Shown here in pieces: positions 1 through 39,837 of a stretch of DNA of 39,837 nt. The notes under the pieces are model-generated. The model was not told the origin of the DNA. It ran no database searches and saw only the letters and a list, made by a program, of their open reading frames with translations. The translations under genes and the position numbers were made by a program. Positions within the stretch are counted from its first letter, which is position 1, and each line of letters starts with the position of its first letter. The stretch lies in contig JADGOM010000027.1 of NCBI GenBank assembly GCA_017882925.1, forward strand, positions 1 to 39,837, given 5' to 3'. This DNA comes from Acidimicrobiia bacterium. GTDB taxonomy: Bacteria > Actinomycetota > Acidimicrobiia > IMCC26256 > Chersky-534.

Positions 1-248
1 CAGCCCCCCGGCCGGTCGAGTGCCGTTCGGTTGTCTCCCCGAATACGACTCGGTTGGAAGCGGGCGGAGTAGGGGCCTTCAACCGCGCCAACCGGGGGGC
101 TGGTGGCGGGCCCGGAGATCCGGGCCCGCCGTTTTCAATCACTCGAATGCGTTGCTGTGCGTTGGTGCTGGCGGAACGGTGGTGCGGAGGCTTGCTGTGT
201 GACTCGTCCGGGGCGCCATTGCTCCGGGCGATCTCGTGGACGGTGCGC
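1..248. other. left-edge stretch without a supported gene
   Basis: No convincing gene is visible downstream of mraZ. One - strand frame stays open to the window edge, but it has no good start with a ribosome binding site, its codons are not G+C-biased at the third position, and its translation does not resemble RsmH, the usual next gene of the division cluster. The main structure is a perfect palindrome at 105-130, listed separately. If rsmH follows mraZ here, it starts beyond the left edge. Confidence 0.6.
105..135 (+). terminator. perfect G+C-rich hairpin followed by GTTTTC
   Basis: A 12-bp arm (GGCGGGCCCGGA, 105-116), a GA loop, and the exact reverse complement (119-130) are followed on the + strand by GTTTTC. 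This has the form of an intrinsic terminator for + strand transcription coming from the left. On the - strand it would lie about 120 bases downstream of the mraZ stop, without a U tract. Which transcript it ends cannot be decided from this window. Confidence 0.5.
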
Positions 249-677
249 CTACATGCCGAAGCCCTGCAGGTCCTCCCCGTCGGACAGTGCGGCGTCGCCG
301 CGCGCTTCGCGCTCGCGCCACTTCGCGCTGTCCCAGATCTCGATCCGGCTGAACACGCCGGCGACGGTGACTCCCTGCTGGAGGCCCGCGTAGTCCCGCA
401 GGTTCTGCGGGATCGCGACCCGGCCCTGCTTGTCGGGGGTGATGTCGATCGTGCCGGCGGCGAACGTCCGGGCAGCCTCACGCCCGGCGGCGTTGAGCTT
501 CGACTGCTCCTGCACGTCGGCTGCCACGTTCTCGAACTCCTCGGCCGTGTAGACGAAGAGGCAGCCATCGCGCCCCTTCGTGATGTACGCCCCGTCGGCG
601 AGCTGGTCGCGAAACTTCGCCGGGAGGATGACCCGACCCTTCGCGTCCAGGGAGTGCTGGTACTCCCCGAGGAACAT
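249..677 (-). CDS. mraZ: MraZ, transcriptional regulator of the division/cell-wall cluster
   Basis: The 142-residue protein has the standard MraZ length and two SpoVT/AbrB-like repeats. It opens with MFLGEYQHSLDAKGRV, and the second repeat carries the matching D-K-x-G-R-V (about residues 82-87). MraZ is a ring-forming DNA-binding protein that sits at the head of the dcw cluster and represses its own promoter in the bacteria where it has been tested. The ATG at 677 is chosen because the family's conserved N-terminus begins exactly there; the frame is open further upstream but unlike MraZ. A strong promoter with G-rich repeats lies 140-175 bases upstream. The rest of the cluster should lie to the left of the window. 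Confidence 0.96.
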   Translation of the reverse strand: MFLGEYQHSLDAKGRVILPAKFRDQLADGAYITKGRDGCLFVYTAEEFENVAADVQEQSKLNAAGREAARTFAAGTIDITPDKQGRVAIPQNLRDYAGLQQGVTVAGVFSRIEIWDSAKWREREARGDAALSDGEDLQGFGM

Positions 678-795
678 CTGCGCCTCGTCTCGCTGCCGTT
701 GCCTGCTGTCGTCGTCACCTGTCGCAGGCCCGAGCTCGTCCGGCGCAATCGGCCGTCTCCCCCGTGCCCCCTCGATTGCCGCAGTGGAGCGGGGA

Positions 796-868
796 CCCCT
801 CCCCTTTCCACCACTGCGTGGCACAGTACGCCCCACTCCCCCACCCGTCAACACCAATTCCCCCCACC
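796..868 (-). promoter_or_regulatory. mraZ promoter with G-rich repeats (candidate MraZ operator)
   Basis: Reading the - strand, TTGACG (851-846) and TACTGT (828-823) are separated by exactly 17 bases, a good housekeeping -35/-10 pair. This predicts a start near 816 and a leader of about 140 bases before mraZ. The spacer and flanks hold repeated GTGGGG/GTGG elements (around 866, 844, 836 and 814). MraZ is known to bind short G-rich direct repeats near its own promoter, so these are candidate sites. An 8-bp inverted repeat (CGCAGTGG, 780-787 with 811-818) also spans the predicted start region. Confidence 0.6.
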
Positions 869-935
869 GCGCACCACCCGCGCCCCATTCCGCGAGTCGC
901 GCACCCCGCGGGCCCCCGCGGGCGACAATGGCGGG

Positions 936-1958
936 ATGCACGACGAGCACCACGACGCGCCGGCCCCGCCGGAGGTCCGCACCGGCCCGGCCGACGGCCA
1001 TGGCCACACGGCCCACGGCCACGGCCCGGCCCCCGCCGGGCACAGCCACACCGCGAACGGGTCGGCGCGCGCGCTGCTCATCGCCTTCGCGCTGAACGCG
1101 GCCTTCCTCGTGGTGGAGGTGGCCGGCGGCCTCGCCTTCGGCTCCCTGGCCCTGCTCGCCGACGCCGCCCACATGCTCACCGACGTCGCGGCCCTCGCGC
1201 TGGCCATCGCCGCGCAGCGCATGGCCCGGCGCCCGGCGACCGAGCGCCACACCTACGGCTTCCGGCGGGTGGAGGTGCTCGCGGCGCAGGCGAACGCGGC
1301 GGTGCTGCTCGTCGTCTCGATCTGGATCGTCTACGAGTCGATCGGGCGGCTGCGGTCCCCGGGCACGGTCGACGGCGCCGGCATGCTCGTCGTCGCGGGG
1401 CTCGGGCTGGTCGTCAACGTGGGCTCGGCCGCGGTCCTGGTCCGGTCGCACGACCGCACGCTCAACGTGCGGGGCGCGCTGCTCCACCTCGCGAGCGACG
1501 CGGCCGGCTCGTTGGCCGCGATCGTCGCCGCACTCCTCATCCTCGCGTTCGGATGGGAGCGGGCCGACCCGATCGCGTCACTGGTCGTTACCGCGCTCAT
1601 CGTCGTCGGCGCCTTCTCACTGCTGCGCCAGACGTACCACGTGCTGCTCGAAGGCACGCCCCGCGGCATCAACCCCACCGAGATCGAGCAGGCCCTCGAC
1701 GCCGAGGTCGACGTGACCGCGGTGCACCACCTGCACGTGTGGAACCTCGCGTCGGACGAGGTGGCGCTCTCCGCGCACGTGGTGCTCGAGGGCGAGCCGT
1801 CGTTGCACTGGGCGCAGGAACGCGGCGACCAGCTCAAGGCCGTGCTCGCGGAGCGGTTCGGCATCCTGCACGCGACCCTCGAGCTCGAGTGCCACCCCTG
1901 CGAACCCGCGCCGGCCGACGGCTCCCACGTCCCCGCCGTCCGCCCGCACGACCACTGA
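936..1958 (+). CDS. cation diffusion facilitator (CDF) family metal exporter
   Basis: This 340-residue inner-membrane protein is expected to export Zn(II) or a similar divalent ion in exchange for protons. A His-rich N-terminal tail (residues 1-40, several H-x-H) precedes six predicted membrane helices and a C-terminal cytoplasmic domain. The two family metal-site motifs are intact: HMLTD (79-83) in helix 2 and HLASD (184-188) in helix 5. The His tail is typical of ZitB/CzcD-like members. The ATG at 936 starts the His-rich tail; a GACAAT box six bases upstream could be the -10 of a leaderless transcript. The frame is open upstream, but that part is the shadow of mraZ. It converges on the HNH gene with a 19-base gap. 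The metal cannot be read from sequence. Confidence 0.93.
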   Translation: MHDEHHDAPAPPEVRTGPADGHGHTAHGHGPAPAGHSHTANGSARALLIAFALNAAFLVVEVAGGLAFGSLALLADAAHMLTDVAALALAIAAQRMARRPATERHTYGFRRVEVLAAQANAAVLLVVSIWIVYESIGRLRSPGTVDGAGMLVVAGLGLVVNVGSAAVLVRSHDRTLNVRGALLHLASDAAGSLAAIVAALLILAFGWERADPIASLVVTALIVVGAFSLLRQTYHVLLEGTPRGINPTEIEQALDAEVDVTAVHHLHVWNLASDEVALSAHVVLEGEPSLHWAQERGDQLKAVLAERFGILHATLELECHPCEPAPADGSHVPAVRPHDH

Positions 1959-1977
1959 CCCCACCTTCTTGGGCGCG

Positions 1978-2490
1978 TCAGGCGGAGACGGCCTCGAACA
2001 CCTCGGGGAGGTAGGGCTCCCACGCGGGGTCGAGCGCGCCGGCGTGGGCCGCGACCCAGACGGTCGCGTGCGGGGCGACGGGTTGGCGGCGGAGCGAGAG
2101 GTCGGTGTCGGCGAGCAAGCGGTCGCGCTTGCGGGCGTTGCACGGCTGGCACGACGCGACGACGTTCTCCCACACGTGCTGCCCGCCGCGCGACTTCGGA
2201 ACGACGTGGTCGATGTTCTCGGCCGGCCGGAAGCAGTACTGGCACCGCTGCCCGTCGCGGGCGAACACGGCCCGGCGCGAGAGCGGCGCGCGGCTGCGGT
2301 ACGGCACGCGGACGAAGTGCCGGAGCCGGAGCACCGACGGGACCGTGACCGTGAGCCGCTCGGAGTGCATCACCGATGTCCCGGCGCCGACGATCTCCGC
2401 CTTCTCCTTCATCACCAGGACGACGGCTCTCCGGACCGAGACGACACAGAGCGGCTCGAAGCTGGCGTTGAGCAGTAGCGCTCTCCCCAC
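1978..2490 (-). CDS. HNH endonuclease family protein
   Basis: The 170-residue protein carries a C-terminal HNH nuclease fold with a zinc-binding frame. C83 and C86 form the first CxxC, D94-H95 begins the catalytic DHVVPKSRGG segment, N109 follows, and C114-x2-C117-N118 forms the second CxxC. The N-terminus (RALLLNASFEPL) is the conserved opening of a widespread actinobacterial family of small HNH proteins whose cellular role is unsettled. The GTG at 2490 is chosen because GAGGAGGT lies seven bases upstream and the family motif starts right after. It is a stand-alone gene, not near restriction or phage genes, so a housekeeping or DNA-metabolism role is as likely as defence. Confidence 0.9.
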   Translation of the reverse strand: MGRALLLNASFEPLCVVSVRRAVVLVMKEKAEIVGAGTSVMHSERLTVTVPSVLRLRHFVRVPYRSRAPLSRRAVFARDGQRCQYCFRPAENIDHVVPKSRGGQHVWENVVASCQPCNARKRDRLLADTDLSLRRQPVAPHATVWVAAHAGALDPAWEPYLPEVFEAVSA

Positions 2491-2588
2491 GCGTCCGACC
2501 TCCTCGAGCCGGCGCGGCGAGAGCGCCGAATGCCCACGCAGTGTATCGACGCCCCGCGGCGTTCCGCCGCGCGTTCCCGGCTCCGGGG

Positions 2589-2867
2589 TCAGCGGCCCCG
2601 CGTGTCGCGCTCCATGGCCCGGCACCACTCGAGGTAGGCGACGACGTCGGCGGCCTCGAAGCGGCCGCTCGCCCCGTACTGCGTCTCCAGCCGGAACCGG
2701 AGGTAGTCGGGGTCGGGCCGGGGCAGGAACGGCGGGCTGCGCCACCAGCCCGGGGGCACGACGCGCCGGGCCTGGCGCAACGCGGTGGGCCAGAGGCCGG
2801 GGTGGCGCAGGACCGCGGCAGCCGCGGGGAGCCACGGGATCCGGGTGAGGTCGTGCGAGCCGTCCAC
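2589..2867 (-). CDS. small conserved actinobacterial protein of unknown function
   Basis: This 92-residue protein has no recognised domain. It is rich in Trp, Pro and Arg and contains the blocks LTRIPWLPAAAAVLRHP, PPGWWRSPPFLPRPD and DYLRFRLETQYG, ending in VVAYLEWCRAMERD. Similar short proteins occur across Actinobacteria as uncharacterised families (recalled, not searched). The GTG at 2867 is supported by TAGTCT ending seven bases upstream (2880-2875), the leaderless pattern seen repeatedly in this window. It is divergent from moxR across about 100 bases and lies 98 bases upstream of the HNH gene, so the two could be co-transcribed. Confidence 0.7.
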   Translation of the reverse strand: MDGSHDLTRIPWLPAAAAVLRHPGLWPTALRQARRVVPPGWWRSPPFLPRPDPDYLRFRLETQYGASGRFEAADVVAYLEWCRAMERDTRGR

Positions 2868-2880
2868 CTGGGTCAGACTA
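2868..2880 (-). promoter_or_regulatory. leaderless-type -10 box of the 92-residue protein
   Basis: TAGTCT (2880-2875 on the - strand) is followed by seven bases and then the GTG start, so transcription would begin at or next to the start codon. There is no Shine-Dalgarno sequence. No convincing -35 is visible. Confidence 0.5.
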
Positions 2881-2969
2881 GGGGCGAGCTCCGCCGGACC
2901 CGCCACCTCGACGCACCACGGGATGACCGGTCCGGGCCGACCCAACCCGAGCCGAAGGATGGTACGAAC

Positions 2970-3941
<972 letters not shown>

Positions 3942-3944
3942 CGC

Positions 3945-5180
3945 GTGGCGATCGCCACCTCGCCGGCCACCGCCGACGTCGAGCCGACCGCGACGCCGGT
4001 GCGGTCGCGGTGCAACTTCACCCGACGGGGCTGGTCGCTCTTCTCCGGCTCGATCGTGCTGCTGATCGCGGGGCGCGTCATCGGCACGATCGAGCTCTCG
4101 ATGCTCGCTGGCATCGCGCTGGTGCTGCTCGCGTTCGCGCTCGTCTGGGCGCGTCGCAGCGAAGACGGCGTCGACGCGACGCGCGTGCTCACGCCCCGGC
4201 ACGTCGTCGTGGAGCAGGCTGCGCACGTCGAGCTCGTGCTCACCAACGACGCCCCACGCGCCAGCGGCGTGCTCGCGCTCACCGAGCACTTCGACCGCGG
4301 CCGCCACACCGCGCGGTTCGTCATCGACCGCATCGCGCCAGGAGCGCGGGCGCGCGCCACCTACAAGCTCCCGACCAACCGCCGCGGCCGCTTCGACCTG
4401 GGCCCGCTCACGGCCAGCGCGGAAGACCCGTTCGGGCTCGCCCACCGCACCTGGACCGCGGCCCCCCGCACCTGGATCGTGATCCGTCCCCGAGTCGTCC
4501 CCGTCGACGCACCACCCGTGGGGCCCGCGTCCCGGGGAGCGGCCATCGACCCGCGCGCCCGCACCCAGCAGGCAACGTCGAACGACGACTTCTTCAGCCT
4601 GCGCGAGTACGAGGTGGGTGACGACCTCCGCCACGTGCACTGGCGCACGAGCGCCCGGGTCGACGAGCTGATGGTCCGCCAGGACGAGACCCGCCGGCCC
4701 GAGCCCGCGACCGTCCTGCTCGACGTGCGGGCCGAGGCCCACGACCCGGAGTCGTTCGAGCGCGCGATCGAGGCCGCGGCGTCGACCGTGGTGGCCCTGG
4801 CCCGCTCGGGCCGGCCCACCGAGCTGGTCACGAGCGGCGGCGCCCACCTCGGCCGGGGCGACGAGGACACGACCCTCGACCGCCTCGCGGAGGTCCGCCC
4901 CGAGGAAGGCGGCCGGTTCGTGGTTCCCGCGGGCGACGCCCGGCGCAGCCGCTACGTCGGGCTGCTCGTGGTGGTGGCCGGCGCGCTCACTCCGGCCGAG
5001 ACCGCCGCCGTCGCCACCGCACCCAACAGCTCCCGGGCCGTGCTGGTCACCACCGCGACCGTTGCCGCGGCCGCCACCGCCGACCCCGCCGGCCTGGTGC
5101 GGGTCGACGCGGCGTCGGTGCCGTTCGCCACCGCCTGGGCCCGCACGATGCAGACATGGAACCGCGCGAACCCCTCGTAG
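3945..5180 (+). CDS. DUF58 domain-containing membrane protein
   Basis: This 411-residue protein has two membrane helices near the N-terminus (about residues 33-45 and 52-69), a soluble beta-rich middle, and the DUF58 signature REYEVGDDLRHVHWRTSAR at 220-238. The C-terminal part resembles a degenerate VWA-like fold. DUF58 proteins are nearly always encoded with MoxR and are presumed partners or substrates of it. It starts with GTG three bases after the moxR stop, and its last 25 bases overlap the transglutaminase gene, so the three are almost certainly translated from one transcript. No biochemical role can be assigned from sequence alone. Confidence 0.93.
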   Translation: MAIATSPATADVEPTATPVRSRCNFTRRGWSLFSGSIVLLIAGRVIGTIELSMLAGIALVLLAFALVWARRSEDGVDATRVLTPRHVVVEQAAHVELVLTNDAPRASGVLALTEHFDRGRHTARFVIDRIAPGARARATYKLPTNRRGRFDLGPLTASAEDPFGLAHRTWTAAPRTWIVIRPRVVPVDAPPVGPASRGAAIDPRARTQQATSNDDFFSLREYEVGDDLRHVHWRTSARVDELMVRQDETRRPEPATVLLDVRAEAHDPESFERAIEAAASTVVALARSGRPTELVTSGGAHLGRGDEDTTLDRLAEVRPEEGGRFVVPAGDARRSRYVGLLVVVAGALTPAETAAVATAPNSSRAVLVTTATVAAAATADPAGLVRVDAASVPFATAWARTMQTWNRANPS

Positions 5181-7411
5181 CCCCGCTGGCCCTCGCCGGG
5201 CTCAGCGCGGTGACCGCGCTGAGCTTCGCGCGCGTCTTCACGGGCACCTCGTTCCTGGCCCCCGCGCTGGCCGCGGCGTTGCTGCCCCACGCCGTCGGCC
5301 TGCTGAGCCGGCGCGCACGCTGGCCGGTCGCCGCCAACGCGCTGCTGTCGATCCTCTCCCTGTTCCTCGTCGCCGCCTGGACCGTCGGGCACCAGACCCT
5401 CGTCTACGGCATCCCCACGATGGCCACGATGCAACGGATCCGGCCCGACCTCCAGGGCGGGTGGCTCCTCTTCCGCACCGCGGTGGCGCCGGTGCGGCCC
5501 ACCGACGGCGCGCTCCTGCTCGGGGTCATCGCGTTGTGGGCCGTCGCGCAGGTCGCGGACGAGCTCGCGTTCCGCATGCAGCGCGCGCTCACCGCCCTGA
5601 TCCCGTCGCTCACGTTGTTCGCGATCGTCGCCGCGATCGGGACGTCCGATCACCGCGTCGCGCTGACCGTGGCCTACGCGGCCGTCGCGCTCGTGTACCT
5701 CCTGGTCGTCAACTGGGCCGGCGTGCTCGACCGCGCCACCGGCGGCGCGGACCAACCGGCGCAGGGACCACCGCTCGGCTCCAACGCCGCGTCCGCGCGA
5801 GGAGCCCGACGCGACCTGCGCGCCGGCGCGCTGATCGGAGCGTTGGCGATCGGCCTCGGTACGGTCGCGGGCGCGTTCGTGCCCGGCGCGTCGGGCGCCG
5901 CGCTGGTGAAGTACAACGGCATCAGCTCGCGCGGCCGCGGCGCGGGCGACGTGACCGTGAGCAATCCGATCGTGGGCTTCGGCGACAAGCTGCGCACGCC
6001 GATCCCGGTCGAGGTCTTCACGGTGCGGTCGAAGGAGCCGCTCTACTGGCGCCTGGCCGGGCTCGACCAGTTCAACGGCAACCAGTGGACGTTCGCCGAC
6101 ACGCAGTCGCCCGCCTCGGAAGGGCTGCCGACCGCGGCGCCCGGGTCGACGACCGTGCGGCAGGAGTACAACGTCACGGGGCTCAGCGGGTTCCTCGTCC
6201 CCGCCGGGTTCACCCCGGTGAAGACGTCGCTCGGCGGCGCGGTGGTCGCGCCGCGCACGCTCACCATCGTCGCCCGCGAGACCCTGAGCGGGAGCCGCTA
6301 CACGATCGACTCGCAGGTGCCGCACGCGCCGACCCGGGCCGAGAAGGCCGCGACCGGGGTCCCCGCGAGCGACCCGAAGATCCGCGACGACCTCGCGCTC
6401 CCATCCGACTTCCCCGCGAGCGTGCGGCGCACGGCCCACGAGATCACCGACGGGCAGGGCAACGCGTGGGACAAGGCGCAGGCCCTCGAGAACTACTTCA
6501 CCGGCGGCGCGTTCACCTACGACCTGCAACCCGCGCTCGACGACAGCAGCCGCGCCATCGCGGAGTTCCTGCGCGACAAGCGGGGCTTCTGCCAGCAGTT
6601 CGCCGCCGCGTTCGCGGCGATGGCCCGCTCGGTCGGGATCCCGGCCCGGGTGGCGGTGGGATTCACCTACGGGACCCTCATCGGCCCGAACACCTACCAG
6701 GTGACCAGCCAGCAGCTGCACGCCTGGCCCGAGGTGTGGCTCAGCGGCCTGGGCTGGACCGCCTTCGAGCCCACCCCGAAGGGCGACGAGCCCGGCCAGA
6801 CCCCCAACTCACCGGGCGCGCAGACCGGCCAGGCGCCGGTCGGGACCCAGGCCCCGGTGACGACCGCGGCCACCGGCGGCAGCGCCGCCCCGGCCACCAC
6901 CGCGGCCGCGCCGACCACCCTCGCACCGGAGCCGAGCGACGGTTCCACGCCCGCGTGGGTGTGGGCCGTGGCCGCGATCCCGGTGGCCCTCGCGGTGGGC
7001 GCGGCGGGGTTCGCGATGGCCGTGACCCTGGCGAAGCGGCGGCGGGAGCGCCGGCGCCGCGCCGGACCGGACCCCGGGGACGCGGTCGCGGGCGCGTGGG
7101 CGGAGGCCGTCGACCGGCTCGAGGAGTCGGGGCGCGTCGTACGGCCAGACCTCACGCCGTTGGAGCTCGCCGGCGAGGCCACGACCCGGGAGCCCGAAGA
7201 CCTCAGCGCGCCGCTCCGGGTGCTCGCGGAGTCGTACACGGTGGTGTCCTGCTCGCCGCGCCGACCCGGAGCGGAGCTCGCGACGCGGGCCTGGGGCGCC
7301 GTCGACGACCTCGGCCGCTACCTCGACGGCTCGGTCGGGCCCGCGACGCGTTGGCGCCACCGCCTCGACCCCCGCACGATCTGGCGCCGGCGCACCCGGC
7401 CCGGCAGCTAG
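5156..7411 (+). CDS. TgpA-like membrane transglutaminase domain protein
   Basis: The 751-residue protein has about seven N-terminal membrane helices (between residues 10 and 244), a large extracytoplasmic region with a transglutaminase-like domain, a Thr/Ala/Pro-rich linker (about 555-595), one more helix (about 599-625) followed by a basic cluster, and a short cytoplasmic DUF4129-like tail. The transglutaminase core shows catalytic Cys479 in RGFCQQFAAAFAAMARSVGIP and His522 in LHAWPEVWL, with the usual GWTAFEPTP after it. Related TgpA proteins are essential in some bacteria, and a role at the cell envelope is likely. The ATG at 5156 overlaps the DUF58 gene by 25 bases. It converges on doxX with a 21-base gap. 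Confidence 0.93.
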   Translation: MEPREPLVAPLALAGLSAVTALSFARVFTGTSFLAPALAAALLPHAVGLLSRRARWPVAANALLSILSLFLVAAWTVGHQTLVYGIPTMATMQRIRPDLQGGWLLFRTAVAPVRPTDGALLLGVIALWAVAQVADELAFRMQRALTALIPSLTLFAIVAAIGTSDHRVALTVAYAAVALVYLLVVNWAGVLDRATGGADQPAQGPPLGSNAASARGARRDLRAGALIGALAIGLGTVAGAFVPGASGAALVKYNGISSRGRGAGDVTVSNPIVGFGDKLRTPIPVEVFTVRSKEPLYWRLAGLDQFNGNQWTFADTQSPASEGLPTAAPGSTTVRQEYNVTGLSGFLVPAGFTPVKTSLGGAVVAPRTLTIVARETLSGSRYTIDSQVPHAPTRAEKAATGVPASDPKIRDDLALPSDFPASVRRTAHEITDGQGNAWDKAQALENYFTGGAFTYDLQPALDDSSRAIAEFLRDKRGFCQQFAAAFAAMARSVGIPARVAVGFTYGTLIGPNTYQVTSQQLHAWPEVWLSGLGWTAFEPTPKGDEPGQTPNSPGAQTGQAPVGTQAPVTTAATGGSAAPATTAAAPTTLAPEPSDGSTPAWVWAVAAIPVALAVGAAGFAMAVTLAKRRRERRRRAGPDPGDAVAGAWAEAVDRLEESGRVVRPDLTPLELAGEATTREPEDLSAPLRVLAESYTVVSCSPRRPGAELATRAWGAVDDLGRYLDGSVGPATRWRHRLDPRTIWRRRTRPGS

Positions 7412-7432
7412 ACGTTGTGCCTTGCTGCGCGC

Positions 7433-7963
7433 TCAACTCCGGGGAGTTGCGTCCAATCGCACGAGGCGGCGTTCGAGCCGCGCGTCGAGACTCAAGCGAC
7501 CAGCGCCGAAGATGGCAACGACGAGCGCGAGGGTGCCGAGCGCGAGGTTCAGTTCGTAACCCGACTTCGGCCCCGTCGCATTGATCCCGTTCGCCCAGGT
7601 GACGGTGATGATCGCCATCATCATGTCCACGAAGATCGCAGCTCCGGCGAGCCGCGAGACGAGACCGACGGCGAGCGCGATCCCGCCGGTGAACTCGATG
7701 ATGCCGCCGACGACTGCGAAGAACACTCCCGGATGGAGATGGGCGGTGTGCGAGAAGTAGAGCGCGGACTGGTGGATGCCCGGCCCGTCGAACCAGCCGA
7801 AGAGCCTCCGGGAGCCGTGGTAGATGAAGATCCAGGCCAGCACGATGCGCGCGGCAACGAGGGCGCAATCGGCGGGGAGCGGCGCGGTGCGGGTGCTCAG
7901 CAGGGCGCCGAGGTACGCGCGACCGCGAGACCGGTGCACGGGCACCGATGCCGGCGTCACCAT
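7433..7963 (-). CDS. DoxX family membrane protein
   Basis: The 176-residue protein has four predicted membrane helices and the DoxX pattern: an early FIYHGSRRLFGWFDGPG segment (about residues 46-62), then FFAVVGGIIEFTGGIALAVGL and an MMAIITVTWANG helix. DoxX-like proteins have been linked to redox and thiol stress, for example in a complex with a thiosulfate sulfurtransferase and SodA in mycobacteria, but the family is broad. The ATG at 7963 overlaps the last bases of the upstream desaturase gene (ATGGTGA), so translation is coupled. It is the last gene of the ECF-sigma-controlled operon. Confidence 0.9.
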   Translation of the reverse strand: MVTPASVPVHRSRGRAYLGALLSTRTAPLPADCALVAARIVLAWIFIYHGSRRLFGWFDGPGIHQSALYFSHTAHLHPGVFFAVVGGIIEFTGGIALAVGLVSRLAGAAIFVDMMMAIITVTWANGINATGPKSGYELNLALGTLALVVAIFGAGRLSLDARLERRLVRLDATPRS

Positions 7964-9111
7964 GAGGCCACATCGATGAGCTCGTCGACCTGGGTGTGCT
8001 CGTCGGGGAGCCCCCGAGACCCGCCGGTCTCGCGAGACTCCGTTGCGTGCCCCCGACCGAGCGGAATCCCCGGTCGGACCGGCGGAAGGTCCGTGAGCTC
8101 ACGCATAGGACGGAACGGGGCCACCAGCTGCGCGGCGAAGACCGAGAGGTGACGCGCTCGCGGTGTCGAGTGCTCGACGATGAGCGGCCGACCCGGTAGC
8201 CCGGTGTCGGTCCTGATCGTCGCTTCCGTCGGGGACACCGCCCGCCCGAAGAGCTGATCCCAGATCGTCAGTGCGAAGCCGAGGTTGACGTCTTGTGGAC
8301 CGTCGAGTCGGTGGTGGATGCGGTGATAGTTCGGGCTGACGAAGATGCGCTCGAGGGGTCCGAAACCCAGCCGGGTGTTCGAGTGCGCGAAGGCGACGAC
8401 TGCTGCGTAGACGACGAGGACCGTGATCGACATCGTGCCGTTCGCGAGGAGCACCACCCCGGGAATCAGCGCGACCAGGTACGAGACGTGGATCAGCGGA
8501 TGCGTACGAAAGACCGTCAGGACACTCATGTCTTCTTGCGAGTGGTGGAGCTCATGGAAGCGCCAGAGCACCTGGACGCGGTGATTCGCGAGATGCACGA
8601 ACCAGTTGCACGCGTCCATGGCCACGACGATCACCGCGATCGCGCCCCAGCGCGGTACCAGGCCGATCTTCGGCAGGACGATCCACGGCATCACGGTGCG
8701 GACAACCGTCACGAACGAGAGGGTGAGTGCCGTCCCGATCGGCACCACGATGATCGCGTTCAACACCGTGAAGAGGACATCGTGGCGATGGCCGCGGGCG
8801 AAGAGCGGCCGCTGCTGTGCGGGCCAAACTCGCTCCACGACGAGGAAGACTCCGATGATCGCCAAAGTCAACGGACCGGCCACGACGGCACGCAGACTCG
8901 TCGCGGAGAGCGCGAAGCTGGTGCCCCCCCAAGCCGTCGCCCACCCGACCCCGATCAGGATCACCGCCGCGGCGGCGATCGAGAAGGCGGGAAGGTAGAC
9001 GCGTGACGACCACGCGGAGAGTGCAGCGCGCAGCCGAAGCGCCTCCCGACCTCCACGCTCCGCTGCTCCGGGAGCGCGAGGCCGGGTGGGCGCGACTACG
9101 ACTGAGGCCAT
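7957..9111 (-). CDS. sterol desaturase / fatty acid hydroxylase family membrane protein
   Basis: This 384-residue membrane protein belongs to the di-iron hydroxylase/desaturase superfamily. The His clusters that bind the two irons are visible: HLANH, HELHHSQ, a His in the following helix region (FAHSNTR), and HRIHH. There are about four to six membrane helices in the first 290 residues, then a hydrophilic C-terminal tail of about 90 residues rich in Arg and Pro, which is longer than usual. The substrate could be a lipid, hopanoid, carotenoid or sterol and cannot be read from sequence. It starts 28 bases after the secreted-protein gene and overlaps doxX. Third codon positions carry many A/T, unlike most genes here. 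Confidence 0.9.
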   Translation of the reverse strand: MASVVVAPTRPRAPGAAERGGREALRLRAALSAWSSRVYLPAFSIAAAAVILIGVGWATAWGGTSFALSATSLRAVVAGPLTLAIIGVFLVVERVWPAQQRPLFARGHRHDVLFTVLNAIIVVPIGTALTLSFVTVVRTVMPWIVLPKIGLVPRWGAIAVIVVAMDACNWFVHLANHRVQVLWRFHELHHSQEDMSVLTVFRTHPLIHVSYLVALIPGVVLLANGTMSITVLVVYAAVVAFAHSNTRLGFGPLERIFVSPNYHRIHHRLDGPQDVNLGFALTIWDQLFGRAVSPTEATIRTDTGLPGRPLIVEHSTPRARHLSVFAAQLVAPFRPMRELTDLPPVRPGIPLGRGHATESRETGGSRGLPDEHTQVDELIDVASW

Positions 9112-9139
9112 GATGGTGTCTCGGTCGCGGAGTTCGGCA

Positions 9140-9712
9140 TCAGAACGCGGCCCCTCCGGTACCGGCGTTCGGCTTGCTCGTGCTGGGGGTCTTGGGGGTC
9201 GAGCCGGGGGTCTTCGGGGTCGAAGCAGAGCTCGCCTTCGCCGTCACCATCGTGTACCACTTGCCCCACTTGTCGGTCACGTTTCCCTTCACCTGACCGG
9301 GTGCCTTGTCCTTGGCGAACCAGTAGAGCGGCTTGCCCGCGTAGGTGATCTGCAGGGCGCCGCCGGCGGCGGGTGTGGTTCCCAGCTTCGATGCGTCCAC
9401 GCCGGGTCCGGCGGTCGGCGACGTGACCCCTTGGGGCAACAGGACCGGCGGCCAGACCTTCAAGCACGCGGCCGTACACGCCTTCTTGCTCGGCTTCAAC
9501 GCGTAGACGGTGGTGCCGCTCACGAGAATCGTGCCATGCTTCGGGGTCGTCGCCGTCGAGACGACGCTCGCGGTGGTCGGGCTGGTCGCAGCCGCGGCGA
9601 TGCTCGGGGCGAGCGCCAGTGCGGACAGCCCGCCAACGGCCAAGGCAACTCCAGCGATGCGCCCGAGTGAAGTTCGCCAACTCGATCCTCGCTGTCCACC
9701 GGTTCGCTTCAT
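9140..9712 (-). CDS. secreted protein with Yx(FWY)xxD-type repeats
   Basis: The 190-residue exported protein has an Arg-rich N-terminus and hydrophobic signal (about residues 1-42, ending in Ala-rich sequence). Two copies of the secreted-repeat family unit follow: a degenerate one with VYALKPSKKACTAACLKVWPPVL, where the aromatic and Asp positions are lost but a CxxxC and WPP remain, and a good one with LYWFAKDKAPGQ. The C-terminus is a low-complexity Thr/Pro/Ser/Lys tail (about 158-190). There is no lipobox Cys at the signal end. The ATG at 9712 is supported by GAGGAGG eight bases upstream. It is the first gene of an operon read from an ECF-type promoter at 9776-9751. Confidence 0.88.
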   Translation of the reverse strand: MKRTGGQRGSSWRTSLGRIAGVALAVGGLSALALAPSIAAAATSPTTASVVSTATTPKHGTILVSGTTVYALKPSKKACTAACLKVWPPVLLPQGVTSPTAGPGVDASKLGTTPAAGGALQITYAGKPLYWFAKDKAPGQVKGNVTDKWGKWYTMVTAKASSASTPKTPGSTPKTPSTSKPNAGTGGAAF

Positions 9713-9750
9713 GTCGTGAGCCTCCTCGTTGACGCGGGGTTTAGGGGACG

Positions 9751-9776
9751 TACGGAGAATGGCGCCGAACGGATTG
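9751..9776 (-). promoter_or_regulatory. ECF-sigma promoter of the secreted protein / desaturase / doxX operon
   Basis: On the - strand CAATCC (9776-9771) is followed by 16 bases and CGTA (9754-9751). The divergent promoter of the sigma gene has the same two hexa/tetramers and the same spacing. The pattern resembles the promoters reported for mycobacterial SigK (CCATCC with a CGA-type -10). The predicted start near 9744 gives a leader of about 30 bases containing the GAGGAGG ribosome binding site. Confidence 0.75.
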
Positions 9777-9988
9777 CATCGAGAATTCGTCGATCTGAGA
9801 TCTCGTCGAGAAGCCGGGCCCGGACTCCGGCCGCAGGAGCGACGGTCCCAACGCCTCCCGAACCGAACGCGGCAGCGTCGAGCGCGAGAAGCGGCGTGCG
9901 CATAGATGTCTTCCTCGGGGCCCGAAGGTCGGGTACCTCGGTTCTACGGTCCGGCGCGCCGGAGGGATTGCACGGTCGAGATGGGATC

Positions 9989-10014
9989 CAATCCCCGAGT
10001 GGGGCGAGGACGTA
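9989..10014 (+). promoter_or_regulatory. ECF-sigma promoter of the sigma/anti-sigma operon (autoregulatory)
   Basis: CAATCC (9989-9994), 16 bases, then CGTA (10011-10014). This is identical in both elements and spacing to the promoter of the divergent operon. The ATG of the sigma gene lies eight bases after CGTA, so the transcript is probably leaderless. Identity of the two sites argues that this sigma factor reads its own promoter and that of the divergent genes. Confidence 0.75.
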
Positions 10015-10022
10015 GTACTGGC

Positions 10023-10583
10023 ATGTGGTCGGTGTCGGATGATGCGCTGGTTGCCGGTCTCGCCGCGGGCGACGAGGATGCGGCGTCGGCATTCGTGCAG
10101 CGTTTCCAGCGTCGGGTCTACGGCCTCGCCCGCACGATCGTCGTGGACGACCGCGCCGCGGAGGACGTCGCCCAGGAGGCCTTCGTGCGGGCCTGGCGTC
10201 ACGCGGATGCCTTTGACCACCGGCGCGGAAGCGTGGTCGGCTGGCTGCTCACGATCACCCGCAACCTCGCCATCGACGCGGTCCGGATCCGGCGCCCCCT
10301 GGCATTCGACCCTGCCGTCCTCGTCGGCCTCGACCAGCCGTCCGGGGAACGCGAGCCCCACGAACTCGTCCAGCTGGGCGTCGACACCGAGCGGCTGCGC
10401 GCCGCGCTCGCCCAGCTCCCCGAGGAACAGTGTCGAGCCATCGTGCTCTCGGGCCTGCTCGGTTACACGGCACGCGAGGTCGGGGAAGCCGAGCACATCC
10501 CACTGGGCACGGCGAAGACGCGCATCCGTGCTGCGTTGATTCGGCTACGCGCCGCGCTGGTGAGTGAGGAGACCACCGAATGA
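10023..10583 (+). CDS. ECF sigma factor, SigK-like
   Basis: The 186-residue protein contains sigma-70 region 2 (about residues 20-90, with AEDVAQEAFVRAWR and WLLTITRNLAIDAVR) and region 4 (about 128-180, LPEEQCRAIVLSGLLGYTAREVGE followed by IPLGTAKTRIRAAL), and nothing else. That is the layout of an extracytoplasmic-function sigma factor. The ATG at 10023 is preferred over the in-frame ATG at 9981, because the predicted promoter (9989-10014) lies between them. The last four bases overlap the anti-sigma gene (ATGA). The shared CAATCC-N16-CGTA promoter and the RskA-like partner suggest the SigK/SigL group; the group is inferred. Confidence 0.93.
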   Translation: MWSVSDDALVAGLAAGDEDAASAFVQRFQRRVYGLARTIVVDDRAAEDVAQEAFVRAWRHADAFDHRRGSVVGWLLTITRNLAIDAVRIRRPLAFDPAVLVGLDQPSGEREPHELVQLGVDTERLRAALAQLPEEQCRAIVLSGLLGYTAREVGEAEHIPLGTAKTRIRAALIRLRAALVSEETTE

Positions 10584-11254
10584 GCATCTTCAGTTGCCGC
10601 GAAGTACGAGAGTTGGCGCCCGAGCTGGCGCTCGGGCTGCTCGGCGGCACCGAGCGAGCCGAAGCGATCATGCATGTCGACGAGTGCGCGCGCTGCCAGG
10701 CGCTCGTGCTCGAACTCACCGAGACGGCCGACGCGCTGCCCCTCCTCGCGCCCGAGCTCGAACCGCCCGCAGGCTTCGAGCACCGAGTGCTGTCCCAGAT
10801 CCACTCGAGGCGCCGCTGGAACCGTCGCCGCTTCGTTCCAACCATGGCGGCGGTGGCGGCGGTGGCGGCGGTGGCGATCCTCTCTGTCACCGCCGTGCAC
10901 GTCGTCGAGGCAAACAACTCGTCGTCCACCGTGCCTCGCTCCGCCGCGGCACGTGCACCGGTCGCAGTGGAGATGCGCGACACCGTCGCCGGCGTCTCCG
11001 CCGGTTGGGCATACGTCACCGGGGGGCACTCGGTGGCAGTGACTGTCGACTACGGCGTGTCCAGCGGGCGTTACCACGTGCAACTCACCCGGGCCGATGG
11101 CGGTGCCCAATCGCTGGGAACGATGACAGTCAACGGCAACCGTGGGTCGTGGACCGGTCGCAGTGCCCGGACCATCACGCGCGGCTCGACGCTCGCGTTG
11201 GTCGACGCTGCGGGTCGAGCGGTATGTCACGGCACCGTCACCACCGGCGCGTGA
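10580..11254 (+). CDS. zinc-binding membrane anti-sigma factor, RskA-like
   Basis: The 224-residue protein has an N-terminal anti-sigma zinc-finger domain with H32-x3-C36-x2-C39, one membrane helix (about 87-108, including an AAVAAVAAV stretch encoded by three 9-bp DNA repeats), and an extracytoplasmic domain of about 115 residues. It would hold the sigma factor at the membrane until regulated proteolysis releases it; that mechanism is known for the family and inferred here. It overlaps the sigma gene by four bases, so the two are made together. The exposed domain resembles the RskA C-terminal region (GWAYVTGG, SLGTMTVNGNRGSWTG). Confidence 0.9.
   Translation: MSIFSCREVRELAPELALGLLGGTERAEAIMHVDECARCQALVLELTETADALPLLAPELEPPAGFEHRVLSQIHSRRRWNRRRFVPTMAAVAAVAAVAILSVTAVHVVEANNSSSTVPRSAAARAPVAVEMRDTVAGVSAGWAYVTGGHSVAVTVDYGVSSGRYHVQLTRADGGAQSLGTMTVNGNRGSWTGRSARTITRGSTLALVDAAGRAVCHGTVTTGA
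10846..10872 (+). repeat. three tandem 9-bp repeats (GGCGGCGGT) inside the anti-sigma gene
   Basis: Three exact in-frame copies encode the AAV repeats of the membrane helix. Slippage would change the helix length by three residues without breaking the frame. Confidence 0.8.
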
Positions 11255-11327
11255 AGCCTCGGTCTTGTGGCGTGAGTGCCGTGACCGGGAACGTTCGAGG
11301 GTCGCGTCCGGCGCTTGGTGGCCCGGG

Positions 11328-11828
11328 TTAGACGGGCATGACGACCGGCGGCGGCACGGGACCCGGCAACGCCGGGCCTGGCTCCGGAGTCAGCTCGGCC
11401 AGGAACGCGGTGCGCTCGGCGGCGAAGGCCCGGACGCCCTCGTCGACCTCGGCCGCGAAGCGGTCGACCGAGATGAACAGCGCCATCTGCCCGTGGCGGA
11501 GCGCGTCGAGGATCTCGCCGTCGTCCCGGCAGGCCCAGACCCGGTCGCCGTCGGTGACGACCCGCAGGCCGGCGAGGTCGTCGCCCGCCTCGACCAGGTG
11601 ATGGAGGGCCCGGCGCACCTTCGCGGTGCTGAGCCCGGCGTCGAGGAGGGACGCGATCACCCGGAGCGCGACGAGGTCACGGAACGAGTAGCGGGGCGGG
11701 TCGCCCGCGGGGACGACCAGGCCGACGCGCGACCAGTAGGCGAGCTGGGATGGGGTGCAGACACCGAGCCGGGCGGCCTGGAGCGGGCCGTACGACAGGT
11801 CGATCCGCGTGAGGTCGATCTCGGTCAC
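11328..11828 (-). CDS. MerR-family transcriptional regulator
   Basis: The 166-residue protein has an N-terminal MerR winged-helix domain (about residues 15-75). It includes the typical YWSRVGLVVPAGDPPRYSFRDLVALRVI segment and LLDAGLSTAKVRRALHHL, and is followed by a C-terminal region without the Cys ligands of metal-sensing MerR proteins. The effector is unknown. The GTG at 11828 is chosen because it begins the conserved part and lies 13 bases after the DUF3040 stop; the same frame continues upstream inside the DUF3040 gene. It ends in a Pro-rich tail. It converges on the anti-sigma gene across 73 bases in which I see nothing notable. Confidence 0.85.
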   Translation of the reverse strand: MTEIDLTRIDLSYGPLQAARLGVCTPSQLAYWSRVGLVVPAGDPPRYSFRDLVALRVIASLLDAGLSTAKVRRALHHLVEAGDDLAGLRVVTDGDRVWACRDDGEILDALRHGQMALFISVDRFAAEVDEGVRAFAAERTAFLAELTPEPGPALPGPVPPPVVMPV

Positions 11829-11841
11829 GAGCAGCCGCGAT

Positions 11842-12219
11842 TCAGGTGTCGTCGCGGTGCCACCGCTCGCGGAACCGCTTGCCGAAGTCACCGAAGGCTC
11901 CTCCGAGGCTCCCCGAGCGCAGCGACTGGGTGATGCTGTCCATACCCGCCTTGCCCATCTTGCGCACGTTGCGCTCGATGATCAGGAGACACGCGAGCAT
12001 CGCCAGGAAGCCGACGGCGCCGAGCCACACCGACCGGGTGAAGGTGATGAGCATCCAGGCCAGGCCGGCGATCACCCCGACGAAGGCCCACCGGATGGTC
12101 CGCGCCGCGTGGCGGTAGATGGTGGTCTGCGCGACCTGTTCGGCCAGTGCGGGATCGGTGGCCGTGAGGTTGGCCTCGATCTCCTGCAGGATGCGCTGTT
12201 CGTCCTCGGAAAGCGGCAT
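11842..12219 (-). CDS. DUF3040 membrane protein
   Basis: The 125-residue protein starts MPLSEDEQRILQEIEANL, the hallmark N-terminus of the actinobacterial DUF3040 family, and has two adjacent membrane helices (about residues 43-60 and 64-81). A basic, Gly/Phe-containing cytoplasmic tail (FGDFGKRFRERW) follows. The function of the family is unknown. The ATG at 12219 starts the family motif exactly. The MerR-family gene follows 13 bases downstream, so both are likely on one transcript. Confidence 0.9.
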   Translation of the reverse strand: MPLSEDEQRILQEIEANLTATDPALAEQVAQTTIYRHAARTIRWAFVGVIAGLAWMLITFTRSVWLGAVGFLAMLACLLIIERNVRKMGKAGMDSITQSLRSGSLGGAFGDFGKRFRERWHRDDT

Positions 12220-12315
12220 CACATTTCTCTCATGGCTGGGCGACCCCGGCATTCTCGCGCGGACCGGGAGCCTGCTCAACGCGGGGCGACCGCTCGGACT
12301 CTCGCTGCAATTGGG

Positions 12316-13389
12316 TCATTCGGCGCTGGGCCCCCTGGACCTGAGCGGAATCGGCGTGCCGCCTCCGGACGCCGAACGATAGGCCGCATCCACCACCAGG
12401 TGTGCCGCGAGGGCGGCGTCGACGTCCGGCCATCCCCGGGCGGCGGGCCCGTCGGCGGCGAGGGCGTCGAGAAACGCCTTGCTGGGCTCCGCGTACTGCG
12501 CGATCGGCTTGGCGAACTCGGCCAGGCCCGCGAACCGGTCGATCCACGGCGGCGCCTCGGCCTCGAAGAGCTCGACGCCGTCGTCGGTCTCGACGTGCAG
12601 GGGCCCGAGGTAGTCGTCCTCGGTCCAGAGCATGGCCCGCTCGCAGAAGATCTCGAGCCGCCGGCTGGAGCCCCGGCTGAGGATCTGGTGCCACACGCTG
12701 GCGATGGTCGCGGTCGTGCCGTCGGCGTAGCCGAGGGTGACCAGCGCCTGGTCCTCGATGCCCTCGTGACCGAACTGGGAGGACGTCCGGGCCGACACGT
12801 CGACCGGGTCACCCAGGATCGCGGCCAACAACGCGACGTCGTGGATCGAGTGCTCGATGAACGTTCCGCCGCCCGCCTTGGCGACGTCGCCCCGCCAGCT
12901 CGAGCCGTACATCCCCTGGATCGGGAAGTACTGGTCGTCGCGCAGGATCGTCGTGAGGACCCGGCCGAAGCGCCCGGACCGCACGAGCCCGGCCGCAGTG
13001 CGGAACACCGGCGCGTAGGCCAGCACGAGCCCCACCTGGTGCGGCACCCGGCGCAACGCGGCGGCGACCCGCTCGCTCGCGGCGAGATCCGGGGCAAGGG
13101 GCTTCTCGCAGAAGATCGGCAGCCCGCGGTCGGCCGCGGCCTCCACCGCGTCGGCGTGGGCGGCGGTCCAGGTGCAGATCCAGACGACGTCGACCGCGTC
13201 GAGCAGCGCATCGAGCGTGGTCGCCGGGGTGGCGCCGTGCGGGACCGCCAGCGCGGCGGCCCGGGCCGGATCGGTGTCGAACGTCGCCGTCACCCGTGCG
13301 TCGACGAGGCCGCCGTCGACGAGCCGCTCCAAGGCGGCACCGTGCACCATCCCGATGTGCCCACAGCCGACGATTCCTATGCGCATCAT
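12316..13389 (-). CDS. Gfo/Idh/MocA family NAD(P)-dependent oxidoreductase
   Basis: The 357-residue protein has an N-terminal Rossmann fold with GCGHIG (8-13) for NAD(P) binding and the family's catalytic E95-K96-P97 (FCEKPLAPD), followed by the GFO_IDH_MocA C-terminal alpha/beta domain with GGTFIEHSIHDVALL. Members act on sugars, inositol and related polyols; the substrate here is unknown. The ATG at 13389 overlaps the DNA polymerase IV stop (ATGA). It is the last gene of a four-gene operon whose members look functionally unrelated. Confidence 0.9.
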   Translation of the reverse strand: MMRIGIVGCGHIGMVHGAALERLVDGGLVDARVTATFDTDPARAAALAVPHGATPATTLDALLDAVDVVWICTWTAAHADAVEAAADRGLPIFCEKPLAPDLAASERVAAALRRVPHQVGLVLAYAPVFRTAAGLVRSGRFGRVLTTILRDDQYFPIQGMYGSSWRGDVAKAGGGTFIEHSIHDVALLAAILGDPVDVSARTSSQFGHEGIEDQALVTLGYADGTTATIASVWHQILSRGSSRRLEIFCERAMLWTEDDYLGPLHVETDDGVELFEAEAPPWIDRFAGLAEFAKPIAQYAEPSKAFLDALAADGPAARGWPDVDAALAAHLVVDAAYRSASGGGTPIPLRSRGPSAE

Positions 13390-14768
13390 CGGGCCGCACC
13401 CTCCGTCGGGGCGTCGGGGCCCGGGCTCTCGTCGTCGGGACCCCAGTTGCTGCCGCGCCGGTCGACCCGCACGCCGCGCTCGGTCGCGTCGGCCGCGCGG
13501 CCGACGGCCTCGGTGCCGAACCGGGCGCGCACCGCGTCGATGGTGAGCTCCAACGCGCGCGTGGCCTCCGGATCGACGGCGGCGCGCGCGGGTTGGGCCG
13601 GGCGCGGGCCCTCATCGGCTCGGGCCCCGCCCGCCGGGGCCTCGACGAGCGAGTCGAGCGTGAGCTGTTGCGGACCGGGAGCCTCGAAGCCGCTCACCGA
13701 GACGCCCAGGAGGCGCAGCCCGGGATCGATGTCGACCCGGTCGAGCAGGGCCACCGCGGTGGCCGCGATGTCGGCGCCGAGGTCGGTGGGGTGCATCAGG
13801 GTGTGGGCGCGGGTGATGAGCCGGAAGTCGCCGTACTTCGCCTTCACGTGCACCGTGCGCGCGCTCCGCCCACTCGTCCGCAGGCGGCTGCCCACGAGGT
13901 CGGCCATCCGCCGCAGCTCGCGGGTGAGGCGCTCGCGGTCGCGCACGTCGGAGGCGAACGTCTCCTCGTGCCCCACCGACTTCACCGCGCGATTCGGCTC
14001 GACCGGCCGGGCGTCGTCGTTGCGGGCCAGCGCCGCGAGATGGCGGCCGTGCGCCGAGCCCAGGGCCCCCTCGAGCACGCTGACCGGGACGCGGGCCAGA
14101 TCGCCGACCGTCACCACGCCGAGCCGTTCGAGCCGCCGGTGGGTCGCGGGCCCAACGCCCCAGAGCCGCTGGACCGGCAGCGGGTGCAGGAACGCGAGCT
14201 CCTCCCCCCGCGCGACGACGAGCAGGCCGTCGGGCTTGGCGAGGTCGCTGGCGAGCTTCGCGAGCAGCTTCGTGGGGGCGAGGCCCACCGAGATCACGAG
14301 CCCGGTCTCCGCGAGCACCCGGGCCCGGATGCCGGCCGCGATCGCGGCGCCGTCGCCCGTGCGCCGGAGCGCGCCGGTGACGTCGAGGAACGCCTCGTCG
14401 AGCGAGATCGGCTCCACGAGCGGAGTGACGTCGTGCAGGATCGCCATGACGGCCGCGCTGCGATCCTGGTACGCGTCGAAGCGGGGCGCGACGAACACGG
14501 CGTCGGGGCAGAGCCGGCGCGCGTGCGCGGTGGGCATGGCGGAGTAGATGCCGAACGCGCGGGCCTCGTAGCTCGACGCCGCGACCACGCCGCGTCCCCC
14601 GAGCCCCGCGACCACCACCGGCCGGCCCCGCAGCGCCGGGTCGTCGAGCTGCTCGACCGAGGCGTAGAACGCGTCGAGGTCGACGTGGAGCACGGTGCGC
14701 TCGGAACCGTCGCGCACGGGCGGATCGGTGGAGGGTGGCGACACGCCGGCGGCCGCGGCGGCCTTCAC
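13386..14768 (-). CDS. dinB: DNA polymerase IV (Y-family translesion polymerase)
   Basis: The 460-residue protein is a full-length Y-family polymerase able to copy past damaged bases with low fidelity. Catalytic metal ligands are visible in HVDLDAFYASVE (D30) and SLDEAFLD (D124, E125), and Tyr35 is at the usual sugar-discriminating position. The helix-hairpin-helix segment (LWGVGPATHRRLERLGV) and little-finger domain follow. The C-terminal 80 residues are an extra low-complexity and charged tail. No clear beta-clamp-binding pentapeptide stands out; QQLTLDSL (about residue 370) is a candidate. The GTG at 14768 overlaps the NUDIX stop (GTGA). Confidence 0.94.
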   Translation of the reverse strand: MKAAAAAGVSPPSTDPPVRDGSERTVLHVDLDAFYASVEQLDDPALRGRPVVVAGLGGRGVVAASSYEARAFGIYSAMPTAHARRLCPDAVFVAPRFDAYQDRSAAVMAILHDVTPLVEPISLDEAFLDVTGALRRTGDGAAIAAGIRARVLAETGLVISVGLAPTKLLAKLASDLAKPDGLLVVARGEELAFLHPLPVQRLWGVGPATHRRLERLGVVTVGDLARVPVSVLEGALGSAHGRHLAALARNDDARPVEPNRAVKSVGHEETFASDVRDRERLTRELRRMADLVGSRLRTSGRSARTVHVKAKYGDFRLITRAHTLMHPTDLGADIAATAVALLDRVDIDPGLRLLGVSVSGFEAPGPQQLTLDSLVEAPAGGARADEGPRPAQPARAAVDPEATRALELTIDAVRARFGTEAVGRAADATERGVRVDRRGSNWGPDDESPGPDAPTEGAAR

Positions 14769-15280
14769 GGGTGCTGCACCCGCTCGACGCGCAGCTCGGT
14801 GGGCTCGGTGCCGCGCACGGAGAAGTGGAAGCCGCGCGGCGCCTCGTGGTTCCAGCGGTGCTCGATCCACTCGGCCAACGGCTCGCGCACCCACGGCGGG
14901 CAGTCGAGCAGGAGCGCGGCGCATTCGAGCGACGGCACGAAGGCGGCGGCGACCACGATGCCGTCGGGATCCTCGAGCCGGAGCGCGCCCTCGAAACTGA
15001 CCGCGCGGTACACCTCGCAGTGCATGATCCAGCCGAGGTCGGGCGCGACCGCGCGCACCTCGTAGACCGGGCCCTCCCACTCGCGCACGACCAGCCCGGT
15101 CTCCTCCTCGACCTCGCGGGTGAGCCCCGCGATCACCGAGGCGTCGGTGGTGTCGATCACCCCGCCGGGCGGGCTCCAGTCGAGCGATCCCCCGCGCCGG
15201 CGGTTCTGGACCAGGAGCAGGCCGGCGTCGGTTTCGACGAGCCCTCCCGCGACCGTCCACTCCCGCGTGGGCGCGTCCAC
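14765..15280 (-). CDS. NUDIX hydrolase
   Basis: The 171-residue protein contains a NUDIX fold that hydrolyses a nucleoside-diphosphate-linked substrate. The NUDIX box ends in a perfect TREVEEETGLV, with the preceding GGVIDTTDASV in the expected place. The first half is one residue longer than the consensus and lacks the conserved Glu of GX5E, having Asp or Ala instead. The substrate is unknown; being encoded next to a translesion polymerase makes nucleotide-pool cleaning one option, not more. The GTG at 15280 lies one base after the mannosyltransferase stop, and the stop overlaps dinB. Confidence 0.88.
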   Translation of the reverse strand: MDAPTREWTVAGGLVETDAGLLLVQNRRRGGSLDWSPPGGVIDTTDASVIAGLTREVEEETGLVVREWEGPVYEVRAVAPDLGWIMHCEVYRAVSFEGALRLEDPDGIVVAAAFVPSLECAALLLDCPPWVREPLAEWIEHRWNHEAPRGFHFSVRGTEPTELRVERVQHP

Positions 15281-15281
15281 G

Positions 15282-16034
15282 TCAGGTCCCCCCGGTCACC
15301 ACGGGGGCACGGCGCCGGAACCGCGACGGCAGGTCGCGCACCGCCCACCAGGTGACGAGCAGGAGCGCCTCGACGACGATGAGGCTCGACATCTTGCTGG
15401 TGCCGAGGACGCGGTCCTTGAACTCGATCGGGATCTCCACCAGCCGGCCGCCGTCGCGCTGCACCGCGTAGGCCATCTCGATCTGGAAGCCGTAGCCGTC
15501 GGCCCGCACCCGGTCGAGGTCGATCTTCCCGAGCGCGCTGTTGGAGTAGGCGCGGAACCCCGCGGTGGCGTCGTGCACCTGGAGGCCGAGCATCGTGCGG
15601 GCGTAGAGGTTGCCGACCTTGGAGATCGCGAGCCGCGCGCGCGACCACTCCGGGGTGCGGCCACCCGGCACGTAGCGCGAGCCGATGACGAGATCGGCGC
15701 GGCCGTCACTGAGCGGCGCGAGCAGGTCGGGCAGCACCGCCGGGTCGTGGGAGAGGTCGGCGTCCATCTCGACCATCGCGTCGTAGCCCTCGGCCAGCCC
15801 CTTGGTGAAGCCGGCGCGGTAGGCGGAGCCCAGCCCCGACTTGGACGCGCGCCGCAGCACCTCGATGTTGCCGAGCTGCGCGCCGAGGGCCTCGGCCGCG
15901 TCGGCCGTGCCGTCGGGGCTGCCGTCGTCGACCACGAGGATGTGGGAGTCGGGGACGGACGCGCGGACCCGGCGCAGCACGTCGTCGATGTTCTCGATCT
16001 CGTTGTAGGTGGGAAGGATGACGAGGCTGCGCAT
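15282..16034 (-). CDS. polyprenol monophosphomannose synthase-like glycosyltransferase (GT2)
   Basis: The 250-residue protein is a family 2 glycosyltransferase of the dolichol-phosphate mannosyltransferase type. It would transfer mannose from GDP-mannose to polyprenyl phosphate for lipoglycan or protein mannosylation at the membrane. It shows LPTYNEIENI at the start, VDDGSPDGT (about 35-43), the DxD-containing MEMDADLSHDP (about 88-98), and the C-terminal FKDRVLGTSKMS block. No N-acyltransferase or membrane domain is fused. The ATG at 16034 has a TAGTGT box nine bases upstream. It is the first gene of the GT2, NUDIX, dinB, oxidoreductase operon. Confidence 0.92.
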   Translation of the reverse strand: MRSLVILPTYNEIENIDDVLRRVRASVPDSHILVVDDGSPDGTADAAEALGAQLGNIEVLRRASKSGLGSAYRAGFTKGLAEGYDAMVEMDADLSHDPAVLPDLLAPLSDGRADLVIGSRYVPGGRTPEWSRARLAISKVGNLYARTMLGLQVHDATAGFRAYSNSALGKIDLDRVRADGYGFQIEMAYAVQRDGGRLVEIPIEFKDRVLGTSKMSSLIVVEALLLVTWWAVRDLPSRFRRRAPVVTGGT

Positions 16035-16166
16035 CGTCCGGCGACACTACCGGCCGCGCGGCCTCCGTCCGGCCCCTTCCCGACCGGTTCCCGCCCCGGC
16101 GGGAGGCGCCAGCGCCGGCGGCGGGCGATGACCGCGCCGGGGAGGCCGACCGGTACCATCGCAGCC
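16035..16166. promoter_or_regulatory. divergent promoter region with two near-leaderless -10 boxes
   Basis: On the - strand TAGTGT (16049-16044) lies nine bases before the mannosyltransferase ATG. On the + strand TACCAT (16154-16159) lies seven bases before the GTG of the next gene. Neither has a ribosome binding site in between, so both transcripts would have little or no leader. No clear -35 elements are seen. Confidence 0.5.
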
Positions 16167-16655
16167 GTGGACGAGCGCCTCCCCGGTACCGAACCCGCAG
16201 CCCCCGGCGTCGAGCCGGCACCCACGCCGGTGCCCTCGGGCGGCGCGCCCGCGGCACGGGAGCGGCCGACCTCCGATCCGGCCCCGATCGGGACCGCGGC
16301 GGTGGCCGGGCCGGGCTCGGCGCTCGACCTCGCACCGCGGGACGATCCCGAGGCCGACGAGATCCCGCTCCCGCCGCCCACGATGCCGTCGACCGCGGCG
16401 ATGATCGGCGCGTTCATCGCGGTGATGCTGGCGGGCGCGTTCGGCGCCACCATCGGCTACGGCCTCGTCGACATCTCGGCCCACGGCAAGGACCCGGGGT
16501 TCTCCGCGGTGATCGGCATGGTCATCGGCGCGGTGATCGGCGCCGGCGGGGTCGCGGTGGTCGCGGTCCTCGTGTTGCGCACGATGGGCGACTGGGCCAA
16601 GCACCCGGCCCGTGGGCCGGATGCGCTGCCCGACCGGCCTAAGCCCCCAGCGTGA
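16167..16655 (+). CDS. hypothetical membrane protein with disordered N-terminus
   Basis: This 162-residue protein has a Pro/Ala-rich, probably disordered N-terminal region of about 75 residues followed by two membrane helices (about 76-100 and 114-138) and a short basic tail. No family is recognised. The helices are Gly/Ala-rich ([46 protein letters not shown]). The GTG at 16167 is chosen over an in-frame ATG at 16129, because TACCAT ends seven bases upstream in the leaderless pattern. Its last 17 bases overlap the convergent deacetylase gene. Confidence 0.7.
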   Translation: MDERLPGTEPAAPGVEPAPTPVPSGGAPAARERPTSDPAPIGTAAVAGPGSALDLAPRDDPEADEIPLPPPTMPSTAAMIGAFIAVMLAGAFGATIGYGLVDISAHGKDPGFSAVIGMVIGAVIGAGGVAVVAVLVLRTMGDWAKHPARGPDALPDRPKPPA

Positions 16656-17355
16656 GCTTGCGGAAGCCCTCCGCGTAGGCGAGACCCGCCTCGCGGCCTG
16701 CGGCCTCGGCCCGGTCGCGGAGGAACTGGCGGAACCACTCCCCCGTGTCCTCGAGCTGGCTCTCGTGGCAGAACAGCGCCTCGATCTTCCGCTCGAGCTG
16801 CGCGGAGATGTCGATCCAGCAGTTGGGCTCGAGCGTCCCGGAGAGGTAGACGGCCCCCACGTGGTGCACCGCGAGACCGGCCCGGAGCTGCTCCGGGAAG
16901 TAGTGCGGATTGCCGGAGGCGGGCGCGACCGCGTCGAGCGTGGCGAAGCCCGTGGCCCGGTGGTCGCGGTGGTTGACGTAGGTGTCGCCGAAGAACATCG
17001 CGGTCGGATCGGGGCAGAGCACGGCCTCGGGCCGCAGGGTGCGGATCTGCTCGACGATCTCGCCCCGCATCCGCGCGTCGTTCTCGAGGTCGCCGTCGGG
17101 GTGGTCGAGGTGGATGGTGCCCGCGAGGCCGAGCACCTTCGCCGCGGCCGCGGACTCCTCCCGGCGGGTCTCCGCGAGCCCGGCCGGGTCGACCGCGGGA
17201 TCGTCGCTCCCCTTGTCGCCCTGGGCGCAGACGACGACCCACACCTCGCAGCCGGCGTCGGCCCACCGGGTCAGGGTGCCGCCGGCGGAGATCTCGGGGT
17301 CGTCGGGATGCCCGTAGACGGCGAGCGCCCGCTCCGGAACCGCGTCGTCGATCAT
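16639..17355 (-). CDS. PIG-L family N-deacetylase (LmbE/MshB-like)
   Basis: The 238-residue protein has the zinc-binding PIG-L motifs GHPDDPE (H16, D19) and NHRDH (N128-H132). Relatives deacetylate GlcNAc-inositol (MshB), cleave mycothiol conjugates (Mca) or act on other N-acetylglucosaminyl compounds; which one applies cannot be settled here. The ATG at 17355 overlaps the stop of a six-codon open frame (17372-17352), described separately. It lies 27 bases after the threonine aldolase stop, as the third gene of the operon. The 3' end overlaps the convergent gene. Confidence 0.9.
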   Translation of the reverse strand: MIDDAVPERALAVYGHPDDPEISAGGTLTRWADAGCEVWVVVCAQGDKGSDDPAVDPAGLAETRREESAAAAKVLGLAGTIHLDHPDGDLENDARMRGEIVEQIRTLRPEAVLCPDPTAMFFGDTYVNHRDHRATGFATLDAVAPASGNPHYFPEQLRAGLAVHHVGAVYLSGTLEPNCWIDISAQLERKIEALFCHESQLEDTGEWFRQFLRDRAEAAGREAGLAYAEGFRKLTLGA

Positions 17356-17385
17356 CGGGGGCCCTCGGACATGGGCCCCAACCTA
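17352..17385 (-). promoter_or_regulatory. possible leaderless six-codon upstream ORF before the PIG-L gene
   Basis: On the - strand TAGGTT (17385-17380) is followed by seven bases and an ATG at 17372. That ATG opens a six-codon frame (M-S-E-G-P-R) whose TGA overlaps the ATG of the deacetylase gene (ATGA). The arrangement allows translation of a leaderless mini-frame to feed ribosomes to the deacetylase. The TAG of the box is also the stop codon of the upstream gene, so chance cannot be excluded. Confidence 0.35.
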
Positions 17386-18429
17386 CGCCCCGGGATCGGC
17401 GGCGATGGACCGGAGGGCGGCGGCGGTGCGCTCGACGTCGGCGTCGTCGACGTCGCGGTGGGTGACGAACCGCGTGGTCGCGGGGTCGATGGTGCCGGCC
17501 CGGATCCCCTCGGCAGCCAGCCGGCCGAGCAGCGTGGCCGGCAGCGCGTCGGTGGCGGCGCACACGATGTTGGTGCGCACGGCCTCGGGGTCGACCGAGC
17601 CCGGGAACCCGTCGGCCAGGATCTCCGCGAGCCGCCGGGCCCGCCGGTGGTCGTCGGCCAGGCGGTCGATGCCGGTGTCGAGCGCGACCAAGGCCGCGGC
17701 CGCGATGACGCCCGCCTGGCGCATCGCGCCGCCGAGGCGCTGACGGTGCGCGGCGGCGGCCGCGATGACGTCGGCCGGCCCGCAGAGCAACGAGCCGACC
17801 GGGGCGCCGAGACCCTTCGACGTGCAGAACATCACCGTGTCGACGGGCGCGCACAGGGCCGCGGCCGGCACGCCGAGCGCGACCGCGGCGTTGAAGATCC
17901 GCGCGCCGTCGCAGTGGACCGGCACCCCGGCGCCGGCGGCGACCGCCGCGATCGACCCCACCCAGGCGACGTCGTGCGGCCGGCCGCCTGACGGCATGTG
18001 CGTGTTCTCGATCGCGACCAGGGACACCTCGGGTTGGTGGTACTCGGCCGTGTGCAGAGCGGCGCGGAGCGCGTCGGGCGCGAACGCGCCGTCGGGGTCG
18101 GCGAGGGGGCGGATCTGCACGCCCGCGTTGACCGCGCTCGCCGCGTTCTCGTAGCGGTAGATGTGCGCACGCTCGCCGCAGACGACCTCGGTGCCCGGGC
18201 GGGCGAGCACCCGCAACGCGAGCTGATTGGCCATGGTCCCCGACGGCACGTAGATCGCCGCGGCCTTCCCCACCCACGCCGCCGCGAGCTCCTCGAGGCG
18301 GCGGACCGTGGGGTCCTCGCCCGCGGCCGCGTCACCGACCGGCGCCTCGACCATCGCCGCGTACATCGCGGCCGTGGGCCGGGTCGCGGTGTCGGAGCGC
18401 AGGTCGACCGAGCCGTCGGGCGCGGCCAC
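17383..18429 (-). CDS. ltaE: low-specificity L-threonine aldolase
   Basis: The 348-residue PLP-dependent enzyme is expected to split L-threonine or L-allo-threonine into glycine and acetaldehyde. The family opening DLRSDTATRPTAAM is at residues 9-22, GTMANQLALRV (about 64-74) lies in the cofactor region, HCDGARIFNAAVALG carries the Asp that contacts the PLP ring nitrogen, and the Schiff-base Lys is in FCTSKGLGAPVGS. The GTG at 18429 directly abuts the thioesterase stop codon (TAG-GTG), so translation is coupled. It is the middle gene of a three-gene operon whose members have no obvious shared pathway. Confidence 0.93.
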   Translation of the reverse strand: MAAPDGSVDLRSDTATRPTAAMYAAMVEAPVGDAAAGEDPTVRRLEELAAAWVGKAAAIYVPSGTMANQLALRVLARPGTEVVCGERAHIYRYENAASAVNAGVQIRPLADPDGAFAPDALRAALHTAEYHQPEVSLVAIENTHMPSGGRPHDVAWVGSIAAVAAGAGVPVHCDGARIFNAAVALGVPAAALCAPVDTVMFCTSKGLGAPVGSLLCGPADVIAAAAAHRQRLGGAMRQAGVIAAAALVALDTGIDRLADDHRRARRLAEILADGFPGSVDPEAVRTNIVCAATDALPATLLGRLAAEGIRAGTIDPATTRFVTHRDVDDADVERTAAALRSIAADPGA

Positions 18430-19302
18430 CTACCGGGGACCGCCGATCGGCCGGATGAGACCCTCCTGGATCACCGTGACCGCGAGCCGGCCGTCGCGGG
18501 TGAAGATCTGGCCCTCGGCGAGCCCGCGCGCACCCGAGGCCGACGGGCTGTGCTGGTGGTAGAGGAGCCAGTCGTCGGCGCGGAACGGGCGGTGGAACCA
18601 CATGGCGTGGTCGAGGCTGGCGATCATGTAGGAGCCGTCGCCGTACTGGATCGCGTGCGGCAGCGAGGCGGTGTCGAGCAGCGTGAGGTCGGACGCGTAG
18701 ATGACGATGCAGGTGTGCAACAGCGGGTCGTCGGGGAGGGCGCCGTTGCTGCGGATCCACACGTCGGAGTCGGGGTCGCGGGCCTCGCGGGCCAGCCACT
18801 GCGGATCCTCCACGGGCCGCGACAGGATCGGCCGCTCCTGCGTGAGCCACTCGGTGAACCCGTCGCCGAAGGAGTGCGCCGACGCCGCGAGCCGCTCCTC
18901 GAACGACGGCAGGGTCTCCGGGTCGGGAACGTCGAGCGGCATCGGGTCCTGGTGGTCGGGCCCGTCCTCCACGACCTGGAAGCTCACCGCGAGGTTGAAG
19001 ATCGCCTTGCCGTGCTGGATGGCCACGACGCGGCGGGTGGTGAAGCTCTTGCCGTCGCGGATGCGGTCGACCTCGTAGATGATCGGCGCGTCGGTGTCGC
19101 CGCCGCGCAGGAAGTAGCCGTGGAGCGAATGCACCGGCCGCGACTCGGGCACGGTTCGGCCCGCGGCGATGAACGACTGGGCGGCCACCTGACCGCCGAA
19201 GACGCGTTGGCGGTCCTCTTCGGGGCTCACGCCGCGGAAGAGGTTGACCTCGAGCTGCTCGAGCTCGAGCAGGGTGATGAGTTCGTCCAGCGCGCTGCCC
19301 AT
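18430..19302 (-). CDS. tesB: acyl-CoA thioesterase II
   Basis: The 290-residue protein is a double-hotdog acyl-CoA thioesterase that releases free fatty acids and CoA. It shows RVFGGQVAAQSFIAA, the HSLHGYFLRGGD strand (about 58-69), the CIVIYASDLTLLD region (catalytic Asp), and a C-terminal SLDHAMWFHRPFRADDWLLYHQHSPSA-type block characteristic of TesB. The ATG at 19302 has TAGTCT (19315-19310) seven bases upstream with no Shine-Dalgarno sequence, so the operon tesB, ltaE, PIG-L probably starts with a leaderless transcript. Confidence 0.94.
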   Translation of the reverse strand: MGSALDELITLLELEQLEVNLFRGVSPEEDRQRVFGGQVAAQSFIAAGRTVPESRPVHSLHGYFLRGGDTDAPIIYEVDRIRDGKSFTTRRVVAIQHGKAIFNLAVSFQVVEDGPDHQDPMPLDVPDPETLPSFEERLAASAHSFGDGFTEWLTQERPILSRPVEDPQWLAREARDPDSDVWIRSNGALPDDPLLHTCIVIYASDLTLLDTASLPHAIQYGDGSYMIASLDHAMWFHRPFRADDWLLYHQHSPSASGARGLAEGQIFTRDGRLAVTVIQEGLIRPIGGPR

Positions 19303-19315
19303 GGGCCGGAGACTA
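19303..19315 (-). promoter_or_regulatory. leaderless-type -10 box of tesB
   Basis: TAGTCT (19315-19310 on the - strand), then seven bases, then ATG. It is the same hexamer and spacing as at 2880-2868. No convincing -35 is visible. Confidence 0.55.
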
Positions 19316-19359
19316 CCGGCGCCGCCCGTCGCGCGACCCCCGGTCGGCGCCGGCGCCGG

Positions 19360-20382
19360 TCAGCCGAAGAAGACCTCGGCCACCTCGAACAGACGGCGGT
19401 CGACGGTCCGGTTCTCGGCGACGGCCTCCGCGATCGGCACCCGCACGATGTCGGTGCCGCGCAGCGCGACCATCGTCCCGAAGTCGCCCGCGTCGGCCGC
19501 GTCGACGGCCTCCACGCCGAAGCGGGTCGCGAGCACCCGGTCGTACGCGCTCGGGGTGCCGCCGCGCAGGATGTGGCCGAGGTTGGTGACCCGGGTCTCC
19601 CACCCGGTGCGGGCCTCGATCTCGCCCTGCAGGTAGGTGCTGATCCCACCGAGACGCTCGTGGCCGAACTCGTCGACCGCGCTCGACGTCACGGCCACCG
19701 AGCCCGCCACCGGCAACGCGCCCTCGGCGACGACGACGATCGAGAAGTTGGTGCGCTGGTGGCGCCGGCGCAGGTGCTCGCACACCGCCTCCACGTCGAA
19801 CGGGTCCTCGGGGATCAGGATCACGTCGGCCCCACCCGCGAGCCCCGCGTACGTCGCGATCCAACCCGCGTGGCGGCCCATGACCTCGACGACCATCACG
19901 CGGTCGTGGCTCTCCGCGGTGGTGTGCAGCCGGTCGATGGCATCGGTGGCGACCTGCACCGCGGTGTTGAAGCCGAAGGTGACGTCGGTGGCCGAGATGT
20001 CGTTGTCGATCGTCTTCGGCACGCCCACGATCGGCACGCCGTGCTCCCGGCCGAGGCGCTCGGCCGCGCCCAGCGTGTCGTCGCCGCCGATGGTGATCAA
20101 CGCATCGACGCCCATCGCGGCCATGGTGGCGACGACGCGGTGCGGGCCGTCGGCGCTCTTGAACGGGTTGGTGCGCGACGTGCCGAGGATGGTGCCGCCA
20201 CGGTGGATGAGCCCGCGCGCCGACTCGACGTCGAGCGGCAGCGTCTCCGCCTGGATGACACCCCGCCAGCCGTGGCGGAAGCCGACGAAGTCGTCCTGCG
20301 GCGACCCGCGCCGGACGATGGCCCGGATCACCGCGTTGAGCCCGGGGCAGTCGCCGCCGCCGGTGAGCACGCCGATGCGCAT
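19360..20382 (-). CDS. 6-phosphofructokinase, probably pyrophosphate-dependent
   Basis: The 340-residue protein phosphorylates fructose 6-phosphate in glycolysis. Motifs: GVLTGGGDCPGLNAVIR at the start, GGDDT (99-103), PKTIDND with the catalytic Asp (122-128) and MGRHAGW (168-174). Position 102 is Asp and position 123 is Lys. These correspond to E. coli Gly104 and Gly124, and Asp/Lys at these sites is the known signature of pyrophosphate-dependent enzymes, whereas ATP-using actinobacterial enzymes have GGEGT. The ATG at 20382 follows GAGGAGG by seven bases. An upstream in-frame extension lies in the neighbouring + gene and is rejected. It is monocistronic and divergent from the next gene. Confidence 0.93.
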   Translation of the reverse strand: MRIGVLTGGGDCPGLNAVIRAIVRRGSPQDDFVGFRHGWRGVIQAETLPLDVESARGLIHRGGTILGTSRTNPFKSADGPHRVVATMAAMGVDALITIGGDDTLGAAERLGREHGVPIVGVPKTIDNDISATDVTFGFNTAVQVATDAIDRLHTTAESHDRVMVVEVMGRHAGWIATYAGLAGGADVILIPEDPFDVEAVCEHLRRRHQRTNFSIVVVAEGALPVAGSVAVTSSAVDEFGHERLGGISTYLQGEIEARTGWETRVTNLGHILRGGTPSAYDRVLATRFGVEAVDAADAGDFGTMVALRGTDIVRVPIAEAVAENRTVDRRLFEVAEVFFG

Positions 20383-20503
20383 GTGGTTCCTCCTCGACCG
20401 GGCCGCTCCCTGCGCGCGCCGACCCTGGCATTCTCCACCCCGGGAGTCCCGGCGGCGCGCCCGGGCCCGTCGTAGGCTCACGGGTCCGTCCGTCGGAGGT
20501 CGC

Positions 20504-21258
20504 GTGCGCCCGTCCATCACCCGGAAGATCGAGGCCGCGGTCGCGGCCCTCGCGCCCGACGAAGTCGTGGCCGACACCGGGCTCGCGTGGGTGTTCGCCG
20601 ATACGGGCCGCGTGCCGAAGCTCCTCCGCGCCCGGCGGCGGTGCGTCGCGGCCCGCACCGCCGAGCGGCTCGTGGTCTGGCCGGTCCCGCCGGCCCGACG
20701 CCAGCTCGTCGGCACCCGGCCCCTCCTCGCCGTGCCGCTCGACCAGCTCACGGTCGAGCGCTACGCCCGCGCCCGCCTGCTCGCCGGACTCCGGGTGCGG
20801 ACCACCGCCGGGGCCACGGTCGTCCTCGAGCTCACACCCCGGGCCCGCGGCTTCGGGAGCCGCCTCGCGACCGCGATCGAGGCGGTGCCGGTGCCCGTCG
20901 GCGCGGCCGCGGCGACCGGGGCGGCGACCGCGCCCGGCGCTCCCCCGTCGCCGGCGGTCGTACCCGCGGGCCCGCCGGCGCTCGCCCGGTCCGAGGTGCT
21001 GCAGGTGGTCACCGACCTGCGCGACGGGCGCCTGGCGCCGCCGGCCGCGTGCGCCTGGGCCCTGGCCGTCGCCGGCTCGCCCGTGGCCGACGCCGACGTC
21101 GACGCGATCGGCGACGTGGTCACCCGGCTCGCCGCCACGCCCGACGCGGTGCCACCGTCCGACCCGTCCGACCCGTCCGACCCGTCCGCAACCCCGTCGC
21201 CCGCGCCGATCGACCGCGCGCAGCTCGACGCGTGGATCGCCCGCCTGACGGAGCGCTG

Positions 21259-21259
<1 letters not shown>
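20504..21259 (+). CDS. hypothetical protein upstream of glycerol kinase
   Basis: The 251-residue soluble protein has no clear family. The N-terminal 130 residues are Arg- and Val-rich with predicted beta strands (RLVVWPVPP, LLAVPLDQLTV, GATVVLELTP) and could be a PH-like barrel, but this is only an impression. A low-complexity Ala/Pro/Gly linker (about 130-160), a helical stretch, a DPSDPSDPS repeat (about 220-228) and a short helix follow. The GTG at 20504 lies three bases after GGAGGT, which is close. A TAGGCT box (20473-20478) could be its -10. The stop overlaps the glycerol kinase start (TGATG), so the two are translationally coupled. Confidence 0.75.
21161..21187 (+). repeat. three tandem 9-bp repeats (GACCCGTCC)
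   Basis: Three exact in-frame copies encode Asp-Pro-Ser units in the linker of the hypothetical protein, preceded by a partial copy. Copy number could vary between strains without breaking the frame. Confidence 0.85.
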
Positions 21260-22758
<1,499 letters not shown>

Positions 22759-22827
22759 CTCGGGGCCACCGTCCGGGAAGCTCCGGGATGCGGCACGCGT
22801 CGGGGTCGGGGGCCGTGTCAGGTCTTC

Positions 22828-22866
22828 GGCGCCGGAGGAGTACCTGTTCGGTGCTCCTCCGGCGCC
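22828..22866 (+). terminator. hairpin downstream of glpK
   Basis: A perfect 13-bp inverted repeat, GGCGCCGGAGGAG (22828-22840) and its reverse complement (22854-22866), closes a 13-base loop. It sits between the glpK stop and the tetR promoter. There is no U tract, as is common for terminators in high-G+C actinobacteria. Confidence 0.55.
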
Positions 22867-22897
22867 TCATGGGCCGAGGTCCGGGCCGCGGGGATTC

Positions 22898-22926
22898 TTG
22901 ACCGGTTGGTCAAGCGCCCGTACCCT
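22898..22926 (+). promoter_or_regulatory. tetR promoter with palindromic operator
   Basis: TTGACC (22898-22903), 17 bases, TACCCT (22921-22926), six bases, then ATG: a complete leaderless promoter. The -35 is one arm of the perfect palindrome TTGACC-GGTT-GGTCAA (22898-22913), a typical TetR-family operator. Binding there would block the promoter, so the regulator very likely represses itself. Confidence 0.75.
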
Positions 22927-22932
22927 CCCGCG

Positions 22933-23517
22933 ATGCGCCGCGAGCTCACGCCCCGGGGGAAGGAACGCCGGGCCCAGATCCTGCAGCGCTCCGCCGACCT
23001 GTTCGCCGAGCGCGGCTACCACCCCACGTCGGTGGCCGACATCGTGGCCAGCCTCGGGGTGGGCAAGGGCGTCTTCTACTGGTACTTCGCGAGCAAGGAA
23101 GAGCTGCTCTGCGAGATCCTGCGCGCCGGCCACCAGGACCTGCGCCGCCGCCAGCACGAGGCGCTCGCGGCCGAGACCGATCCGCTGCGCCGCATCGAGC
23201 TCGGCATCCGCGCGTCGATCGTGTGGTTCAAGGAGCACCAGCACTACTTCCGGCTGTTCCAGTTCGCCGCCACCGAGGAGGCGTTCTCGCCGGTGCTGCT
23301 GCGCAACGAGCAGATCGCGATCGCCGACACGGTGCGCCACATCAAGGACGCGATCGTGGAAGGTGAGATCGCCGACACCGACCCCGAAGTGCTCGCCTAC
23401 GCGATCCTCGGCGTGGTCGAGCAGATCACCGAGACGTACCTCTTCGAGCGCGACGAGCCCGTCGAGCGCGTCGGCGACGCCGCCGTGCGCTTCTGCCTCC
23501 GCGGCCTCGCCGGCTGA
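22933..23517 (+). CDS. TetR/AcrR-family transcriptional regulator
   Basis: The 194-residue protein has an N-terminal TetR helix-turn-helix (about residues 10-58, with AERGYHPTSVADIVASLGVGKGVFYWYFASKEELL) and a helical ligand-binding domain with no assignable ligand. GVFYWYF is a common TetR-family variant. The ATG at 22933 is fixed by a promoter that ends six bases upstream; an in-frame GTG start at 22906 would lie inside that promoter. The palindrome in the promoter suggests autoregulation. No obvious target gene is divergent from it, so other targets, if any, lie elsewhere. Confidence 0.92.
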   Translation: MRRELTPRGKERRAQILQRSADLFAERGYHPTSVADIVASLGVGKGVFYWYFASKEELLCEILRAGHQDLRRRQHEALAAETDPLRRIELGIRASIVWFKEHQHYFRLFQFAATEEAFSPVLLRNEQIAIADTVRHIKDAIVEGEIADTDPEVLAYAILGVVEQITETYLFERDEPVERVGDAAVRFCLRGLAG

Positions 23518-23538
23518 CCACGTCCCTTGCGTTTCCTG

Positions 23539-23555
23539 AGCACCGTTTCGGTGCT
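23539..23555. terminator. small hairpin between convergent genes
   Basis: AGCACCG-TTT-CGGTGCT sits in the 66-base gap between the tetR stop and the aminotransferase stop. It is a candidate bidirectional terminator with a short stem. Confidence 0.4.
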
Positions 23556-23583
23556 GAGGGAGCGCGGAAGGACCTGAAGTTGG

Positions 23584-24759
23584 CTAGGAGAGCTTGGGGA
23601 GAGCGCCGCGCAGGCCGCGCGTGGCCTGGCTGATGCGCTGCTCGTTCTCCACGAGCGCGAAGCGCACGAAGCCCTCGCCGCCGGGACCGAAGCCCATGCC
23701 GGGCGACACCGCGACCTTGGCCTCGCGGATCAGCATCTTCGCGAACTCGACGCTGCCGAGCTCCTCGTAGGGCTCCGGGATCGGCGCCCAGACGAACATC
23801 GTGCCCTTCGGCTTCTCGATCTCCCAGCCGATGCGCGCGAGCCCGTCGATCAGCGCGTCGCGCCGGCCGCGGTAGATGGAGTTGGCGTACTTCGGGTAGT
23901 CGGGCGCCTCGTTCATGGTGACGGTCGCCGCGATCTGGATCGGCTGGAACGTGCCGTAGTCGAGGTAGCTCTTGAGCCGCCCGAGCGCGGCCACGACCTC
24001 GGCGTTGCCGAGCAGGAACCCGACCCGCCAGCCCGCCATCGAGAAGCTCTTCGTCATGGAGTAGTGCTCGACCGCGACGTCGGTGGCGCCCGGGACCTGC
24101 AGGATCGACGGCGGCTCGTAGCCGTCGAAGCCGAGGTCGGCGTACGCGAGGTCGTGGACGATGAACACGTCGCGCTCGCGGGCGAAGTCGACGAGCTGTT
24201 GCATGAAGTCGAGGTCGACGCACGTGGTGGTCGGGTTGTGCGGGAACGACACCACGAGCACGCGGGGCCGGGGCCAGGCCTGGTCGTACGCGGCGTAGAG
24301 GTTGGTGAAGAACTCCTGGCCGGGGCCGAGGCGGACGTAGTGGACCGCGGCACCGGCGAGGATCGGGCCCCAGATGTGGATCGGGTAGCTCGGGCTCGGG
24401 ACGAGCGCGGTGTCGCCGGGGCCGAGCAGCGCCCACATCAGGTGGCTGAAGCCCTCCTTGGCGCCGATCGTGGTGCAGGCCTGGGTCTCGGGGTCGAGCT
24501 CGACCCCGAACCGGCGCTTGTAGAGGTCGGTGATGGCGAGGCGGATCTTGGGGATCCCGCGGCTGGCGGAGTAGCGGTGGTTGCGGGGGTTCAGCACGGC
24601 CTCCCGCAGCTTCTCCACCGCGATCTCGGGCGAGGCGATGTCGGGGTTGCCGAAGCCCAGGTCGACGACGTCCTCGCCGGCCCGCCGGGCCTGCATCTTC
24701 AGCGCGTCGATCTCGGCGAAGACGTAGGGCGGCAGGGCGTCGATCCGGCGGAACTCCAT
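23584..24759 (-). CDS. class I/II PLP-dependent aminotransferase, AlaC-like
   Basis: The 391-residue enzyme is a fold-type I aminotransferase most like AlaC (glutamate-pyruvate transaminase). It shows [33 protein letters not shown], the [14 protein letters not shown] segment, [18 protein letters not shown] with the PLP-binding Asp and Tyr, the Schiff-base Lys in [16 protein letters not shown], and [19 protein letters not shown] with the substrate-carboxylate Arg. The likely reaction is pyruvate plus glutamate to alanine plus 2-oxoglutarate; other amino donors are possible. The ATG at 24759 has TAACTT (24771-24766) six bases upstream and no Shine-Dalgarno sequence, so it is probably leaderless. 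Confidence 0.93.
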
Positions 24760-24866
24760 GGGCGCAAGTTACCAGCCGACCTCCTCCGCCCCGCTCCTTT
24801 ACCAGCGGCGCGGGGTGCCGCCGAATCGACGCCACGCGCGGTGTGGCGCCTACCATCCCGCCCACC
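24760..24866. promoter_or_regulatory. divergent promoter region of the aminotransferase and HAD genes
   Basis: On the - strand TAACTT (24771-24766) lies six bases before the aminotransferase ATG. On the + strand TACCAT (24851-24856) lies ten bases before the HAD ATG, predicting a leader of about four bases. No clear -35 or operator is seen. Confidence 0.5.
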
Positions 24867-25595
24867 ATGAGCCTTCCGGATGCCCGTCCCGCCGCCGTCC
24901 TGCTCGACGTCGGCGGCATCTTCCACCTCCCGGCGCCGGCCATCGTCGCCGCGGCCTTCGCCCGCGCCGCGGTCGAGGCTCCCGGCCCCGAGACGTTCCA
25001 CCGCGCGCACTACGCCGCCGCGGCCGGGTTCCCGATCACGTACGAGGGCAGCCTCCACTGGCAGGACCACCTCGAGGGCTACCTCCTCGCCTACATGTGC
25101 GAGTGCGGGGTCCCCGACGCGGCCCAGTCCGAGCTGCGGGCCCACCTCCACGTCGCGTTCAGCGGCGGCGGCCTGTGGACCGAGGTGATCGAGGGCGCGG
25201 CCGACGGGCTCGCCGCGCTCGAGGCCACCGGCGTCGCGCTGGGCGTCGTCTCCAACGCGGGCGGGACGGTCGCCCAGGAGCTGCGCGAGTCGGGGCTGCT
25301 CCAGGTGGGTCCGGGCCCCGGCGTCGAGGTCGTCACGATCCTCGACTCCGGCGCGGTCGGAGTGGCCAAGCCCGACCCGCGCATCTTCGCGATGGCGCTG
25401 CTCGCGCTGCGCGTCGATCCCGGGAGCACCTGGTACGTCGGCGACACGCCCGCCATCGACGTCGCCGGCGCGCGCCGCGCCGGCATCCACCCGATCCTCA
25501 TCGACCCCTACGACCTCCACGCCGACGCCGACTACACGACGGTGCGGTCCCTCACCGACGTCGCCGCGCTCGTCGCGGCCCGCCCCCTCACCTGA
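24867..25595 (+). CDS. HAD-superfamily hydrolase
   Basis: The 242-residue protein is a haloacid-dehalogenase-fold hydrolase, probably a phosphatase. Motif I is LLDVGGIF: the nucleophile Asp is present and the second Asp is replaced by Gly, as in the FDxGGV subgroup. Motif II is GVVSNAGG, motif III the Lys of GVAKPDPRIF, and motif IV YVGDTPAIDVAGARRAG. A helical cap lies between residues 20 and 105. The substrate is unknown. The ATG at 24867 starts just before motif I; a GTG at 24843 is in frame but overlaps the -10 box. Confidence 0.88.
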   Translation: MSLPDARPAAVLLDVGGIFHLPAPAIVAAAFARAAVEAPGPETFHRAHYAAAAGFPITYEGSLHWQDHLEGYLLAYMCECGVPDAAQSELRAHLHVAFSGGGLWTEVIEGAADGLAALEATGVALGVVSNAGGTVAQELRESGLLQVGPGPGVEVVTILDSGAVGVAKPDPRIFAMALLALRVDPGSTWYVGDTPAIDVAGARRAGIHPILIDPYDLHADADYTTVRSLTDVAALVAARPLT

Positions 25596-25612
25596 CCGCC
25601 ACGCCCGAGAGC

Positions 25613-25663
25613 TCCGTGCGTTCCACTGCCTACCAAGTAGGTAGGCAGCGAACAACGCACGGA
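25613..25663. repeat. two-part nested inverted repeat between convergent genes
   Basis: Outer arms TCCGTGCGTT (25613-25622) and AACGCACGGA (25654-25663) are exact complements. Inside them CTGCCTACC (25626-25634) and GGTAGGCAG (25640-25648) form a second perfect 9-bp repeat around AAGTA. The whole element sits between the HAD stop and the Rieske stop, so a bidirectional terminator is the simplest reading. The inner palindrome also has the shape of a TetR-family operator. Confidence 0.65.
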
Positions 25664-25665
25664 CG

Positions 25666-26643
25666 TCAGTTGGGGGAGGCGACGGGGTCGGGGGCGGCGT
25701 GGATGTGGTCGCCCTCGGCGTAGAACTGCGAGTAGAAGCGGCGGAACGTCATGATCGGACCGTCGGTGTCGGCGAGCGCGGGCACGACGAGGTGCTGCTT
25801 GTGCTCCCAGATCGGGATGTCCTCGTTCATCTGCTGGTTGATCATCGCCACGAAGAGCTCGGCGAGCCGGGGCACCGACCCGTCGGGCTTGCGGCGGACG
25901 GTGAAGTTGAACCGCACCTGCGCGGTCTCGTCGTCGATCGGGGTCGACGTCGCGACGAGCAGCGCGTCGATGATCCCGCTGAAGTGGGTGGTCGAGAACC
26001 CGGGCCCGTAGCCGTGGACGTCGATGCGCCCGTCGACCACGCCCTTGGGCGTCACGTACTTCTGCACCGACAGCATCGTGTTGAACGGGCCGTCGAGCTC
26101 GTAGGCCTCCACCACCGCCACCTCGTCGGTGCCGTGCACGTACTGGAAGTGCGCGAGGTCGACGGTGTTCTCCGCCATCTCCTGGAGCGCGCTCCTCACC
26201 GTGAACTCCGACGTGATGTAGTCGGAGAACGCCGGGTCGCCGACCCCCTCGATGACGGGGATCTCCCACGCGGGCGGCGCCGCGAACGGGTGGTACCACG
26301 CGAGCACGAACCCGTTGCGCTCGACGAGCGGGTACGTGTGCAGGCGGGCCTTGCGGTTGACGCGGTCGCTGTAGGGGATGTCGGCGCACGCGCCCGCGGC
26401 GTCGAACTCCCAGCCGTGGAACGGGCACACGATGTTGCCGGCCTTCACCGAGCCGCCATAGCCGATGTGCGCGCCGAGGTGCGGGCAGATCGCGTCCTGC
26501 AGGTGCGCGGCGCCGGCGTCGTCGCGCCAGAGGACCAGGTCGCGCCCGAAGTAGCGGAGCGGCTGCACCTCGCCCGGGGCGATCTCCTCCGGGAAGGCGA
26601 CCTGGTACCAGCCGAACGGGATCGGGAACGGGAAGCGCGCCAC
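25666..26643 (-). CDS. Rieske non-heme iron oxygenase, KshA/DAF-36-like
   Basis: The 325-residue oxygenase has an N-terminal Rieske [2Fe-2S] domain with CPHLGAH (C53, H55) and CPFHGW (C73, H76). A catalytic domain follows, with the mononuclear-iron motif AENTVDLAHFQYVHG (H165 and H170 as ligands, D162 bridging). The C-terminal IWEHKQHL and FRRFYSQFY blocks match the 3-ketosteroid 9-alpha-hydroxylase / cholesterol 7-desaturase group, so a steroid-like substrate is likely but not proven. No reductase is encoded beside it. The GTG at 26643 follows GAGGAG by nine bases. A KstR-type palindrome lies at the predicted transcription start 40-50 bases upstream. Confidence 0.9.
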   Translation of the reverse strand: MARFPFPIPFGWYQVAFPEEIAPGEVQPLRYFGRDLVLWRDDAGAAHLQDAICPHLGAHIGYGGSVKAGNIVCPFHGWEFDAAGACADIPYSDRVNRKARLHTYPLVERNGFVLAWYHPFAAPPAWEIPVIEGVGDPAFSDYITSEFTVRSALQEMAENTVDLAHFQYVHGTDEVAVVEAYELDGPFNTMLSVQKYVTPKGVVDGRIDVHGYGPGFSTTHFSGIIDALLVATSTPIDDETAQVRFNFTVRRKPDGSVPRLAELFVAMINQQMNEDIPIWEHKQHLVVPALADTDGPIMTFRRFYSQFYAEGDHIHAAPDPVASPN

Positions 26644-26678
26644 GGGGCTGTCTCCTCGTCGGGTTCGCGTCCCCGAAA

Positions 26679-26698
26679 TGGAACGCGTTCTCATCCTA
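26679..26698 (-). promoter_or_regulatory. Rieske gene promoter with KstR-like palindrome
   Basis: On the - strand TAGGAT (26698-26693) would be the -10. Directly downstream is the palindrome GAACGCGTTC (26690-26681), which on the + strand reads TGGAACGCGTTCTC and matches the KstR consensus TnnAACnnGTTnnA at all but the last position. Overlap with the predicted start of transcription fits a repressor site. Confidence 0.55.
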
Positions 26699-26714
26699 AT
26701 CCGCGACCCCGGCG

Positions 26715-27446
26715 TCAGTCGTGGGCCGCGTCGGCCGAGGCCCGCGCGGCCGCTTCCTCCCGCTGCTCGTCCTTGCGAAACACGAAGGCGAGCCCGATCA
26801 GGGCCAGCGGGGCCACGAGCCAGAACAGCACGCCCAGCGTCGGGTGCACGACGCTCGCGAAGACGATCGAGAGCGCGAACACCGCCGGCGTCACCACCGA
26901 CCGCACGCTCTCGCGGCGGATCCGGGCCCGGGTCACGTCGGTGCGCAGGAGCCGGCCCCACTGCGCGGCGTAGACCCACATGACCGTGAGGGCCAGCGCC
27001 GCGATCAACACGGTCGCGCCGTAGAGCACGACGGCCCGGGTGGCGACGGCGCTGCCGTCGGTCGTGAGGTAGGCGCCGCCGGAGTAGTCGGCCAGGACCT
27101 TCGTGCTGAACGGCAGGAAGCACACGACGGCCAGGAACGCGAGGTTGATCCAGCGGAGGATCGCGTCCTGACGCGCGATGAGGTCGAAGGCGCGGTGGTG
27201 CAGCTGCCAGAACATCCCGATGAGGAAGAAGCTCAGCAGGAACAGCGGGATGGTCTCGAGCGCGCCACGCAGCTCGTGGCCGAACGCGGCATCGTTGCGC
27301 AGGTGGCTCGGGATCTTGAACTGGAACGCGGTGAGCGTGGCGGCGACGGCGAGCACGCCGTCGGAGAACGCGACCAGGCGGCCGACCTCGCCGTGCGCCC
27401 GGCGGGCTTCGGCGCGGCTCGTGGGGACGAGTTCGGCGTGCGGCAT
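26715..27446 (-). CDS. TMEM175-family (DUF1211) potassium-channel-like membrane protein
   Basis: The 243-residue protein has six predicted membrane helices. Its first helix carries the TMEM175 hallmark RLVAFSDGVLAVAATLTAF (F27-S28-D29). Bacterial TMEM175 proteins form tetrameric K+-selective channels, and this has the single-repeat bacterial length. The ATG at 27446 is chosen because it lies just before the FSD helix; no Shine-Dalgarno sequence is evident, and the open frame further upstream belongs to no known family. It sits between the thiolase operon and the Rieske gene on the same strand. A role in steroid catabolism is not implied. Confidence 0.85.
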   Translation of the reverse strand: MPHAELVPTSRAEARRAHGEVGRLVAFSDGVLAVAATLTAFQFKIPSHLRNDAAFGHELRGALETIPLFLLSFFLIGMFWQLHHRAFDLIARQDAILRWINLAFLAVVCFLPFSTKVLADYSGGAYLTTDGSAVATRAVVLYGATVLIAALALTVMWVYAAQWGRLLRTDVTRARIRRESVRSVVTPAVFALSIVFASVVHPTLGVLFWLVAPLALIGLAFVFRKDEQREEAAARASADAAHD

Positions 27447-27489
27447 GCCGTGGATCGTGGCCCACGGAACCGCGCAACGGTGTGATGCT

Positions 27490-27513
27490 GCCGGCGCGGG
27501 CGACCGCGCCGGC
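27490..27513 (-). terminator. hairpin downstream of the thiolase operon
   Basis: GCCGGCGCGG (27490-27499), a GCGA loop and the exact complement CCGCGCCGGC (27504-27513). It lies 20 bases downstream of the last thiolase-like gene, read on the - strand, and is a plausible terminator separating it from the TMEM175 gene. There is no U tract. Confidence 0.5.
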
Positions 27514-27532
27514 GACCGTGCGCGCCGTCGGC

Positions 27533-28693
27533 CTACGGCTTGTCGGCCCCCACGACCCACATCGCGAAGAACTGCGAGCCGCCGCCGTAGGCGTGGCCCA
27601 ACGCGCGCCGCGCGCCTTCCACCTGGTGCTCCCCCGCCGCGCCACGCACCTGGTTGGCCGCCTCGGCGAAGCGCAGCATGCCGCTGGCGCCGATCGGGTT
27701 GCTCGACAGCACGCCACCCGACGGGTTCCACGGGATGTCCCCGTCGAACGCGGTCGCGCCCGACTGCGTGAGCTTCCAGCCCTCGCCCGGCGCGGCGAAG
27801 CCGAGGTTCTCGAGCCACATCGGCTCGTACCAGCTGAAGGGCACGTAGACCTCGGCGCAGTCGAAGTCCTCGCGCGGGTTGGTGATCCCGGCCTGCCGGT
27901 ACACGTCGGCCGCGCAGTCGAGTCCCGCTTGCGGGTTGACCTGGTCGCGGCGGGCGAACAGCGTGGGCTCACTGCGCCACGCGGTGCCCTGGACCCACGC
28001 CGGCGGCCTGGACGCGGCATCGGCCACCCGTTCGCTCGCGAGCACCATCGCGCACGCGCCGTCGGAGGAGGGGCACGTCTCCAGGTATCGCAGCGGCTCC
28101 CAGAGCATCGGCGACTCCTCCACCATCTGCATGTCGATGTCGGGGAGCTTGAGGTGCGCGTACGGGTTGCGGATCGCGTTGAGCCGGTCCTTGACCGCCA
28201 CCATCATCCCGATGTCGGCGGGCGCGCCGGCCCGTTGCATGTAGGCGCGGATGAGCGGGGCGAAGTATCCGCCCGCGCCCGCGACCAGCGGGGCCTGGAA
28301 CGGCGTGGGCACGGTGAGCGCCCACATCGCGTCCGACTCGCTCTGCTTCTCGAACGCCACCGTGAGCACGCGTTCGTGCACGCCCGACTGCACCAACCCC
28401 GCGGCCACGATCGCGGTGCTGCCCCCGACGCTGCCCGCGGTGTGCACCCGCAGCATCGGCTTGCCCGCGGCGCCCAGCGCGTCGGCCAGGAACAGCTCCG
28501 GCATCACGACGCCCTCGAACATGTCGGGCGCCTTGCCGATCACGACGGCGTCGATGTCGGTCCACGTCATCTCGGCGTCGGCCAGCGCGCGCTTGGCTGC
28601 CTCGCGGACGAGGCCCACCATCGAGACGTCGGCCCGCACGGCCCGGTGCTCCGTCTGGCCGACCCCGACCACTGCGACGCGTTCGGCGCTCAT
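27533..28693 (-). CDS. thiolase-like (Ltp/SCP-x type) protein, second of a pair
   Basis: The 386-residue protein has a thiolase fold like the Ltp2/SCP-x group. In place of the nucleophilic Cys it has Ser (HTAGSVGGSTA, about residue 88), and the usual HPxGASG motif reads NPIGASG, so both canonical catalytic residues are missing. Conserved blocks include YLETCPSSDGACAMVL, DCAEVYVPFSWYEPMWLENLGF and GHAYGGGSQFFAMWVVG. Such proteins work with DUF35 partners; Ltp2-ChsH2 acts as a retro-aldolase in cholesterol side-chain breakdown. The ATG at 28693 overlaps the stop of the first thiolase-like gene (ATGA). Confidence 0.88.
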   Translation of the reverse strand: MSAERVAVVGVGQTEHRAVRADVSMVGLVREAAKRALADAEMTWTDIDAVVIGKAPDMFEGVVMPELFLADALGAAGKPMLRVHTAGSVGGSTAIVAAGLVQSGVHERVLTVAFEKQSESDAMWALTVPTPFQAPLVAGAGGYFAPLIRAYMQRAGAPADIGMMVAVKDRLNAIRNPYAHLKLPDIDMQMVEESPMLWEPLRYLETCPSSDGACAMVLASERVADAASRPPAWVQGTAWRSEPTLFARRDQVNPQAGLDCAADVYRQAGITNPREDFDCAEVYVPFSWYEPMWLENLGFAAPGEGWKLTQSGATAFDGDIPWNPSGGVLSSNPIGASGMLRFAEAANQVRGAAGEHQVEGARRALGHAYGGGSQFFAMWVVGADKP

Positions 28694-29766
28694 GCGTCCT
28701 CCCCTTCGAGCACGCAGACGAGGTTCTGCTGGAGACACGGTCCCGACGACGCGTGCGCGATCGCGCGGCCGGCCTCACCGTCCATGACCCGCGCCGCGGC
28801 CTCGCCGATGCGGATGAGCCCTGCGGCCATCGGCGGGTTGGCCTGGAGCGGCCCGCCCGACGGGTTGACGTTGGCGCCGTCCTCGAGGCCGAGCGCCTCG
28901 CGCAGGATGAGCTCCTCGTGGCTGAACTGCGTGTGCAGCTCGGCCACGTCGACGGGCCCGTCGCCCACGCCCGCGGTGAGCGCCGCGAGCGCGGTGGACG
29001 TCGACACCGAGAGGTCGCGGAACCCGAGCGCCTGCGGCTCGATGCGGTGGTCGATGCCGGTGATCCAGGCCGGGCGCAGCTCCCGCTTCGCGGCCAGCTC
29101 CTTCGCCAGATCGCCGGCCGCGAGCACGATCGCGGCACAGCCGTCGGTGTCGGGTGCGACGTCGCCCGGGCGCAACGGCGACGCGATCGTCGGCTGCGCG
29201 AGCAGCTCGTCGACCGCATCGGGCTCGAGATCCACACCGTTGGCCCACGCCCAGTTGCGCAGGCTGCGGGCGCCGACCTCGACCAGGTCGTGCTCGGTGC
29301 CGCCGGTGCGGTCCATCCAGGCCCGGGCCTGCAGCGCGGCCACCGAGATGGTGTCGGGCCAGAGCGGGCCCACCGTGTACGGGTCGAGCTGGAGGGTGAA
29401 GATCTCGCTCGGGTCACCGGGCGACGCCTTGCCGAAGCCGTAGACGAGGGCCGAGTCGACCGAGCCCTTCTGGATCTGGATCCAGGCCTCGTAGAGCGCC
29501 CAGGCCGCGTCCATCTCCACGTGGCTCTCGCGGATCGGCGGCCACGCGCCCACCGCGTCGAGCGCGCTGACGAAGCTGAACGGCGCGCCGATGAGGTAGT
29601 CGCAGCTGCCGGAGACGGTGAAGCCGATCTCCTCACGCGGGAGCCCGCTGTCGGCCACCGCCTCGGCGACGACCGGCATGAGCATCTCGACCTCGTTGCG
29701 TTGGAGCTCGGCGGGCGAGGTCCAGCTCGCGTAGGACACGACCGCCACGTCGCGGGTCGGCGCCAT
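28690..29766 (-). CDS. thiolase-like protein, first of a pair
   Basis: The 358-residue thiolase-fold protein is diverged from its neighbour. The nucleophile region (SHVEMDAAWALYEAW, about 81-95) has no Cys, and the His motif is replaced by NPPMAAG. The C-terminal HASSGPCLQQNLVCVLEG block is typical of SCP-x-like thiolases. It probably pairs with the second protein in a heteromeric complex with the DUF35 protein encoded just upstream. The ATG at 29766 shares one base with the DUF35 stop (TGATG) and its own stop overlaps the next gene, so the three are made in register. Confidence 0.86.
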   Translation of the reverse strand: MAPTRDVAVVSYASWTSPAELQRNEVEMLMPVVAEAVADSGLPREEIGFTVSGSCDYLIGAPFSFVSALDAVGAWPPIRESHVEMDAAWALYEAWIQIQKGSVDSALVYGFGKASPGDPSEIFTLQLDPYTVGPLWPDTISVAALQARAWMDRTGGTEHDLVEVGARSLRNWAWANGVDLEPDAVDELLAQPTIASPLRPGDVAPDTDGCAAIVLAAGDLAKELAAKRELRPAWITGIDHRIEPQALGFRDLSVSTSTALAALTAGVGDGPVDVAELHTQFSHEELILREALGLEDGANVNPSGGPLQANPPMAAGLIRIGEAAARVMDGEAGRAIAHASSGPCLQQNLVCVLEGEDA

Positions 29767-30737
29767 CAGAGGTACTCCTTGTACGAGTCGTACTCGGCGT
29801 CGGGCTCGCCCGTCGGGCGGTACCACTTGATGCTCTCGAGGGTGGGGCCCACCTCGTCGGCCCACACCGCCTCGACCCGCAGGCCCTGGCGCACGTCGGC
29901 GGCGGGCATGTCGGCGACGAGTCCGAACAGCGCGATGTCGGCGCCGTCGAGGAGGATCTGCGCGCAGACGTAGGGGACCTCGGGCGCGAGCGGCGAGAAC
30001 GGCAGGTTGACCACGCAGAACGTCGTGACCACGCCGCGCGGGCCCACCTCCACCTCGTCGACCGTGGGCGTGCCCGTCTTGGGATCGCTCCCCCTCGGCG
30101 GCACGTAGACGTCGCCGCCGGGGCCGGTGCGCTGGCCGAGGATCCGCCGCTGCGCGAGACCGAGCAGGAAGCGGGTGGCGGCCACGCCCGCGCCGATGTC
30201 GTACTCGAGCTTCACCGGTGAGCTCATCGTGGTGACGGGCTCGGTCGACGTCGCCGGTTTCGCCGCCGACGCGCCGCCGGTGCCTTCCGGCACCCAGGCC
30301 TCGATGTCGAGGGTGTCGCCCACGCGCTCGTCCCGCCACTTCGGCACCACGCGCATCCCCGTGTGCATGGCGTTCTCGGTGCCGGCGTCGACCACGTGCA
30401 CGATCGCGGTGTCGGCGCCGTCGGGCTGGATCAGCGCGAATGCGAACGGGTGGTCGAGCGGGTGCTTCGGCCGGGGCTCGGAGATCCACGTCCACGTGGT
30501 GACGGTGCCGCCGGGTCCGACCTCGAGGAAGTCGGCGTCGGACGCGCCCGCGTCCTCGCCGGTGACCGGGTCGTACTCGGCCGGCGGGATCATCACGCGG
30601 CCGTCGCCCAGCCGGACCGCGATCAGCCGCCCGTCGCGCAGGCCCGTGAGGTAGCGACCGATGACCGGCCCGACGGTGCGCGTGTAGCCGCCCGGGTACT
30701 CCAGGATGTGGTGCTCGACCAGGACCTCGTCCGCCAT
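29766..30737 (-). CDS. tandem DUF35 (OB-fold) acyl-CoA-associated protein
   Basis: The 323-residue protein contains two DUF35 OB-fold domains (about residues 15-150 and 180-312). Each has a rubredoxin-like-position segment without the zinc-binding Cys (VMIPPAEYDP; VYVPPRGSDP) and a GTVTTWTW or GVVTTFCV strand. DUF35 proteins are partners of thiolases and thiolase-like aldolases and are thought to channel acyl-CoA. Two domains in one chain match the two thiolase-like proteins that follow. The ATG at 30737 follows GGAG by about nine bases. It lies 72 bases after the acyl-CoA synthetase gene. Confidence 0.85.
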   Translation of the reverse strand: MADEVLVEHHILEYPGGYTRTVGPVIGRYLTGLRDGRLIAVRLGDGRVMIPPAEYDPVTGEDAGASDADFLEVGPGGTVTTWTWISEPRPKHPLDHPFAFALIQPDGADTAIVHVVDAGTENAMHTGMRVVPKWRDERVGDTLDIEAWVPEGTGGASAAKPATSTEPVTTMSSPVKLEYDIGAGVAATRFLLGLAQRRILGQRTGPGGDVYVPPRGSDPKTGTPTVDEVEVGPRGVVTTFCVVNLPFSPLAPEVPYVCAQILLDGADIALFGLVADMPAADVRQGLRVEAVWADEVGPTLESIKWYRPTGEPDAEYDSYKEYL

Positions 30738-30809
30738 GTGCCGTTCTCCGTCGTTCGGGACGTGATGGGTGTGTGCCGCTCGGTGTCGGTTCCCGCGTGC
30801 GCGTGCGCG

Positions 30810-32360
30810 TCAGATCGCGTTGCGGCCCTCCCAGTAGGGGTCGCGCAGGCGGCGCTTGTAGAGCTTGCCGGTGGGATCGCGCGGCATCGTCTCGATGAAG
30901 TCGATCGTCTTCGGCCACTTGAACTTCGCGAGCCGGGGCTGGAGGAACGCGAGGATCTCGGCCGCGAGCTCGGGGCTCGGCTCGACGCCCTCCGCCGGCT
31001 CGATCACGGCCTTGATCTCCTCGCCCCAGTCGTCGTTCGGGATCCCGAAGACGGCGGCGTCGCCGACGGCCGGGTGAGCGAGGATCTCGCCCTCGATCTC
31101 GGCCGGATAGATGTTGACCCCGCCCGAGATGATCATGTCGGCCTTGCGGTCGTTGAGGAACAGGAAGCCGTCGTCGGTGAGGTACCCGATGTCGCCCACG
31201 GTGAAGAAGCCCTCGAGCCGGTTGGCCTCGGTCTTGTCCTTGTCGCCCTTGTACTCGAAGTCACCGGTCGACATCTTCATGTAGACGGTCCCGGGCTCTC
31301 CGGTCGGCAACGTGTCGCCGTTGTCGTCGACGATGCGCAGCTCGCTGATCGGCCACGCGTTGCCGACCGTGCCGGGATGCGCGAGCCAGTCCTGCGGGGT
31401 GGCCAGCGTGCCGCCGCCCTCGGTGGCCGCGTAGTACTCGTAGATCACCGGGCCGAACCAGTCGAGCATCTTGAACTTGACGTCGACGGGGCACGGCGCA
31501 GCCGCGTGGATCGCGTACCGCATCGACGACACGTCGTACTTCGCGCGCACGGCCTCGGGCAGCGCGAGCATCCGGTGGAACTGGGTCGGGACCATGTGCG
31601 TGGTGGTCACCTTGTACCGCTGGATCGCGTCGAGCGTCCCCTCCGCCGTCCACTTGTCCATGAGCACGAGCGTGTGGCCCGCGTGCAGCGAGTTGCCCCC
31701 GAACTGCGTGACGGCCGTGTGGTAGTTGGGCGACGTGACGAGATGCACGTTGCCACCACGCGGCTCGATGCCGAACAGCAGCAGGAACATCGCCATGAGC
31801 TCGGCGCTCGTGTCGGGGTCGAGGCCGCTCAGCGGGCGGCGCACGCCCTTCGGCCGGCCGGTCGTGCCGCTCGTGTAGTGCATCGCGGCACCCGCGGTGC
31901 GCTCATCGGGCGCGGTGGTCGGCTGGCCGTCGAGCAGCTCCTCGATCGGGCGGAAGCCGGCGATCGGGCCGCCGATCGAGAAGCGCGCCTCGGGTGGGAA
32001 GTCGATCTCCTCCACCGCGGCGATGGCGACGTCGGCGTAGCGGGGCGACGCGAAGAACGCCTTCGCCTCGGAGTCGGCGAGGATGTAGGCGACCTCGGGG
32101 CCGGTGAGGTGGTAGTTAATCGGCGTCGTGAACCACCCCGACTGCAGCGCGGCGAGGTACACCTCCACCGCGCCGATCGAGTTGGGCAGCAGCGACGCGA
32201 TCCCGTCGCCCACCTCGAGGCCGAGCGAGCGGAGGCCGTGGGAGAGCTGGTTGGTGCGGGCGAGGATGTCGCCGGCGCGGTGGCCGGTGCCCTCGGGGTC
32301 GACGACCGCGATCCAGTCCGGATCGGCCTGCGCGAGGTTCCAGAATCCAAGCTCGGCCAA
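30810..32360 (-). CDS. acyl-CoA synthetase (FadD-type, bile-acid/fatty-acid CoA ligase)
   Basis: The 516-residue adenylate-forming enzyme would activate a carboxylic acid with ATP and CoA. Motifs: the P-loop YTSGTTGRPKG, YEYYAATEGGG (A5-type), TVGDIGYLTDDGFLFLNDRKADMIISGG with the hinge, and the catalytic Lys in DPTGKLYKRRLR near the C-terminus. The substrate is probably a steroid side chain or long-chain acid given the neighbours. The TTG at 32360 is preferred, just after GGGGGGAAA. A GTG at 32411 is in frame but lies inside the operator palindrome. It is the first gene of the operon leading to the DUF35 and thiolase genes. Confidence 0.9.
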   Translation of the reverse strand: MAELGFWNLAQADPDWIAVVDPEGTGHRAGDILARTNQLSHGLRSLGLEVGDGIASLLPNSIGAVEVYLAALQSGWFTTPINYHLTGPEVAYILADSEAKAFFASPRYADVAIAAVEEIDFPPEARFSIGGPIAGFRPIEELLDGQPTTAPDERTAGAAMHYTSGTTGRPKGVRRPLSGLDPDTSAELMAMFLLLFGIEPRGGNVHLVTSPNYHTAVTQFGGNSLHAGHTLVLMDKWTAEGTLDAIQRYKVTTTHMVPTQFHRMLALPEAVRAKYDVSSMRYAIHAAAPCPVDVKFKMLDWFGPVIYEYYAATEGGGTLATPQDWLAHPGTVGNAWPISELRIVDDNGDTLPTGEPGTVYMKMSTGDFEYKGDKDKTEANRLEGFFTVGDIGYLTDDGFLFLNDRKADMIISGGVNIYPAEIEGEILAHPAVGDAAVFGIPNDDWGEEIKAVIEPAEGVEPSPELAAEILAFLQPRLAKFKWPKTIDFIETMPRDPTGKLYKRRLRDPYWEGRNAI

Positions 32361-32403
32361 TGTTTCCCCCCGGAGTCGCCTCGGACGTGACGGCAACCGG
32401 AAG

Positions 32404-32417
32404 TAGAACACGTTCTC
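32404..32417 (-). promoter_or_regulatory. KstR-type operator at the acyl-CoA synthetase promoter
   Basis: AGAACACGTTCT (32405-32416) is a perfect 12-bp palindrome. With its flanks it matches the KstR consensus TnnAACnnGTTnnA at 13 of 14 positions. It lies 45-55 bases upstream of the TTG start, where a -10 (TTCTAC/TCTACT on the - strand) would be, so binding would block transcription of the operon. KstR is a TetR-family repressor of cholesterol catabolism in mycobacteria and rhodococci; no such gene is next to this site. Confidence 0.6.
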
Positions 32418-32522
32418 GTTAGGCCGTACAAGCCGGATCGGGCGCGGCGGCGCCCGCCGCGTGGCGCGACGGGCGTCGGTGCGGCGCGCTCCGCGTCCGG
32501 GACGGCCGGCCGGCCGTCGCTG

Positions 32523-33383
32523 CTAGTTGCGCAGCCGGGCGAGCAGCCGGAGGATCTCGAGGTACAGCCACACCAGCGTGATGAGCAGGCCGAACCCGCC
32601 GTACCACTCCATGTACTTGGGGGCCCCGGCGCGCACACCGACCTGGATCTGGTCGAAGTCGACGATGAACGTGAGCGCGGCCACGATGACGACCACGACG
32701 CTGAAGCCGATCCCGAGAAGGCTGGAGTCGGCCGAGATGAACGTGGGCGTGCTGCCGAAGAGCGCGAAGACGAACGAGCCCAGGTAGACGATCAGGATCG
32801 ACCCCAGCGCGAGCATCAGGGCCTTCTGGAACTTGGGCGTGTTGCGGATCGTGCCCGAGAGGAACAGCACGAGCATCAGGGCGAAGACCCCGAGCGTGAG
32901 CAGCACCGCCTCCAGGACGATGCCCTTGTAGACCGCGTCGTAGACGCCGGAGATCGCACCGACCACGAGCCCCTCGAGCACCGCGTAGGCGGGTGCCGAC
33001 CACATGGCGAGCTGCGGCTTCCGGATCGTGAGGAAGGCGACGCCCAACGCGGCGATGGCGGCGATGAAGAGCCAGCCCGGGAACTGCGGGTTGGTGGCGC
33101 TGTGGTCGACCGACATCCAGCCGAACGTGCCCGCGCCCACGAGGATGGCGAGCAGGATCATCGTGCGGGCGATGGTGCCGTCGATCGTCATCACACCGGT
33201 CGACGCGTCGGCGCGGCCGCGGCCACCGGCGGCGGCGGTGCGGACCGGGCCGGTGGGAGGTCCGGGGGGCGCGGCACCGGGGGCGACCGGTCCGCCCGGC
33301 GCGGCGTAGCCGGCCGCGAGATCGTCCTGCGTGTACGCCCGTTCGGGCGCCCACGTCTTGCTGTTGAGTGCCGGGTTGGCCAT
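32523..33383 (-). CDS. Bax inhibitor-1/YccA-family membrane protein
   Basis: The 286-residue protein has a Pro/Ala/Gly-rich cytoplasmic N-terminus (residues 1-70) and seven predicted membrane helices, in the actinobacterial Bax1-I arrangement (also called YccA/TMBIM-like). Typical blocks are AYAVLEGLVVGAISGVYDAVYKGIVLEAV, IDFDQIQ-like VDFDQIQVGV and a C-terminal YMEWYGGFGLLITLVWLYLEILRLLARL. Family members act as ion or calcium leak channels or protease-interacting proteins; the role here is unknown. The ATG at 33383 has GGAGGAG eight bases upstream, and TACGAT (33417-33412) is a likely -10 giving a leader of about 22 bases. Confidence 0.9.
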   Translation of the reverse strand: MANPALNSKTWAPERAYTQDDLAAGYAAPGGPVAPGAAPPGPPTGPVRTAAAGGRGRADASTGVMTIDGTIARTMILLAILVGAGTFGWMSVDHSATNPQFPGWLFIAAIAALGVAFLTIRKPQLAMWSAPAYAVLEGLVVGAISGVYDAVYKGIVLEAVLLTLGVFALMLVLFLSGTIRNTPKFQKALMLALGSILIVYLGSFVFALFGSTPTFISADSSLLGIGFSVVVVIVAALTFIVDFDQIQVGVRAGAPKYMEWYGGFGLLITLVWLYLEILRLLARLRN

Positions 33384-33481
33384 CGGTGGCTCCTCCAGTG
33401 AAGTCGCCGAAATCGTACTCTCGGCCTGTTGCTGCAACGGGTCGGGGCGGCCAGCGGTTCCCGCGAGGACCCGGGCCGCGC

Positions 33482-34459
33482 CTACCGGGCGAAGCGGTTG
33501 CTCTCGATCCACCCCATCGCGGGCGCCCGGCCGTCGTCGGGTGTGAACCGGACCAGGGTCCGGCGGTACACCGTGGCGCGCGGGGGCGAGAACGTGTGGG
33601 TGATGTCGATCTCCATGCCCGCGATGGTCTCCACCACGCCTGAGAGGGTGGCGCCGGTGGCGGTGGTGACCGAGAACCGGCCGCCGACCGGCGCGGTGAG
33701 GTCGTCGTCGCCGAACCGGATGTCGGCGTCGACCGCGGTCACGTTCTCGGTGGTGTCCTCGTGGAGGTAGCCGACCGCGATGTCGCCGAAGCCGTCGATC
33801 GTGACGAGTGCCCACTGGAGCCGGAAGTCGTCGCCCCCGATCACCGTGAAGAGCCACTCCATGTCCCAGGCCCGAGGGCCCCAGGAGTGGTCGCGCTCCC
33901 CGCGGCCCAGGAACGGGCGGGGCGTGCCGATGCCGACCTCGCCCCGCACCGAGACCGCCTGCTCGAACCGGTTGGAGGTGTAGCCCTCCGCGCTGTGACC
34001 GGGGACGTCGGCCGGACCCGACGAGTGCGCGGCGCCGGCGGTCTCGTAGTCGAGCGAGATCGCGAACGGCAGCACGAGCCCGGCGCGCGGGCCGGAGACC
34101 ACCCGCCCGAACCCGTGGACCTCGAGGTGCCCGGCCCGGAGCGGGTCGGTGCGGTCCCACCGGAAGCGCAGTCCCCACTTGTCGTAGGCGAGGGCGTCGC
34201 GGTCGACGTCGGCGAGCGGGAGCCGGGGCTCCTCGAGCACCAGCCACTCCCCGGCCTCGTAGAGCATCGCCCAGAAGAAGCAGCGGTCCTGGTTCGGGTG
34301 GAGGCCGATGCGCACGTGGCCCGCGCGGGTGCCGTCGGCGTCGAAGAAGTCGAGGAACCACGACTCGTTCCACCATTCGTGATCAGGGCTGACGGGATGC
34401 TGACCCTCGTCGTCCGGGCCGATCCCGAACTTCGTCAGCTCGTCCATCGTGAGCGCCAC
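33482..34459 (-). CDS. lipocalin-like (CrtC/DUF7064-type) conserved protein
   Basis: The 325-residue soluble protein looks like a two-domain beta-barrel of the lipocalin/hydroxyneurosporene-synthase type. The hallmark is RGERDHSWGPRAWDMEW (about residues 205-221), with WWNESWFLDFFD at the N-terminus. Relatives are abundant in actinobacteria with steroid and terpenoid catabolism, but their reaction is unknown, so I assign no function. The GTG at 34459 is preferred over the ATG at 34447, because GGGGGGA lies seven bases upstream and TAGTCT (34493-34488) gives a -10 with a 22-base leader. It is divergent from the SGNH gene. Confidence 0.75.
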   Translation of the reverse strand: MALTMDELTKFGIGPDDEGQHPVSPDHEWWNESWFLDFFDADGTRAGHVRIGLHPNQDRCFFWAMLYEAGEWLVLEEPRLPLADVDRDALAYDKWGLRFRWDRTDPLRAGHLEVHGFGRVVSGPRAGLVLPFAISLDYETAGAAHSSGPADVPGHSAEGYTSNRFEQAVSVRGEVGIGTPRPFLGRGERDHSWGPRAWDMEWLFTVIGGDDFRLQWALVTIDGFGDIAVGYLHEDTTENVTAVDADIRFGDDDLTAPVGGRFSVTTATGATLSGVVETIAGMEIDITHTFSPPRATVYRRTLVRFTPDDGRAPAMGWIESNRFAR

Positions 34460-34549
34460 CGCGAATCCCCCCGTCGTCGGACCGCTCAGACTATGGAGTC
34501 GGCCAAGCGCCTGCTCGGGCCGAGGTGGAGTGGCCCGCGCGACCGCGGA

Positions 34550-34561
34550 TAGCGTTCGCCG
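34550..34561 (+). promoter_or_regulatory. leaderless-type -10 box of the SGNH gene
   Basis: TAGCGT (34550-34555), six bases, then ATG. There is no Shine-Dalgarno sequence. No clear -35. Confidence 0.5.
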
Positions 34562-35941
34562 ATGTCCCCCTTCTCGCGACCCCTGGTCGCGGCACGCCCG
34601 ATCGTCGCACTGTGCGTCACCCTGCTCGTCGCGTTCGCCGCCCTCCTCGCCGGCCCCGTCCAGCCCGCCGCCGCGTTCGGCGTCGGTGGCCACCACCTCT
34701 ACCTCCTCGGCGACTCGGTGATGGTGGGCAGCGCGCCCGCGATCGCCGGCGCCCTCCCCGGGTGGAGCACCACGGTCGACGCCAAGGTCGGGCTCAGCAC
34801 GCTCGCGGGGGCGGGGATCGCGCGGGGGCGGGGCGCGGTCCCCGGCGACGTGTGCGTCGTCGACCTCGGCAGCAACGACGGCGCCAACCCCGCGGCGCTG
34901 CGCGGCCGCATCGATGCGGTGATGGACGCGCTGCGCGGCTGCGGCCACGTGATCTGGGTGAACCTGCACGAGTTCGCGGGCTGGGTGCCCGCGGCCAATG
35001 CCGAGATCAACGCGGCCGCGACCCGCTGGCCCAACCTGGAGATCGCCGACTGGAACGCCATCGCGCGCACCGACCGCGGCCTCACCACCCCCGACGGCGT
35101 CCACCCGACGACCTCCGGGCGGCAGGCGCTCGCGGCGTTGGTGAGCCGGCGGGTCCAGGTCTGGTCGTTCCTCAGCTCGACCGCGCAACCGTGGTTCCGG
35201 GCGTTCGGCGCGTCGACCGCCTTCGACGCCGGCGCGACCCTCGTCCCCCGGGCTCCGGCAGCCGTCGCCCAGACCCCCGACGGCGAGGGCGCGTGGCTCG
35301 CGTACCCCGACGGCCGGATCGTCGCGGTCGGCAACGCCACCGCGGTGCCGAGCCAGCCGCCGTTCGCGGGCCTCCGTGCACCCATCGCCGGCATCACCCC
35401 CACCCCCACCGGCCGGGGCTTCTGGCTCGTGGGCTCGGACGGCGGTGTCTTCACCTACGGCGACGCCCGGTACCACGGCGGGCTCGCGGGCTCGCCGATC
35501 GGCCGCCCGGTGGTCGGCATCGCGGCCACCCGCGACGGGCAGGGCTACTGGCTCGTCGACTCGGCCGGGCGGGTGTACCCGTACGACGCGCCGGATCTCG
35601 GCTCGGCGCCCCCGGTCGCGGCTCCCATCGTCGGGATCAGCAGCGACCCCGCCGTCGACGGCTACCGGCTGCTCGGCATCGACGGGGGCGTCCTCACCTA
35701 CGGCGCGGCCCGGTTCGCGGGCAGCGCCTACGGCATGACGCAGTCGTTCGCGACCCAGATGGTGACCACCGCGTCCGGCAAGGGCTACTGGATCCTCACC
35801 GTCGACGGCTCCGTCTACTCCTTCGGCGACGCGCCGTTCTTCGGCGTCCCCGGCCTCGAGCCCCGCGTCGGCTACTCCGGGCTCGTCGTGCACGAGGGCG
35901 CCACCGGCTACGTGCTCGTCGGCGGCCGCGGCCTCATCTGA
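34562..35941 (+). CDS. secreted SGNH/GDSL hydrolase-like protein with GYWLV repeats
   Basis: The 459-residue exported protein has a signal peptide (about 1-38), an SGNH-like domain with YLLGDSVMVG (Ser nucleophile block), VDLGSNDGAN and the DGVHPTTSG His block near residue 180, and a C-terminal array of about five repeats (about 235-455). These are of the type PI-GI-T-DG-GYWLV-S-GGVFTYGDA-F-G, probably a beta propeller. This repeat is especially common in exported proteins of Acidimicrobiia (recalled). The second block has Asn replaced by neutral sequence, so enzyme activity is uncertain. The transcript is probably leaderless. A 52-base gap leads to valS. Confidence 0.87.
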   Translation: MSPFSRPLVAARPIVALCVTLLVAFAALLAGPVQPAAAFGVGGHHLYLLGDSVMVGSAPAIAGALPGWSTTVDAKVGLSTLAGAGIARGRGAVPGDVCVVDLGSNDGANPAALRGRIDAVMDALRGCGHVIWVNLHEFAGWVPAANAEINAAATRWPNLEIADWNAIARTDRGLTTPDGVHPTTSGRQALAALVSRRVQVWSFLSSTAQPWFRAFGASTAFDAGATLVPRAPAAVAQTPDGEGAWLAYPDGRIVAVGNATAVPSQPPFAGLRAPIAGITPTPTGRGFWLVGSDGGVFTYGDARYHGGLAGSPIGRPVVGIAATRDGQGYWLVDSAGRVYPYDAPDLGSAPPVAAPIVGISSDPAVDGYRLLGIDGGVLTYGAARFAGSAYGMTQSFATQMVTTASGKGYWILTVDGSVYSFGDAPFFGVPGLEPRVGYSGLVVHEGATGYVLVGGRGLI

Positions 35942-35978
35942 CGCCGGCGCGCAGCCCGGAGGCGCAGGTACCGGCTTG

Positions 35979-35993
35979 TAGCCTGCGGGCCAT
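35979..35993 (+). promoter_or_regulatory. near-leaderless -10 box of valS
   Basis: TAGCCT (35979-35984) lies nine bases before the valS ATG, predicting a leader of only about two bases. There is no Shine-Dalgarno sequence and no T-box-like structure in the short gap. Confidence 0.45.
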
Positions 35994-38609
35994 ATGGCGC
36001 TGAACCTTCCCGACAAACCCACCATCGAGGGGCTCGAGGCGGCCTGGGCCTCCCGCTGGGAGTCCGACGGCGTCTACCGCTTCGACCGCGGCAAGACCCG
36101 CGCCGAGGTGTACTCGATCGACACCCCGCCGCCCACCGTGAGCGGATCGCTGCACGTGGGCCACGTCTTCTCCTACACGCAGACCGACGCCATCGCCCGG
36201 TTCTGGCGCATGCGCGGGCGTGAGGTCTTCTACCCGATGGGCTGGGACGACAACGGCCTGCCGACGGAGCGCCGGGTGCAGAACTACTTCGGCGTCCGCT
36301 GTGATCCGAGCCTCCCCTACGACCCCGCGTTCGAGCCGCCGGAGAAGCCCGAGAAGCACGCGATCCCGATCTCGCGGCGCAACTTCGTGGAGCTGTGCTC
36401 GCGCCTCGTGGTGGAGGACGAGGCCAAGTTCGAGGAGCTGTGGCGCCGGCTCGGCCTGTCGGTCGACTGGAACCTCACCTATGCCACCATCGGGCCCGAG
36501 TCGCAGCGGGCCGCGCAGCGCGGCTTCCTCCGCATGCTGGCCCGCGACGACGCGTACCAGGCCGAGGCGCCCACGCTGTGGGACGTCGACTTCCGCACGG
36601 CCGTCGCGCAGGCCGAGCTCGAGGACCGCGAGCTCGACGGCGCCTACCACCGGCTGCGCTTCCACCGCGCCGGCGGCGACGACGTCATCATCGACACGAC
36701 GCGCCCCGAGCTCGTGCCCGCGTGCGTCGCGCTGGTGGCGCACCCCGACGACGAGCGCTACCAACCGCTGTTCGACACGCAGGTGACCACGCCCCTGTTC
36801 GGCGTGTCGGTGCCGGTGCTCGCGCACCCCCTCGCCGATCCGGAGAAGGGCACCGGCATCGCGATGATCTGCACGTTCGGCGACACCACCGACGTCACGT
36901 GGTGGCGCGAGCTGCAGCTGCCCGTGCGCTCGATCCTCGGGCGCGACGGCCGGCTCCTCGCCGAGCTGCCGGTCGAGCCCACGGGCCCCGGTGGCGCCGC
37001 CGCCTACGCCGAGCTCGCGGGCAAGACGGTGAAGCAGGCCCAGAAGCGGATCGTCGAGCTGCTCGCGGAGTCGGGCGAGCTCGACGGCGACCCGCGCCCG
37101 ATCAAGCACGCGGTGAAGTTCTACGAGAAGGGCGACCGCCCGCTGGAGATCGTCACCACCCGCCAGTGGTACTTCCGCAACGGCGGGCGCGACCCCGTGC
37201 TGCGCGACGAGTTCCTGAAGCGCGGCGCGGAGCTCAAGTGGTTCCCGCCGTTCATGAAGGCGCGCTACGACAGCTGGGTCGAAGGCCTCAACGGCGACTG
37301 GCTCGTGAGCCGTCAGCGCTACTTCGGCGTGCCGTTCCCCGTGTGGTACCCGCTGGGCGACGACGGCGAGCCGCAGTACGGCGCGCCGATCGTGCCCGAC
37401 GAGGCGATCCTCCCCGTCGACCCGAGCTCGGACGTGCCCGCGGACTACACCGAGGCCCAGCGCGGCGTGCCCGGCGGCTTCGTCGCCGACCCCGACATCA
37501 TGGACACCTGGGCCACGTCGTCGCTCACCCCCCAGATCGCGTGCAAGTGGGAGGACGACCCCGACCTGTTCGCGCGCACGTTCCCGATGGACCTGCGCCC
37601 GCAGGCCCACGAGATCATCCGCACGTGGCTGTTCAGCACGGTGGTCCGCGCGCACCTCGAGAACGGCACGCTGCCGTGGGCCAACGCGGTGATCTCGGGC
37701 TGGGTGCTCGACCCCGACCGCAAGAAGATGAGCAAGAGCAAGGGCAACGTCGTCACGCCGCTCGCGATGCTGGAGCAGTACTCGTCCGACGGCGTGCGCT
37801 ACTGGGCGCTCAACGGCCGCATCGGCACCGACACCGCGCTCGACGAGGCGCAGATGAAGATCGGGCGCCGGCTCGCGATCAAGCTGCTCAACGCGAGCAA
37901 CTTCGCGCTCGGCCGCCTGGCCGAGGCCGCGGGCGTGGAAGGTGCGGGAGACGCGGCGGGCGCGATCGCGGCGGTGGCCGCGGCCCCGGTCACCGATCTC
38001 CTCGACCGGGCCATGCTCGCCCGGCTGGCCGAGGTCACCGACGAGGCCACCGCGGCCTTCGAGCGCTACGACTACACGCGCGCGCTCGAGCGCACCGAGA
38101 CGCTGTTCTGGCAGTTCTGCGACGACTACCTCGAGCTGGTGAAGAGCCGCGCCTACGGCACCCGCGGCGATGCCGCCGCCGCCTCCGCGCACGCGGCGCT
38201 CGTCACCGCGCTGTCGACGTTCCTCCGGCTCTTCGCGCCCCACCTCCCGTTCGTCACCGAAGAGGTGTGGTCGTGGTGGCAGGAGGGCTCGATCCACCGG
38301 GCCGAGTGGCCGGGCTCCGACCCGTTGCGCGTCGGGGCCGGCCCCGACGCCGACCCCGCGATCCTCGAGGTCGCGAGCGAGCTGCTCACCGGCGTCCGGC
38401 GCGAGAAGGCCGCGGCGAAGGTGTCGCTGAAGCTCGAGGTGCTGCGGCTCACGGTGCACGGCGACCCGGCGCGGCTCGCCGCGGCCCGCGTCGTCGAGGC
38501 CGACCTGCGCGAGGCGGGCAACATCACCGCGGTCGAGTACGTCGAGGCCCCCGAGCCGTCGATCACCGTCGAGCTCGCCACCCCGCCCGAGAAGCCCCCC
38601 ACGGCCTGA
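35994..38609 (+). CDS. valS: valyl-tRNA synthetase
   Basis: The 871-residue class I synthetase charges tRNA-Val. HVGH (54-57) is the HIGH motif and KMSKS (578-582) the second signature. WDDNGLPTERRVQNYFGVRCDPS and NGDWLVSRQRYFGVPFPVW are typical ValRS segments, followed by the editing domain (about 220-340) and the anticodon-binding domain from about residue 690. The C-terminal coiled-coil arm of other ValRS enzymes is short, ending in beta-rich sequence. The ATG at 35994 follows TAGCCT by nine bases. A hairpin follows the stop. Confidence 0.96.
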   Translation: MALNLPDKPTIEGLEAAWASRWESDGVYRFDRGKTRAEVYSIDTPPPTVSGSLHVGHVFSYTQTDAIARFWRMRGREVFYPMGWDDNGLPTERRVQNYFGVRCDPSLPYDPAFEPPEKPEKHAIPISRRNFVELCSRLVVEDEAKFEELWRRLGLSVDWNLTYATIGPESQRAAQRGFLRMLARDDAYQAEAPTLWDVDFRTAVAQAELEDRELDGAYHRLRFHRAGGDDVIIDTTRPELVPACVALVAHPDDERYQPLFDTQVTTPLFGVSVPVLAHPLADPEKGTGIAMICTFGDTTDVTWWRELQLPVRSILGRDGRLLAELPVEPTGPGGAAAYAELAGKTVKQAQKRIVELLAESGELDGDPRPIKHAVKFYEKGDRPLEIVTTRQWYFRNGGRDPVLRDEFLKRGAELKWFPPFMKARYDSWVEGLNGDWLVSRQRYFGVPFPVWYPLGDDGEPQYGAPIVPDEAILPVDPSSDVPADYTEAQRGVPGGFVADPDIMDTWATSSLTPQIACKWEDDPDLFARTFPMDLRPQAHEIIRTWLFSTVVRAHLENGTLPWANAVISGWVLDPDRKKMSKSKGNVVTPLAMLEQYSSDGVRYWALNGRIGTDTALDEAQMKIGRRLAIKLLNASNFALGRLAEAAGVEGAGDAAGAIAAVAAAPVTDLLDRAMLARLAEVTDEATAAFERYDYTRALERTETLFWQFCDDYLELVKSRAYGTRGDAAAASAHAALVTALSTFLRLFAPHLPFVTEEVWSWWQEGSIHRAEWPGSDPLRVGAGPDADPAILEVASELLTGVRREKAAAKVSLKLEVLRLTVHGDPARLAAARVVEADLREAGNITAVEYVEAPEPSITVELATPPEKPPTA

Positions 38610-38635
38610 CCCCGCCTCACCGCGCAGATCTCCAA

Positions 38636-38676
38636 AGGCGCCGTCAGAGCACCGCACGGGTACACGCACGGCGCCT
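38636..38676. terminator. inverted repeat between valS and the P450 gene
   Basis: AGGCGCCGT (38636-38644) and ACGGCGCCT (38668-38676) form a 9-bp stem with a 23-base loop, in the gap between the two convergent genes. A second small repeat, CCTGA-GGG-TCAGG, overlaps the P450 stop codon. It could end transcription from both sides. Confidence 0.45.
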
Positions 38677-38688
38677 ATGACCTGAGGG

Positions 38689-39837
38689 TCAGGTGGTCCA
38701 GGTGACGGGGAGGTGGCGGATCCCGTTGATGAGGTTGCTGTGCAGCTGCTGGGGCTCGCCCGCCAGCTGCATGTCGGGGAGCTGGCCGAGGATCTGCTCG
38801 AACATGGCCCGGATCTCGAGCTTGGCCAGGCTCGCGCCGAGGCAGTAGTGCGGGCCGCGGCCGCCGAACGCGATGTGGTCGTTGGGCGTGCGCAACGCGT
38901 CGAACTCCTGGCCCCGGTCGAAGACGTCCTCGTCGCGGTTGGCCGCGCCGTACCAGATGGTGACCTTCTGCCCCGCTTCGATCGGGACGCCGCGCAGCTC
39001 CGTGTCGACGGTGGCGGTGCGGCGGAAGTACTGCACCGGCGACACGTAGCGCAGCATCTCGTCGACCGCGAGCGGCAGGCCGCTCATGTCCTGCAGCAGG
39101 CGCTCGCGCTGGTCGGGGTGCTGGAGCAGGGCCAGCATCCCGCCGGAGATGAGGTTGCGGGTGGTCTCGTTGCCGGCCACCGAGAGGAGGAGGAAGAAGA
39201 CGTTGAACTCGATGTCGGAGAGCTTCTCGCCCTCGAGCTCGCCGGTGATGAGCTGGGTGACGAGGTCGTCCATCGGCCGCGCCTTGCGGTCGTCGGCCAG
39301 GCTCTGCGCGTAGGCGTAGAGCTCGAACGCGGCCGCGGCGCCCTCGTCGGCGCCCCCGCCGTACTCGGGGTCGCTCGCGCCGATCATGCGGTTGGACCAC
39401 TCGAAGACCTTGTGCCGGTCCTCGTAGGGGACGCCGATGAGCTCGCTGATCACGACCAGGGGGAGCTCGGCCGCGAACGCGGTGACGAAGTCGGCCTCGC
39501 CCCGGTCGGCCACCGCGGCCACGATCTGGCGGGTGGCCTCGGTGACGCTCTCGGTCATGGAGTTGATGATCTTGGGCGTGAAGCCCCGGGCGACGAGCAT
39601 GCGCAGCCGGGTGTGCTGCGGGGCGTCCTGGTTGAGCATCATCAGCTCGGTGCCGTCGGCCATGTCCATGAGCAGCGCCCCGCCCCGGGCCGACGAGAAC
39701 GTGGCCACGTCGCGCTCGATGGCGATCACGTCGTCGTACTTCGTGCAGACCCAGAAGCCCGACGGCTCCAGCTCCGTGGGACCGTGCCACCAGACCGGGG
39801 CCTCGTTGCGGAGCCAGGTGAAGAACTCGTGCGGCGG
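38689..39837 (-). CDS. cytochrome P450, CYP125/CYP142-like (N-terminus beyond the window)
   Basis: The 382 residues inside the window lack only the first part of a P450 of about 410 residues; the frame is open at the right edge, starting with PPHEFFTWLRNEAPVWW. It shows QDAPQHTRLRMLVARGFTP, the I-helix AGNETTR, the ExxR motif EMLR, and the heme-binding FGGRGPHYCLGASLAKLE (Cys codon at 38842-38844). The overall pattern is close to CYP125/CYP142 sterol C26/C27 hydroxylases (sequence recalled, not searched). The internal Met or Val at 39729 is not the start. It fits the steroid-type catabolic genes to its left. Electron-transfer partners are not in view. Confidence 0.93.
   Translation of the reverse strand, partial: PPHEFFTWLRNEAPVWWHGPTELEPSGFWVCTKYDDVIAIERDVATFSSARGGALLMDMADGTELMMLNQDAPQHTRLRMLVARGFTPKIINSMTESVTEATRQIVAAVADRGEADFVTAFAAELPLVVISELIGVPYEDRHKVFEWSNRMIGASDPEYGGGADEGAAAAFELYAYAQSLADDRKARPMDDLVTQLITGELEGEKLSDIEFNVFFLLLSVAGNETTRNLISGGMLALLQHPDQRERLLQDMSGLPLAVDEMLRYVSPVQYFRRTATVDTELRGVPIEAGQKVTIWYGAANRDEDVFDRGQEFDALRTPNDHIAFGGRGPHYCLGASLAKLEIRAMFEQILGQLPDMQLAGEPQQLHSNLINGIRHLPVTWTT

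Follow-up and report, generated by a model that had tools for sequence, protein, structure and literature searches.

The divergent locus and its genes

An ECF sigma factor gene and an operon headed by a gene for a secreted protein face away from each other across positions 9713-10022 of the window (the whole stretch of Acidimicrobiia DNA that was analysed, 39,837 nucleotides). This raises the question of whether both sides are controlled by the sigma factor itself. The original prediction, made from the letters alone, proposed that two identical ECF promoters of the form CAATCC-N16-CGTA, facing opposite ways, define an autoregulated module. Based on our observations, we suggest that the intergenic region very probably controls an ECF sigma module that regulates its own expression and would activate a narrow set of targets, namely secreted cupredoxins and Lipoprotein_15 proteins.

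Table 1. Genes and sequence features of the sigma factor module in the window.
Feature	Position	Strand	Basis or remark
DoxX-family membrane protein, 176 aa	7433..7963	-	overlaps the FA_hydroxylase gene
FA_hydroxylase membrane enzyme (sterol-desaturase superfamily), 384 aa	7957..9111	-	
Secreted Lipoprotein_15 (PF03640) protein, 190 aa	9140..9712	-	Pfam
C-terminal tail GTGGAAF codons, Lipoprotein_15 gene	9143..9163	-	G-rich and aromatic type
Ribosome-binding site GAGGAGG, Lipoprotein_15 gene	9721..9727	-	sequence
Predicted proximal ECF promoter, Lipoprotein_15 operon	9751..9776	-	exact CAATCC-N16-CGTA
Predicted divergent ECF promoter, conserved copy	9945..9970	-	exact CAATCC-N16-CGTA
Predicted ECF promoter, sigma gene	9989..10014	+	CAATCC-N16-CGTA, exact match
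ECF sigma factor, 186 aa	10023..10583	+	Pfam Sigma70_r2 and r4_2 (regions 2 and 4)
Membrane anti-sigma factor, 224 aa	10580..11254	+	zf-HC2, Hx3Cx2C, one predicted TM helix
Hx3Cx2C codons in the anti-sigma gene	10673..10696	+	H32, C36, C39

The sigma protein consists almost entirely of regions 2 and 4 (Pfam), and its gene overlaps that of the anti-sigma factor by ATGA at 10580, a pairing that is conserved. The three residues of the anti-sigma zinc motif, which places the protein among the zinc anti-sigma factors (ZAS), are invariant among 38 relatives. In the AlphaFold model four N-terminal helices are followed by a helix that coincides with the predicted membrane span and by a C-terminal beta domain; the beta domain is predicted to be extracytoplasmic and the helices with the zinc motif cytoplasmic. 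A structure search with the beta domain returned only weak matches to Cu,Zn-SOD-like sandwiches (1xtm, E 0.013, TM to target 0.51), which were left out of the evidence.

The Lipoprotein_15 protein matches its Pfam family with 40.7 bits against a gathering score of 24.4. The core of its predicted model has pLDDT above 90, and Y70, C79, C83, W87, D135, G143 and W152 are invariant. Lipoprotein_15 is a family of no known function, and our search of the model against the PDB found no solved-structure fold match, with nothing below E 1 (best E 1.2).

Two further observations concern neighbouring and related genes. A MerR-family regulator gene (11328-11891, minus strand) is convergent with the anti-sigma gene and shows no sign of belonging to the module. 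The same genome also carries a paralogous sigma/anti-sigma pair (locus L086, contig C265), whose sigma protein is about 53% identical.

Copies of the putative promoter motif

Both opposed copies named in the original prediction, 9989-10014 on the plus strand and 9776-9751 on the minus strand, are exact and have equal spacing. The count of two did not hold, as a third exact copy, 9970-9945 on the minus strand, had been overlooked; it stands back to back with the sigma-side copy, in inverted orientation. The three matches in the window compare with 0.01 expected from dinucleotide-preserving shuffles (three were reached in 0 of 100), an estimate that is partly circular because the motif was derived from this same region. 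Independent support for the motif comes instead from its conservation at loci picked by protein alone (see below).

Across the whole 3.4-Mb assembly the exact motif occurs only in these three copies, and the reversed pattern, used as a control, does not occur at all. Relaxing the motif to MAATCY-N15..17-CGTA added a single match in the genome, within another gene. As the assembly is 80% complete, more targets may be absent from it. A search of the window allowing two mismatches was uninformative (11 matches against 17 expected).

The CGTA of the rightward copy ends 8 nt 5' of the sigma ATG, and that of the proximal leftward copy 38 nt before the Lipoprotein_15 ATG. The remaining copy, 9970-9945, is located at -53 relative to the sigma start and 232 nt from the Lipoprotein_15 start; because of this distance, it may be weak, vestigial or serving something else in the window.

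The space between the two leftward copies was also inspected for genes. A remnant cupredoxin gene was sought there by tblastn, which gave no convincing match. A 64-codon ORF (9709-9903, minus strand) has a possible ribosome-binding site and an ATGA overlap with the Lipoprotein_15 gene, and no relatives of it were found. It was not counted as a gene, having no family match (a weak test, as the reference was one base out of frame) and a third-position GC that is not coding-like (again with the reference one base out of frame).

Conservation at sigma factor loci

Sigma homologues were collected by protein search of the order and the class, and their upstream sequences were then read. The strict motif is present upstream of 62 of the 79 distinct homologues and missing from 17. 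When occurrences of [CT][AG]ATC[CT]-Nk-CGTA within 600 bases upstream of 43 loci were tallied for every k from 8 to 25, a spacer of 16 gave 37 matches and each of the other lengths at most 1. The motif is thus conserved upstream of orthologous pairs. This supports, at the level of sequence, what had been proposed from the window: predicted ECF promoters, putative autoregulation and a probable connection of the sigma/anti-sigma pair to the operon for the secreted protein.

Among orthologues with 57% identity or more, most have a copy of the motif on each strand, the divergent one at -39 to -79 from the sigma start. Since 9970-9945 (at -53) fills this conserved position, 9776-9751 is an additional copy, and two leftward copies were not seen in any orthologue examined. 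The divergent partner named in the original prediction, 9776-9751, is an extra proximal copy, and the partner kept in evolution is 9970-9945. At one locus (L078 of genome G041) the sigma orthologue retains its own promoter, while the divergent gene encodes a DUF1800 protein and has no divergent motif; the cupredoxin and Lipoprotein_15 targets of this genome are located on separate contigs.

In 55 of the 62 motif-bearing sigma homologues, 6-12 nt separate CGTA from the first in-frame start codon, compared with 35 of 124 cases in the other two frames. Given the usual distance from a -10 element to the transcription start, the message would begin at the start codon or directly beside it, and the sigma mRNA is therefore predicted to be leaderless. 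Leaderless genes are common in Actinobacteria, where a -10-like signal some 10 bp upstream of the start codon is accepted as their hallmark (PMC3160421).

The region-4 recognition helix reads KTR in all sigma factors with CAATC[CT] promoters that have a residue at that column, and KSR or KGR in five sigma factors from genomes with TGATC promoters; this covariation covers two families only, and common descent may explain it. Together with the fixed spacer and the predicted leaderless start, a -35 shift that tracks one residue of the recognition helix makes the promoter specificity directly testable.

The divergent pair was also scanned as DNA alone, with the pattern TACG-N16-GGATTG-N3..33-CAATCC-N16-CGTA, in 84,980 species genomes. 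It was found in 66 stretches, 48 of them directly adjoined by an ECF sigma homologue, mostly in Actinomycetota, and the gene on the opposite side is mostly Lipoprotein_15 or a cupredoxin. Among the carriers are Streptomyces, Propionibacteriaceae, Georgenia, Cellulomonas, Aeromicrobium and Acidimicrobiia, and a culturable one is Streptomyces antibioticus DSM 40234 (locus L147). The other 18 stretches are scattered and probably due to chance for the most part. The motif can serve as a DNA-level signature that locates the ECF module and its targets from Acidimicrobiia to Streptomyces. Genome G019 contains a second divergent pair with no sigma gene (L128, 7301-8164, minus strand), flanked by a tailed cupredoxin on one side and by an L,D-transpeptidase-like gene on the other; a further cupredoxin with its own motif copy lies just beyond it.

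Targets and extent of the proposed regulon

The gene opposite the sigma factor encodes a secreted cupredoxin (PF13473) in the nearest orthologues and a Lipoprotein_15 protein in others. Targets in the order were counted as exact motifs in sense orientation at most 500 bases upstream of a gene with either domain. This holds for 17 of 71 matches in sigma-bearing genomes, compared with 1 of 79 in sigma-free genomes (p=1.4e-5); nine such targets lie on contigs different from that of the sigma gene. A larger regulon was rejected: once known pairs were removed, the roughly 36 matches in sigma-bearing genomes that do not adjoin any of the three gene types equalled the background rate, defined by the 79 matches in about 40 sigma-free genomes. 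The regulon therefore appears narrow, comprising the sigma operon, secreted cupredoxins and Lipoprotein_15 proteins. A candidate regulator can be assigned to these two exported protein families.

The combination of a secreted protein with a sterol-desaturase-type enzyme and DoxX, which the original prediction did not recognise as a described regulon, is not unique to the window. The Lipoprotein_15-FA_hydroxylase-DoxX operon is also present in other families, again accompanied by related sigma genes. FA_hydroxylase was found in 7 of 395 genomes of the class, all of them sigma-positive (p=4e-8, ignoring kinship), and, in a 397-genome sample of the phylum, in just one genome besides that of the window. 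In five FA_hydroxylase genomes the Lipoprotein_15 gene heading the operon is preceded by TGATC[CT]-N16-CGTA, and the sigma gene of some of these genomes likewise has this variant. As the operon is missing from the other sampled genomes of the order, including that of a congener, it was probably gained laterally with its own promoter, and 9776-9751 probably arrived together with it. Cupredoxins, together with DoxX and an enzyme of the diiron lipid-hydroxylase type, suggest that the output is likely redox or copper handling and remodelling of the membrane at the cell surface.

Proposed mechanism and alternatives

The sequences show where the motif lies, how it is spaced and oriented, that it is conserved and which genes are its targets. 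From this we infer promoter activity, sigma-dependent transcription, positive autoregulation, a release mechanism, a leaderless start and an output, which would fit together as follows. At rest, the sigma factor would be bound by its co-encoded membrane zinc anti-sigma factor, until an envelope signal frees it. RNA polymerase with the sigma factor would then initiate at CAATCC-N16-CGTA. The rightward start at 9989-10014 would yield a leaderless sigma/anti-sigma mRNA, and with it both positive feedback and fresh inhibitor, while leftward starts at 9970-9945 and 9776-9751 would transcribe the Lipoprotein_15-FA_hydroxylase-DoxX operon.

Two copies placed back to back and inverted are also what is seen in many operators, and the motif might accordingly bind a separate transcription factor and not be an ECF promoter at all. 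We consider this hardly credible, as the motif is directional, its spacer is fixed at 16, CGTA keeps its short distance from the sigma start in 55 of 62 homologues, single copies in sense orientation precede unlinked targets, and the -35 part varies with the sigma recognition helix. It is very improbable, too, that the promoters are read by a sigma factor encoded elsewhere, such as the paralogue on C265, which would make this a case of cross-regulation and not of autoregulation. A paralogous sigma gene does exist in the genome, and cross-talk among ECF sigma factors is known; however, the motif follows the lineage of this sigma factor, as the target counts given above illustrate, and both paralogues examined (G000 C265 and G001 C203) have no motif upstream and a different recognition helix.

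A more restricted reading concerns the leftward side only. The sigma-side promoter and 9970-9945 might be the only ones in use, with 9776-9751 a chance or relic sequence, and the orthologue-conserved position of 9970-9945 and the absence of a second leftward copy from all orthologues examined would agree with this. We regard it as improbable, because 9776-9751 is an exact match followed by a leader of normal length (38 nt) and a ribosome-binding site, and because the same operon elsewhere has its own N16 promoter directly upstream.

Comparison with known systems

Autoregulated ECF sigma/anti-sigma modules are well known as a kind, and this one may already be catalogued as a group in the full ECF classification. 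We found no paper tying an ECF sigma factor to this promoter, to PF03640, to this cupredoxin or to the G-x-G-Y/F tail, in a literature search that covered mainly open-access papers.

RpoE of Rhodobacter sphaeroides recognises a -35 element TGATCC, like the TGATC variant (f32) found here, and a -10 element that differs from CGTA; its partner ChrR is cytoplasmic and carries a cupin domain. Unlike ChrR, the anti-sigma factor described here combines a TM helix with a beta domain; the -10 element of the present module is CGTA. The RpoE-ChrR complex (PDB 2q1z) is the best solved-structure match to the sigma factor (E 1.6e-18), and the anti-sigma factor is zinc-binding in both systems.

The original prediction also remarked on a resemblance to SigK promoters. 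SigK is indeed the best NCBIfam match of the sigma protein, but its 129.1 bits fall below the cut-off of 226. The positions equivalent to the SigK cysteines (133 and 183) are both Ala in the window, and neither is Cys in any of the 79 homologues. Among 38 anti-sigma relatives the RskA model of Pfam gave no match, and zf-HC2 was the only Pfam domain in 32. The score, the missing cysteines and the missing RskA domain speak against membership in SigK, although the two cysteines are not strictly required, occurring in 94% of ECF18 and 56% of ECF19 (PMC7509140). The SigK-RskA system of M. tuberculosis, of the ECF18/ECF19 type, has exported-protein targets and is autoregulated via the Rv0449c promoter (PMC7509140). 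It resembles the present module in its adjacent membrane anti-sigma factor and exported targets, but these are MPT70/MPT83 for SigK and cupredoxins and Lipoprotein_15 proteins here.

Canonical autoregulated ECF modules comprise a sigma factor with regions 2 and 4 only, a co-transcribed anti-sigma factor, positive autoregulation and CGT in the -10 element (PMC8103513). The module of the window shares the set of regions, the adjoining anti-sigma gene, the CGT and, as predicted here, the positive autoregulation. It differs in its -35 element, CAATCC without the canonical AAC, in the exact 16-base spacer, in the divergent secreted cupredoxin or Lipoprotein_15 target and in the predicted leaderless sigma mRNA.

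C-terminal tails of the target proteins

Many members of the two target families, which are unrelated to each other, share a low-complexity linker that is followed by C-terminal G-x-[GAS]-[YFW]. Among cupredoxins the tail occurs in 15 of the 18 that have the motif and in 0 of the 39 that lack it (p=4e-11, ignoring shared descent); for Lipoprotein_15 proteins the figures are 29 of 46 and 20 of 48. The motif-positive cupredoxins fall into seven groups on the cupredoxin tree, so they are not one single gene family, but the counts are not independent. C-termini of outer-membrane proteins act as ligands for DegS. By analogy, the shared tail could be a tag read by dedicated envelope machinery, either as a sorting or processing signal or as the ligand of a PDZ-type protease controlling the anti-sigma factor, an idea that we put forward tentatively and hold to be rather unlikely. 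Tailed targets include the Lipoprotein_15 protein of the window (codons 9143-9163) and those of loci L033, L036, L039, L041, L042, L109, L113, L147, L149 and L153, among others.

Follow-up and report, generated by a model that had tools for sequence, protein, structure and literature searches.

Introduction

The closest described system is that of KstR in Mycobacterium. In the parts of PMC1995591 (Kendall et al. 2007) drawn on here, KstR sites have a GAAC-N2-GTTC core with flanks like those reported below, the kstR gene has a site of its own, and the targets include Rv3526, the genes behind Rv3520c/Rv3521, and Rv3545c. The KstR motif of Nocardioides simplex is very similar to the mycobacterial one, and both cyp125 and kshA belong to its regulon, according to the sections cited (PMC7593942). 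The regulon predicted here likewise has cyp125 and kshA among its targets, but its regulators are paralogous and it occurs in an order of Acidimicrobiia, a class to which Nocardioides does not belong. We take Rv3526 to be kshA, the genes behind Rv3520c/Rv3521 to be DUF35/ltp genes, and Rv3545c to be cyp125; all of these recur in the present case. KstR2 has an operator of the same general kind, a short-centred palindrome of the TetR type at steroid genes, and its half-sites are CAAG and CTTG.

The present locus differs from the mycobacterial system in several respects. There are two KstR-like clades with separate self-sites and a third, divergent protein; the self-site of clade A is asymmetric (GC/GTT) around a CG centre; neither an Mce match nor a clear HsaC was found in this genome, which is 80% complete; and fadD is FadD4-like rather than FadD19-like. 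We describe here a predicted KstR-type operator upstream of fadD in a stretch of 39,837 nucleotides from an Acidimicrobiia bacterium (the window, meaning that whole stretch), its relatives elsewhere in the genome and in related genomes, and the regulators that might bind it.

Results

A predicted KstR-type operator upstream of fadD

The 14-mer TAGAACACGTTCTC lies at positions 32404-32417, exactly where the earlier note had located it, 43 bp upstream of the fadD start codon (TTG, 32360), and on the gene strand the site reads GAGAACGTGTTCTA. This TTG was chosen as the start because the match of the relatives begins there (residue 1); the program-called open reading frame begins earlier, at 32411, and would overlap the site. 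The 14-mer had been described as a perfect palindrome, which is not the case: the arms AGAAC and GTTCT pair, and the central AC is unpaired. It had also been credited with fitting 13 of the 14 positions of TnnAACnnGTTnnA, a count to which the n positions contributed; what stands is a match to seven of the eight fixed bases of that motif (AAC-N2-GTT flanked by an outer T and an outer A), the outer A being replaced by C. Published KstR sites deviate at the outer base too, e.g., ACGAGAACACGTTCTAGTTG, among the entries cited from Table 3 of PMC1995591.

We scored the window with a symmetrised matrix built from 47 mycobacterial KstR sites (PMC1995591, Table 3). The fadD site, which exceeded 35 of the 47 training sites on this mycobacterial matrix, was the top-scoring position of the whole window. 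It was followed by a site absent from the earlier note that precedes the KshA-like gene by about 35 bp, and the next independent position scored 8.9 (Table 1). A third-order random sequence of 3.4 Mb contained no position scoring 16 or more. When the matrix columns were permuted, 4 of 1000 symmetric versions gave at least 20.7 at some position of the window. By the bare consensus with one mismatch the fadD site is not unusual, the window having 7 matches versus 1.2 in shuffles. A consensus scan detected no sigma-70-type promoter; judged from its position, the fadD site may overlap the promoter. In the cited rows of Table 3 of PMC1995591, the mycobacterial site of Rv0223c, with the same ACGAGAACGTGTTC stretch, was EMSA-negative, the similar site of MSMEG_2645 was positive by RT-qPCR, and the KstR site at Rv3520c/Rv3521 was EMSA-positive.

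The GAAC and GTTC half-sites are identical to those of a LexA (SOS) box, and the fadD site might be read as such. The LexA consensus is GAAC-N4-GTTC, with a spacer of 4 instead of the 2 found at fadD. Moreover, a box with the N4 spacing, GAAC-N4-GTTC, is present in the source genome where a Y-family-polymerase-like gene begins (L037 about 1342-1361; box about 1345-1356), and the targets of the present motif are steroid genes, not repair genes, which makes a LexA assignment wholly improbable. A KstR2 reading was set aside as well, since the half-sites differ (CAAG/CTTG versus GAAC/GTTC).

Table 1. Genes and predicted operators in the window
Feature	Position	Strand	Evidence
KshA-like Rieske oxygenase, GTG start by sequence	25666..26643	-	KshA_C 119 bits, cut-off 23.3
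Second KstR-type operator, predicted, upstream of KshA-like gene	26675..26694	.	Matrix score 16.7
TMEM175-like membrane protein	26715..27455	-	PF06736 78 bits
Thiolase-like protein	27533..28738	-	PRK08313 697 bits, cut-off 514
Thiolase-like lipid-transfer protein	28690..29757	-	PRK07937 502 bits, cut-off 419
Double OB-fold protein (DUF35, ChsH2-C type)	29766..30737	-	PF01796 70 bits, 2 stretches
fadD, AMP-binding acyl-CoA synthetase, TTG start by homology	30810..32360	-	Pfam AMP-binding 199 bits
KstR-type operator, predicted, upstream of fadD	32402..32421	.	Core GAACACGTTC 32406-32415; matrix score 20.8
CYP125-like cytochrome P450, truncated by contig end	38689..39837	-	PDB CYP125MRCA 2.5e-143

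As computed directly, most of the neighbour genes are of a steroid side-chain nature. The window FadD scored 486 bits with a FadD4-like model, under the cut-off of 850 (91% for the relative L073). We named the thiolase-like lipid-transfer protein Ltp4-like and the other thiolase-like protein, whose gene may truly start at about 28693, Ltp3-like, on our own assumption. The KshA-like protein matched KshA in the PDB (4qdc) at 1.2e-39, and the CYP125-like protein matched CYP125 of M. tuberculosis at about 1e-100. The DUF35-Ltp4-Ltp3-KshA gene set presumably parallels Rv3521-Rv3526 of M. tuberculosis.

Related sites precede steroid genes elsewhere in the genome

In the source genome, sites lie before the cyp125/echA19-like genes, a chsE4-chsE5-like pair, fadD genes and the kshA-like gene. 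AACNNGTTCTAYTT occurs exactly at only four places in 3.4 Mb, namely upstream of the window fadD, of a second fadD (C165; PRK07798 above cut-off), of an acyl-CoA dehydrogenase pair (C102) and of a kstR-like gene. The C102 pair matched chains A and D of the M. tuberculosis structure 4x28, which we take to be ChsE4-ChsE5, at 2.2e-150 and 2.6e-70, respectively. An intergenic site with a score of 18.9 (L173:1500-1519, on C2) lies about 26 bp before a gene named aldehyde-dehydrogenase-like from reading its sequence, which is a candidate further target.

Looser patterns showed little excess, with 57 and 62 places versus 55 and 45 in the control for TAGAACNNGTTCTCGTA with three mismatches, and 82 and 86 versus 79 and 81 for AACNNGTTCTAYTT with two; therefore, only near-exact matches carry signal. 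Three of the eight genome sites of AGAACNNGTTCT are upstream of named regulon genes, three are inside likely genes (L035, L037, L041), and the other two (L036, L040) are covered by no called gene, so that the bare pattern alone is unspecific. The bare consensus GAACNNGTTC was found at 94 places per strand, and its reversed control, CAAG-N2-CTTG, is rare (5 places). A weak site on C159 (10.3), between an unnamed gene and one called ilvD-like from its sequence, with no search, was left out of the count. Three other matrix matches of at least 14 in the retrieved DNA were judged not to be operators, one inside a ligase-like gene (L057), one before a PadR-like gene (L186) and one at the GAAC-N4-GTTC box of L037, the gene names at these three loci coming from reading the sequence.

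The site is conserved upstream of DUF35-linked actinobacterial fadD genes

We collected 56 FadD relatives, sorted by record titles into 32 actinobacterial and 24 other loci, and counted matrix scores of at least 13 within 270 bp upstream. A KstR-type site preceded fadD in 19 of the 20 actinobacterial loci with a DUF35 match, as expected from the regulon that the earlier note had proposed. Without DUF35, the site was present in 4 of 12 actinobacterial loci and missing in 8. Altogether 23/32 actinobacterial loci had a site; the 32 include L126, a partial match, and L080, with just 56 bp of upstream sequence, neither of which could be expected to score. The background in the same loci was 32/1350 windows, some of them perhaps true sites. 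Sites were found in 3/24 non-actinobacterial loci, against a background of 85/1087, and two of these, L099 and L115, look like chance matches in AT-rich sequence.

A KstR-like gene was present in the retrieved flanks of 5/32 actinobacterial and 9/24 other fadD loci, indicating that Myxococcota-type genomes can retain the gene neighbourhood while lacking this operator. The MAG Myxococcales bacterium B22T1B5 stands apart among the non-actinobacterial loci in having a strong site (20.5) before fadD (L117:4019-4038), for which transfer or mis-binning is a possible explanation.

The window probably continues into a contig with a kstR-like gene

The end of the window, 39787-39837, is identical to C202:1-51. 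Given this exact 51-bp overlap, contig C202 most likely continues the window, the two abutting in the genome. If they are joined, cyp125 and an echA19-like gene diverge over a site at C202:138-157 (score 14.8), and a kstR-like gene begins roughly 4 kb past the end of the window, near position 43780 if the numbering is carried on. In the sister genome G001, a single contig bears, in this order, kstR-like, nitronate-monooxygenase-like, echA, cyp125, valS, an unknown-family gene (window 34562-35941), fadD, DUF35, ltp4, ltp3, tmem175 and kshA. Its sites at fadD (20.8, same core), kshA (17.5) and cyp125/echA (14.8) are conserved, and the kstR self-site is likewise.

Two clades of KstR-like proteins with distinct self-sites

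A TetR_N search of the genome gave 45 matches. Compared with M. tuberculosis KstR, the C224 protein scored 110 bits (39%), the C202 protein 99 bits (40%) and the C87 protein 71 bits (32%), followed by the next TetR protein of the genome with 32 bits. The genome thus does have KstR-like TetR proteins, on which the earlier note had made its regulon depend. KstR was the best PDB match of the C202 protein (1.6e-27), and identity to KstR in the HTH region was 33/53 for C202 and 30/53 for C224. The best NCBIfam family of the C202, C224 and C87 proteins is NF033703 (KstR equivalog), with 138.5, 164 and 104 bits; as these scores are below the curated cut-off of 280, we call the proteins KstR-like and not KstR. 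The one on C87 is the more divergent third. The TetR gene of the window itself (22906-23517) was rejected as the regulator, its product being FasR-like (2.6e-18, below cut-off) and matching KstR only at 3.5e-4. The position of this gene is conserved in G001.

The C202 gene has an upstream self-site, TGCAACCGGTTCTA, with 8/8 fixed bases. It is asymmetric (GC/GTT, centre CG; half-sites GCAAC/GTTCT) and does not reach 10 with the mycobacterial matrix. The C224 gene (L222:918-1553) has the self-site TGAAACACGTTCCG, with 7/8 fixed bases, directly before its ATG. In a tree of the retrieved KstR-like proteins, judged by its branching order, clade A (C202, L129) was separated from clade B (C224), and both clades coexist in the source genome and in relatives, each with its own type of self-site. 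We surveyed the best of about 79 matches (L129-L158) and a hand-picked second set (L248-L267) for AACnnGTT between 300 bp before and 75 bp after the projected start. The motif was near the start of the kstR-like gene in 16/30 and 16/20 loci, respectively; the second-set loci without it were L261 (same gene as L151), L262 (C87), L265 and L266. Most retrieved loci of clade-B genes have self-sites.

These data bear on which paralogue the fadD site serves. The site may be a genuine operator whose main user is C224, the paralogue of clade B, or one that the paralogues share, instead of belonging to the C202 protein. By both bit scores given above, C224 is a little nearer to KstR of M. tuberculosis; it has its own site, as do most clade-B genes retrieved, and the GAAC/GTTC half-sites of clade B resemble the fadD site more than the clade-A self-site does. 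Conversely, the C202-type gene is linked to fadD, kshA and cyp125 both here and in G001, and GTTCTACTT, the extension downstream of its self-site, recurs at the window fadD site. We regard an assignment to C224 or to both as a sizeable possibility, although one we would not bet on.

Motif excess tracks KstR-like proteins in 61 related genomes

Of 61 related genomes, 48 have a protein matching that of C202 with an E value of at most 1e-20; we call these KstR-positive. TNNAACNNGTTCTA occurred 364 times in these 48, versus 132 for the reversed control, and 36 times, versus 62, in the 13 genomes without a KstR-like match. The motif excess thus tracks the presence of KstR-like proteins among the 61 genomes. 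The Mann-Whitney value of 7.8e-6 overstates the evidence, the reversed control being the sole correction for kinship and base composition.

The frequency of the bare consensus and the want of excess for loose patterns would suit a chance match at fadD, or an operator of an unrelated regulator. Either is very unlikely in view of the high matrix score of the fadD site, unmatched in random sequence, its conservation in orthologous promoters, the co-occurrence with KstR-like proteins and the placement of the sites at steroid genes.

TIGR03213-type ring-cleavage genes appear uncommon in KstR-positive genomes

In the source genome, which is 80% complete, we found no MCE family match (PF02470), and the HsaC proxy TIGR03213 gave 19.7 bits, i.e., no clear HsaC, compared with 101 bits in G001. 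Strong HsaC-like proteins (TIGR03213, E <1e-60) were present in 9/61 genomes, 6 of the 48 KstR-positive ones and 3 of the 13 others. KstR-like control therefore seems common where TIGR03213-type ring-cleavage genes are not, and steroid ring cleavage by the TIGR03213 route looks rare among KstR-positive genomes. A tentative and rather doubtful reading is that KstR control predates the complete cholesterol pathway. Two paralogues with near-identical operators would then control a module for the side chains of sterols or isoprenoids (CYP125, FadD, ChsE4/5-like, EchA19-like, Ltp and KshA-like) throughout the order, in many genomes without HsaC-like and, at least here, without Mce genes.

Discussion

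The site upstream of fadD, its conservation and the co-occurring KstR-like proteins come from direct computation, and from the sequence the site is very probably an operator for a KstR-like TetR repressor. The earlier note had placed this Acidimicrobiia operon in a KstR-like regulon; orthologous promoters, KstR-like proteins and sites at steroid genes support that proposal. We infer that a dimer of a KstR-like repressor, with C202 or C224 as the presumed main paralogue, would bind GAAC-N2-GTTC upstream of fadD and keep the fadD-DUF35-thiolase-like genes off. The same class of repressor would act at kshA, the divergent cyp125/echA19-like promoter, the chsE4-chsE5-like pair, the second fadD, the aldehyde dehydrogenase gene and its own gene. 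Release would be brought about by a sterol-derived acyl-CoA, partly a product of the regulon's CYP125 and acyl-CoA ligase. Both the repression and its relief by a steroid acyl-CoA are carried over by analogy from KstR, for which an inducer of the 3-oxo-cholest-4-en-26-oyl-CoA class is described in the part of PMC7593942 cited.

Among the open-access journal papers searched, none named both KstR and Acidimicrobiia, and Acidimicrobiia do not occur in the main text of two surveys of steroid degraders (PMC5790920, PMC4810484). The predicted regulon would carry a control system familiar chiefly from mycobacteria and related bacteria into a class whose members are for the most part uncultured, in which KstR-type sites would tie together sterol genes that lie apart. 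The paralogues may also serve as a natural experiment on the way in which a single operator set is shared out between duplicated KstR-like repressors.
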